A DNA stretch of 64,000 bases from Apostichopus japonicus (taxonomy: Eukaryota; Echinodermata; Holothuroidea; Aspidochirotida; Stichopodidae). Below the pieces are notes generated by a model. The model made no database searches. It was given only the letters and a program-made list of their open reading frames with translations, and had not been told where the DNA came from. Below, in pieces: positions 1-64,000 of this stretch. The stretch's first letter is position 1; each line of letters begins with the position of its first letter. Made by a program: the position numbers and the translations under genes. Location: positions 21,601,713-21,665,712 of the forward strand of contig NC_092574.1 of assembly GCF_037975245.1 (NCBI RefSeq), written 5' to 3'.

Positions 1-2137
1 AACAAAAATGGTCCTATGTGGTGAGACATATATTCCGTAGTGTAGGTAACCCGTATATACTAGTCTGATGCCATCTGATAATTAAAATAAAGTCTTAACG
101 ATTACTTCACTTTATAACTAACTCACAATACTATAGGGTATATGAAATTTGATGTATAACACTCAACAGTGCAAGATTTACATCTATAATAATAGCATTA
201 TGCAATGACTTGCGCAGGATTTTAAAACTGGGGGGGCGGCCTAATCCCAGAAAAAAAATATTGGAAGTCAAATTATGAATTCCTAGGCATATTTAGACTA
301 TAAATTAGGTCGATGGAAGAAGTTCTGAACTCAACGTTGTGCTAATGAGTGCAACAGAAGGGTGTACCCCAGTATAGTTGTGGTCTAATTCGTGGAAAAC
401 GCTTAATGCAAAAAACCACCTACTGAACCATTTACCCCAACTGACGATGGGAGGTGGGAGCCCCATCCCCGTTCCACCCCTCCCCCTTGCGCACCCAACT
501 GGCCACACCCCACCGTGGTTTCAGTACATGTCAATAACTTGTACAAGTACGTTGGAGACAAACAAAAGGCTGTAAACGAACTGCGCATCTATTTCAAAAA
601 GGTCCGTACTGTAGCTATTGGTGAACGTGTAAGTGGGTAAAGGTAAGAGGGCCTGACGGTTTAATCCTAGCAAGATCACAGTGAGTTCACCCATAAGGGG
701 ACAGCTAAGTTAATCACACAGATGGGACAGACAAGTTCACTTAAACAATGAACGAAGAATGTTTTAGGGTACCTCTTAAAAAGAAACTGTTGAAACTTCA
801 AGCTCCTCTATTATCCTGATACTTAAATGCACGGATAAAAGAATTTAAGCTGCCACGTGTAATCATTTATATTGACCTGAAGGTTTGCAATCTCTGACCA
901 AGTCACGTGATGCTGTAATACTTCCACAGAACTGGATATCCTTCAAGTGAACTGTATATAGATCAATGTATGATGGCAACTCTCACCATTGCGTTAACGA
1001 TAGAATCCCGCCTATAGGGGAATTGACCCCCTCTCCCCGTGCAAAGTACTGCCCCCCCCCAACCCATTCGTGCCACCGTCGTGTATACACAAATCTTCAC
1101 AAGTTACGGGACAATTGTATTGTGTCCGACCCTTAAATTGTTGGTACCCTCCTTGACAAGGGAAGTACCCCTCCATATCGTTTGTTGGTGCCCCTGTCCT
1201 CAGATTTTCTTGCTACTGACCTGACTATAGTAGGATACATCTATATAGTGATACATTCAAAACTAAACACAGCCTAATAAAAAGACAAATTCGTATAAAA
1301 GTGATATGTTGACTTAATTACCTGAACAAAATATAGCAAAGCAAAATAAATAACAACATGAGTTGCGAACGTTGTCAAGGACTTTTTACTGGTTGAATCC
1401 TCCCATTTGACTGTTGTCAGGTTAAATATATAATAAAAAAAAATATGTATATAGCCTATATATATCATTTACCGCGTCTGAAGTCTGAAGTACAACAAGG
1501 GTTTACTAATGCCTGGTATAAAGTCAGGATAATGTCACCAATAATAATAAACTGCCTTCAAGGAACGCTATCAAGAACATAATAGTTTCAATCGGTACTA
1601 TAGTTTCAATAAGCCGCCTAAACGTATTACTTGCTACTAACCTGGAAAGGAAAACTCAAGCTTTTTGTGATGCGTTGAATCGTAATAAAGTTCAGCCTGA
1701 TATGCGCCTTGAATGTTAAAACAGTAAGATCCGTTCACAAAATGAAGTAGTTCCCTAATGACCCTTCAAGTGTTAGAAACATATCACAGTCCAAGATAGT
1801 ACATACCGTAGTATTCTAAATTTGACCGCACGCTCCGAATGGGGTTTACCACAATTCTTCCTTGTGTGAACCCGATAACATAATGAATGGTGTAATGATC
1901 TGCCCCGGTGTGTGTACAACGATTCTTGAAAAGTTGTGATTCACAGTGTCTATACATGACCGAACTCAACTATTTACTTTTTGTAGGTCTAACAAGTTCG
2001 ACTCGATAACAAATAACCCTTAAGGTTTAATGTCTATATAAGCTAGCTAAACGAATCATAAAAAAAATAGCTTGACGCTTTGGGTATGTAAAGCCACTAA
2101 TCCTGTAGAAAGGACCGCCATTAATCTTCTTTAACGG
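1..2137. other. no gene seen
   Basis: I see no coding exon, tRNA or clear repeat unit here. The sequence is AT-rich with a few C- or G-runs (near 1050 and 230). The lower part, near 2025, carries TTTAAT, which reads ATTAAA on the minus strand and could be the poly(A) signal of the gene whose last exon starts at 2277. Confidence 0.5.
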
Positions 2138-2277
2138 TTATGGTTTCCCACCTTGACTATATAAGAGTACATCATATATCTGTGTGAGTGGTGGAATGCC
2201 AACATCCGCTATCATTTCTCGAAGTAGTGCTAGCTTTTCTGGGTTTTGTTTTTCTTTCTCTTTCTTTCGAATTAACT
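2138..2277 (-). CDS. terminal coding exon of an unidentified minus-strand gene
   Basis: On the minus strand an acceptor TTTTAG precedes AG TTA ATT CGA, and an open frame of 45 codons runs to TAA at 2138-2140. It begins with a basic, charged stretch (LIRKKEKEKQNPEK), then LALLREMIADVGIPPLTQIY, ending YSQGGKP. It starts with two bases, which fit the phase-1 donor of the exon at 3002-3104, giving an intron of 724 bases and the junction IIPAE-ELIRKK. I do not recognise the family. It may be the 3' end of the TEX26-like gene upstream or of a separate gene. A possible ATTAAA lies about 110 bases downstream. Confidence 0.6.
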
Positions 2278-2915
2278 CTAAAATGAGCCAGACGAAGGGG
2301 TATATTCCTAAACGCAATGTGTGATGTCAGGCTGAGGCGAATCATGCATGCATCTTTCGATGGAGGTGGGGGAGGGGTGGGGGACGGTTAATTAGGGTTT
2401 AGGACGACAGATAGCGTTATTTTGAAGAGGGGTGGGGTGGTAATTTCATGTCATATTTGAAGGGCGGACAGGAAAAATTGGTCAAAGAAAAAAGAAAAAA
2501 GTTACATTACCACAATGTCGAATAATCACTAGCTATATTTCAAGTAGTCCTTCCGCCCCTATACGGTACTTCTTCCATCTCAGTCTCATAAATTGAACCA
2601 ATTGTATCCAATATTATTTTAAACCGACTCTTAAAATATTAATTGCCCATACAGTCAGAAGAAGGTGCACCATTTCTTGCTTAAACCTGAAATAATACAA
2701 CAACGACAAAGTCATGCATGGTTGTCCCACCAACCGTGAAGATGACCTTCGAAAAGACGGTCCTTAACTTTACGATGGTGACGCTCCGTTGGAAACTTTC
2801 GGTTGTTATTGTTTGACCACTCTACCATGTTTCTCTTACTACTCTGCCGCCATGACCAAATAGAGCTTGGTTTAGTGGATGATAATTAGATTACCCAAAA
2901 TAATAGAAGGCTAGT

Positions 2916-2954
2916 TATGTATATGTATATATAAATATATATATATATATATAT
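2916..2954. repeat. (TA)n microsatellite
   Basis: An imperfect TA/TG/AA-interrupted run ending in about 10 pure TA units. It lies in the intron between the exons at 2138 and 3002. Confidence 0.9.
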
Positions 2955-3001
2955 ACTCACATAACACATAGTCCAATTAACAGTAAATGTGGGCTACTCA
3001 C

Positions 3002-3104
3002 CTTCCGCTGGAATTATGAACAACCCTGTTCTAGTATACCTTTCTGGAGCTCCAATCATTGGTATATAGTTCAATCCGATATCAATTGAGTCCGCAATAT
3101 TGTA
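3002..3104 (-). CDS. internal coding exon of an unidentified minus-strand gene
   Basis: The minus strand has a strong branch point (GACTAAC) 20-odd bases before AG, then TAC AAT ATT GCG, and a donor GAAG|GTGAGT. The open frame reads YNIADSIDIGLNYIPMIG followed by APERYTRTGLFIIPAE. It is 103 bases long, starts in phase 0 and ends in phase 1. The end phase matches the terminal exon at 2138-2277. The start phase does not match the exon at 6500-6652, which ends in phase 1, so at least one exon between them is missing from my model or this is a separate gene. Family unknown. Confidence 0.6.
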
Positions 3105-3490
3105 CTTGCCATGTATATAATGTTAGTCAATAGAAAGGCATCCTCTGCTATATAGTATTAACTGTGCTCCATAATAAATTTCATTGGCCGGATGAGGATT
3201 GTGTCAAGCATCTCGGCATAAAAAATATGAAGCATTCTGCAAAGGTCATTTAGTACACGACAAGGTATCCTCTGTCGGTTTGTGTCATTCTCAACGGAGG
3301 CCTGTTGACCCTTTACTCTTTCAAATGCTTGGTTATTTATTAACACAACAACCCAACCTACAACAAAATACTGATGGAAGCTGATTGAGCCGTAATAAAT
3401 CTTCTTTATTCTGCTCCTCATTCAGATACCAGAGCAATGCATGATCAGCAGAGATGATGATAACCATTACGATCGGGGAATATAATCAGC

Positions 3491-3558
3491 AAGCCTACAC
3501 GCTATCGGTATAATGACCAAACCTACACGCTATCGGTATAATGACCAAGCCTACACGC
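3491..3558. repeat. 28-bp tandem repeat, 2.4 copies
   Basis: The unit starts AAGCCTACACGC and ends GTATAATGACC. Two full copies differ at one base, followed by a partial third. Confidence 0.85.
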
Positions 3559-4534
3559 CCGTAACCGAAATATAACTATACACTATAGTCGTTTATCGGA
3601 CGGGCTTCTCCAAGATTGTCTTGACTAGTTGCGGACGAGATAGGATATCCTTCAGATAGGTAGAGCCGCGCTCTTGTGAACTGAGCGGCTTGTTCCTGAC
3701 AGTCCAAATCAGGGGAGGGGTGGGACGGTGTTTTAGTATTCATGTTGATGTTACTATACTGCGTGCGCCACGTTATGTTTGACCTTTCTTACCGAACGTA
3801 TAGTGCCCGACTCATGCCCACAAAAAAATTCGCCAATATTCCGCCCCTTGAAACTTTCCGGCTTGGAAGTACTAAGTACGAGCAGGCAATGCAAAACGTC
3901 CCACCCCCCCCCCCACCGCGTCCCCCACCCCACCCCATCTCCAACTGAACACAACGGAATAACAACAAAAGATACCCAGATACGTAACGAAATGCAAAAT
4001 CTAAAACAGGTATAGTGATGTATTTTTGGCTTCCTTCGTTTTCGTTGTTTAAAACTATAACTAAATAAATAAATAAAATAAATAAGATCGATCCAGGAAA
4101 ATATAGGCATTTGGCAACACAGTGACGTCATCACACTTCTACCACAACTGACAATTCTCACGTCTACAATAGTTATTAACCTCATGTCCAATGGTACCAC
4201 CTTTCAAGTATCCACAGGAACGGTTTCATCAAACGATCGGTATTTCCAAGGTCTCCGAGGAATCTCCGAGGTCTGGATTACTCACAGCGAGTAGGATTGG
4301 ATTCCACTAAGCTCAGAAAGTTATATAATGACCAGCGGGATTAATTAAGGACAGTAAGGGGCTACGCAAGGCAGTACAAACCAGAGGTTGTTACTTATGT
4401 AATTTATTTATTAGTTTTTGTCTATCGGATATAATCCATTCTCCTGGAAAGACCCGGGTATGGGGTCTGAAATACTTTAAAGGGGAAAACAAAGTGAATA
4501 TACAAAGACAAGTGATTAAATGGTATCGACATTT

Positions 4535-4605
4535 TCAGTAAAGGGCCGCCTTACGTTGCCTTGGTAACTTGACTGGGACATAACTGGTATTGGTGTGAGC
4601 TCGGA
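4535..4605 (-). CDS. possible terminal exon of the TEX26-like gene
   Basis: After an acceptor AACTTAG on the minus strand, the frame starts with two bases, as the phase-1 donor at 6500 requires. It reads RAHTNTSYVPVKLPRQ then RKAALY and stops. An AATAAA (minus strand, near 4403) lies about 130 bases downstream. The pyrimidine tract sits before an earlier CCAG whose use would break the frame, so the acceptor is doubtful. A donor-like CAAC|GTAAGG also occurs inside, so this could be internal. Confidence 0.3.
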
Positions 4606-6370
4606 CTAAGTTACTGGACGGTCGGTGGATGGGTTGGGGAGTGGCAAGGGGGGGGGGGTTCTGGACCTCATCAGGCATTCTTATGCCATGACAATATGTT
4701 ATCAAAATTCTCCGTAAAGCATAACAAAACATGAAAACTCTTTCTTGTCACAAGTATATTAATGTGAACTATAAGCAAACAATTTAGAAAAAGGACATTA
4801 TGTTGACACAAAGTTAGAACGAATAATGATGATAAATTCGACATGGAATGTAACAAATCAAAGACTCCCTCCCTCAGTTTTTTAAGAGTTGATGTTACTC
4901 ATTTCGTACTAATTAAGTGGGACCGGTCCATGAAGATATATGACTCATGCCTTTGCTGGCCCCAAGGTCCGGAGTAAAGGTTCTCGAGCGTTGACTTGTG
5001 GCAGATGACTTTGGCCTACGACACATTGATGATTTTGGGCGGGGGTTACCATGACTACCATGAAGCGGACCTGTCTTGGAGTGAACTTTATCGTTGCTAT
5101 GCTTGTTGGTCAGAGAACGGACAGCCTGTATCAGAAGATCTCGGTCTAAAGCGAAGACGAAAAAGAATGTGGTTTTTTAAGTAACTTATTAACGGATCCA
5201 CAATAAATAATTTGTAACACTTTATCGTTAAGTGGTATACGTATCGATCTATTCAGGGTTGATTTACAAGTGTTAGGCTAAGGTGATAAAAGACATCAAT
5301 ATGTGTCAAGGGTCAATATAATGATAGACTTTGAATATGAGTCGTTTCTATAACTAATCTATACTACAACGATGACGAAGATGGTCGGACTTTGACATCA
5401 GCTGAGCCAATTATGAGCTACATTATAATGAAAATATGAAATGCGGGAAGGAACAACTTTATGGTGAATATTCATGAAAATGCAAAATGCTGATTTTGAA
5501 AATATTGGGTATCTTACTATCTTCAATGAGATGATACACAAACATGTTTTGATTTTAGTTATTTTTATTGACATGTATATGTCAACATGTTTCACGCGAA
5601 AATTGGACTATGCACTGAGTTACTCTTTGTTTTAAGCTCGCTGTTATACCTCTAAGGTAACTTATAAACCCTGTCAATTAATTATCAATAACATCTTGTG
5701 TATATACGGCTTGTTGCGTATAACCTGCGCATAGACCTAATTTCGGCGAGCTCAGGTTGGAACTTTAATTGACTGAATTATTCATGCTTATATACGGACG
5801 ACTCCTTCTGATGATGATGATGACTAAAAGTCGTAAAATTAAGTTTATTGTGATATTTGTATCCTTAAAACGAAAACGTATAAATCCCCTGTCATGACTA
5901 ACAAGTAAACAGTGCCATTACTCATGACTATAAAATATGTGCCTTTATAGCAAATGTGAAAAGAGTTCGATACAAACAAAAAAAGTCCAGATAGTTTATC
6001 GGTGCCCAATCATAAAAATGGGGTTCACGTTGGCTAGAGACAATACAACAATATGTACTGCTGGACTTGCCAAAGTAATATTCTCCTTTTACGGTCTGTG
6101 CAGATTCAAGTTCTGCTAACTGAACGGTGTAGTGTGACTTATAGTGTAACCAGTGGATATGTTGACAATGGGGACATTAATGAGTGTGATAAGGCGCCGA
6201 ATAAGTTATGCTTCTCAATCTTCAAACGAACAGGAAGAAAGGTAAAGAAAGCATGGAACGAAAAGATTTGTTAATGTCCGCATTCTTTTTATTACCTTTA
6301 ATAACTTTATTTCCTAAGTCCCAAAAGGACGAAACCGGTCGCGAAGTGGTATTTTTTCCTCTTTATTAAT

Positions 6371-6375
6371 ATAAT

Positions 6376-6457
<82 letters not shown>

Positions 6458-6471
6458 TTATATATATAGCC
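6371..6471. repeat. (TA)n microsatellite
   Basis: About 100 bases of TA with rare A or C interruptions, just downstream of the exon at 6500-6652 on the minus strand. Confidence 0.95.
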
Positions 6472-6499
6472 TATATACCGTACTGTTATATATTGTTAC

Positions 6500-6652
6500 C
6501 TTTCTCGTCTGCTGAGCGTACATAATCTCCTAATTTCCCGGCGTCGAAAGCTGCCTGTAACTCTCGCATTTTTGGTTTCATTTGGTTATTGAAGAAATGA
6601 TCATAGGTGGTCAGTTTATGAAGATGCATCTGGTATCGAGATGTCGTTGGAA
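6500..6652 (-). CDS. TEX26-like gene, exon 6
   Basis: Acceptor CATTCAG|TTCCAACG and donor GAGAAAG|GTAACA. It reads PTTSRYQMHLHKLTTYDHFF and continues to YVRSADEK. It enters with two bases and leaves with one. The TTY and L-x-AAF positions are the best match to the TEX26 C-terminus. Confidence 0.75.
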
Positions 6653-9600
6653 CTGAATGAATGGAAATAATGAAACAGTGAGTGATAGAGTCAATGAATA
6701 CGAAATGGAAAAAATGGTACCGGTAACATTAATTTCTTAATGAATGTTCTTCCATTCATTGTTTTGATCTTACTTACGTTTTCATTCCTTTTGGGCATAT
6801 ATATATTCATGATGTCTCATGTGCCTTCCTACCTGGTATGTTGGTTCACTATACCTATAGGCTATATAGTCATCCACCCAACCTCTTGTTGAAAGGATCA
6901 TTGGAGCGGAGGGGGTGGGGGAGGGGGCAATGGTTTGTACATAAGGGTCAGGCAAGGCCCAGCGTGAAGGATCCATCGATATATAAGTCCTTGAATTCAA
7001 AAATTTCAGTCGAAAGGTCAGTTATAATAGCATATAATCCTTTACCCTATATGCAGCATGCAGATTCAATATTTTGTTGAATTTGAGCAGAATCTGATAG
7101 AATTTTACCTTAGGCTTCATATTCATTAGATAGACGCCATACTTATTTTATATGGTTCCAATTTAAGCATTATAATTTAACAGTGACTGACCAAACCTAT
7201 TTAATCATGCATTAAAGCCCACAAGTAAGCAGACGTTAATCCATTTAACGGAGCATCGTGAATATTCACTATATATCATTTTTTTTTTTTTGAAAACTTT
7301 CGCCATTTATGTATTGTGTACATACAAAAACAAACATCAAGCCCTTGAAACCAAACGGTGTTAATAATAATTTTTTTCTATATTTGGGAGGGGGAGAGGA
7401 GGGGGAGAGGAGGGGGAGAGGAGGGGGAGAGGAGGGGGAGGAGGGGAGAGAAGGGGAGGGGAGAGGAGGGGGAGAGGAGGGGAGAGGAGGGGAGAGGAAG
7501 GGAGAGGAGGGGAGAGGAGAGGAGGGGGAACGGTTTGAATATTGTATATACGTGCAGTATAAGTTTAATTGCTAAAGTGCAGTGATAATTTCGAACAGAA
7601 CATAAAAATACATTACATAATGTGGCTAAAACATCCATTTGACAGCATGTACTATACGTTCACAGACCATGACGTCATAGCCAGATTACCTCACCCATAT
7701 CTGTTTTTTCTTATCCTCTTTTGCAATAAAATATATTTGAATCCGGTGATAATGTCCGACGTTCGTCGTTGTCTGCTTTACCTGTAAGCCTTAAAACTCT
7801 CCAGATTGCCAATTTACTTAATATAATCGTAAATTTATCCTAATCCTCCCCTACAGATAAAGAATAGACGGCCTAAGATACAGTGTTTACCTTACAAGTT
7901 ATATAAACAGATGTTGTTCCTGAGGTGGGAGATATATATATATATTAGTGTCTTTATTTCCTTTATACGATCACAATCAGTGCAAGCTAAGTGAAATTTG
8001 AAAATTGTACCTCTCCCCTTTTTTGTTTGGAAATAAAAGATTTCATATGATATATATGTATATAAATTAGACCATTGGGATACACAGTATGAAAACAACA
8101 CTTTAAGGCGGCATTTGCAATTTATTGTTATTTCGTCACACTGGATCATTGTTAGGACTTCAGTATGGGTGCTATTTATAAAAGTCCCTTTGCAAAATAC
8201 ATATATCCTAGCAAGGAATTTAAATAACTATATAATAAGTGACATATATACATGTGTCCTAATTAAATTTACTCTTTGCACAACACTTATGGGAGACATA
8301 GCATAAAATAACACTTAGGGCGACATTGGCGATTTATTGTTATTTCGTCACACTGGACCATTGGTTAGATTTCAGTATGGTTCTATTCATAATAATACCT
8401 TTGCAAAATACATATATCCTAGCAAGGAATTTAACTAACTATATAATTAGTGACACATATACATGTCGCCCTAATTAAATTTACTCTTTTCACAAAACTT
8501 AGGGAGACATAACATAAAATATAACACATAGGGGGGCATTGGCGATTTAGTGTTATTTCGTCACACTGGACCATTGTTAGAACTTCAGTATGCGGGTGGG
8601 CATTGAAAAAGACCCCTTGTAAAATAAATATATATATATAGAGATGGCTCTTTAGATGCATGACCGAAGCGACTTCAACGATGACAGAAGAACAATGAAA
8701 ACTCATGTAGATCATAGTTCCTGGCGCGTTCCTTGTGTCCTAAATCGGCTTATGCAGAATGTAGAGCAATTAGGGGACAAGTGTCAGTATGCCTATATAT
8801 ATGTATGTGTATACACGCTACATCATCTAGTCTGCGAACGTATGGATAAGTGAGTTCCTCGTTGTCATCTCACCTATTCGATTTTGCTTTGCAGTTGTAA
8901 CGGAATGAAATCTTAGGTGGGACAAAAAGAAACTATATTTTCGATGGCACGCCGTTGATTTCATCTCTCCCAATAGTTCCATGAAATGTTGGAGAAAGCA
9001 GAATTTAGAAGTCACGATGCCGCGTTTATTCTGAGACATTATAGGTCAAGTAAGATACCCAAGGGAAACTAGAGAAATGTCCTTCACCTTTCTTGGTTGG
9101 TTGTATGGTATGTATACCTCACCTACAACAAGCTTATCGGTGGGTGGGTGGGTGTATTTCAAAGAACGGTTTTCTGAGCAACATGAGACTTCAGAGATTA
9201 AGGGTTCAGATTTTGCTCCAATTTTCGAAACATGTGATTTCAAATAATACGCAGTATGAATTGAAAAGGATGTTACGTTTACTCTTTACGTGAAAAAGAA
9301 TGAAATCGTTTTTGATGGTGTGAACTGCTTAGTGAAATAAAGTGATACGAGATCTCCGTAATATGCATACGTCCGCGTACTCGGGTACGGCTTTCTCCAT
9401 TCTGCATGTTGGAAGATTGTGAGCTATAGGGTCGTATATACGGAAAGAATTTAAAGAGGAAATGGCCCGGCTCTTTCTCTCAGGCTTGAAGTGAGTTCGT
9501 ACTAGGGACCATTTGTAAATCTTGTATTTATATACTAACAGACTAATGAAAGATTAAAGGCATTGAAGACTCGCCCCAAACCGCGTGCGGCCATCTGAAA

Positions 9601-12600
9601 AAGTTAGCTTTCTGTTGCATGCAAGTGACGTTTTGTTCGTGTCGCTACAAAATGCAGACAGTAATGAAACGTGATACCTTGTTATCTTTATATCTGGACC
9701 TGAGATGTACATCGCTGCTATGTACACTGTGCTGTGGGTATTGACCGTAGCTGCATGTATTGACTGTACACTAGTGTCTAACTAACGACGGTAGCAAGCT
9801 GTGTGTTCATTTTTGGGGGATCGATGGTGGTGTTTAACACTTCTGTTACACCTCATTCGAAACTAGGTCAAATTACCGGCATTAGACGTTTCTTTTTGCG
9901 CGAGTCTTCACGCCCTTTTTAAGTACTTGTGCTCCTGCTTAGAGCCTTGTACCCGTACTCAAACCAAAGGGAATTGTACTGTATACCGGTACTTATTCTA
10001 CATGGTGCACCCGTACCACATGTCTGGCTTCTCTTTAATTAAAAGCTCTGTTTCTTCCTATAGAACCATTGCTATAATCTAAAGAGTGCGCTCACCCGTA
10101 ATACCGTGTCAGACGAAAAGGTCAAGCAGGCTATACCAATCTCGGGCATACGTTACCGTATCTATTACCATGTACAATCCAACTGTGAATCTATAGATGT
10201 AAACGGCTCCGCGTGACAAAGAGAAACAGAGGGCGCTCGTTGTATAACAAAGAAACGGATTAAATTCAATCCGCGGGACTTGAATTCATAGACTATTACC
10301 ACACGCTTCAGAGATGGCAATGTATACGCAAATGTACCATTTATCCACTTTCTGGATTCTCGGCATGACGTAATAAAATTTAAAATTGCCTTCAAAGTTT
10401 CAGTAATTCTACGAAAGTGGGATTTGAAATTTGGACATTAATTAAACACGCACTAAGGGGGTCTATATGGTTTGTCAGGAAGTCATCTCTGAGACCATGG
10501 AGGTAAAAACAGTCTGTTTTACCTCCATGCTGAGACGAAGAAGGAAAAAAAAGATTGGTTGTAATATCATATTTACTGGTTGAATAACCAGATGGATCAA
10601 TGCACTTTACATACGTTACAAGGAAAGAGATATTTTTTCACCTTTTCTCCGAGAGTTATGACTGGTGGGAACTAAATCTCGTTTTATAGAGCGTCAATAA
10701 TATCAAATTCACAAGTTTTCTTTTTCAAGCGATAACCTCTTCAATTTTATTTTATTAACTTTTGAAGCAAAAGCGATATAAACCACTTAAAATGGACGTC
10801 GTTAAAGTTCACGGGTTCTCTCATGACAAAGGAAGTACTTTTGATCGTGTTTTATTGTAGTGACGTATACCTATGAGTCAGTGTAGAGTACAATGACTGT
10901 TGTGTCCAAGCACAGGCACTACGAAAACTAAAAATTCCGGTTTATGATAAGACTCGGCAATGGCGTAGGAAGGTCCTTTGAGTGGGGGGGGGCTGAAGAC
11001 TGATGGCCGGCCTGGGGGAGGGGTCTAAGGGGAGGGGGTGTCCCCCTCCCCTTTGGAATTTTTGGGCATTTCCAGGTGGCTTCAGATGCAATTTGGTGCA
11101 ATGTAGCACACTTCAACACCCACTCCATTTTGTAAATAATTTTGCATTTTCACCTGGCCTTAGATGCAATTTGGTGCTCCAAATGAGATTAATTTCTCAT
11201 TTGGAAATGAAAAAGGGGTTTTCTGACTTGCGAAGCGGGGGGGGGGGGGGCGGAATGATACTTCCGCAGTTCCGCCCCTCCATATTTTTCACTGGGGGGG
11301 GCTGGCGCCCCCAGCCCCCCCCGGTTCCTACGCCCTTGAGACTCGGTGAAGTTGAATGTAGAAAAAGGCATAACATACTATTTATACCGTAGGCCTATTT
11401 GTATTACGTCATCATGACGATGGGATGATCTTTTCCCTTTTAGACAAACGTAAAGTACTATGGTACTTATAAGTCACTGTGATTCACAGGGAAGTATATA
11501 TTTACTGTATACATTTCACGGGGGGGGGGGGGTAGATCGATTTCGAGACCGACTGGGACCGACTGCAGTCACTGGCTAAGTAAAGTTTCGAAATACAAGG
11601 AATCTATTTCAAAGGCCCGGTAGAGGGGTCCCGGAGGAAGCTTAAGTATTTGGCGATATTTCTTGTTCTTTCGTAGCGATTGTGAATTTCACTGGTGTGT
11701 TGATTACCCCTCCCCATCCCTCCTCACATACACACGCACCTCGTATTGGACGCACCTGGTGACACAATTTGTTATTACGTGATTGACGAGAAAAGCCTAT
11801 AGATAGAAGATGCAGCTGCGTTGCTCCATGGTTCGGACGTCATGAGGACACGGACAAAAACATGAATATGCATCAGGGGCGTCGGAGCCGGTACGGCAGG
11901 TCCGGCAAACGCCGGACCAATATTCACGGCGCAAAAAAAAAAAAAAAGTAGGACTAAGAAAAAAAATGGCTAAATATAAAAAACCCAAAATAAAACAAGC
12001 AAGTAGGCTAAATGTGACTACTCTGGCATGGCATGGGTCTTGTTTTCAAGCTCGGGAAGTGCCATTTCCTGCAATCTGGGAGGCATTTTTTCAAAATTTT
12101 CTCCATTACGCTACGCGCCAACCATGGTGGCGCGTAGCAAAGTTTGACCTACCAAACGTCCCCCGATATTTATGATAGATGGCCACACTCTGATCTGCCG
12201 TACCAATCCCAAATAGCTTCCGACGCCCCTGTGCATACATCATGAATAAGTCATATTGATAAAGACTCGCACATAAGTTAGAGCATAACTTACCTATTCC
12301 AGTGGTAGGTACATGTTTGGTTTTATTGCACCCAAATCGTGTGGTTGGACCGCTAAGTATATTCTGTTGCTTCGGATATTGATAAGAAAATCTCATGGAC
12401 GAATCTAAAGAGTAAGGTGTGTCCTCTTTAAAGTCACTATATTTATCAAAAGCTGACGTCATCTGAAAACCTTGAAAAATGACAAGCATAAAAAATAATG
12501 AATGAAAAATAAATGTCATCTAGTTACGAAAATGTTGTGAAGCGTTTAGTAAATAAATTAGTTTACAATAAACTGAACAGATTAATCAAATCTTCTATAG

Positions 12601-15600
12601 TCGTACGAAAGGTTCTCCCTCAGCCCAGTATTCGGATATGTCGGGGGGGGGGGGTACGTTGTAAGGGGATCGGCGGGGAGGGGATCGTGTGGCTATCCTT
12701 ATAGCGAGCTCACGGGAATCTCCCTTTTTCACCATCGACTTTCTAAAATGTTTTAAATCACATTCTATCCTCCTAATATTTACACCATCAATAGTTGAAT
12801 TATACTTTTTAAAATTCAAACCAATGATGATATCTGCAAATATGTCAACTAAAAAAAACACTTCAGTAATAAATATCATAATGAATTAGATTTATAAAGC
12901 GCAGACTAATCCACCGATAACGGTCTCAATTCGCATCACAATATTACCCCGGTCAACGATAACTTGTCAAACATAGAGAAAATCCCTCCACATGGCAGCA
13001 GCTAAACAGCGCCTAACTGACAACTTATCTCAAATGTCCTCATTTATACACCTGGGTGAAGAGAGGCAATGGAGATAAAGTACCTAGCCCAAGGACACAA
13101 AGTAATGATCTGGCCAGACCTCGAACCTGAAAACCTTAGATCACAAGTCCACTACCTTAGCCACAACCCTCTCAGAAGTATTTGTATGGCACTTCTCAAG
13201 AGAATGGTTTTAACCTTTGGACGGATGTACTTGCGCGCTGATTGTAATAAACCGCTGATATCAATACTATGGTTCTGTCCTCGCAAGAGTGCTGGCGCTA
13301 TTCATGAACTTACGCATAGATAGTTAATAATTATGCACTTAGTCGATTCCGGCGGATTCAAAACACTTATCTCATAACTTGGTACCACAGTTGTACAGTC
13401 ATAGAATTGGATGTTTATATATGTATATAGATTAAATAAGGTAAGATATAAAATTTGGAGGGCAATAACTACTGCTCCTTGATTTGAAGAGGCTGAATAA
13501 TGGCGAAATAACCAGAAGCTTAGTACTTATATTCGCATGTATCCTATATGTCGAGTGTTCAAACTAGGAGTTTTAAAAGTTTATAAACTGAAGAAGCTTA
13601 AACGGTATGTCTTGTGAGGCAAAATGGTAGGGAAAACAATGACATCACGATGTACGAAATATATTCTCCAAAATCGATAAATATTAAAAATGTCGTCACA
13701 ATTGATGGTCGTTAGACTCTTTGGCAGATAAACAAACTTTTTATTATTATTATTATTATTACGTAATGGATCTATGAATGTGTAACTTGTTTTCAATATA
13801 CAAAATGATTGTAAATGTGAGTACCTTTTAAAAGAACGCAATGAATAAATATGTACTTAGTGTAACGTACCTTTTCAACGAACGAAATTGTAAAAGTGAA
13901 GTTGACTGTGTGTTGTGCTAAATGAAACAACATTAATGAACGAAGATAATGAAAATTTACCTTTAGGAATTCCTAAATAGTCACTGTCATAAGTTGACTG
14001 GCATTTATCTCTTAAAACCTCCTCCATCATTTGATCTGTCAGTAAGGTTGGATAAGTTTTCTGGTTTTCTGGAACATTCTTTGGTAATCTCCAAACGATG
14101 AAAGACTAAAGAAAAGATAACAAATTGCACTTGAAAATAAACTTATACATTAACCTATACATTACATAAACCATACATTATGTAACCCATACATTAACCT
14201 ATACATCAGCCTATACATTAGCATTTACATTAACCAGTATACATTAACCTATACATTAGCCTATACTTTAACCTATACATTAGCACAAAATATTAAAATC
14301 TGTTTTTTCAGAAAAGCATTATAGTTATGAAATAAAGCATTTTTTTTAAAAATAAATTTTCATTATTTGTGTCTTATAATATTCTATGCCAACAACCCAC
14401 AAAAATATAAGTCATTATCTTGATGTTGTTAAGTGAAAGTTAAAGAATGAACTTTTCTAAAGTGACAATCAATGAGATTCATACTATAGAAATTATGCAG
14501 AAGGGAGATGAAATGTTTAGGACTGAATAAATTTCTTTCATTACTGGCTTGTGAAACTTAATATTTAATATAAACCGGACGCGTATCGATGGTGGGGGAG
14601 GGGGAACGGGGGGGGGTGGGTGAGGTACACTTCTCACAAAAATGTCAAAGACTTACTAGTGCGCTCTTTTATTTTGCTTTTCTGGGAGAACGGATGATCC
14701 CAGAGTTTGAGCAATATCAATGTTATTTTGAATAATGCTTTGTATGTTCAAGTTGGTAGCCAATGAAAAGCAAATTGGTCAGTTCTTTAAAGGTCTTTTG
14801 AACACTAATACTTAATATCACATTCGTGGGTGGGGGAGAGGGATAAATCAACTACAGATTTACCCAACTACTTAGCCCGTGTAACATATAGTCACGTTTT
14901 ATCGCAAATAATTAACTGTGTATGTTGAAAATGATTTAAGCATTTTATGCGTGATAGATAATAAGCCAACATATAAAAGTGTCTGGGCGACAGAATGAAT
15001 GCATTTTATCAGTTGCTGATCAACTTTTATTTGATACAACTCAATCAATAAGGATACAGGCATAACATAAAGTTTGATCACTTTTAGTAATACATGATAG
15101 ATTTGGTAAATTTGTTTGACCGAACGAAATAGAAACTGCTTAAAATCACAGGCTTAACGGGTCTCAGAATCTTAAAAGTCGTCAGTATTCGTCCCAAATA
15201 TGCTAGAGAGTCAAATAATGGTCACTCGTGCTTCAATTTCAACACTCATTAATTACATTACTCTCAGAGTATTAATCCTCACTGAAGCATTTAATTGTCT
15301 AAGTTTAACACCACTCAATGATTGGAAGTAACTTTAACAATCATTGCATTCACACCCTCAGAGTAATATTCCTCACTGAAACATTAAATTGTCTAATTTT
15401 AACACCACTCAATGTTTGGAAGTAACTTCAAAATACAGAACCAACATCAGCAGCAGAGTATACTCTAGAAATGTTCTAGCAATTTTAAGCACGCTAAAAT
15501 ATGGCGCCAATACTGCTTGACTTTGTCTTAACAATACTGGCCCCTGTACTATAGCCCCTACAGGCTGAGTCCGGGGTATTTAAATGACAATAAAAATGAC

Positions 15601-18600
15601 ATAAAAGTAGTTGAACACATGTATACACTTAATAGTCAATTCTATAGCAATCCTAAATATTTAGATTGTTAGCGTGCTAAAATTTGCGGCCAATAGGCCT
15701 AAACTGATTACCTGTAAGGCCTGTAATCCATGTAGTAATAACGTATATGCCTATATACCATGCAATTACATCATACATTCGTGCAGGGACCAGTCAGCAG
15801 TCCACATCACAATAGAGGAAAAGACATTCTTTCAAAGCCTGGCAAATCTCTTTCTCTAAAGTTTAAACCATTGACGCAAATAAATCGATCAGGTTTTCCT
15901 TCATTATCTATCTTAATCCAATCGTCTGCAGCCTCCGCTTTGCGAAGGCTACACAGCCGAAGTTCTATTACCGACCCTGTTCTACACATGTATATATGTT
16001 TTTGTTTGTTTTTTGAACGAACCAAATATAGCGGTTTTGAGTTTTCTCATTGAAGAAACTTTTGAACCAAATATATTTCTTTTATCAGTAGTTATGTGGT
16101 AGTGACAGCAATTGTCTATGGTTTACTCAATACATGTTACACTTGACATTATACAAACGTTGCTTCAATTCACGTAGCCGTCTACGGAGAATATATATTA
16201 TATTGCCAATAAAGCCTTTATGGTTAACACGAAAGCACAAGAGAGGGTTCTTCTAGTAATGGCCAACAGAAAGTGGAAAATATAATGACATTTCCCTAAC
16301 GATTTGCCCAAAATCATCAGTCAAACACAACACAGAACCCAAAGTTAACTGACTGTCATGGCAAAAGATCCTATGCGCTGCGAGCAGGGTTCGAACCTGC
16401 GCGGGAAGATCCCATTAGATTTCAAGTCTAACGCCTTAACCACTCGGCCATCGCAGCTGTTGATAAGAAGTGGGAGCACACAATGTATATAAAATAAATG
16501 CAATGTGCCACTCACGGTACTCGTGTTGCGCTCATATTTGTATGCATTAGAAAAGTTGTTCTTTTAAAGCATGCATGGATATACAGTGTCAAAGAATAAA
16601 TGTATTTAGTGCACTTTACTTTACAGCTTATGTTATGGGACTTTTAACGTAGGAAATTAGTGTATGTTATGGGAATTTCTACAATAGTTGATGTATGTTT
16701 CGTAACAGAATACTGCGTGTTGTGGATATATGGTAAGTGTGTAACACGTCCGTGCATAGCGCTATATAGGATTTATAAACGGCAACCAGTCGAGTAAAGG
16801 TGAGTAATCCAAATCCAGAAACCAAGGGCCAGAGGCGAATGGAGGATTTCGATCTCAGAGGAGGGGGTGGCCATTAGGTCATTTGGAGGCGACTCCCATA
16901 AGTAACGAGGGCGACGCCATTATGCTGTAGATGCTATCAGTTATTACGGGAAAGGAAAAGACAACCGGAGATCAACTTGGGGACCGGGGGTTACGGGAAC
17001 TGCATGATGAGAGTTGGAACCGTTGACAGACCCAAGAAAAGGCGGATAAGAGGGGAAAACCGCGAGGATGTGCAGTGGCGTCGCCAGACATTTCAATCTT
17101 GGGGGGGGGGGGGGGCACATCACTTAATTAGGGGCACAATTTTTGTTGTTGTGAATGCCGTCCTGTGGGAGGGGTCTATAAGGGGAGGGGTTTTTGATTA
17201 TTTAAGGGTCCTAAGATGCAATCTGGTGCTATATTTTGCAACTTGAAGTAACTTTATGTTCAAGAATTTCGGGCTTAGTCTGTCTGATCTCTATAACTGA
17301 GGCAGATAATTTTTTGTTTGAGTATTTCTTTTAACACTACAAATCGCATCTAGAGGGGGGGGGGGACCTGCAGGGTCACGATTTTTTTGGGAGGGCACCT
17401 GCCCAACCCCCCCCCCCCCAGGCGTATCCCCTGGCGGCGCCACTGAGGATGTGAGGACCGGTAACGTCGACGGCATCTAAATAGGATGGACAGATATGTA
17501 CGTGTATTTCCTAATTACTGGAGAAGGCCGGGAAAGGGAATTCTAGCTGTTATAACAAATCTATAGTTGGCGAATAAGGCACGGCCGCGTGCCTTATTCC
17601 CGGGGTCCTCCCCTGCAGAAATTTGTTAACGGCAAATGTAGCATTCTGAGCAATGTTTTACTAATGTACATGCCTACAAGGGTGGGGGATTGAATTAGGA
17701 TAGGTGTATAGTCGCTGGAAGAGGATTAGCAGGGGAAGGGATCGGGAGTGGGAATTAAAGGGGGAAATTAACATTTTAGAAATGTTACAAACACCGTCGA
17801 AATTACGAAGTAAAGCGTACGTTGCAATTTGACATGAAACGTCGCAATCCATAGTTTAGATTAAATGCAGTAATTCCTAAATAAAACGTAAATATTTCTA
17901 GATAAAACGATTAAATTTGGACATAAAATTAAAGTAGGCCTATAATGAACTTATGGTAAAAAAAAAATTCTCAGATGAAACCGCTAATTACGAGATAAAA
18001 TGTCAACATTTTGAGAAATGTTATAAGTCATCCAAAATGTTTACAAGCATCGTCAAAATTTTAGGTTAGAAACATAAATCGAGAAAATGTCGAATTTTGT
18101 TGAAACTTTGAGACAAAAAACATATACATTCCGAGAAAAATGTCAACTTCTCGAGATAAAAACATCGAAATTTTGACATAAAACATCATCAATTAGAGAT
18201 CGATGCATGGATTAAATGTTGTGATAAAACTAGCTGTTTAAAATACTACGGTAAATGGAAACTGCACAAGAAACCAGAATAACTTAATCGATCCTTTTCA
18301 TTTATGTAATATATAGTCCTACATTGTATACAACACGACCAGTGTGGTCGATCGAGTTTGACGAAAATCTGGCCGCATAGGTTAACGCAAGCAGAAAGCC
18401 GGCCGTGCTCAATATTTATTCAAATTTAAACTTAAACAATAAACTTACGGTAATGGTGAATATGATGATCTGATCTCGAGAAAGCAGAAATTATACATTT
18501 TTAGGGCTAGGTTTACCTCCTTAGATGATAAAAGTAGTACCGGTATAATTATATGCGTAATCGTACATCATTTTACATATACTCAGACAGTATACATCAT

Positions 18601-21600
18601 ACTAATTCCTACCGGCCGACGAACGGGGCGACAATCATTCTACATAGACGTTTCCAACAGATGATTACCCTCAAAACGTCATGATTTTCCAGACAAACCA
18701 CAAAATATTCGTCACTTTGGCTCGACGGAGTGGGGGGGGGGTTGAGGGGTGTGGCACCCCTCATCTTCCCCATAATGACACCCCAGTACATGACACACGT
18801 TTGCTTCAAGATGACTTATGGTTTAAACCAGGGTTTCCCTAACTTTATCCCCCACGAACCCCCTGTTGATGTCAGAGTTGTCCACGAACCCCCAACTTTT
18901 CGAGACACGATCTGAGTCATTATTATACCATAATACGCATAACAGTGCTTCGTAAAAGATCAAGTTCATAGTGTTCATTGTAATGAAAAAAAACAGAAGA
19001 GTTTGTTGATAGGTACGACTTTTGTACATTACTAAATTATATGATATATCAGATTTTAGTTCAACAAAAAGTATACTCTAGTTTTGACTTTCAGAAACGT
19101 CTCACGAACCCCATGGACTCACGCACCCCCTGGGGGTTCATGCACCCCAGTTAGGGAACCCCCGGTTTAAACCGTGATAACTTAATTCAGTTACCAATAT
19201 CTCGAGCACGTCATGCATAGGAGCTGAATGCAAATATCACCAGGATATGCTTATAGGATATGTTGCTTTATCATCATAGGTAAAAATAATAAATTTTCTT
19301 CTTGACTATCCAATTCACCATATTAGTAACCATAAAACATCCAAACAATACTGGTAATGATATAAAATGTTTTGTATCCGTACCTTAAAAGGATGTGGGT
19401 TATTCCTTCTCTGTCCCGATGCTGTCCCTGATCGTATTGTGTCTGGTCGACAGTATCCTTTATTATAATATTCACTACGATAGGTCGGTGAGCCCACCTG
19501 ATCTGTAGGTCCATGATTAGCTCGGTAAGCAGCGTCAGTGGTACTCGGTCTGATGAAAATATATAAGAAATAATGTATACATCTGTCTATATATGTCATC
19601 AGTCTCTGAATGTGAGTTGTCTTATATTTTAAGCCAGTGACACCGCTGCCATTTAAGGGTACCATACTAAAATTAGAGTATTTATGTACAGCCGTCTGAG
19701 GTTAACCTATGTCAAGATATAGTTCTAAATGGACCTACTGAAATGACTTGTTTTACTTGGGTGGGGGGGGGGTGCCACCCGGGTGGGTTGAGGGGTATTT
19801 GTGCAGCCATCATTCATTATTTCTTATGCTTGAAAATGGTGATCATTGCTTGGATTTAGTTGAAGCGGATGGAATGAACTACTGATGACCTAAATATCAG
19901 GAGGATTGATTGAAGTTGATTTAAGACGGTTTAGAAGTTAAAGTGGATAAAACTGGATCAGGAGCTTGCGGATGGATTGGGGAGTACTTTATATATGTGA
20001 TAAACTTTCAACTCTTTTAGCTCAAATTCCAAACAGTCATAGTGGGAATGAACCATGATAGTCGAAGCCATCGAGACAACTTGAGAAAGCGTTCGTTCTA
20101 AGAAAGGAAAAGCATATTTCACATTAAATATTTTTCCGGTTTTTTTTTTCTTTCGAAAGTCCAGATGAGGTCAATTTGAATGAACCATGATGGTCGAAGA
20201 CATCGAAAAAACTTGAGAACGCGTGCGTGCTAAGAAAGGAAAATCATATTTCAATATAGCCTAAATATTGTTCATGTTTTGTTTTGTTTCAAAGAGAGAT
20301 TTTCTTACTTCTTTTTGAACAGGAGGTATTTGAATAGATTTAAAATAAGGAACTGTTGAATCTCTTACCTGGCAGTACCAGATAATTTATCTGGTATTTT
20401 ACCGGGAAAGTCACGTCTATAAGTAGTTACCGTTCTCTTTACCTCTCGTTCGGATCCCGGCGTATGGGGACGACCTACAGAAATGTCACACATAAAAATA
20501 ATGAAAAAAAGGAGAGATAACGTGTTGTATATACACCCTCGAATTTCGAAGGCGACCTAAAATGTTACAGAGGATGTATAGCATTTATATACACCCTTGA
20601 ATTTCTGGGGAGGGGGCGACCTAAATCCTGGAAATAGGAAGTAAAGAAACCAATGCACACGACTTGCTGTTAACGTTAAGTGCGGTAAGTAATATATTGT
20701 TAGAATTTAACTATATCTGTTTTGTATTCTTTGTGTATTTATTTGTGCATTCTGTTTTTTTTTTGTGCAATTCAAACTACAAATGCTAGATAGCTTATAA
20801 AACGGTATTTACTCCTTAAAAACTACTTCACACGCGCCAAAAAAAATGTATAGTGTAAGATTCAGTTAGTATGATATAGCATTCATATATATGCCTATAA
20901 CTGTTCTATAACACTTAATGGAATATTGCCTTATATAAGTATAACAAACAAATATATTTTGAAATTTACTCACGATTTGAGTGTCCTAAGGATGCCATTG
21001 CTGTACGAGGCCGTTGAAATCTCGTCTTCGGTGTGATTGGGGGTGAAGGGGTCGCTTCTTTAGCAAGCTGCTCGCCTGGGGACAGAGTCGATATTAACTG
21101 CAAGCATTTACGACGATCCTCCGAATTCGCGTGAGCGTAAAATTCTCTCAGATCGTTAGCGAAATCTTTTGTAAGGATGTTTTCTCCGAGCTGTATAGAT
21201 GAAAACGTACGATAATGATATGTATCCTAATAATGTTTTCTTTTCTTTCTGTTTGTCTTTCTTTGGAAATATATAAAAACGCATGAAAAGTGGTGGGCGG
21301 GGGGCAGCAATAAGATGTCATCAATGTAAAGAGAGATTAAGTACATAGAATGTGTGTGGTGAGGTTGTAGTAATGCGAAGTCAATTTGTGTGTATTTCTG
21401 TAGAAGTAGACATGCGGGACGATTACCCAAATTTGGGTTTAAAACTAACTGCGCAGAACGCGGGCAATATTGATCCACTCTCTTTATCTTAGTTTGGTCT
21501 CAACCAAAACGTTCTGCAAAAGTTGGGACTAAATATAAGCCTATAATGATGATTCGATATAAAGTGGATTTCCGTGAACAAAAGAACACATTTCCCTCAT

Positions 21601-22129
21601 ATACGGTACAGGCCTATGTTCCTGCACAAAAAACATTGACTTTGGATATTTCCTATAGAGAAGATTTGGATAACTGGGTGGTTAATAGTCAAGTAAATCA
21701 TCGAAATCATGTTACTTAAACACTAACTTATGCTACCGTCACCCTCCAAACATTCCATTGTAGAAAAAGGCATCTAGCTTGTGATCTAAGTTTGCCCTTG
21801 TCGGAAAATATTTGAAAGGTGAACACTCACTGTGTTACAGTTTAGCATAGGCAGTTATAAACAATTGCTTGTACTAATTAATATTCTTACTACGTTAAGT
21901 TGGCAGATTTGCAAAGATTATGCAAATGTTTCATTATTCCAATACCGAAACGTTCCCAACTATAATTAAGACCGCACACACATATACGTATACTGTGTGC
22001 TAACAAAGGCTCAACAAAAGTAAAGGTTAGGCCTGTACTCACCGTGGTCTCATATTCTGTTCGAGGCTGTAGTTCCTGTGTGCTTGCTGGCCGGAGTCCT
22101 CCTTTGCGAACGATTTTGGGTTTATTCAT
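6500..22129 (-). CDS. TEX26-like (testis/ciliary) protein gene, six exons, 3' end open
   Basis: I assembled six exons, in transcript order 22043-22129, 20974-21190, 20369-20474, 19384-19549, 13961-14105 and 6500-6652. Each has AG and GT borders and all five junction phases match (0, 1, 2, 0, 1), giving 291 codons with no stop. The protein starts MNKPKIVRKGG. It carries short T-T-Y/Y-R type segments (TVTTYRRDFPGK; PTYRSEYYNKGY), a FIVWRLPKN stretch, a block ending QSTYDSDYLGIPK, and a C-terminal LTTYDHFF...MRELQAAF...YVRSADEK. Spacing and length resemble TEX26, whose human form is about 290 residues as I recall it; such segments are common in axonemal microtubule proteins. The name is tentative and rests on memory of the family. 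The last exon is uncertain (see 4535 and 2138-3104). Introns hold a tRNA gene on the same strand and several transposons. Confidence 0.7.
7386..7530 (+). repeat. polypurine GGGGAGAGGA minisatellite
   Basis: About 145 bases of pure G/A made of GGGGGAGAGGA-type units of varying length. The purine strand is the plus strand. Open frames on both strands through it are composition artefacts (RGEE and SPLLP repeats). Confidence 0.95.
8098..8640. repeat. 212-bp satellite-like tandem repeat, about 2.6 copies
   Basis: Three units begin near 8101, 8311 and 8525. Each contains GTTATTTCGTCACACTGGA, then TTCAGTATG, a shared CAAAATACATATATCCTAGC and AATTAAATTTACTCTTT. Copies differ by substitutions and small indels. 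The last copy is truncated and ends in a short TA run. Confidence 0.85.
9554..9922 (+). mobile_element. TTAA-flanked non-autonomous DNA element, copy 1
   Basis: TTAA at 9554-9557 and 9919-9922 flanks a 361-bp element. The left end AGGCATTGAAGACTCGC is inverted at the right end as GCGAGTCTTCACGCCCTTT. The interior matches a second copy at 55216-55573 over its whole length (for example CGCCCCAAACC, GGTATTGACCGTAGCTGC, CACCTCATTCGAAACTAGGT). TTAA duplications are known for piggyBac and Kolobok transposons; no transposase is encoded. The superfamily is not decided by what I can see. Confidence 0.75.
10496..10529. repeat. short hairpin
   Basis: CATGGAGGTAAAA is followed after a short loop by TTTTACCTCCATG. 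The stem is about 16 bp if one extra A is bulged. No following T-run or gene context suggests a function. Confidence 0.7.
10958..11338 (+). mobile_element. hAT-like non-autonomous element with 8-bp duplication
   Basis: The 381-bp element has inverted ends CAATGGCGTAGGAAGG (left) and CAAGGGCGTAGGAACC (right, minus strand). It is flanked by the exact 8-bp duplication AGACTCGG at 10950-10957 and 11339-11346. Eight-base duplications and CA-G-GGCG ends are typical of hAT elements. The interior has long G-runs and two AGATGCAATTTGGTGC segments, one of which recurs in the element at 17073. No transposase is present. Confidence 0.85.
11874..12231 (+). mobile_element. hAT-like MITE with internal hairpin
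   Basis: The 358-bp element has ends CAGGGGCGTCGGA (left) and the same 13 bases inverted on the right. Direct TGCAT copies flank it at 11869-11873 and 12232-12236, so only 5 bases of duplication are clear. An internal perfect hairpin (GCTACGCGCCA, loop ACCATGG, TGGCGCGTAGC) lies near 12109-12137. The end sequence is hAT-like but the duplication is short for hAT. Confidence 0.7.
12875..13170 (-). mobile_element. decayed tRNA-derived SINE
   Basis: Read on the minus strand, a tRNA-like head near 13170 contains a degraded B-box-like CAGGTTCGAGGTCTGG and CTTTGTGTCCTTGGGCTAGG. The far end reads GCGCTTTATAAATCTAATTC, the tail type shared by many tRNA-SINEs and CR1/L2 LINEs. The similar tail at 33028-33122 supports this. 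Confidence 0.5.
13741..13760. repeat. (TTA)n microsatellite
   Basis: About seven TTA/ATT units. Confidence 0.95.
13961..14105 (-). CDS. TEX26-like gene, exon 5
   Basis: Acceptor TTTAG|TCTTTC and donor CCTAAAG|GTAAAT. It encodes SFIVWRLPKNVPENQKTYP and then LLTDQMMEEVLRDKCQSTY to LGIPK. It enters in phase 0 and leaves in phase 1. Confidence 0.8.
14145..14286. repeat. degenerate 12-bp tandem repeat
   Basis: Roughly ten diverged copies of CTATACATTAAC/CTATACATTAGC lie just upstream (minus-strand sense) of exon 5. Confidence 0.85.
15263..15435. repeat. 94-bp tandem duplication
   Basis: CTCAGAGTATTAATCCTCACTG begins at 15263 and recurs in slightly changed form at 15357. Both copies share TTTAACACCACTCAATG and TTGGAAGTAACTT. 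Confidence 0.85.
16376..16457 (-). tRNA. tRNA-Ser (anticodon TGA)
   Basis: An 82-nt cloverleaf reads on the minus strand. The acceptor stem GCTGCGA pairs perfectly with TCGCAGC, followed by discriminator G. The A-box lies in TGGCCGAGTGG and the B-box is GGTTCGAACCC. The anticodon stem TTAGA/TCTAA holds loop CTTGAAA, so the anticodon is TGA (16422-16424). A GGGA/TCCC variable arm is the long arm expected of tRNA-Ser. A TTTT terminator lies ten bases downstream (AAAA on plus at 16363-16366). The full pairing argues for a working gene, not a SINE head. It sits inside intron 4 of the TEX26-like gene on the same strand. Confidence 0.95.
17073..17445 (+). mobile_element. hAT-like non-autonomous element with 8-bp duplication
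   Basis: The 373-bp element has inverted ends CAGTGGCGTCGCCA (left) and CAGTGGCGCCGCCA (right, minus strand), one mismatch. The exact duplication AGGATGTG sits at 17065-17072 and 17446-17453. The interior contains GGGAGGGGTCTA...AAGGGGAGGGG and AGATGCAATCTGGTGC, which are shared with the element at 10958, so both belong to one family. G- and C-runs of 10 or more lie near both ends. Confidence 0.9.
17870..18200. repeat. degenerate AT-rich repeat of GAGATAAAA/TCGAAATTTT units
   Basis: About ten loosely spaced units of the form GAGATAAAA-TGTC-AAATTTT, none exact. The same word set, inverted, fills the small element at 62947-63072. Confidence 0.6.
18829..19164 (+). mobile_element. hAT-like MITE with palindromic duplication GTTTAAAC
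   Basis: The 336-bp element has ends CAGGGTTTCCCTAACT (left) and CGGGGGTTCCCTAACT (right, minus strand), 14 of 16 matching. The exact 8-bp GTTTAAAC flanks it at 18821-18828 and 19165-19172. The subterminal parts contain repeated CACGAACCCCC words. No coding capacity is seen. Confidence 0.85.
19384..19549 (-). CDS. TEX26-like gene, exon 4
   Basis: Acceptor TTTTCATCAG|ACCGAG and donor TTTAAG|GTACGG. It encodes PSTTDAAYRANHGPTDQVGS, then PTYRSEYYNKGYCRPDTIRS to NNPHPFK. It enters with one base and leaves in phase 0. Confidence 0.8.
20046..20270. repeat. 133-bp tandem duplication
   Basis: GAATGAACCATGATAGTCGAAG at 20046 recurs with few changes at 20179. Both are followed by CTAAGAAAGGAAAA.CATATTTCA. 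Confidence 0.8.
20369..20474 (-). CDS. TEX26-like gene, exon 3
   Basis: Acceptor TTTCTGTAG|GTCGTC and donor GCCAG|GTAAGA. It encodes RPHTPGSEREVKRTVTTY and RRDFPGKIPDKLSGTA. It enters with two bases and leaves with two. Confidence 0.85.
20532..20627. repeat. 63-bp direct duplication
   Basis: ATACACCCTCGAATTTCGAAG...GGCGACCTAAA at 20532 recurs as ATACACCCTTGAATTTCTGG...GGCGACCTAAA. Confidence 0.7.
20974..21190 (-). CDS. TEX26-like gene, exon 2
   Basis: Acceptor CTATACAG|CTCGGA and donor AATC|GTGAGT. It encodes LGENILTKDFANDLREFY, a helix-like stretch, then a Pro/Thr-rich segment (ATPSPPITPKTRFQRPRT). It enters in phase 0 and leaves in phase 1. Confidence 0.85.
22043..22129 (-). CDS. TEX26-like gene, exon 1 with start codon
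   Basis: The ATG at 22129 has A at -3 (ATAATG). It opens MNKPKIVRKGGLRPASTQEL and ends ETT at donor ACG|GTGAGT in phase 0. It is the first ATG after an in-frame stop upstream. Confidence 0.75.
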
Positions 22130-22139
22130 TATATTTCCT

Positions 22140-25100
22140 CTGTTATTAGCGCACTCACGATACAATGAAATGTATTGTTACGTCATAAAATAAGCCGTAT
22201 ATTATTACCACTAGATTCCTCACTCGCTGTTATTTAGTATGAGGAGCGTTTTAAATACGCTTGGCATAACGCAGTATACTATTTCATAGCGCGTACATGC
22301 ATTGTCGTCTGCAAACAAATCTTTGTGATTGTCAATAAATGTTCCATACTTCCGGGGTTCGCGCAATACGTTGGTTGCTAGGGAAGCTTAGCGCTGTTGC
22401 CATAACCTTTGAACGCACATGGATAAGTAGAGGCGGTGGCCAGGTGTACACCCAAAAAAATCGATAGTTTACACACATGACTGAATGAATACGACACGTA
22501 GATCCATCGTATTGTACATATAGGCTATGCATTCAACTTTTTACTGTGCACTTCAAAGTGTCTACGTGGTGGACTGAATAGACAAACATTGAATGAATTA
22601 TTGTCGCCAATCGTAAACAGCAGTGTCAATGTAAGCCATTATTATAGCCCAATCCACCCCGGTCCGGAGATACCATGAGCGGTATGAGCTATGTAGAGGT
22701 CGGCTGGACGACATGTAGCTGGTATAGTTAATTTGGATGTTTCAATCTTTGCTTGTTCCTATGTGCTGCAACCTGTCTTCCTTCTGAGGCTGGGAAGGGG
22801 GGGGGGGGATTTCAGGACGTATTTCATTTAAGTAACGGGTTCAGAAATCAGTAAGGGAGCCGTTATACCGATACATGCATGTCAACTTCAATGCTGACCG
22901 CGGGGCAAAAAAAAAAAACAGTGAGTGCAACTCGAACACACCAGATTCATGCCTGTAAAGGTATACTGTGGGCTAATGTGACAAACATAATTATACCACC
23001 ATCCACTATATTCACTATCCCATTTTTCGAGTAATTAATTTCCGGAGCTTCCTTCGAAGGTAGACGTCTAGTTTATATTGCTCTGTGGTGGTGGGGAATG
23101 GTACGGTAGGTTACGTGGTTCTCGTGTTGGTAAATTCAAAACATCGTGAACAAAGTGCACAACATACATGGACTTTTCTAGGGCGATTTTCAAGAAACAT
23201 AGACGCATATCTGCATGGTCATGTTTTGGGATGTTTATATAACAGCATTATTTACAAATGAAATAAAGGTTTATCCATTGTCATATGTGTGTTACAGTAC
23301 AACATTCGATTAAAAAAAGAAGTCAAATGAATGGCTACCGCGAGGCGAAAACATTCGAAATGTAGATACAACGATTTAAGCAACGTCGACTAATTATTAC
23401 CAAAAACTAAAACAAACCATCAATATCGGTTTAATTTTTTTTTGGGTCATTGGCGAATGTATTTCTGGCGAAAGAAAGGATATGAAAATAAATTACGGTA
23501 TATTTCTATAGTTGAAGCTGTACCGTGTTATAATGTAAGTTAAACATCAACCTGGTCTTTCTCGGTTTATTTTATGAACTTATAATAAGAATCGGCCAAT
23601 ACCGAGTGCTTATAGTAAAGTTATGTAGTTACCACAAATTGTAAACAGAAGTTCGGCTTCAAAGTATGATGTTTGTATTGTTTTGTGTGTTGCAAACCCG
23701 TGATGGTTATACCTGTTATTCGGTTTTTCGGAGTGGATTAAAGACTAGTGACATCTACTTTCAGTTGAGTAGGCTACTAAACTATGCACCATAACCAGAA
23801 TGCAAAATGCATTGAGGTTTCGATGACTTCAATGCACTAGACTTCTGCTTGTTAGTATAACCAGAACTAGCTGTTACAATAACACTATGGCATGCTAACA
23901 CAGGTCAGTATACTGTACGTGGTTATACACACCTCCATCAAAAACAATAGGGATCTTGTACTCAATTTTATGAATCCACACACCAAGTATTACAAAACAA
24001 AACCAAATCTCTAATAACTTCGCACATTAAGGTTGCAGAGGAGTCCACTTATGGACAAGTTAGATTGGAATATGCCCACGAAACTTCAAAGAATCAACTT
24101 GAAAGAAGCTAATACAGGTCACTGGAGGTCAACCTGAGGTCAAAGGTCACCCAAATGCAGTTCAACTATTTTACAATAGCGTAACTCCCAACCTTGATGG
24201 ACATTTGGTTCTCAAGTTATTGCAAAAATACTAGTTTTTGACCCCTGATTGACCTTTGTTGACCTTGGACCACATGACCGTTATGTTTTGAAATGATCCC
24301 TTACCCCATTCACTACTTGTCCCAAAATATAAACATGTCGGATCCTGTCAATGGGAGTTATTGCTTGTTTTAATATTTTGGTTTTTGGCCTCTAACTGAC
24401 CTTTGGTGACCTTCACAGGCACCAAAAAAAAAATAGGGCACGTCTACTCAATGTGGTACTCATATGCACCAAATATTAGATTGGTCCAAGCTTCCCTACT
24501 TGAGATACCGTGTTTACAAGCCAGGCGTCACACACACACACACACTCTCCGCCTGCATGAATGCATAGGTTACGATTTCATCGAAACCAAAAATTGAACC
24601 GAATTGAAACTAAGTCATTTGTATCATTGACAAGTACTCCCTCGCTTCTCACCTACTATAAAGATTTCCAAACCGGGTTGTCGTAATGCCCCAGTAAAGT
24701 ATTGGCAGAGCCTTATATACGAGTAGTGGTATGAAAGTGCGCCATCAAGTTAGTACTTATACATGTAGACACATTTCGTACCATATACTAACTCGTTATT
24801 TCAACTGTAAGATACTTACAAATATAATGGATGATCTTGGCATTTCGTGGCACTTTCTATACTTTTGTGGGTCATAAGAAGTTTCTCTTTGACTCTCACA
24901 GCAAACAATATCCATACCTCTTTCAAATACGTATTCTATAATAATATTAATGGTTATTGTCAATCATACGAGTGCACGTCCTTGCGTTCGATTTGTGATG
25001 GAACCATATAAAACAAAATAATTTTGGACTAAGGACGGACGGTGAGAGATAGGTGGGTGGGGGGGGGGGTTCCCTCTAAGAAGGGCTTCCAGATAGTTGG

Positions 25101-25450
25101 CCGAGGAGGTAGGGTGGGGACGATATTGTTTCCTTTATATCTGAGCGCTCTCAGAACTTAAACAAAAGGAGACGGAATGACGTGGTTGCAGTTACCGTGT
25201 ATCACTGAATATTCATTAAAAGAAGATATGCGCATGGTTTCCATCCACGATTTCCACACGGATAAGATAACAAATGATCCCATACCATGACCGCGTACAT
25301 TTTTAGCAACTAGACCCCAAAGGTTTGGTCACAGTATCATAGCCTCTTTACTCACGAGTAAGCAGACTTTCCAACTCGGTTTCTTTGAAGGATTAAAGTG
25401 ACCTAAAAAGTACCCTATTTGCCGCAATTTTCGTATCTTATATACTTTCA
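22140..25450. other. intergenic stretch without a recognised gene
   Basis: No exon-like open frame with splice borders is seen on either strand. It contains G-runs near 22800, an A-run near 22910, and, from about 24140, the repeat described separately. Confidence 0.5.
24140..24545. repeat. dispersed repeat ending in (CA)n
   Basis: It contains repeated TGACCTTTG-type words and ends TTGAGATACCGTGTTTACAAG, a short GC-rich joint and a (CA)n tail at 24530-24544. The same ending occurs at 40139-40198, which marks both as copies of one family. The element type is not known to me. Confidence 0.65.
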
Positions 25451-25475
25451 TTAATTTAATGTGTGAAAGTAAGTT

Positions 25476-25516
25476 GGCCTGACGTTACGATCCTAGCAGG
25501 ATCTTCTTCAGAGGCT
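25476..25516 (-). ncRNA. hammerhead-ribozyme-like core (left palindrome arm)
   Basis: On the minus strand, AGCCT (stem I) is followed by CTGAAGA (consensus CUGANGA), a stem II hairpin GATCCT-GCT-AGGATC, then GTAACGTC where GAAACGTC is expected, then AGGCC closing stem I. One core base (GAA to GTA) is changed, which should reduce or abolish cleavage. Minimal hammerheads of this layout are known in Penelope-like elements. Confidence 0.5.
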
Positions 25517-25547
25517 GAAGATCCTGCTAGGATCGAAACGTCAGGCC
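25511..25547 (+). ncRNA. hammerhead-ribozyme-like core (right palindrome arm)
   Basis: The plus strand reads GGCTGAAGATCCTGCTAGGAT then CGAAACGTCAGGCC. CUGAAGA and GAAAC...GUC are intact, but the AGA present between CTGAAGA and GATCC in the other two copies is missing, so stem II is shortened and offset. It is likely a decayed copy. Confidence 0.45.
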
Positions 25548-27544
25548 AACTTACTTTCACACATTCTATTACACAGGCTCTCAAGTGCATAAGCAGTTTG
25601 CTAACAGTTTTATTTAAGTTTCATTAATTTACACACACACGCGCAAACACTGAACATTTCGTGGGACTGGTACCTACTACATTATTATGGAATATCCTAC
25701 CAAAAAGGTCGTGAATCTACAACAAGGCTAACCAATGGATGTTTTATCGATCAAGGTCAAAGAATTATTGTATCAAATAAAGTTTTATCAGGTGCACTTA
25801 TCAAACACTCAAATATTTGTCTGTGATTATGTCTAAAGTACAAGGATTTGAGTTGTCATGGATGAGGTTCAAGGTGCATTTACAATGGTTAAGACAAAGG
25901 TTTAGGACACGGGTTACTATCACTTACTATATAGGTAACACTCGTGGTTAAATTTTCCCTGTGGCACCAATTAATGATAATCCGATCATTAATCGAACTT
26001 CTGAGGTAAAAACGATTTTCTCAGTATTGGGATTTTGCCTTAAGCAAAATATAAAGATGAGAATATGTTTTTATTTATAACATATTTCCCCGGGCCCCTC
26101 ATTGGCCCTATCCCCTGGATGTGGCCTCCTAACACCCACCCCAGGCTGGTCGGGCCTTTTTTATTGATAACTCAATATTTAAACTTTAAAATCTTAAATA
26201 TTGAACACCGATATAAATATATGCAAGATAAAGTCAAACCTTGTGTTTCAACGTGTATATAAGATGAATGGACATTTCATTATCGGTCATATGCATCCGA
26301 AGACTTGAGTAAGTCTAAAATTAGTATCAGAGCTGAATACAGCATAGTCTGTTTCGTGTTAAATTTCATAGCAGTGAATTGCAATGCAAATGGTATATCT
26401 TAAGCGTGTACTGTGATTGAGATGTAAACAGAAATATGTGAAGGACTATATAGACATATAGGTTAGAGTGGATCAGTTTCAAATGATACTGAAACATTCA
26501 CACATTTGAACGGTAAACAGAAAATATTGATTCACCTTGGTTATAACTCGCCATTCTCCGAGGTATATTTTGTTTGCCTATAATGCCAGCTATTAACAAC
26601 TACAGCTTGCATATATTAGCTAGCTTCAAATCACTATTGCTTCACGTATGCCGTTTATAAAGCCAGCAAATATATGGCCTTAGAGTTTCCGTTTAAGTCG
26701 AATATTATTCTGTATTTGTTCGATATTATAAACCTCGTAATCAAAATATATAACCTGCACATGGCACATTTCATGAACTATAAATGGTAATAAATAATAA
26801 CGATTTCTTTAAAAACTATAACTGTTCTTTCACGACTATTTGTCGTAAATTCTAAGTTATAAATACTTTACATTCTTGACGAGGACATACTATTACAATA
26901 AAATAAGAATTCATTTATGTAGTCATTAATTTTATACGGTGCATGTCCAAGATGTTATTTCATGATGGTTAATTATCGGCTACCGTATACAGTTGCAGTA
27001 TACTTTTGGGGCTAATGGAGACATTTCTGATCCGAACTATATGAGCCGCGACCCCAAAAATGAGTTACCAAGGTTTGATGGTCGGTCACAGGCCAGGATA
27101 GGTCGAAACAAATTTAGATCTGATCGGTAAACAAAGCGAATGGAATCTGGCCGCAAATGTCGTCCCAATTATCACGCGATGATTTGTTTTCCAAGGTTTT
27201 TGACGTATGTGTGTGGATGTTTTGTTGTTTACTAACTTTCAGTCAGTCATTTGTATAATCAACATTGCAATCAAATAAAAGCAATGTGTATTTTAATCAT
27301 TAATTACCAGTAATTAAATATAGTGGGTGATTTTAGACCTTAGAATTTTATGGGTTGCGGCTATCCTGAATCACAACAATTAAGGGTCGCCAAAGGAAAC
27401 AGTTTGGGAAGCAGGGCCCAACAGACAAGCTATAAGAGTATAGAAAGAACGTTTTAAAACTTAGAATAATCACGGAACGAACATGCTCAGCAATCTCTAC
27501 ACCAAAACATATTTCTGTTCATGTATTTGTTTCTTTTGTTGTAC

Positions 27545-28534
27545 TTAAAGAAAAGTGCACGGAGCCTCAGGTATAAGAAAACTTTCCACATCTGGCATTT
27601 GATTCGTTTTCTGTGCACTAACAAGCCTACTATATGTTGATGCTGCAACGAACCAAAGATCGCTTAACCGATTAGAGGCTTCACCTCCCACTAAATTAAC
27701 AAATGGGTTACATGGGTCTAATAACAGAGGGCGCTGGTTTCTCGTTCTATAAGGACTAACCTCGTAGTCATGAAACATTGTCCAAAAGGTGTCGACTTCA
27801 AGAGGAAGTTCAAACATGGCGAGAAATCGATAAAACCCGCTGCAGATGTCGTTGCCTCCAGTTCTTTCCTCTCTCTCGGCAGCTCGTACGGCCAGTAGTT
27901 CAATTACGCGAAGAAAACTTTGATCGTACTCTATGCCAACATCTATGAGCTTCCCAAACCAGAAGAGCGCCAAACGAGTCAGCGCGCAGACGAACGCACT
28001 TTGTTTTCTTTCAAACTCTATCTGTACCTCTTGCATAGACGGACCAAACAGGTTAATAGGGATATGAAAGTTGGCGGGAAAGTTTTGACACAAAAACGCA
28101 ACAGCCTCAGCGTTCTGTATTATGCAGTCTTTTTTCTTTTCATGACTGGTTAACCTTTCTGAGAGGAAATTTCGAGCAACGAGGAGAGAAATGCTAACAC
28201 CAGATACCTTTAGATCTACGCCAAACTTTGTAGTCTTACATTTGAAATTGTGTGTCGTCTGCAGAAATGTAGTCAGATCATCAATGACGTCATCGAAAGG
28301 CGGGAATCTATCGTTGATGTAAACAAACAAATCTACATGTAAACGGTTTACGACCATCGTCTTTCGTACGCAATTATCACCTGGAGATATCCGATCGATT
28401 ATGTGACGGCGACGAAATTGGCTCTTGATGTCGGAGGCAACGCGACAGGCGATTTCGTTTACTCGCATCGCTTCTTCTTCATCCGGAACTAGCGAATCGG
28501 CAAACTCTCGAAGTCTCTTATTAATAGTCGTCAT
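27545..28534 (-). CDS. 2'-5'-oligoadenylate synthetase (OAS)-like protein, catalytic residues degenerate
   Basis: An intronless 329-aa frame starts at ATG 28534 (A at -3) and stops at TAA. OAS enzymes bind double-stranded RNA and make 2'-5' oligoadenylate. The C-terminal OAS1_C domain is clear: IELLAVRAAEREERTGG (211-227), GFYRFLAMF (233-241), then RPLLLDPCNPFVNLVGG (268-284), which parallels the RPVILDPADPT-N-GG motif of the family. In the N-terminal nucleotidyltransferase part, RLHVDLFVYIN (64-74) aligns with the R-S-D-A-D-L-V-V-F motif. The first metal-binding Asp is His66 and the second, Asp68, is kept. The third Asp (in F-D-V-L-P-A) aligns with Ser116 in SISLLVA. The G-S motif (GDNCVRKT, 52-59) is also altered. 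I infer a non-catalytic, possibly RNA-binding, protein. A cGAS-like or Mab-21 relative is the alternative, but the C-terminal motif favours OAS. A possible ATTAAA lies near 27293. Confidence 0.82.
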   Translation of the reverse strand: MTTINKRLREFADSLVPDEEEAMRVNEIACRVASDIKSQFRRRHIIDRISPGDNCVRKTMVVNRLHVDLFVYINDRFPPFDDVIDDLTTFLQTTHNFKCKTTKFGVDLKVSGVSISLLVARNFLSERLTSHEKKKDCIIQNAEAVAFLCQNFPANFHIPINLFGPSMQEVQIEFERKQSAFVCALTRLALFWFGKLIDVGIEYDQSFLRVIELLAVRAAEREERTGGNDICSGFYRFLAMFELPLEVDTFWTMFHDYEVSPYRTRNQRPLLLDPCNPFVNLVGGEASNRLSDLWFVAASTYSRLVSAQKTNQMPDVESFLIPEAPCTFL

Positions 28535-28559
28535 CGTCTGCTTTCAAAATTGACTGATA

Positions 28560-29750
28560 AAGAAGCAAAAGTAAGTATAGACTGTATAGTAAAGACTAAA
28601 ATAATCATAATCGGGCGCAGCCAGGAGGCATAGGGAAATGAGGGCCCAACAAACTTACATTTAATATTTACTAGCAACTTGAGGATGTTGGTACTGCCTG
28701 GCAATATATAGCGAAGACCAGCTGATGTAAGATAGGCCTAAGTGTATTTGCATGCCGCTGAACATACAGAGTTATTGTAAAGGAGCACGTTACGCGCCTC
28801 TGTATTGACATAATCTTTCCAGATTCGATATTTTTTGGAACAGCTGGCCCTTCAGAGATGAGCACGATATATCCAGAAATAAATAACACGATAACACATT
28901 TCAGCCACATATACGAATAGCTACATAACAATTTCAAACAACCAATTCAAATAATGCAGTCACTGATTTCTCGTGGGTACAACACTTTCAGTTATTTTGT
29001 CGTTTGGCATTTACATTTACTTTACAACCGAAAGAAGAGTTGTTCTCTTTAAACTTTTGTTTAGCAATCTTGTGAAGCAATCAACTTTAGCCACCGGAAT
29101 ATCCTTGACTTGAAACTTGAAAAAAAAAGTTAAGCACACATTTGAGGTTATTTAATTCACGTGTAATGGTCAAAATGCCGTTTTGCGTTATTTGACCTCT
29201 GACCTTTTTGACTCTATGATGTCAGTAGTCACACAGGCGCTACAACCCATGGCCAGGAACATAACCACCCAATTTAAAGTCCGTCGGTCTTATGGTTAAA
29301 GAACAGTTTGCGAACAGCTTCTTCCGCACAAATTTGACCTTTGACCTCATTGATCATGTGACTTCTGACATTGGTTTGTGGATTTCAGCCATTTTGTTAT
29401 TTTCGTACGCGCATACTGACCTAACTGCTGTTTTTTTGGTTATTTGACCTTGACCCTATGACGACATAAGGAAAATAAAGACACCACTGCTTTGTATAAT
29501 ACTAGATTACATGCAAGCAATAACCATTTTCTTCTGAAAAGGGCTATTAATTCTTCACCATTTCGTACTAACCATTCTCTGAAATTTACCATAACATAGG
29601 AGCTAAAAAAAAGAAAAAACTCGCTCAATATTTCAAAGGCCTGTTATGATATTGTAAAAATGCCGACGTCCAGGGGTGGGGAACTTCCTGTCTCGGAACC
29701 AACCGAAGGGGCGGGGAGGTAAGAGGGGGTGGGATGGTACAAAACAAGCA
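28560..29750. other. upstream of the OAS-like gene; T-G-A-C-C-T-rich repeat
   Basis: No exon is supported. From about 29150 to 29460 there are several TTTGACCT/TGACCTTTG words, like the repeat at 24140, suggesting a related decayed copy. No promoter motif can be fixed. Confidence 0.4.
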
Positions 29751-29753
29751 AAC

Positions 29754-29990
29754 GAGCAATCCGTAGGTCCCGGGCAGCGCAGGTGTCGAGCAATCCGCAG
29801 GTCCCTGGCAGCGCACTGAGGTGTCGAGCACATTTTACTTGTGTTTGGGTGCTCGCGCGGCGTATGCAGATTGGAGCACCGATTTTAAGTAAGCCCAAAC
29901 AGATGTCTGTATTTTCATAGCGTTGTACCGATACCTGCGCTGCCCGTGACCAGCGGATTGCTCGACACCTCAGTGCGCTGCCAGGGACCT
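29754..29990. repeat. compound tandem and inverted repeat of a GC-rich unit
   Basis: Two direct units start GAGCAATCCG at 29754 and 29788 (34 and 38 bases), both containing GGTCCC.GGCAGCGCA. An inverted copy of about 59 bases lies at 29932-29990 (GCGCTGCC...GGATTGCTCGACACCTCAG). The arms could fold into a hairpin with a loop of about 100 bases. Confidence 0.85.
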
Positions 29991-29999
29991 GATTACTAC

Positions 30000-32400
30000 A
30001 AATCAACGGTCTATGTCCAAGAAATTATAGGCCTTAAGTGTATGCAAAGAAAGGTCTATCTTAAGCAAATCATTTCTTTTAACAATGCATTCATTTGATC
30101 TTTACAATAGCATAACAATAGCATTGTCATATGTCTGTGAGAAAAAGTAACTTACTTAATAAGTACAATGTGAAAAACGTATATCTTAACAAAATGAACC
30201 GTATTCGATGAATTAATTCAATGATCATTGAACAAGATGAATATTAAATGAGCCGAGAAAATAAATTTTAGCGTAAATCTCCGTTGCTAAAGATTACAAC
30301 ATCATACATTGTCGTCAGAAAGTGGGATGTGCCACATTTTGGGAGGGGTGGATGTATGAGCATTTGAGTGGCAACATGTTGATTACCCCCCCCCCCTCCA
30401 CCACACACACACACCTTAAAACAAATTGAGTAGCTAACTTATATGTATTTAATTTGCAAGTATTTTTCGTTATATATTATTTTTTACTTTATGTTCTATA
30501 TACTATTTGTTTACTTTTTACTACTTTTTTTTTGTTGTAAAATCTTAGTCATATATCGTTAAAATGTCCAATGTTCAACTTACCTTATGAAAAATTAAAT
30601 AATAAACAGTTCAGAAATAAAACCATATTAAAAAGTATATAATAAATACTAAAAAATATATGTAATAAATACTAACCTTTCGTTGTAGTTTAGTATAGTA
30701 TAGGCCTATTTTTGACTAGCGAATTTTTAAAAGAAAATAATTTCTCGTCGACTGTGCGACCACTGTTGTTACTTGGCAACACCATACCGTGCGTTGAGTG
30801 AATCATGATGATTGCCCCGTGCTGTAAACGGGACTAAAGGTCCTTTACTTAAAATAGTAATATTAATGGGTAAACGATCTGAACTGTAAACAGCATACAA
30901 TGCTTATCTTTTCTTTTCTTTTTTACTTGTAAATGTTGCTACATTGAACTCTAATCAGTTATACATTTTATAGGCAAAGGTAAAGCCAAGATAAGGCAAA
31001 GACATATTAGTTTCACACCATTATGATCAAGGTCGCCAATACAAGGATGCTCGCTGTTCAATTGAATGGAAAGGGTATAGTTGAGAGATTGAGAGAATCA
31101 AAACTACAGTACTAGATGAAATGTTCCCCCGAAAGAAGAACTGAGCATGCATAGACGCTGGATGTGTGACCTGATTAATTCACTTTGGCTTCGGCTTTGA
31201 GTGGATGTTGCCGTGTTGGACGCATCTAACCGTAATAGCAATTACCGACTTTGCGATCCGAGTTATAGTTATTGCCGGCATTGCAATCCGCGGCCCCCTC
31301 ACAATTTTTGCAAGGTCGGTAAGAGTGACTCCATAGTTTCCCTTTCGGGTAACCAATAGGAATAGTAATGGATAACATGAATACATAATAATAATAAATA
31401 ACACATACAAACATGCGTGATCGACAGGGTTAAACCTGCTCGGGCAGAGCTCGGTACGTTTATATCGCCTTTACCACGTCAGCCACGACTTAATTTGCCT
31501 TGTATATAAATGAGACGTGAAATTCAAACCTTGACTCAAATAGTAAGTCGCACTTTGTTAGACGTTATGTGTAAGGTGACAAAAACTAAACGATTTACAG
31601 GGACATTCCACGGATTTTGTGCCACGCATTAAACTTAAAAGTTCCCGGATTGTTGGTCTAGAGCTGTTCCCGACATATAGAAGACTTTGTGGAAATGAAA
31701 ACACTGAAGATTTGGTTTCTTTTTTACTTGTTTTGGTCTTTCGTTGATAGAAATAGCGTGAACGTAAACTGTGATTACTTACAAACTAAGAACAAACTAT
31801 ATACAAGACGTAAAATTCATTCATTATTATACTCATAGCAATCACTGAATAAGTTCACAATACTGAAAACAACTTATTGTTCCTAGTATAGTGATAAAAT
31901 ACTGGGACTTCCAGCTGCTTTCATGGGGGGGGGGGGGGTGAATACTTGCTCCTGGGGGATGAGTCAAACACTTGAAACCGTGAACCCACCAAAACACTGA
32001 GCGGCCCTCAAAATTACATCCCGTCCGGTCACTTTAAAGGTACAGTGTAGGTAGTGTTACGGTATCCATTCTAATGTTTGTGTGTTTCGTGTTGCCAAAT
32101 GTCCTACTATCCTTATCGCGTCCTGTTCTATGAGCCGTTATAAAGTTGGTGTCAGAAGTGGACCTAAAAGAAGGTCAGTAGAGGTCAAGAAAGGAAATAA
32201 TGGACTTTGAGAGGGACATTATAAACTTGCCCGGGAGGTCGGAGTAGGTGTAACACTGGTGTCGGCGTCGAATTTTTCTCCTAGTTTAAGCAACAGGGCA
32301 GGTTCTCCTGTATGTTTTAGTTGCGGTCGTCTACCGGTGTATACGAACACTGGTGTATGTGATGTTTCTATATGCTGTGTAATACATGACTTGTATTTTG
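30000..32400. other. no gene seen
   Basis: AT-rich sequence with C-runs (30386), G-runs (31925) and no exon-like frames. The part from about 32200 to 32430 directly precedes the hammerhead-like core and is probably retroelement 3' sequence. Confidence 0.45.
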
Positions 32401-32430
32401 TCCCTTGTAGTTTCTGTTACTTGTCATTCA

Positions 32431-32470
32431 GCCTCTGAAGAAGATCCTGCTAGGATCAAAACGTCAGGCC
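32431..32470 (+). ncRNA. hammerhead-ribozyme-like core, third copy
   Basis: GCCT (stem I), CTGAAGA, an AGATCCTGCTAGGATC stem II hairpin, AAAACGTC in place of GAAACGTC, then AGGCC closing stem I. The flank CACTTACGTTTACACATT matches the outer flank of the 25458 palindrome. The conserved G before AAAC is A here, so it is probably inactive. Confidence 0.5.
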
Positions 32471-33027
32471 CACTTACGTTTACACATTTAATTAATGCTG
32501 TTATAGAAGTGAATTAAGTCATAATCCACGACTATTGATTGGTGTGGCAAGTTTGGAGGATTTTATCTCATTTTCACTAAATGTGCTGATGTTAACGTGG
32601 GTTGAGTAAAAAAAAGGGGTAAAGTTCTTGGATGTCGTCTTACGTGATGGAGTGTGTAAAGATTATAATCGTAATGTCGCAGTATAGAACTGTGTTATAA
32701 TCCCGCACGACAAAAGGAAGCTATAGATTGGGTGCACCACAACAAAGCCGCGAATTAAGTATAGGCATAGATCATTTAACAAGGTCACCTTCCTAGTTCA
32801 GTGTAATGTACATAAGCTTACATCATTTGGTAAATCCAAAGAGGGCCAAGCACACGCCGTTCTTGCCTGTACTTGAGTAGAAGTAGAGAGAAATATGAAA
32901 ATTGCAACGCCTCTGAGGCAAAACGTCTTCTTCAAGCTAAAAGAAATTGACAACGGATCAACACGGCCATTATAGCATAGTACTGACCTGTTCACAAACT
33001 TACTCCTTCTTTTCTCTCAAGAAGTGT

Positions 33028-33122
33028 ATTGTAATTAATTTCATGTAACTGTCTTGAGCGCCTTTGAACAACTATTGTTGATTTTGGCGCTATATAAATG
33101 TTTTCTGATTGATTGATTGATT
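33028..33122 (+). mobile_element. 3' tail of a SINE or CR1/L2-type LINE
   Basis: GAGCGCCTTTGAACAAC...TTTTGGCGCTATATAAATG is followed by (TGAT)n. This hairpin-plus-short-repeat 3' end is typical of CR1/L2 LINEs and SINEs that borrow their tails. No coding part is seen. Confidence 0.55.
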
Positions 33123-33129
33123 TCTCTGA

Positions 33130-35330
33130 GCCTCCGACACATGTTTGCGTGTGAGAGGAGTAAATTTTACTAGACAAGTTTCACGGTCTCTGACGTACGA
33201 CGCAGGTTTGAGAAGGTAGGGCCGTTCAAATCCACACCGAGATCCATTGAAACTACTTGGGTATCCCTTGCATTAAAAAGATAAAATAGTATATACAGTA
33301 TCCGATCCGTCCAAACTCCTGTTCTGACCGGCAGACCAAGGACCAGCGGCGTCGTCACGAGAGGGGGGGGGGGTGCAGGGGTACGCCCTATCGATTTTCT
33401 GCCAAAAATAGGCGGGCATGGTGGGGATTACAGTGCAAGGGAAGGGTTCATTTTCTCAATCACATGCTGGGAGACTGACATTAGAAATACATGAAACACT
33501 CAAGAATTAAAGTCAAAGAATTCGTAAACAAAAGAATAGTTGTAGACTGTATATTTACTTTTTATATAATACCAGAAAACTTAACAAAAGTGCATTATAC
33601 ATGGAGATTATTTTTTTCTTCATTTTCTTAGTCATTTTCCTTGTTGGTTATTTACAATTTAGTTACACAACCTCTCCTCTGAGCACAAAGAAAGTGAAAC
33701 ATTTCTCTGATTAACTCAGAACGAGTACCTCCAGCATCTTCTGCTCCAATAAAACAAAGAAAGTTTTTAAGTAATTAATTAATGACGTTAGTCACAGGTT
33801 CCCTCCTGACAAGGTCACAAGAGGAGAACGAAATGTGTATAGAAATTCAAAGTCCTTCAGTGTACAAGAAAATAACTTTAAAAACAATTTCCTTTTTCCT
33901 TAAATCAACATGTGATACATGGACTTACTTACAGATAGAACTTTTTTTTTCCTGTAAATTGCTTCTACACCGATTGGTGAGTCTCCCTCAGAATCAGTGG
34001 CAAACCCACAAAAAGTGGCCAAAAAAGTTTCAAGATCAAAACAGCGTCAGTGTAGGCTTCAGCTACATTACTGCAACATGACTCGAGTGAGTCAAATCAT
34101 TTCCTGGATTAAATTGACTTGAAAAGTTTGACATTTTTTTCCCTCGTGGAGATACTTTTTTTTTGTATGAACAGTCACCCAAGATATCTTGAGTGACTGA
34201 CCTCAGTGGGGTTTGACCAAAGTACTGATAGAGACTTGAATCAGATATGCTATGTTTGGAAAATACCTCTTTGGTACTCAAGAGACCAAAAATGAATATT
34301 TGACACAAACACAAATCAGTTTTTCATTATGTCATAACATTCCCCCCCCCCCCCAAAAAAAAATCAAATTCATTACATATTCTCATTCAACTCTCAATGA
34401 TCAGTTCCAACAGCTTCACATAAATATCGTTGACTTATGTAATCCTAATTATCTTTGCCAAGGAAAAAAAAAACGGTTGGATATTTTACTTACACAGTCT
34501 ACAGAGCTCTGACCAATAATCTTACATACTACACCAATGTGTTCTGGTTATATATCATGAGTTTTAGTGACTTTTAACACTCCTAAGTGCCATGTTACAT
34601 GGAACTTGTAGGAGTTGCATGTCAGAATTTCTTTTTGAAAGCCACAGCACTACTAGAGATGTTTGGTTGTCTAAGACTGGAATTATTTTTAAGAAATGCA
34701 GGTGCATACAAATCCAGAATAAATGAAATGAATATCATATTTCCAATAATACTTATTATTCTCAGTGTGAAGTACTGAAAATTTAGACGGGTTGACATAT
34801 CTGTAGAATCTCTTGAAGAGGGTTTCTTCAGGTCACAACAGGCTGTGAATTACCCTCTTCAACAACTCATCTCGCAAGAACGATTAACACTATATGAACT
34901 CCACTGGTTAATCCTTGCAGAGCAATTACATCCACTAGTAAGGGTAAGTTTTATCTCTACAATCTGCTACGACAACAAGTTCTACATAAGCAACTTCAGA
35001 AGGGGCCTGCCTGGCCTCACCCTCCCCAGCCCAACCGCAGTACACCGACAAAGGAACCGCAACCAACAGATAATCTCCCCCACTGGACGCCGACAAAGGG
35101 ATGGTACACCAATAATCACCGATAATCCTCAATGAGTCTACTTGTTTGGGTTATATATTCCAGGAGTACAACATGAAGCTACCAGTTGTCTGATGATGGC
35201 TCAACGCGTGAAACTCTGAATAACAACTACTAGTGTTCCATTAGTCTCAACTACTTCTCACCTATACTTCGCTCTGTCCACCGGACAAAGAGCACTCTGC
35301 GCCAAGATAGACGCCAACCAACCAAACGTG
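33130..35330. other. no gene seen; possible retroelement debris at 34790-35250
   Basis: A G-run near 33361 follows CAGCGGCGTCGTCA, resembling a lone hAT end without a partner. Open frames at 34845-35135 have no recognisable domain. I cannot support a gene here. Confidence 0.4.
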
Positions 35331-35336
<6 letters not shown>

Positions 35337-35378
<42 letters not shown>

Positions 35379-35385
35379 TATATAT
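35337..35385. repeat. (TA)n microsatellite
   Basis: It lies at the outer edge of the left arm of the inverted SINE pair. Confidence 0.95.
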
Positions 35386-35473
35386 GCAATGGAGGTAAAC
35401 GACAAAGGCAAATGAATATATATAAATGAAAATCGTAATGAGTTGGAAAATCAAGAACAGTGAAAAAACTTTC

Positions 35474-35547
35474 AGCCTCCACCGGGATTCGAACCACGGG
35501 CCTCCCGCTCTGTACGCGGACACCCTAACCACTAGGCTATGGACGCT
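35474..35547 (-). mobile_element. tRNA-like part of SINE, left arm
   Basis: The A-box TAGCCTAGTGG and B-box GGTTCGAATCC are intact. The acceptor AGCGTCC/GGAGGCT pairs 6 of 7. The anticodon loop is GTACAGA (ACA). Confidence 0.8.
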
Positions 35548-35829
35548 GATTGTATGTCCAGAGGTTCGAAACCGGTAAGGAAGATCGTAATTCCACTGTA
35601 GGCGTTTGTCACCTATATCGAACAATACTAGTTCTGTTTTTGGTGACATATTTTGCCCGACTCTAGAGATCAAACATGATGCTATCCAACTCGAAAATCA
35701 TTTGTGATCTCTAGAGTAGGGCAAAATATGTCACCAAAAACAGAACTAGTATTGTTCGATATAGGTGACAAACGCCTACAGTGGAATTACGATCTTCCTT
35801 ACCGGTTTCGAACCTCTGGACATACAATC

Positions 35830-35903
35830 AGCGTCCATAGCCTAGTGGTTAGGGTGTCCGCGTACAGAGCGGGAGGCCCGTGGTTCGAATCCCGGTGGAG
35901 GCT
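35830..35903 (+). mobile_element. tRNA-like part of SINE, right arm
   Basis: Same structure as the left arm, with both Pol III boxes intact on the plus strand, so the two arms would be transcribed away from the shared centre. Confidence 0.8.
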
Positions 35904-35947
35904 GAAAGTTTTTTCACTGTTCTTGATTTTCCAACTCATTACGATTT

Positions 35948-36008
35948 TCATATATAAATATATATATATATAAATATATATATATACATATATAAATATA
36001 AATAAATA

Positions 36009-36039
<31 letters not shown>

Positions 36040-36073
36040 TATATACATATATATATGTATGTATGTATATATG

Positions 36074-36111
<38 letters not shown>

Positions 36112-36135
36112 TATATGTATATATATGTATTTATA
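35948..36135. repeat. (TA)n-rich microsatellite with TG and AA interruptions
   Basis: It is the tail of the right SINE arm, longer and more diverged than the tract on the left. Confidence 0.95.
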
Positions 36136-36139
36136 TAAA

Positions 36140-39100
36140 TGACAAGAAAGAAAGGTATTGCCTTGAAATCCAACATGTTACAAATAGTAAAGATATAACG
36201 CAAACCGAGCGTGATGGTTGAAAACCACAACAACTACTTAGAAAACTGGTTTCGAGAGTGAAAGCTTAGTTCCTGTTCCTGCCATGGCAATGTGGAGGTA
36301 TTTAAAGGGTCAGTTTCATTTATTTAAGAGTTCTGTTATTGTCATACACAAAATTACTTCAGACAGGTCCAAATATGTATGTATGTATCTATATATATAT
36401 ATGTATAAAGCTTGCATTCTCCATGAGTCAGCGTAAACTTTTGTTTGACAGTAAATTCTCTTCAGACCCACTGCTACAACCCAAACGTAGGTCTCAGCAT
36501 GGCCAATAATCTACATAACAGACAGATCTATGATATTGCCGATCAAAGTTCATCTAATCCACTCATTTCTTGTCAGCAAGATAAGCTTAAGGCCATTTTA
36601 AGGGAGTTAGCTAAGAGTTTCCAACAGTCTGCCAAATTTTCAACTTTAACATTGGTAATAATTACTTGTTCTTCTGCACTGTCCAAGAGGTCAAAATGAT
36701 GATGGACAATGGGGTAGAGTAAATCCTCCCCAAAACTGCTGGATCAACCCCCCTCTCCCACCCCCCCCCCCACACCACCTCAAAAGAACATACACAATTA
36801 TGCACTTAGACATATGATATGCTGACCAAGGTCCAAACCAAAAGTACTGATGATTGATTTAGTCCAAAAATAGAAGAGCAAGACAATGATAAGGTAAGAG
36901 GTGGCTATTTTTGGTCAATTATCAAACCTGTCGGTAAATAAATTGTCTGGTTAAAGTACACTTAAGTTATTACAGCAATATCATAACAAATGTGTTGATA
37001 TTTTAATTACCACAATATTTGTTTTTTTTTGTTTTGTAATAGAAGTGTTGTCTGACGACAAAACTGTGTTGGGCTTGGCTTGCCTACTCCTGCTTACTGT
37101 TAAAGATACATTTTTCTCATTCTTATAACTTATGTTTCTCATTTGCAATGGAAAGCTTCAATTATTCCAAAATAAAAGATAAACAAAAAAAATTAACATT
37201 TTCAGTTTTGGTGAAAAGAAAGCCTTTGAAGCTCTCATGAAAAATATTAAAATGTGGAAAGTCGTTTGAGAAGAGTGAAGAAACAAACTATCATTATGTT
37301 GGCTGCCATCCAATCTTCAACCCACCTATTTTTCTTTACACCTATTGTCATAATGGTGTCTTCTATGTGAAACAAAGGCTGACAGGAGACCGCCACTGGT
37401 CTCAATTCTGATGCTGGGACACTTACACGATGATCAAACATCGAGTACTCCCAGAACACCCAGCAACAAACCCATTACAATCAGAGGTAGATGCCACAAA
37501 ACTGAAATTCAAAAAGTCTCCATGACAACCAGTCATCATTCATGAATAAAGAAAGGTGGTTAAGAGATACATGAATGCCAAAGTGCCCCATAGCAATCCT
37601 AGAAAACAGAATATGTTCTATTTAGAATTGTTAAAACTTATCCCTGTATCGTCATGCTTTTAAGCCAATAAAACAAAAATTGTCAAAATTTTGTCCTTTG
37701 GTTGACGATTTTGTCAAAAATACTTAGCATCAATCAAAATTAAAGTTACATCTTTCTATAGTTACTTACCAAGTGAAAGTTAATGAGCAAGTACTTTTTA
37801 AAGTCACTTACAAGGTGGGGTTATAATATTCACTCCCCTATTGTGCAAATACTGCCCATGACCTGATATACATAAAAGCTTTCTCTTCCAAAGTCACTTC
37901 TAAAAAGTCCAGAATGGACTAAGCTCTGGCATATTTAACCACCTCCAAAGCAAATGTCACTTTGGGAATTGACAAATCACCATTAACAGATTCAAAACAT
38001 GATCTGGATGGAGGCATACCTCAAGTCCAATGGGAACTTTAATTTTATGGTAGCTCCTCTTGAGTGCTACAATCAATATACCTTGCATTGCTAGCATTTG
38101 GCTTTACCTGAGTGCAACTTAATGAAGATTAACAGGGGAAATTAAAATATAACTCGAGCATATTTTTGCACTTGTATTCATTTTTTTTTCCTAGTGGAAA
38201 AATTTTAAAAGGAAGACGAGGTAATCTTAAGCCTCATTATGTAAAGAAAGATAAAGATGAAATTACTTGATTTCACTAAAATAAGGTGTCATATGCTACT
38301 TAAAAATTGAATAAATTATTCCTAATCTCCTCCTCCCTCCCCCCCTCCTCCTCCTCCCCAGAAGTACATAAGAATACCACTAGATACCACAATGCCTTAA
38401 TATTTAGTACTTTCCCAATATTTAGGAATCCAACAGAACCTTATTTGAAACACTAATGATGATCTTGTATGAACAACGGCTTTAATATACGAAGCGTTTT
38501 CTTTTTAAATGAGTTTTCGGAGAAATTTAAGCAGGTGTGTAATTGTTGCACCCATTCCTGCTCCGGGAAGACCATTTGTTCTTCTGTCAAATAACTGTGA
38601 GCATTCTTACGAACAAAAAATAAGAAGAAGACTCATCCAAAACTGGTACCTCCAGTCAACGATCATCCAAAACTGGTACATTCAGTCAAGGATAATAAAC
38701 CTAATCGTTTAGTTAGACTGTAAAATATCTTGAGATTGCAAAATGATGAAACAGTATCCACTGTATTCAATCTAATGATTAGAGCTTATAGGGCGGTCTT
38801 GGTCTTGTGAGCACTGCCAACTTAATGTTCAGTCATGACGAACAGAGCATCAGTATACAGAGGATAATGGCCAACTCTTTTATTTAATGAAAGAAAAAAA
38901 AACAAAAAACAGAAATCGTTTAGTGGTTCCGATGCCTAAACATGTTCATAGTGTGGTAGGCCATACATGTGTTAACATAAATGAACTTGTGCACACCAAA
39001 TGATTTGTTGCGACAGACTGAGAATAGCTTCTGAGATTGTTTAAATGCAGTGGAAAATATTTTGACAAGCTACAAGTCATCTGGTAAAATCACAAAACAA

Positions 39101-39470
39101 ATTGCAAATTGGAGACCAATTAAGATAACCTTCTGACTCATTGAGCCAATTTTTTCCACCATTTGAAATAACCTGTTGACCCCTTGAAGCTCAGCGGGTG
39201 AAACTGGATAAGGGCCACTTGAGTGTGCTTAAAGCAATACTACATTACATATCAACTTTCCTTGAACATTCGTGGATGACGGAATGTGCTGATAAAGACT
39301 TACAGAGCCCCTCCACAAACCTTAACTGAACTGAATTTGACCAAACTATGTTTACCAAAAGAAAATCATGCAATTGGTGAATTGGGCAGATTTATTGTAT
39401 CTTTAAGTTTGGAATTTTCATGTTAAAAGTTTTTCAGACTTTGGCAATTGATGACCTCCTTCTACCTCTA
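36140..39470. other. no gene seen
   Basis: AT-rich sequence with C-runs near 36757 and 38340. From 38470 to 38640 a repeat is shared with 45670 and 46440. No splice-bounded coding exon is found. Confidence 0.4.
38470..38640. repeat. dispersed repeat, copy 1 of 3
   Basis: It shares the order ACGGCTTTAATAT...GCACCCATTCCTGCTCC..G...ACCATTTG with 45690-45800 and 46480-46590. Function and class unknown. Confidence 0.5.
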
Positions 39471-39480
39471 CCAATTTCAA

Positions 39481-40198
39481 TCATGGGGCATCTGTCTACC
39501 AAGTATGACATTGATTCAACTTGTGGTTAATGAGATATCGTGTTTACAAGCTGATTTTGACTATTTCCCATTAAGCCCCACCAAAAAACTCATGAATATT
39601 AATGAGGTCAAAGTTGTTGTTGCAAAGAGCATATATACTTACTATGTAATTACATCACCATATCACAAATGGAATAAATCGGACATAATGTTGAAGAGAT
39701 ATTGACATCTTAAGAATATTTACGTTAAAGCCCGCCCCACTCATTAATACTCATGAGATGGGAACCACAAACAATAGGGCATATCTACACTTCATGGGGT
39801 ATCTACCTACCCAGTGTGACATTGAATCAACTTGTAGGTCTTGAGATATCAAGTTTACAAACTTTTCACTGTGATTAACTTCTAGACACGCCCATTAATG
39901 AATAATAATTAGAATGAATATCTTGATTATATGATGATGTGCGTATCATCAACTGACATCACCATACAAACTATGAACTAAATCGGACATACGGTTGAAG
40001 AAATATTGCCATTAGAAGAATTTTACAATAAGCCCCACCCACTACACAATATGAGATGGGAACCATAAACAATAGGGCACATATACACATCATGGGGCAT
40101 CTACCTACAAACCATGACATTGACTCAACTTGCGCTTCTTGAGATATCGTGTTTACAAGCTGGCCGTCACATACACATACACACACACATACACACAT
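39481..40198. repeat. about 300-bp degenerate tandem repeat with (CA)n end
   Basis: ATGGGGCATCT.CCTAC/ATGACATTGA.TCAACTTG/TTGAGATATCGTGTTTACAAG recurs at 39483, 39794 and 40092 (spacing 311 and 298). Units also share TAAATCGGACATA.GTTGAAGA and GAGATGGGAACCA.AAACAATAGGGCA. The last unit ends in a CA/CATA tail at 40165-40198, as in the repeat at 24140. Confidence 0.85.
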
Positions 40199-40718
40199 TT
40201 ACGCCAGCACGATTGCAAAGGTTACTGAGCCTTCAGCATTGTAACCAAAACCCCCTCCATCCAAAACAGGGTACCCACATGAGACGGAAAATAGTGGCAG
40301 CATACAACAACAAAATCTAGATCATACAAATTAAATCTGACTTAACTGACTCAGATTAGCCAATGACAGATTTACTGTACTTCTGGGCTGGACATGAGAG
40401 AATCAAGTTATAGAAACAAGAACCCTAATTGAACCTTGAGATACATTCAACAACAGACCATTCAGAACCAGAGTGTCACAAATATATGCTCACCCAAATA
40501 GTTTAGTAATATAACCTTTATGTTTGAGTTGTCTCTACTGCTACTACTACTACTGGGCAGTCCAAACTCTTTCACACCTACAATGAAGATAAATAATATG
40601 TTACTAAAATGGCAGCATTCTGTTGTTGCCAACCCTGGGAGATGTCTAAACAGAGACCCTACAGAGAGACTGCCCTCTACAGTAAGAAAGCTCTTCCGCT
40701 ATGAAAGAGCACTCTTTG

Positions 40719-41060
40719 ATGAGGGAGCCCTCTACGCATGAGGGAGCCCTCTACGCATGAGGGAGCCCTCCACACATGAGGGAGCCCTCCACACATGAGG
40801 GAGCCCTCCACACATGAGGGAGCCCTCCACACATGAGGGAGCCCTCCACACATGAGGGAGCCCTCCAAACATGAGGGAGCCCTCCAAACATGAGGGAGCC
40901 CTCCAAACATGAGGGAGCCCTCCAAACATGAGGGAGCCCTCCAAACATGAGGGAGCCCTCCAAACATGAGGGAGCCCTTCAAACATGAGGGAGCCCTTCA
41001 AACATGAGAGAGCCCTTCACACATCAGGGAGTTCTTCACACATGAGGGAGCCCTTAACTA
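40719..41060. repeat. 19-bp minisatellite, 18 copies
   Basis: The unit ATGAGGGAGCCCTCCACAC is repeated head to tail 18 times in exact 19-base register. Variants are zoned: CTCTACGC twice, CTCCACAC five times, CTCCAAAC six times, CTTCAAAC twice, then diverged units. Because 19 is not a multiple of 3 and the unit has no stop, the minus strand is open in all frames (period 19 residues, EGSLMFGGLPHVWRAPSCL). I regard these as artefacts. Confidence 0.97.
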
Positions 41061-42172
41061 ATCTACCAGGGAGCCCTTTGTGATGGCAGAGCTTTCTATG
41101 TTCGCCACTGCTTTAAGAACCAACACAAGATTTTTCTTCACCCAAAATGTCTTAACTATGAGTGATAGGACCCATGCAGGTCATTGGTTTGTTCTTAAAC
41201 CTGTATTTTATGTCGGTCTACAGCTCTGCATAATTCTAAGCCATTGGTCATTACCCACAAGAAAACAAATGTGGTTTAATAAGAGAGAAACATTTGGAAT
41301 AAAATTAACAAGTTAGACTTGAATACAGCCCCCGCTTTCACCATCATCATTATAAATTGTTACTTAAAGCAGCTTTTCACTTTCGTTGACCTTGTAAACC
41401 AAAGACCAGATACAGAAACATAAGCTACACTTACATCCTTCCATTTTCATTAGAATTTACCTTTTTTTTTTTCATTTTATCCTTTCAAGCAGGATATTCA
41501 AAATTAGTAACACAATTCAAGACCAAAGTTTTGTAATAGAAAAGTTGAGCATTTAAGACAACTGGTCTTACCCTCAGTTAATTTCCAGGCATGGAGCCAA
41601 AAAATAATAATATATTCTTAGGTAATTTCATTCTGCATACACTTGACTTTCCTTAAAAAAACTTCCAATACCATTCTACTTTTCATAATGCATAATAAAG
41701 TAAAAATTGTCAATCTTTATAAAAAGACACATTAATACACTGAAGCAGGCTACCTCAGCACTAATTAAGACTTTTTCAAGTTTTTCACAGAAAATTCTCA
41801 AACCTCAACATTTTCAGGCATCCTTCAGCAAATGCCTTTGAGTTATTTGCTATTCGTCTCCGCCCAGCAGAATTATCACAGAAATTTCTGAGCACTCTCC
41901 TCTCCGAGCTCGGAAGGACAGAATTTCTTCCTCTTGGAATATGCATCGACGATAAATTATCAACTACCTCCTTTTCCAAACTAGTCAAAGTTTTCCACCA
42001 ACATGTATGAAAGAAAACCATAAGCTCAAATGTTCTGAGTTTTTCATAAGCAATGTTCCAATGAGATAGAAGCTTTTTCGTAAAACTATTTGGAATACTG
42101 GCAACAATGTCAAAATGGACTGGTCTTACGTAAAAGGCAGGTACGGGCGTGGAACCGCTGGAACCAGGACAC

Positions 42173-42225
42173 TCACACACCACCAGACTTCAACCAGGCT
42201 ACAAATTCATCTAGAAGTACTGGCC
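42173..42225 (-). CDS. DCUN1D4: DCUN1D4-like, exon 6 (terminal)
   Basis: Acceptor TTTCCAG|GG. The two bases complete Trp277, then [16 protein letters not shown] and TGA at 42173-42175. Confidence 0.92.
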
Positions 42226-45200
42226 CTGGAAAGAAAACAGTATTTCTATTTGAATCTGAGTTTTGTTTATCACTTTAAGGTGAGGAGAGGGCAGAGGAGA
42301 GGGTGGGGGGGGGTTGTAGAGGAGTGGAAGGGGGTACATAGGGTGGTGTAAAAAGAAGACTAAAGAATAGATGGAGAGGTGAGGGTCTTTAAAGCTGCTG
42401 GTTATTAACAACAAGATACTTCCCATCATGAAAATGCAAAAGATGTTACCATGGATATATGCAGATGCAGCTTTTGCTAGCAGTTTTAGAGAGCACCTTT
42501 AAGACCGATATCGAGAATGTTTTGCCACAATGTAAGAAAAAGTACAAAACCTCTTTCAGGATTTATTAAATACTTGAAACAAGAAATTTACACTGTCATA
42601 GAAGTCATAGAAACTACTACAAAACGAATTAATGGCAATTAATGCTCGTATTTTGCACAAATTCAGTCTTGGAAAATAATTTGCTCATCATCAGAAAATG
42701 CTGTGGTTCTGTGTGCTGATTTACATAACGCTATATTTTGCTTACAAAGTTTGATTAGTTTTTGTTGGAATTTTAGAATGAAATAACCTTTTGGTCATAA
42801 GACAGAGAAACAGAGAAGAAAAACAAAAGAACTGCTGCAAAAGCTGATTTGTTTTGAACATGTATAAAATTAAAAGTAAACCTATTGCTTTGTAAATTTA
42901 TTAATTAAGTTTTTATGTGTTGTTTCCTCCCCTTGCTTAATAGAATACATCAGAATGGACTCTGGATTACCCTCCATTCTTTGCCCACTTTGAGTTTGGT
43001 CTTTCATATATTGTGCAATGGGATACAATAGCCTCTCCTGCACTTGAATCCTTCTCTTCCCCAGAGTTCAGGAAAGTGATCTTTGGTATCGCAAGTGACA
43101 AACCTCAGAACCCACCCCCCACCACCCTCCCCCACCAATAAAAAAAACCTTTTCCCATGTTTCTGTGTTTTTCTGTACTACTATAAAAACCCATTTTAGA
43201 TCTACAATTATTTTAGCCTGCTTAATTTTTTGGTTTTTTATTATTTTCTTCAGCTTATTACCACTGCTGAGGTAAAACTTCCACAGACTCTGTGTACCAC
43301 CTTTAAACTTTCATCTGAGACCTTTCTATGCCCTTTATTCCGCCCTATTTTCGGACAGTCTCTTGCTATGTTTTTGACACACCCCCTCACTCAAACAGAC
43401 AGTAGTTTGCACCGTTGGTATCTATTGAAGGATATAATAACGTGTTCCCACTTTTGATTCAGCAGTTTTGAAGACTCTGCAATTTGTCTTTTATAAAACA
43501 CTATCGTTTCCTGTGTAAAAAAAAACACTGCTACGCATCTCGGGACTTGTATAGCAATTAAACAATTTGCAAAGCCATTTGAGATGCCAAGTTATCCCCA
43601 TACTGTACTACTCTGTGACCATAATAAAGTACTTGAAGCAGAGTGGAGTGGGGAGGGGGGTGGGGGTGGGGGGCCAGTATCAGGGACTTACATGCTCCAT
43701 CTTCATCATAGTTACTCAGGTCTGGATGGATAGCCCTGCTGAACTCCAAGATATTGCACCATTGGTCTTTGTTGAGCACTTTGTAATGAGACTGTTCCAA
43801 GAAATGATGGAATGCGCTGTGATGTGACCAGCGTCCCCCTAGTAGGAGGGCCAGCATAGCCATGGCTCTGTCTATGTCCATACTTCGCTGGTCTTTATCC
43901 TGTGAATGATCAATTTTGGCAAGAAGCGGTCTGAGCTAAGTCCATGTTAAATATACATGATGAAAAAAAGGTTTGAGGTAGATCATCTTATAAGAGTGAG
44001 GGCAGTATTTCAGTAAAGGAGGTGAGAAAAGAATACACGCAGTGTGAAGGTGCAATCAGCAAATCGAACCTGCTATGGTGTGAGCCGTTTTCCATCAAAT
44101 ACTCAAGTCCGGAAATTCAAACTCCAATAGTTCTTTTCCGATACTGCAATCAAGTCCAACTCTTGACTATGTAAGTTGTTTTTTCAAGAGAAAACTCAAC
44201 AGTTCAAATAAAAAAATAGTATATGGGATGGTTACCTTCAATGAGAACTATGACATTAGCCCGTGATTTTTTATAGCCCGTGATTTTTTTATGCGTTTTC
44301 ACTAGAGAATGACTTAAAGGCAAAAAAAAATTCACAAAACTATTTATTAACGTTAACATTTTCAGTTGATGGCATGCAATGTGGAAACGATGTTACAGTC
44401 ACTTTTAAAGTTCAAGGAGCCTTCCAAAGTTTAAAGCTACAAATCTTGAAAACTGGAAAGCTATGGTCACATTACTAGCACTCAAATTCCATTTTTTTTT
44501 TTTTTTTTTTTGGACTATAAAATTTTCAGGACTTAACTTCATCTTTTAACTGTCTATAAACATTGGGAGGTGGATCACTCCCCAGTATAGGAAAGAAAAT
44601 TATGCTTTGGCTTGTTCATTAATATGAAAATATTTCTGCCCTTTGATGCAACTCCTTGTATGATGCTCCATGGCTGTTGGCAAGTTTCCCATTAAAAGGA
44701 ATAAACAGAACTGGTACAAAATTATGAAAACTAATTTCAAGAGACAAAGAAGACTATTTACCCGAGCAAAGTCAAAGGCATATCTGTAAATTTTCTTGAA
44801 TGAGACTTGATCAGAGAGTTGCGTTCGTAGTAGATCTAGTTTCGCTTTCAGCTTTGGAACACCATCGACTCTGCGAGGTACAAAAGAAAGAAAGGAAAAG
44901 ATTAAGTGAGGTTAAAAGGAGAGTATGTAGTGAGTGTTATGCCACTTGTACAGTTAAACTACAAAATTAATTTAAAAAGAAAAAAAATGTTCCCCTCTAA
45001 GTGTTCCTCATCTTTAATTTAGCAGACAAATTAATTTTTCGGTGTTGCATCGCAAAATGCTATGCACAATGTTCAAAGTTGCTAGTATATAAGTGCAAAA
45101 CTATACAGTAGAGCAGTTTAATAAACAGAAATCATGCAAACCTACACAGTAGAGCAGTTTTATACACAGAAATTAAAAACTAAAACTAAAATGAAAACAA

Positions 45201-48200
45201 GAAATTATGAGAAAGGTCGGTTACTCTTGCAGCGAGAAAACATATCCAGTATCTCATTGCAAAAATGGTCAAACTGCCCTCTGTGTATAACTCTTTTCAA
45301 TAGGAACCATAGTGTTGTATATGAGACAAAAGTTAGCACTTTCCACACTGCTACACAAAAGTTGAATTTCTAAATTATTCCCCTGATTCTGCTAAGATTA
45401 ATACTTTTGACTTCACATCAGTTCAGGTTAGCTCTGATAAGCAATGTGATGCAAAAGAGTAATTTAAGGAGGCATGACAAAACAAAATCCTATCAAAATT
45501 AAACAGAGAGTTTTAAAATTGAACAACAAGAAATTATGACCGGTTGTTTTTTTTGGTCTCCTTTATTCTTGTCATTGCTATTTTAATGTCCCCCATTGTA
45601 CAGACAGAGAACTAATCTATGTTAGTTAAGAGACCCAAGGAGCAGGAAGCCTTACAGTAGCTTATTTGAGACCCTACCCGTGTTAGATCGTGGATGAACA
45701 CCGGCTTATTTCGAACCTTCTCTTTTCGATAAGTGTTCAGAGGATAACAAGGCAGGGGTTTGAATACACTCCCATTCCTGCTCCTGGGACTACCATTTAA
45801 CGTCCCCATCTGACGGACGAGAGAGTATACACAAGCATCTGACCACTTTTTCAAATACTGAGGTAGGCAAGCGCACCCCATTCGACATCACTGCAGTGCA
45901 GCCATGACAAACGAAGTTGTTTCAAAACCAAGTGAAGAACAGAAACAAACCCTTTCCCAAGTTCACAAGCCAGAGATAACAAATCCACGGAAGACTCCAC
46001 ACATCACCACTGCACTGCAGTGATTTTTGAATAGGTCAAGAGAATCTGCCCCCTGGCATAATTTTGATCCTGAAACCTAAGGATTGTGAGGGGGACACTC
46101 TAACCGCTGAACCAAGCCTATGTATCACTACCAACTAAGAACACTTTAACAAATAAAGAAGTTGCCATTCACAATGCAGAACAAGGAACATCTACTCAAA
46201 TACTTAATTAGGAGCAATAAAATCCTAAAGATAGCTACAGCTCACAGGGTGGAGTTCAATCCTCATCCACGAGAGAGGAATGAACTTTAACTGAGAGGAA
46301 CGACCTTTCACTGACCTTGATCGTTGATCAAGAAGGCATCTGGTGGGCCAAGTTTGAGCCACTTTTAGCTGATTGTGAAGTTGAGTTTCACCTGAATTTG
46401 GTTCTCTATTTACCAAAAGTTAAGAAGACAACAGCAGCTCACTTATTTTTAATCCTATCCATGAGATAATTTTCAAATGAACACAGGCTTTATATATCAA
46501 GCATTCTTTCTACGATGAGTGTTCATAGAGTTGTTTAGACAGGCTTGTAATTGACACACCCATTGCTGCTCTAGGAGCAAATACCCATTGATGGGACTAG
46601 AGTGCACCTCTGTATTCGACCACTTTCCTACATACTATCATCATCATCATCATAGCGTAGCCATAAAGCCAAAACCACCTCAAAATAGTCATGTAGGGAG
46701 AGACACTCCCGATTGTGTGAGAACTGACAATACTCACTGCAAATGTGACATGCCATTAATCCACTCTTGAGAGGAGAAGAAGCCCATATTTTTAGCGCCA
46801 AGGTTCCATGCTAACCCTAGCATAACAACATTTTCTGGTTCCACGCCGATATCCTCGCAGAACTTTTCCATCCCCTCTGGGCCAATTTGGTTTTCCCCCT
46901 GGGTGGTGTACTCTTGAAACCATGCCAGGCATCGTTTCTCAGAGAAGGCTTGGTGATGGAGGTGATGATGGGACGAGCTGTGCTGATGATGAACTGATCC
47001 ATGTAATGAATTTGGATGGAGATACTGTTTCAAGCTACTGAAGAGGTAAAAAACAGGAGAATTATTTTTTTTTAAATTAAAAAGTATAGTTCTTTTATAG
47101 TTGCTTAACCCATTCATCAACAATTTATTTATATTACAGAAGAACTAATAAACATGTCCCAGGATAGTGCTAAAATATAATTATTTCTGTTTGCAAAATA
47201 TGGAAGTTTTAAAGGCATATCAAAAGCCTGTGCCCCTCCCTCCCCCCCCTTCCCCTCCTTCCATCCCTTGATCTCATTACCACCAGAGTAAACAATTGGG
47301 ATTCCCTTTGCTGCCCCCTCCAAATTTCCACAGTTAAAATTACAACAGTTGTCACTGAATGTCACTGAAATGGAGACATGAACTTCGCAACAAAGAACAG
47401 TTCTCATTATTTATTATGAAATCTTTGCTACAAATAGTATGTGGTTGTTTGGTTTTTGCACGTGCTGGAAACATCAGGAGTTGAATATGTTTAACAGTGA
47501 GCAAATAATAAGTGTGTTTGTGAATGGTTCTTCCTTTAATTTTCATTTTTTTATCTATAATTTTCATTCATTTAATCCATTTTAAATTGGACATGCAATA
47601 CTTTTCTCTTTTATAAGAACTCCATAAACTTGAGACAAAGCTGAGAGAAGATTATAAAAAACAAAAGTTGTTGGTTACAATTGTGACATAATGTTTCTTA
47701 CCAGAAAAATGCACTTGCAACAACAAATGCGCTGTTTTGTCAAATATTTATGTCACAACAGCTCAGGACAACACGACAGCAAACCCCCCACAAATAGTCT
47801 GCTCATTGTCAAAGGGGACAACTTAGCCTAGGTATATAAGTGATATTACACATTCGAAGATGTACTTTTGGTCAAATCTAATGGCGATATGAGGGCCAGG
47901 GCTTAATACTTTATTTTCATTAACTCAAGAACCAGCTAACTTGCACCATCCACCAGCCACATCCTTCCATCCCCCACCCCCTGTTCTCCCACCCCCCCCC
48001 CCTTGTTCTGAATTTCACAATTTTGTTTAAAGAAAATCAAGTACTCAAATAATGTAATGACAAAAATCAAGTTCCCTCTGTTTTTTTCACTTACTTACAG
48101 CACATGTCAATTGGCTGATGGGTACAGCAGAATCCACTATCATTTAGCTGGTAAACATCTTTCATTTTAAGGCCTGCCCCCCCTCCCCTCCATGCACCTC

Positions 48201-49302
48201 CTCACCCCCTGCCTAGACATACCCTTCTTTGACTCTTTTGCCTCTTTCGCCATCATCGTGGGTTGAAGACGTCTTACGTTTTCTCTTTGGAGCCATACTG
48301 TCGAGGGGGAAGACACTCTCAGTGTAAGGTGACAAGCCGGCAAAGGTCGGACTTGTTCCAAAACCTGTGCTGAGGTTCTGTTCAATGGGGACAAAAAAAA
48401 CATCCCATCATGGGAAAGCAAATACAATTAATTCATTATAAAAACCTTTGTTTATTTTTCATTGTGATTTTGATGTGCGGTGAATGAGACCCTTACGAAA
48501 ACGCAGTTCATCAGCTCAATCGACACGCTAGTTTCCATTTCCAGTGAGGTAGGACGGAGAATGTCACAAAATAAGCAATCTTGGGTTTACGTGTGATGTA
48601 CATAGTAATCAATAATGTATGGAAAGTTGGATGCTGAAACCATGTCAGTGAGGAAACACAAACAGTTACTATAACTGTCAGCCAAAAACTAAATTTTAAG
48701 AATGAAAGATTGTCTCATTGGTAGCCTATCCTTCCGACTAACACATAAACACACAATGACTTGTTGTCGAGAGGCTGGTCAGGTCTCACGTCACAGTTAC
48801 CTCACCGTACCACCAACCTTTTGAAGTCTTCATTTTTGCTTAATTATACTTTAAAAAATAAGAATATTATCACATATTCCCTAGGCCTCCTAATTGGCCC
48901 GGGCTATGTGGCTGCACCTCATTTTACATTGCTTTTCTGTAAACTACTAAGAAGCGTTGATACTTGTAAATGTCAGCTAAGTATACAATGTTGTTGGATT
49001 CAACTGAGCATCTGACAGACAAAATATTTACTTTTATAGCTTGCACATAATTTGATATAATTGAGGCTCTGAGTAACTGACTCTTAAGGTATTGAACTAA
49101 CTGAAATTGTAACTCTACAAAAGTATGAATTTTGGCACAAATTTGCCATTGGAGAGCCAAGTCTAAGGCTCTAAGCTAGACTTTACAGACCACTTGTTAG
49201 AACAACAAGTGAAAAAACATCTTTTTAAGTATATTTTTTTTTTACCAATTGGTCGAACTGGTGGAGAAGAGCAGATGATGAGGTAGCCTGGTTCTGGCTC
49301 AT
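42173..49302 (-). CDS. DCUN1D4: DCN1-like protein (DCUN1D4/5 type), six coding exons
   Basis: Exons in transcript order are 49246-49302, 48223-48377, 46738-47037, 44762-44870, 43692-43899 and 42173-42225. They total 882 bases: 293 codons plus TGA, and all junction phases match. DCUN1D proteins bind cullins, UBE2M/UBE2F and RBX1 and promote cullin neddylation. An N-terminal extension holds a basic nuclear-signal-like PKRKRK (49-54) and a His-rich segment (83-99). The PONY domain follows: [90 protein letters not shown]. The cullin-binding acidic patch (Asp-Ala-Asp) appears intact as Asp252, Ala276 and Asp282. The extension and length (human DCUN1D4 about 292 aa) favour DCUN1D4 or an ancestor of DCUN1D4/5. 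The protein ends LKSGGV, shorter than the vertebrate tail. Confidence 0.93.
43692..43899 (-). CDS. DCUN1D4: DCUN1D4-like, exon 5
   Basis: Acceptor TTCACAG|GATAAAG and donor GCAT|GTAAGT. It encodes [16 protein letters not shown] to NYDEDGA plus one base. It holds Asp252 and Ala276 of the cullin-binding patch. Confidence 0.95.
44762..44870 (-). CDS. DCUN1D4: DCUN1D4-like, exon 4
   Basis: Acceptor CTCGCAG|AGTCG and donor CTCGG|GTAAAT. It encodes [20 protein letters not shown] and [16 protein letters not shown]. The first A completes Gln at the previous junction. Confidence 0.93.
45670..46625. repeat. two further copies of the 38470 repeat with tRNA-like debris, in DCUN1D4 intron 3
   Basis: Copies lie near 45690-45860 and 46480-46620. 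Between them, on the minus strand near 46115-46043, CTTGGTTCAGCGGTTAGAG resembles a tRNA A-box, with a weak B-box-like GGATCAAAA. A SINE origin is possible but not secure. Confidence 0.4.
46738..47037 (-). CDS. DCUN1D4: DCUN1D4-like, exon 3
   Basis: Acceptor CCTCTTCAG|TAGCTT and donor TTGCA|GTGAGT. It encodes the His-rich linker, then [50 protein letters not shown] and WINGMSHL. Confidence 0.95.
48223..48377 (-). CDS. DCUN1D4: DCUN1D4-like, exon 2
   Basis: Acceptor TTGAACAG|AACCTC and donor GAAGG|GTATGT. It encodes [15 protein letters not shown], then [20 protein letters not shown] and a charged tail. An internal ATG (Met47, at 48296) could start a shorter isoform beginning MAPKRKRK. Confidence 0.85.
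49246..49302 (-). CDS. DCUN1D4: DCUN1D4-like, exon 1 with start codon
   Basis: It encodes [19 protein letters not shown] and ends at donor TTG|GTAAAA in phase 0, which joins exon 2 in frame. It is the weakest exon because no family motif lies in it. The alternative is a start at Met47 in exon 2. Confidence 0.7.
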
Positions 49303-49309
49303 TGCCTAT

Positions 49310-49321
49310 TTATATCGCCAT
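49310..49321 (-). promoter_or_regulatory. three-codon upstream ORF
   Basis: ATG GCG ATA TAA on the minus strand ends seven bases before the DCUN1D4-like start codon. If transcribed it would be a minimal uORF that could lower initiation at the main ATG. Confidence 0.4.
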
Positions 49322-49329
49322 GGAGACCA

Positions 49330-51855
49330 AGTAGCACCGATGACAATGAAAATGAAGAGTACAACTTTAACAAATGCACCTGCAAATTAAAAAAGACAAA
49401 GACAGACCGCCAAAATTAATCAATTAATGTAAATGTATCTAAAATTTATGAGTACGACATGGTTATAGTATAAAATGGTACACAGGAATAACACAACCGA
49501 AAGTGATTTTATGTGTTGTTTGCTACAAACAAAAGAATAGCCTATATACATTATGGTGATATTGTAAGATCTAGAAATTCACATTTTTAGCCTGTTCCTA
49601 AAAATAATAAAAATGTAAAATAGCCAGTGCTGAAATAATGTACTGGCTAAAATCCAGTTTTCACTGGCATATTCCTGAATCATAGCACAGTAGTTACTGC
49701 ACAGTAAATAGTAGCAGCCTAATTAATATTTGTTGATAATGAGCAATTATACAGGTCTAAGGTTAGGTATGGCATATCCTTGAAACAGAACTACCAAGAT
49801 ATTCAGTTGTTGTATTGAAATACTTTTGGTATCAAAAACAGTTGATTTTAAAAGGAAATGAAAGATCACTTCATAACTGTGTACATATATGTCATCCTTT
49901 TCTCGTGGAGTATCTATCAAGGATGCTCAACTTAAGCACCTCTCCCTTTAAACTTACATTGAAGATACTGGCCAAGTTATGCCAACATGGAAGGGGAGGG
50001 GAACCAACATTAATATTTTAATCACCTTAATTTGAAGATGCATATTCAAAAATGGTCACACTAAATCATGGTATTCTAACAGTGATAAAATGCTTGTGTT
50101 ATTGGCTACATTTTCGTCTGACAGAATAACATAATATAACCCATTTTCAGTGAAACCTGTTTTTGCCTATAACCTATTTTGTCAAATATTGATTACTGGA
50201 GTTTGAATATGAAGTTCCAGTCATCACTTCAATCAAAGAAATAATGTGTCAGGTTCTCGATTTACATGTGACATTGAACATTAGGTTAATTATGTAAGGT
50301 AAGCAAGTCAGCAGCTTTTGTAATTTGTATATCTCTCTAAAGACTCAACTTTTAAATCAAGCTGTGTTTCTGTTTTCCTCTGGAAAGAGTTTGATTGAAA
50401 TTTCAGGAAATGTAATAGGTATTATTTATCACGATTGTTGGTTAAGGTCAGTACATTTCTCCCTGGTTCACTGAAAGTTTGTCTAAAAAATGGAACTTAA
50501 CTGTTATACTATTTTTGCATCCTGCATTACGTATCCAGCTACCATTGGCTTACAATATTTACAATAACAAACAAATACTAGGCTACAGTATGCCCTGAGC
50601 AGTCACCAAGAGATTACTTAGGCTGTCTATAGTCATTCTCGAACCAGTTTAATGGTTGTGTTTCGTGGTGCACGTAAGTCAAACTGTTACTGCAGTGTCA
50701 GGCAACCGAACGCTCAGTGACGTTTACCTTAGTTTAGCCCAACGTTATGTATACTGAGTGAGGCTAGGCTGTTGCAAGTTTGTGTAGGCTAGGTCTATGG
50801 CCTACCAGTGTTAGGTCTACCTTAACTTTAAGTAACATGTCATAACTGGCTTGCTAGGGTAGCATGAAAGGGGCGAAAGTAAGCAAAACCCACGGTACGT
50901 TTTACTGGAAACGTTAGTTCAATGCTAAGAACGACATACAACTCTAAGATTACCAATTTGGGAATCTCGTCAAACCAGCCTCAACCGTGTAAGCGCCCTC
51001 CTCCACTCCGCGCGCTTCAGGCCCGTGTCTGTGTCACGATTTTACGCGAATGCAGTGCCCATCAGCGAAGAGACGGCACACATGATTATAGCTCTACTTA
51101 CACTGGTTACGTTATCGTATACTTCGCACTATGTTAGGCCGGGAGGTAGATTGTACAGTACCTAGTGGGTAGGATGCAGTGGTATAAAAATCCAAAATAA
51201 AAAGTTGCAAGCCATAGAAATGCACCCGCGAATGATAGCTGCTGAATCGACAGTGCACAAACAATGTGTGATAATTTGTGTGCAGTAACATTCTTTGGAC
51301 AACCGCATGTATGTTCCAAATAACTAGGGATTATTCATGATATGTTCACACTGTAGGCCTACATCGAGATGGAGGAATAGGTGGGGGGGGGGGGGGGGAA
51401 CGATTGGATTCTAACTATCGGATTCACTCAAATATTATTGTGCACCAAGTGGTTGAATATGAAAGTAGCCTATATAAGCAATTGGAATACTTGTCTCATA
51501 TTTTCAAGTCTTATTCATTAGGTGGGAAGTAGTCAACCGGACTGATGAACTCGAATCCCCCAATAAAGTTGAGAGACAAACCGTGCAGCCCGACAGTGAC
51601 TATATACAGGACACTTTAATGAGAGCAGAATATGACACTAATGAGCAAACGAACAGTATGAACACCGTTCTAGTTACACGATTGCGTATGAAAGATACAT
51701 CATTAGTCTCACTAATTCAGTCACTCACATGGAATAAGACTTATAACAAAATACTCACATCATTTGAATTTGATCAAAGAAACCATGCGTAAGTTCGTTT
51801 TGAAACTACTTCCATGTATTAGGGGGATATATATAATAGAAATCGTAGTTATATA
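49330..51855. other. upstream of DCUN1D4-like gene; no gene seen
   Basis: No exon-like frames were found. A segment at 49806-49930 is repeated in inverted form at 56283-56400. A G-run lies near 51380. Confidence 0.45.
49806..49930 (+). repeat. dispersed repeat, inverted partner at 56283-56400
   Basis: GGTATCAAAAACAGTTGATTTTAAAAGGAAATGAAA...CACTTCATAACTGTGTACATATATGTCATCCTTTTCTCGTGGAGTATCTATCAAGG is matched almost base for base on the opposite strand at 56283-56400. Confidence 0.85.
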
Positions 51856-52043
51856 CCGCGCAAACACAAAAAAAACTTTTTAAAACGTTATTAAAAAGTT
51901 TCGTTTTTTAAGTTTTGATAACGTTATTTGTGGTGGAACATTAATATAACATTAATATCTCATAAAAACGTTATTCCGACGTTAGAAACATATTTTAGAG
52001 GCTCTTTTGTATATGTTATGATAACGTTTTGTGTTTGCTGGGG
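51856..52043. mobile_element. small MITE rich in AACGTT
   Basis: The 188-bp element has inverted ends GCAAACACAAAA and TTTTGTGTTTGC, with AACGTTAT words repeated throughout, often palindromic. Flanks are AT-rich (TATATA) so the duplication length cannot be read. Confidence 0.6.
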
Positions 52044-52059
52044 ATATATAGAAACTTCC

Positions 52060-52102
52060 AGCCTCCACCGGGATTCGAACCCGGGTCTCTCGCTTTGTAC
52101 GT

Positions 52103-52189
<87 letters not shown>

Positions 52190-52223
52190 GCGATCACCCT
52201 AACCATAGTAGGCTATGGCCGCT
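52060..52223 (-). mobile_element. tRNA-like SINE part split by (TA)n
   Basis: The T-arm side (AGCCTCCACCGGGATTCGAA on plus) and the A-box side (CCTAACCATAGTAGGCTATGG) are the two halves of the same tRNA-like unit as at 35474. An (AT)n tract of about 84 bases (52105-52188) sits in the anticodon arm. Confidence 0.85.
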
Positions 52224-52436
52224 GATTGTATGTCCAGAGGTTCGAAACCTTTAAGTAAGGTCGTAGTTCCACTGTAGGCGGTTGTCACCCGTATCGAACA
52301 ATACTAGTTCTGTTTGGTGACATATCTGCCTTATTCAAGAGATCAAACATGATTCTAACCAACTCGAAATCATTTGTGATTCCTAAAGCCGGATCTCGAA
52401 AGAGATATTTTGAAGTTTGAACAGATTTTTGTTAAT

Positions 52437-52563
52437 GAAATGGAGGTAAACGACAAAGGCAAATGAATACATATATAATTGTAATCGTAATGAGTTGGAA
52501 AATCCAGAACAGTGGAACAACTTCCAGCCACTAACAGAATTCGAACCCGGGCCTCCCGCACGC
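52437..52563 (-). mobile_element. partial SINE copy
   Basis: It contains GGAGGTAAACGACAAAGGCAA, GTAATGAGTTGGAAAATC and a B-box-side GAATTCGAACCCGGGCCTCC, matching the left arm at 35390-35500. The A-box half is missing. Confidence 0.75.
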
Positions 52564-53099
52564 AAGGAAATGCAGGGTTTTCTAATTTTTCGGGAAAACT
52601 CTTGTTGCATAAAACGATTATAGCCCCATCACTTAATATTGTATGGTTCTTCGTTTATTTCTATGGTAGCGCTAATTTTCTCTACTGTGTCGCAAACCGA
52701 TTCTTCCTTACGTTGTACACACATGTTCCAATGTTAAGGGACACAACTCAATTTCTCACTTTTATACTACCAACCTTAGCGGCAAACAGTTTTTTCATCA
52801 TTAAAACAGTAAATGACATCACGAATTGAAATACTAGTGATACAAATCCAAGTACTAAATATTTAAACCAAGTTAATGTAGTATATTAGGCCTATTTCTT
52901 AGTTTGGAAGGGGTGGCCCTCGCGAAAAAACGTTCATCAAACAAATGATGAAAAGACGAAGTCAACTAAGTTCAGTCCTCTCTAACTCTATGTCTCTACT
53001 TTCACCAATGATGAACAAACATTCTCATTACAGAGGAAAAATAGCAGTCTCTGACCACCAACCAAGTAACCTTGCTACTCTGCCCGAAGAACCTTAGTC

Positions 53100-53310
53100 T
53101 TGGTCAAGACGTTCGATCTATATACAGGTGACAAACGCCTTCAGTGGAAATACGACCTTCCTTACCGGTTTCGAACCTCTGGACATACAATCAGCGTCCA
53201 TAGCCTAGTGGTTAGGATGTCCGCATATAAAGCGGGAGGCCCGGGTTCGAATCCCGGTGGAGGCTGGAAGTTTTTTCACTGTTCTAAATTTTCCAACTCA
53301 TTATGGTTTC
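53100..53310 (+). mobile_element. tRNA-derived SINE, fourth copy
   Basis: The tRNA-like part is 53193-53265 with A-box TAGCCTAGTGG and B-box GGTTCGAATCC. The anticodon loop here is ATATAAA. Upstream (GACAAACGCC...CCGGTTTCGAACCTCTGG) and downstream (TTTTTTCACTGTTCTAAATT) parts match the 35704-35958 arm. It ends in the (TA)n tract at 53311. Confidence 0.85.
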
Positions 53311-53315
53311 ATATA

Positions 53316-53386
<71 letters not shown>
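53311..53386. repeat. (TA)n microsatellite, SINE tail
   Basis: A nearly pure TA tract directly at the end of the SINE at 53100. Confidence 0.95.
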
Positions 53387-53388
<2 letters not shown>

Positions 53389-53515
53389 ATTATACGACTT
53401 ATAATGCGCACACACCACTCAAAGAATGTTCATGGAGCAATTGACAATTAGAAATGATACAAATAATACAAAATAATACAAACCAATGACAGAAGAAAAA
53501 CTTAATGGTTCAAGA

Positions 53516-54950
53516 TTATATAAAAGCTTTCGTCATTCTGTGGGATTTGATGCTCTTCTTAAAGTTAGAGAGAGTAGATGCTTGTCTGATTTTTAAGGGA
53601 AGTTGGTTCCATAAGCGAGGGGCAGAAACAATAAATAACCTACCCCCCCCCCCCAAGAATGTTTGGACTTAATTTCAGATAATAAAACTTGATAGCTGGA
53701 TCTTAGATTACGAGAGGGGACATAAATATGTAATAAGTCAGAAATATACATTGGACCATGTCCTTTAAGTGATTTATAAACAATAAGGAGAATTTTATAC
53801 ATAATACGATGTTTTACAGGTAGCCAGTGCAGGTTTTTTAAGACAGGGTGGATATGACAATGCTTATGAGAATGAGTTACAATACGCGCAGCTGAGTTCT
53901 GGATTAATTGGAGTCTATGAATCTGTTCTTGTGGAAGACCGAGAAGTAAGGAATTGCCCATATCCAACCTTGAAGTGATAAAAGAATGTACAATTTGTTC
54001 AGTTGCCTTATCATTTAAATATTTTCGTAATTTGTAGATGCCTCTCAGATGAAATGCAGCAGAACTTGTTATTTTGGAAATGTGGCGTTTCATAGACATA
54101 CTGGAATAAAAAATTACACCAAGATTACGCGCATGAGTGGAAGGGCGAACCTGAACATTACCAATTGATATGCATGGGATATTAATTTTAGCAATCTGAT
54201 GACAAGAACCAAAAAGCAAAAACTCAGTTTTTTCTTCATTAAGCTTCAAAAAATTACGTCTCATCCACAAACGGATATCACTGGTGCAACTTTCAAGGCA
54301 TCTGATGGCTTTTACACTCTTATCTTGAGAAGGACTGAAATCAATGTAAATCTGGGTATCGTCTGCATGACCGTGATAAGAAATATTGTGCTTCATCAAA
54401 ATTCTACGAATTGGAAGTGTATAAATAGGGAACCACTGGGGTCCAAGGACTGAACCCTGTGGAACTGAGTATTCCATGTATACAGGATTGGATAATTTAT
54501 CCCCAATACAAACAATTGAGGTCGCCTGTTTAAATATGAGTTGCACCACTCCAGAGCAACAGCATCTATCCCCACGAAACTATTCAAACGCGAAAGCAGA
54601 ATTTCATGGTCCACAGTGTCGAATGCGGCACTCAAATCTAAAAGGACCATAGCCACTATTCTACCATTATCCATTTCAGAAAGTATATCGCTGCTTACTC
54701 GAAGTAGAGCAGTCTCAATACCATGATTAGCCCTATAAGCAGATTGAAATGGATCATAGACATCATTGGTATTCATATGATCAGTAATGCGACTAGATAT
54801 AATGCGTTGAATAGTTTTCCCCAAGAATTTTAGGTTTGCCATGCACTGGTCTGTAATTCTTAAAACTTTCTTTATTTAAGCCATCTTTCTTAAGAAGTGG
54901 CCGAATATGTGCAACCTTAAGGCTATCAGGAAGAACACCTTGTTGAATGG

Positions 54951-54953
<3 letters not shown>
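53516..54953 (-). pseudogene. CR1/Jockey-type LINE reverse transcriptase, truncated and frameshifted
   Basis: The minus strand encodes the RT domain of a CR1-like non-LTR retrotransposon: [89 protein letters not shown], and a C-terminal RLWNQLPLKIR...FKKSIKSH before a stop at 53516. The catalytic DD is kept. The reading frame shifts at least three times: near NYRPV (about 54850), near the SYLNRR region (about 54545), and at a G-run (plus 53643-53655). The 5' part, with endonuclease and ORF1, is missing; the break coincides with the (TA)n tract at 54954. Short TGTATTATT-like repeats near 53455-53485 may be the LINE 3' end. Confidence 0.92.
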
Positions 54954-55001
<48 letters not shown>

Positions 55002-55070
55002 TATTTCTATATATATATATATACACATATATATCTATATATATCATATATACATATATTTATTTATATA

Positions 55071-55129
<59 letters not shown>

Positions 55130-55150
55130 GTGCGTGTGTGTGTATATATC
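54954..55150. repeat. (TA)n-rich microsatellite block
   Basis: Two long TA tracts separated by a mixed TA/CA/TT part. It lies between the truncated LINE and the TTAA element. Confidence 0.95.
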
Positions 55151-55211
55151 GTCGAGTTATAACACCAACTAATGGAGCCCTTCCCAAACCTGCTTGTCAG
55201 AGGAATTAACT

Positions 55212-55577
55212 TTAAGGGCATTGAAGACTCGCCCCAAACCTCGTGCGGCCATCTGAGAAAGTTAACTTTCCATTGCTTGCAAGTGAAGTTTTCTTCTTGT
55301 CACTACAAAATGCAGACAATACAGTAATGAAACGTGATACCTTGTTATCATTTATCTAGACCTGAGATGTCCATCGCTGCTATATACACTGTGTTGTGGG
55401 TATTGACCGTAGCTGCATGTACTGACTGTGCACTATAGTGTCTAATTACCGACGGTAGCAAGCTGTGTGTATTTCCTGGGATCGATGGTGGTGTCTAACA
55501 CTTCTGTTACACCTCATTCGAAACTAGGTGAGATTACCGGCATGAGACGTTTGTGCGCGAGTCTTCACACCCTTTAA
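55212..55577 (+). mobile_element. TTAA-flanked non-autonomous DNA element, copy 2
   Basis: TTAA at 55212-55215 and 55574-55577 flanks 358 bp that match the element at 9558-9918 in the same orientation. The ends GGGCATTGAAGACTCGC and GCGAGTCTTCACACCC are inverted copies. Confidence 0.78.
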
Positions 55578-55639
55578 ACGAACCTGGTTTTGACAGCCTA
55601 GTTCGAAAGTATGGAACGCGGAAAGGGTCTACGTGAGGC

Positions 55640-55960
55640 GCCGTCCACTCAGAGATGGTCGTTCATTCAGAGAAGCTGCTCAAATGCAAACAGCCGCCCA
55701 CGTAGAAATCGCCGTTTAACGTCAGACGCCGTCCACTAAGAGATGGTCGTTGATATACAGACCGTCTACTCAGAGATCGCTCCGCAAACACAGCCGACCT
55801 ATCAGGAGCCGTCCATTCAAAAATGGTCTTGACTTAGAAACAGGCGCCACTGATAAATAGTCGTGATTCGGAAATCGTCCATTCAGAGATCGTTCACTCA
55901 GAGATGGATGCCCAGAGACAGTCCTCTCAGAGATGGATGCTCACAGATCGTCTATTTGAG
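55640..55960. repeat. cryptic tandem array of CCACTCAGAGATGGTCGT-like words
   Basis: About ten diverged copies of CGTCCA.TCAGAGAT(G/C)G spaced 15-50 bases apart, some broken by CAGCCG-containing inserts. It starts about 65 bases after the TTAA element. Confidence 0.65.
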
Positions 55961-56084
55961 TGACAGACAAACTTGTATATTATATCGTGGGCGGGGCGTG
56001 AACTTTTCAATCACAGAGTCGAGTTGCGTCGACCACTCGCACTCGACACTCATACTCGTTCATTGAATTTTAAAGTAAGTCATA

Positions 56085-56300
56085 TATATTGCTTTAAGTT
56101 GAGCACCCTTGATAAACACTCGAAAAACAAAGGAACGGGCACATGGTTTGCTTCAAGTGTGCGCCCTTGAAAAACATCTGAAACAACAGGAAAGATATAA
56201 GTGTTAGTGTTACTATATAAAGTAAACGCCCTTGATAAATGGCACTGGAACAGTGAGGAATTGAGCCATATATATGTCTTTAAGTTGAGCACCCTTGATA
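56085..56300. repeat. about 63-bp degenerate tandem repeat, four units
   Basis: AAGTTGAGCACCCTTGATAAACACTC recurs in diverged form near 56091, 56151, 56217 and 56279. The last unit runs into the inverted repeat at 56283-56400. Confidence 0.75.
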
Positions 56301-56400
56301 GATACTCCACGAGAAAAGGATGACATATATGTACATAGTTATGAAGTGATTTTCATTTCCTTTTAAAATCAACTGTTTTTGATACCAAAAATATTACAAA
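56283..56400 (-). repeat. inverted copy of the 49806-49930 repeat
   Basis: It reads TCCACGAGAAAAGGATGACA and AAAATCAACTGTTTTTGATACC on the plus strand, the reverse complement of the copy upstream of DCUN1D4. Confidence 0.85.
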
Positions 56401-56409
56401 ATTCAACTG

Positions 56410-58990
56410 CTGTTTCCGAGTGACAGTGACATGTTCATTAAATTTATTCGACTGAAACCGAGTCAAACATATAATAAATGGATTCAACAAAATGAAATCA
56501 ATATCTTTTCCCGCTATGATTTATCATGTAAGTTGACTATTTTACTACTGACAGCACTCATAAGCCATCGTGACCAGTTGAAGGTTGCTAAGCTCCTTTC
56601 AATGTGAAACGCTTCTCGACATTTTTTATATTTTATTTTTGGGGGTAACATCATATTTATCTGAAGAATTATAATCACCTTATTTCAACGTCGTTATTCA
56701 AAAACTACAGTAGAGTCGCGAAAAGGGAGGGGAGGTGTGGGCGTAGGCGTTACTCGTGAGGGTTGAGGGGACTGAGGGGACCTGGATTGATGGCTTCAAT
56801 GGCGTCCGTCTTGATCTATGTATATCATTTGAGAGACATAATATATATCACCCACCACCAAAAGACCCGACAAACTCCAATCCTACCCTCTCCCCCACGG
56901 ACTCCCAACCCCACCCAAGCGCTTGATCCCACTCCCTACACTACTCCCAATACCTCTCTCCACCCTACTTCCAGATTTTGTTGAAAAAAGTTATCTTATG
57001 TAATAATCAACAATGGTGCTCGAATTCTTATCCGCACAGATCCCCCACCACACCGACAGTCCCCCACCCCCCCCCCCATCCGTCTTTCACACACTTATAT
57101 AAAGAACAGTTGTATATAGGCCTACCTTGGTGGAGGGAGGTGTGTAGCTTTATGTCCCCTGAAAACTTCCATTGGTTGTATAAACTATAGAAAATGGAAC
57201 AAAACCTAATTAAAATTAATTTATTTCCCGTCAATCTGACATGATCTGTGTAACTTTATAGAGCTACCTCATGGACAATATTGGCAGAAACACTTTCATT
57301 GATAACATTTCTGTTACTGTGGGAAAGATGTAAACAATATTTTCATTACTACCCTACCAGTGTAACTCACAAAAACAACATTGCTTGTAATGTACAGCTT
57401 TATATGCTCGTTACTATGAGAGGGAAGGGGGAGGGGAGGTGGAGGGGTGTGGTGCATTCCGCAACCTGAAAAAATCAGTCAAGTTTGACGTAGAGTGGAG
57501 TGCAAGCAGACAGTGAACGGGACAGGGGAGGGGGGGGGCCATTTTGAAGTACCAACATCGCACCTGTTTATACTACATATCCGAGGCAAAATTAGGGGGG
57601 AAGAAAAGGGGGAAATCCCTTACATTGGAGTCGACTTTAACGACCTCATCCTATTTAAAATGCTGCATCCGCCCCTGTTTCTCTTCAAAAAAAAAGAAGA
57701 CGCCACCTTATATAAACATAAGAATATTTGAATTTCTCATATATATTCTAGTGGTCAATTTTGCGAATTTCCAAAAAAAAGAAGAAAAAAAAGACTAGGT
57801 CAATACACCGTGAATGGACTCTCCCTGTATTGATCACACCACGGCAGTTTTAAAATTTAAAATGTAAAATCTCTGTTTGTTTTTTATATTAGCGGGATAC
57901 CGTTGCTCTGTAACAGGGAACATAGTAATTCCAATTAGTGGTATCGAAGACACATCCGGGATAAAGGGAATTTTTGGCGACAAAGTAAACAGACCAGAGA
58001 CAGCAAATTAATCGTTACTTGGAAACGTACAACAACGCAGAGAAAGTTATTATAATTATTCTAAGAGATATTTGCACGAAAAAAAAAAAAAACACAACTG
58101 AGATAAACCTGATGAGATGGAGATGTTGTAAAAAAAGCTTTGGGTTTTGTGCATCTTTGGAAAGAGAGTATGGGACAAGATTGAGGAATGAGAACGTGGG
58201 AAATATTACCTGTCTCTTCAGATGGCATAGTATCATCAGTGAAGTAACACTAACGAGGATGAGAAACTATCACAGGAACTATATTTTGCATTTTGAAGAA
58301 AACTATCTGCGTAAATTTGTTTTCACAAATTGGATTTTATTGACTAAATTAATTTACACTTTTTGCTCATTTGTGAAAGTAAAGTATTGGATCACGGCAT
58401 AGTTAATTCAAGACATTTTAGGAGTTTTGTTCACGAGATAAGCAACACCAAAAAAATTGCGTGAGTTTTGGCATCTTCTCTATAGGATGATAATCGTCTG
58501 GAACGAGGAAATTTCGACGTTATCTATAGACTGTCTTCCAAACTTGGATGTATTAGATAAGAACACATTTCTATTTTTTTCCCTTCAGTTTTTATTGTTT
58601 GATGAATTGTTTCAAGTGATCTGCTTTTCCAGATTCGTTGTGCACCCTGAAAACGATTGAAAACCGTTGCAATTGAATAATTTATGGAAGAAACGTCTGG
58701 AAAACTTAAAGCTAGTATTTTACATGGAGCCGATACTATAAGTTTTCTCATATCGGACGTGGTGTGACGACAATATTTGTTCTTTGTTTTATTCACATGA
58801 ACATTGATCGCCTAAGAGGAGCAGCTCCTGCAAACGAAGTGAAACTTAAACAGAAGACTTCGGGAATTGAACGTCACAAAATAACCTCTGTTTAGCAACA
58901 ATATCTATATCAAATCTATGTAAATATCTTATATTTATTCTACTATATATTTTATTAATATTTCGTTTATTTGTATGAGAACGCAATATC
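56410..58990. other. no gene seen
   Basis: AT-rich, with C-runs near 57066 and G-runs near 57527. Open frames at 57495-57798 and 58019-58402 lack domain signatures. The last kilobase may be the 5' untranslated and promoter region of the gene at 58994. Confidence 0.4.
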
Positions 58991-58993
58991 AAG

Positions 58994-59884
58994 ATGCAAC
59001 ATCTAAAGCCGAACGACGCTGCTCTGGAAGCGAGAGACAAACTCAATGAAACTACGAATCGTAGTCTCAATACCCAGTCGTTCGATCGTGCATGGCAGCG
59101 AGTTTACGGAACAAAGGAGTATCGTCCCTCTTGGATAGGGAGTTTACCTACACCAAGACCCCGCCCTACTAACAAGTCACACGGAGAGAAACCGATACTC
59201 CGAGTGAATGACGAACCGTTACTCGATAACACCGATGAAGTAATTGCCAAATTTCCTAAAGAAGATCGACAAAAGGTCAAGGAATTTTATGATCTTCAAG
59301 TTCAATGTATACCGACAGAGCATCGCAGTAAGAGGATTCAGGAACCACTCCTCCTTAATGGTAAGGTCGTTCCCAGAGAGAGAGAACTCGGAAAATGGCG
59401 GGAAATGATCGAATTGGAAGAGGTGGACGGTGTTACAGGAGAACCGATGTACAATCGGGTTGTCAAGGCAACCAACGTTCCAAATTGGATGAATAGTAAC
59501 AGTTATTGGCGAGCCAATAACAAAAATGACACTTTCGAACGTATGGATCAGACTATTTCACCCAGCACTTCAGGAAAAATTCGAGAAAAACAAGTTATCC
59601 ATACGGCAAAATATGATTTGGTCGGAAAATACGAAAACAAGATAGCACCACTAAATTTGAAGTTAGAAGGGAAAAAAGAATTGCCGAGCAAACGCGAATT
59701 GAAGAAATGGGGTGACCAACTAGAGATACCGCAAAAGCTAGAAATGGAAGATTATATTTCAGATTTAGATTCTAATGAGGAGCTAAACAGAGGAAGTATG
59801 TCAGAAAAGAGAAGAAAATTTAACTCAGTGTTGAAACAAGCTGATGTTCCTGGCTTTTTCTCTCACAATAATTACTGGAAATAG
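58994..59884 (+). CDS. intronless 296-aa protein with a duplicated module, function unknown
   Basis: The frame starts at ATG 58994 (A at -3) and ends TAG. I do not recognise the family. It is hydrophilic and highly charged, without signal peptide or membrane segment. Two related modules are visible. Module 1 (about 116-172) begins EPLLLNGKVVPRERELGKW and ends VPNWMNSNSYWR. Module 2 (about 218-296) begins APLNLKLEGKKELPSKREL and ends ADVPGFFSHNNYWK. The shared pattern is L-x-L/N-x-G-K ... P-x-x-R-E-L-x-K-W ... V-P-x-(5)-N-x-Y-W. A possible third, weaker piece lies at 29-48 (SFDRAWQRVYGTKEYRPSWI). Consistent codon use and a single long frame in AT-rich DNA argue that it is real. A cytosolic or cytoskeletal role is only a guess. 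Confidence 0.85.
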   Translation: MQHLKPNDAALEARDKLNETTNRSLNTQSFDRAWQRVYGTKEYRPSWIGSLPTPRPRPTNKSHGEKPILRVNDEPLLDNTDEVIAKFPKEDRQKVKEFYDLQVQCIPTEHRSKRIQEPLLLNGKVVPRERELGKWREMIELEEVDGVTGEPMYNRVVKATNVPNWMNSNSYWRANNKNDTFERMDQTISPSTSGKIREKQVIHTAKYDLVGKYENKIAPLNLKLEGKKELPSKRELKKWGDQLEIPQKLEMEDYISDLDSNEELNRGSMSEKRRKFNSVLKQADVPGFFSHNNYWK

Positions 59885-59889
59885 ATTAC

Positions 59890-61450
59890 AATCTTTCAGA
59901 TGTTTAGACCTAGTTCATATCTGAAATTTCTTAGATGATTCGTCTTTAAAGTTTAAATGTAGGCGGCCAGTCATGCCATTAGCCTGCACGGGTGTCATAG
60001 TACGATATATACATATACAGTTATGCATATAAAGAAATGTCTCTCACGCTGAAAAAAAAAGTATTCTCATATACCAACCAGAGACATTTAAATTAAGTCA
60101 TTATGCCTTCACTAAGAGTTAAAGTCTTTAAACGTGATATAAGAACTCATTGCTAATGGCGGCGTCTCAAGAGGGGGGGGGGGGGGGGCAGGGGCGCTGA
60201 TTTGTGTAGCCTACACCTTCAAATCTTTCAGATATTAAGGCTTCGTCTAGATGGTGTCCATTCTGCAGTTCATTTAATCTTTGTAACAATTTGTCACATG
60301 AGCACTGTAGGTTCCGGGTGTACATGCATGCTTACCCCGTGCAACAACTCGAAATCATAACTGTAGCTATACACTTTGCTGTCCACTCGTGCATAATTTC
60401 ATTGCCAGGTCGTAAATCTATCATTTTAATAAATAACTTTTTTTGCATATAAGTGTCATTATATTTTATACTATAATAGTAAACCGGTATATTATAGGAC
60501 GTAGCATTTGTTTTTGTATCCCATAGATCCATGTATGATTTATTAGTGTAGCCTTTGTTTTTTATTTTATTTTAGGGAACTTGTATAACCCATTAACAGA
60601 CTTGCCAACCGACTTTACCTGGATTCTCACTCTATACATTGCCAATTTCCTTGTCCAGTATAACCTTATACTCATAACCTTAAGACTTCATGATTTGTCC
60701 CTCCTAAGTTTGGCTGACAAAAAATATCGAGTGTATTTGTGGGGTGGGGGAGGGTGGGGGGTTCTGTCATTTTTGCGAAACCATGAATTTTGGAATAAAT
60801 TACCTCTTGAAACCATGCAAGTTGGCCCCAAATATCAGTACATTTAAGAAAAAACTTATAGCTAGGGATTTTGATAACATTTCTTAATTTCTATAAGAGT
60901 TTTATTTGTGTTTCTATGTTGGTTCTTCATATTTCTTTGTGCGCCTCGAGCACCAGTCAGCAGAGTGGAAGAAAGCGTATTATGAACCTTTATATTATTA
61001 TTATTATTCTTTAATAATGTCTCCAGGCATTGTTTTACCGGTGTTGGAAACGTGGAGAAACAGTCCACGGAAATAATTGTATGAAATGCTGATGCCATTG
61101 TATTCTACAGGACCAACGTCAGGATTCAAACCACAACTGTTTTTCTTTAAAAGCATTTTTTCACAAAGTTAAGTTATTTTCGTTTCTATTGTTAACGTTG
61201 GGTTCTTTTTACCCCCCCCCCCCCCCAAAAAAAAAAAAACCCATTTAGATTTTTGACACAGTAAAAAGTTACCGAATCTTCCCTAGTTTTGCGTTTAATC
61301 TCCCTACATTTTGGGGATGGAAATACACTTTTTGTGGGAGGCATGTTGGAAGATCTTCATAATATTCAACCCTATAAGATATATTAAAGATCTAAACTTC
61401 TGCCGTAGTATAGGGAAATGCGTGGAACATTGTGTTGTAAGACTCATGGG
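59890..61450. other. no gene seen
   Basis: It includes an AATAAA near 60428 that could end the transcript from 58994, a G-run at 60172-60188 following GGCGGCGTCTCAAGA, and a (TTA)n stretch near 60994. No exons are supported. Confidence 0.45.
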
Positions 61451-61459
61451 GTATCAATA

Positions 61460-61468
61460 TATACATAT

Positions 61469-61503
<35 letters not shown>

Positions 61504-61504
61504 T

Positions 61505-61536
<32 letters not shown>

Positions 61537-61566
61537 ATATCTATATATATTATATATATATATATA
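61460..61566. repeat. (TA)n-rich microsatellite
   Basis: TA tract with TTT and CA interruptions. Confidence 0.95.
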
Positions 61567-61569
61567 GTG

Positions 61570-62940
61570 TAATACAAATAAGTTCAAAGAGTTACATAGT
61601 AGTGAGTTGTTGCATCCAGTTAGTATTTTAATACTTTCTATATTAAACTATTGACATTTCTTGTAATATACATTTCCCCATACAATGGCTTAGCCAATCC
61701 CCCCTCAAAAAAATGGTGAGGAGAGGGGGGGGGTGAGGTGGAGTATTGCAAAGACTTTTGGTATAATGGAGATCACAGTAGAAGTGCACGGTACATTATG
61801 AGCGTTTGGTTTAGAGGTACTTTGTCAGGAAGCTCCTTTATGCCTTCTCCACACCCCTCCTTCCGTCCCCACCCCCTCCTCATCGACATGATAGACAACC
61901 TGCGGCTGGGTCAATATATTATTATACTCATATGAAGTCAAAGCATCTTGCATTTTAATATCAAAATGAAGAACATGACTTTGATAGACTTCCTGTTAAC
62001 CTCAGCTATTAAGTTTACTTTGCACATTACATATTAAGTAAGAAACAATGGAAATAAGTACTATGCTCTCATAGAAAAATTATTGAATTATTTGATAATT
62101 CAAAAAAAAAAATGAAAAAGAAAGGATAAGTTTTCATATTTTCTTCTTGCAGAAGAATGTCATAACTTGCAATGACAGATCAAGACAAATACAAAAAAAA
62201 CACCCTCGTTTTTGTTGGGGAAAAAGTCATGAAAATCAGAACATTGACATATTTCTCCTAATGCTTCTTCCACAGAAGATCACCAGCATCGCAGACTGTT
62301 TCTTTTGCAAACAATTTTAATATGGAACGCCATTCATGTAATCTCCAAGGAATAAATGTTTTTATATTAGAGTCAGGCAAGAGATTAGTAAAATTAATCA
62401 CAGTTACTCAATAGATTTGAGTTTCAAATGTTTTGGTCATTTAAGAATGGCAAAAACAACATTGGCACATTTTTACCAAAGTTAACAGATTGGATAAGTT
62501 TGAGAGTGGTCTGCATTTTAGCAAGAAACGATGAAAATAAGTGCTATGCACTTTTAGAAAATCACTTGAAAAACAAAGAGCAGATAGTTCAAGTGGATAA
62601 ATTTTGGACAACTTTCTTTTGAAGAAGAATGTTATAATTGGAAATGCATGCCCACCCCCACCCCTCATTCTTTGGGATAAGGTGGCTATGGTGCAGTCAT
62701 AACGGCCAGATGGACCACCCCAGCATCCCCCAACTCCCCTTTTGCACCACTATTGAAGACAGCATTGTGTGAGCACCTTCATCATGGAATGACGATCAAA
62801 TCATCTCCAAGTTTCATGTTTTTATGGTTTTTGTCTGGCAAAGATTGGCACATTTTATCAGTTACTCAATAGATTTGACTTGCAAAGACAACCCAATTCC
62901 TCCCCCCCCCCTGTAAAAAAATTCTTAGCAAACTAAGGTG
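61570..62940. other. no gene seen; loosely repeated segment
   Basis: Segments near 62050-62350 and 62420-62830 share phrases (AAGAAACxATGxAAATAAGTxCTATGC; TTCTTxxAGAAGAATGT; CATxTTTTTAT.xTT), suggesting an old tandem duplication of about 480 bp. No coding exon is supported. Confidence 0.45.
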
Positions 62941-62942
62941 CC

Positions 62943-63076
62943 TTAATAGGGACAAAGGAAAAAAATAAGTGTCCACAAATCTCAAAATTTTGACTTTTTA
63001 TCTCAAACTTTTGACATTTTAAGTCAAAATTTCGACTCTGGTCTCAATTTTTTTCCCTCTCCTTTGTCCCTATTAA
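62943..63076. mobile_element. 126-bp TTAA-flanked MITE
   Basis: TTAA at 62943-62946 and 63073-63076 flanks perfect inverted ends TAGGGACAAAGGA / TCCTTTGTCCCTA. The interior is made of CTCAAAATTTTGACTTTTTAT-like words related to the repeat at 17870-18200. Confidence 0.75.
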
Positions 63077-63079
63077 GTC

Positions 63080-64000
63080 CCCGTAGCAAACAGCTGGGCT
63101 GTGTCCCAAACAACATGTTCAACTTCAGCTCCATTGCCTCGATAACATCATTCACTCTGTTGTTGCCATATGCATTCATAAAAAATATAACTTTGCAGGA
63201 ATTTTACATCTTCATGACACAAAGTGCTATGTGGATGTGGTTTGATTTGACCTGACAGGAGGCCAAAAACAAAAACAAAAAATTGAAAAAGTAAAAAAAA
63301 ATACCAGCAATTTTGAATGAACAGTAAACTTCAGCCACGGAAAATATTCATTTAATGATTAATGGCTGACAACAGTCCTGTAATAATGAGTCGACTTCAG
63401 GTCGAGACTACATCACCTAAAATGAATCTGACATATTGTCTGAAAGTGGAAAATGTTCTTGGAAATTGCTTTCAATTACAATGTGAAGGACTGATTTCTG
63501 TGTAAACAAAAGTTTGTTAATGTGATGAACAATACTGAAGGGTGAAGGGCATATTGTAACTACAGCTTACTATACAAGAAAAGAACCCTGTTTAAACTAA
63601 GCATAAAAGATAATATATATTTCAGATTATTATCTATATATTCCATATTTCTACGTTCTCTAGTTACATCCCTAAATGTTAAGATATATTTATAGCATCA
63701 AATCTACTTTAATGCCACATAGCTTCTCTCTTGCAAAACTTTAATAAAAATAAAAATATCTGTTTTATTATATTTTTTATTATCTTTGTCAGCTGCTGAT
63801 ACAACCTTGTAGAACAAAGGGATATTGCTTTTTTTTCTTTGGAAGTAGTATAGAAAGCTAAGCACACTCTGTATCTCTTTGGTTGCTGTGAAATCAAAAA
63901 TAATTTTTACATTTTTAAGCAGTTTAATGGGTTTGTTTGAAATTTTCCCAACAATTTTATCAGACTTACCTACTACTACCTGATATAACATCAGTTTTCA
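63080..64000. other. no gene seen
   Basis: AT-rich; minus-strand open frames at 63704-63991 are Lys/Ile-rich and have no recognisable motif. Confidence 0.4.

Follow-up and report, generated by a model that had tools for sequence, protein, structure and literature searches.

An open frame on the minus strand of the window, which is the whole 64,000-nucleotide stretch of Apostichopus japonicus DNA analysed here, encodes a member of the OAS superfamily in which the residues needed for 2-5A synthesis have been replaced. We favor the reading, at a probability of roughly 55%, that the product is a catalytically dead, full-length OAS-superfamily protein that has kept the two-lobed fold and acts by binding instead of 2-5A synthesis. 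The observed part of this explanation consists of the intact frame, the OAS1_C membership and the residue replacements. Two of the three residues that bind metal are replaced, as are the GS motif, the putative lysine for donor ATP and the greater part of the acceptor pocket, and catalysis would thereby have been lost; the gene would yield a protein that is maintained by selection, and the ligand of this protein may be RNA, a nucleotide or another protein, for instance an active OAS.

Open reading frame

The intact ORF of the pseudo-nucleotidyltransferase occupies 27545..28534 on the minus strand, stop codon included. It starts with the ATG at 28534, ends with the TAA at 27545-27547 and comprises 329 codons (329 amino acids). 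The first-pass annotation had placed an OAS-like gene in this interval without giving its strand, and the gene was indeed found there. The stop-to-stop length of the ORF was 332 codons, whereas the longest ORF among 100 simulated windows with the same dinucleotide make-up as the window was 217 codons (median of the longest, 145.5). The GC contents at codon positions 1, 2 and 3 were 52, 37 and 42%, respectively, and are compatible with coding. No second OAS-like copy was found within the window, the best other tblastn match having an E value of 0.86, and six open frames near the gene showed no significant Pfam domain. No relatives of the protein were found in viral contigs and genome contigs (protein and alignment queries) or in phages (tblastn), an absence that says little because the DNA searched was viral or prokaryotic.

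Family membership and predicted fold

A Pfam search matched residues 163-297 (27644..28048, minus strand) to OAS1_C (PF10421) with a score of 31.9 bits (cutoff 19.9; E = 1.2e-7). As stated in PMC10732462, OAS1_C defines the OAS superfamily, and the match above the gathering score places the protein inside the family to which it had been assigned. When hhalign was run with a profile of three sequences, human OAS1 and the two OAS2 domains, residues 6-285 were aligned collinearly (E = 4e-7), and the whole protein scored 54.6 compared with a best score of 26.9 among 100 shuffles. The N-terminal half (residues 1-160) alone scored 23.0 and was outscored by 2 of 100 shuffles; the signal came mostly from the C-terminal half. 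A sequence search of the PDB at E values up to 1 returned seven chains, all of them OAS1, OAS2, OAS3 or OASL, with OAS1 as the best (E = 8e-5).

A single-sequence AlphaFold2 model was of low confidence (mean pLDDT 49.5). Residues 81-110 reached a pLDDT of 70-83, two blocks within residues 51-70 had values of 37 and 45, and the C-terminal lobe, folded separately, had a value of 42.3. In a structure search with this model, all 50 among the matches listed were nucleotidyltransferases, including OASL, OAS1, OAS2 and cGAS, and they spanned residues 1-157 (28064..28534, minus strand), the predicted nucleotidyltransferase core. The modelled order of helices (H) and strands (E) in this N-terminal lobe was H3-14, H19-41, E46-51, E68-73, H80-95, E98-101, E105-110 and E113-121. 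A putative nucleotidyltransferase lobe thus appears to precede OAS1_C, which is the arrangement of the OAS superfamily.

Neither the DZF profile nor the Mab-21 profile (PF03281, cGAS/cGLR) gave a Pfam match; OAS1_C was the only family listed at E values up to 10, a setting at which the HMMER filters drop most weak matches. No ubiquitin-family domain was found by Pfam in the ORF, which ends at residue 329, and exons further downstream are possible. Two other identities were rejected as too weak, namely a PADLOC 'Cyclase' (E = 0.062, residues 1-76) and an NCBIfam archaeal CCA transferase (E = 0.12, residues 11-75).

Active site

In both the MAFFT and the hhalign alignments, the first aspartate of the D-x-D motif of OAS1 (D75-A-D77) is replaced by H66 and the second is kept as D68, the degenerate motif H66-V67-D68 lying at 28331..28339 on the minus strand. 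S116 (28187..28189, minus strand) stands where OAS1 and OAS2 have the third catalytic aspartate (D148 and D481, respectively). This assignment comes from hhalign, which set GVSISLLVA opposite GVEFDVLPA, and from the range ends of the structure matches. MAFFT did not pair S116 with D148 and instead aligned a stretch further along the chain, near KKKDCII, with this strand; the MAFFT placement was rejected since both hhalign and the model point to S116, which is modelled on the last core strand (113-121). The structure-search rows give range ends only, and residue pairing was reckoned from these ends as ungapped. The OAS2 row, in which residue 123 corresponds to 488, puts S116 at D481 if the strand is ungapped, and in all five Cid1 rows ending at residues 120-122, S116 falls on position 160, which we take to be the third catalytic aspartate, D160. 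The two TUT7 rows (5w0b and 5w0m) gave position 1119. Since the Trf4 row (3nyb) gave position 293, which is presumably one off the aspartate, the reckoning is inexact in some rows. According to PMC13372824, OAS2 D481 is the catalytic third aspartate, and losing just this residue, or just D148, is enough to abolish catalysis. Even if another acidic residue served as the third ligand, the metal site would be incomplete because H66 occupies the first place.

The remaining catalytic elements are altered as well. In both alignments, the GS motif of OAS1 (GGSS, 61-64) corresponds to G52-D53-N54-C55 (28370..28381, minus strand), with D53 for G62 and N54 for S63. L190 (27965..27967, minus strand) aligns with OAS1 K213, presumably the lysine that binds the donor ATP. 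In a working enzyme, the active-site stretches are expected to be the best conserved. Human OAS1, pig OAS1 and OAS2 domain 2, all active OAS, share 108 invariant columns that were mapped onto the protein; of these, 36 were retained overall, with counts of 5 of 16 around the GS and D-x-D motifs, 4 of 10 around the third aspartate and 8 of 15 around RPVILDP. The active-site stretches are thus eroded as much as the rest of the protein, and the loss of activity is indicated by the critical residues and not by a local excess of changes. PMC6307210 names seven residues of the acceptor pocket in pig OAS1. In the present protein, Q194 and L150 persist as Q171 and L118, four others differ, and R130 finds no counterpart in the alignment; human L150 and T191 correspond to pig L149 and T190. 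Judged from these replacements, 2-5A synthesis by the protein is very unlikely. The earlier claims that two catalytic aspartates are lost and that the GS motif is altered were therefore upheld, and neither the profile alignment nor the model-based alignment found three acidic residues in the active site.

RNA-binding groove and comparison with OASL

Six residues of the OAS1 groove were compared, of which K42 and K60 are taken by us to be dsRNA-groove residues. Three are basic here (K42 as K37, K66 as R57 and K199 as R176), and three are lost, with P51 for K60, I172 for R195 (28019..28021, minus strand) and F181 for K204. The switch glutamate E233 of OAS1 is kept as E212. The net charge of the protein is -5.0, compared with +10.7 for human OAS1. 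As described in PMC13372824, R195 of OAS1 contacts the RNA backbone and serves as an allosteric switch: it holds E233 without RNA, and when dsRNA is bound, K66 replaces it at E233 and R195 turns toward the RNA. A simulation found a somewhat different switch (PMC11359028). RNA binding through the classical groove may still occur, but in weakened form.

These data bear on the reading offered by the first-pass annotation, in which the protein is an OASL-like dsRNA sensor, decoy or scaffold that would capture viral dsRNA in the classical groove while being catalytically inactive. We regard this as a doubtful explanation with an appreciable chance of being right. K37, R57, R176 and E212 would speak for it, as would two precedents: catalytically dead OASL binds dsRNA and acts, its OAS-like domain being slightly negative (PMC4446440), and OAS2 p69 carrying D481A still restricts a coronavirus (PMC13372824). 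The replacements by I172, F181 and P51 and the acidic character of the protein argue against it. Furthermore, the activity of OASL is reported to be abolished by swapping the residues at R195, K199 and K205 (PMC6019448; K205 in that numbering is K204 in the chain sequence), and, as described in PMC6307210, the interface of invertebrate OAS is generally poorer in basic residues. The case for dsRNA binding is therefore weaker than had been claimed.

The likeness to OASL that had been pointed out holds for the OAS-like domain, whose catalytic triad is incomplete in both proteins. OASL (PDB 4xq7), however, loses only the third acid (T152, PMC4446440), keeps the basic residues of the RNA groove and carries two C-terminal ubiquitin-like domains, whereas the present protein loses two metal ligands, keeps three of the six groove residues and has no ubiquitin-like domain in its ORF. 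OASL boosts RIG-I signalling (PMC4446440); this mechanism is not simply transferable because the ubiquitin-like tail, through which OASL acts, is absent. In birds and mammals, enzymatic and non-enzymatic OASL are described as being switched by the three aspartates (PMC6019448).

Other members of the family differ in other ways. OAS2 domain 1, which is not known to have a separate catalytic role, is also a degenerate and slightly acidic OAS domain (net charge -2.0, pI 6.06). It forms half of a two-domain protein and keeps D75, with T for D77 and E for D148, whereas the present protein loses the first and third aspartates and keeps the second. The active enzyme OAS1 (PDB 4ig8) shares OAS1_C, the RPxxLDPxxP motif and the alignment over residues 6-285 (24% identity in MAFFT); the present protein lacks its active site and half of the six RNA contacts and is acidic where OAS1 is basic. 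The OAS of sponge, coral, oyster, Lingula and acorn worm likewise lack ubiquitin-like domains as described in PMC6307210. For sponge OAS, PMC2852836 and PMC6307210 describe synthetase activity, and it is by this published description that the sponge proteins are set apart here.

Gene structure and neighboring features

The cores of vertebrate OAS genes are divided into several exons. The gene studied here had been called intronless, which applies to its coding region, contained in one exon. A candidate 3' splice site, CTTACTTTTGCTTCTTTATCAG (28554..28575, minus strand), was recognized by eye upstream and ends 19 bases before the ATG. It consists of a polypyrimidine stretch followed by CAG at 28554; no donor was identified, and an intron in the 5' UTR is possible from the sequence. 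An in-frame TGA lies between this acceptor and the ATG, and therefore the ATG at 28534 is the likely start. A possible poly(A) signal, ATTAAA (27292..27297, minus strand), follows 247 bases after the stop codon. A 21-base direct repeat (81% alike) at 27406-27426 and 28634-28654 flanks the gene at about 120 and 100 bases. Its interpretation as the target-site duplication of a retrocopy was rejected, because the 5 kb in which it lies contain 12 other direct-repeat families of similar size, and the derived pattern was matched as often in 16 of 100 shuffles; the repeat may have arisen by chance or may be a target-site duplication of old age.

It is conceivable, though unlikely, that the gene is a recently dead duplicate or a retrocopy that is drifting, its frame open by luck. 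OAS pseudogenes occur in sponges, and the single coding exon, the lost active-site residues and the absence of expression evidence would all suit a drifting copy. On the other hand, the 329 codons are intact, and few frames survive in a neutral drift simulation: with 400 runs at each level and indels uncounted, the frame was still open in 7.2% of runs at 0.1 substitutions per site and in 1.0% at 0.2. This result favors constraint on the frame, short of proof. In addition, no long poly(A) tract was seen by eye after the stop codon, and the possible intron in the 5' UTR also speaks against a drifting copy.

Several other features were recorded in the window. A DCUN1D4-like gene lies at 42194-43935 (minus strand); its exon frame at 43558-43935 matches DCN1-like protein 4 (E = 1.7e-28, Cullin_binding), and a candidate last exon lies at 42194. 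This neighbor points to an animal as the probable host. An upstream frame at 46734-47144, which has no Pfam match, presumably corresponds to the N-terminal part of this gene, which it resembles. A LINE-type reverse transcriptase, probably broken, extends over two overlapping frames at 53593-54875 (minus strand), with RVT_1 in both. A 301-residue open frame at 58979-59884 (plus strand) gave no Pfam match at an E value of 0.1 and no PDB sequence match at an E value of 1. Two tRNA-Cys-like copies face each other about 280 bases apart at 35473-35904, and a tRNA-Tyr-like copy lies at 53193-53266. The frames that cover the tRNA-like copies are similar to one another and terminate close to (TA)n runs, which suggests that the copies are tRNA-derived repeats. 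Tandem and inverted copies of a G+C-rich unit of 29-36 bases (CGAGCAATCCGYAGGTCCC...) were found at 29753-29991, and the complementarity of their arms reaches 100% over 33 bases.

Discussion

A catalytically dead OAS-superfamily protein that acts by binding would account for the replacements described above. Three further explanations were considered. The protein may be an accessory subunit, a dead nucleotidyltransferase paired with an active relative in the way that NF45 is paired with NF90. The dimerization domains of NF90-NF45 have a nucleotidyltransferase fold without catalysis, and they gave the highest rows of the structure search among the matches listed. These domains are DZF domains, however, whereas the present protein has no Pfam DZF match and its C-terminal half is OAS1_C, and we consider such a role quite unlikely.

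More speculative, and less probable again, is a pseudo-OAS locked in the 'RNA-bound' shape, which would serve as a constitutive docking protein for a partner other than RNA in an animal lineage without interferon. Because isoleucine stands at the position of R195 while R57 and E212 remain, only the salt bridge of the RNA-bound type, R57-E212, could form. Retention of enzyme activity, with alternative metal ligands or a different product, is highly improbable: D68 is retained and D107 and D136 are close by in sequence, but H66, S116, L190 and the change of the GS motif are combined, and the model puts D107 on a neighboring strand (E105-110) and D136 in a helix (131-151).

Catalytically dead OAS proteins are already known as a kind. 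The differences that appear new from the literature search are the identity of the lost aspartates, the loss of the donor lysine and of the R195 switch, the lack of a ubiquitin-like tail in the ORF, the single coding exon and the occurrence outside vertebrates. No catalytically dead or intronless invertebrate OAS was found in this search, which was made by title and abstract and left subscription papers mostly outside its scope. The dead OAS known so far are mainly those of vertebrates (OASL and domains of OAS2 and OAS3), where they are set among interferon, RNase L and RIG-I. For 12 invertebrates with OAS, both RNase L and interferon are absent from Table 1 of PMC6307210. If the protein described here is catalytically dead and kept by selection, loss of catalysis would also arise outside the interferon system, and the protein could be used to study functions of OAS proteins other than 2-5A synthesis.
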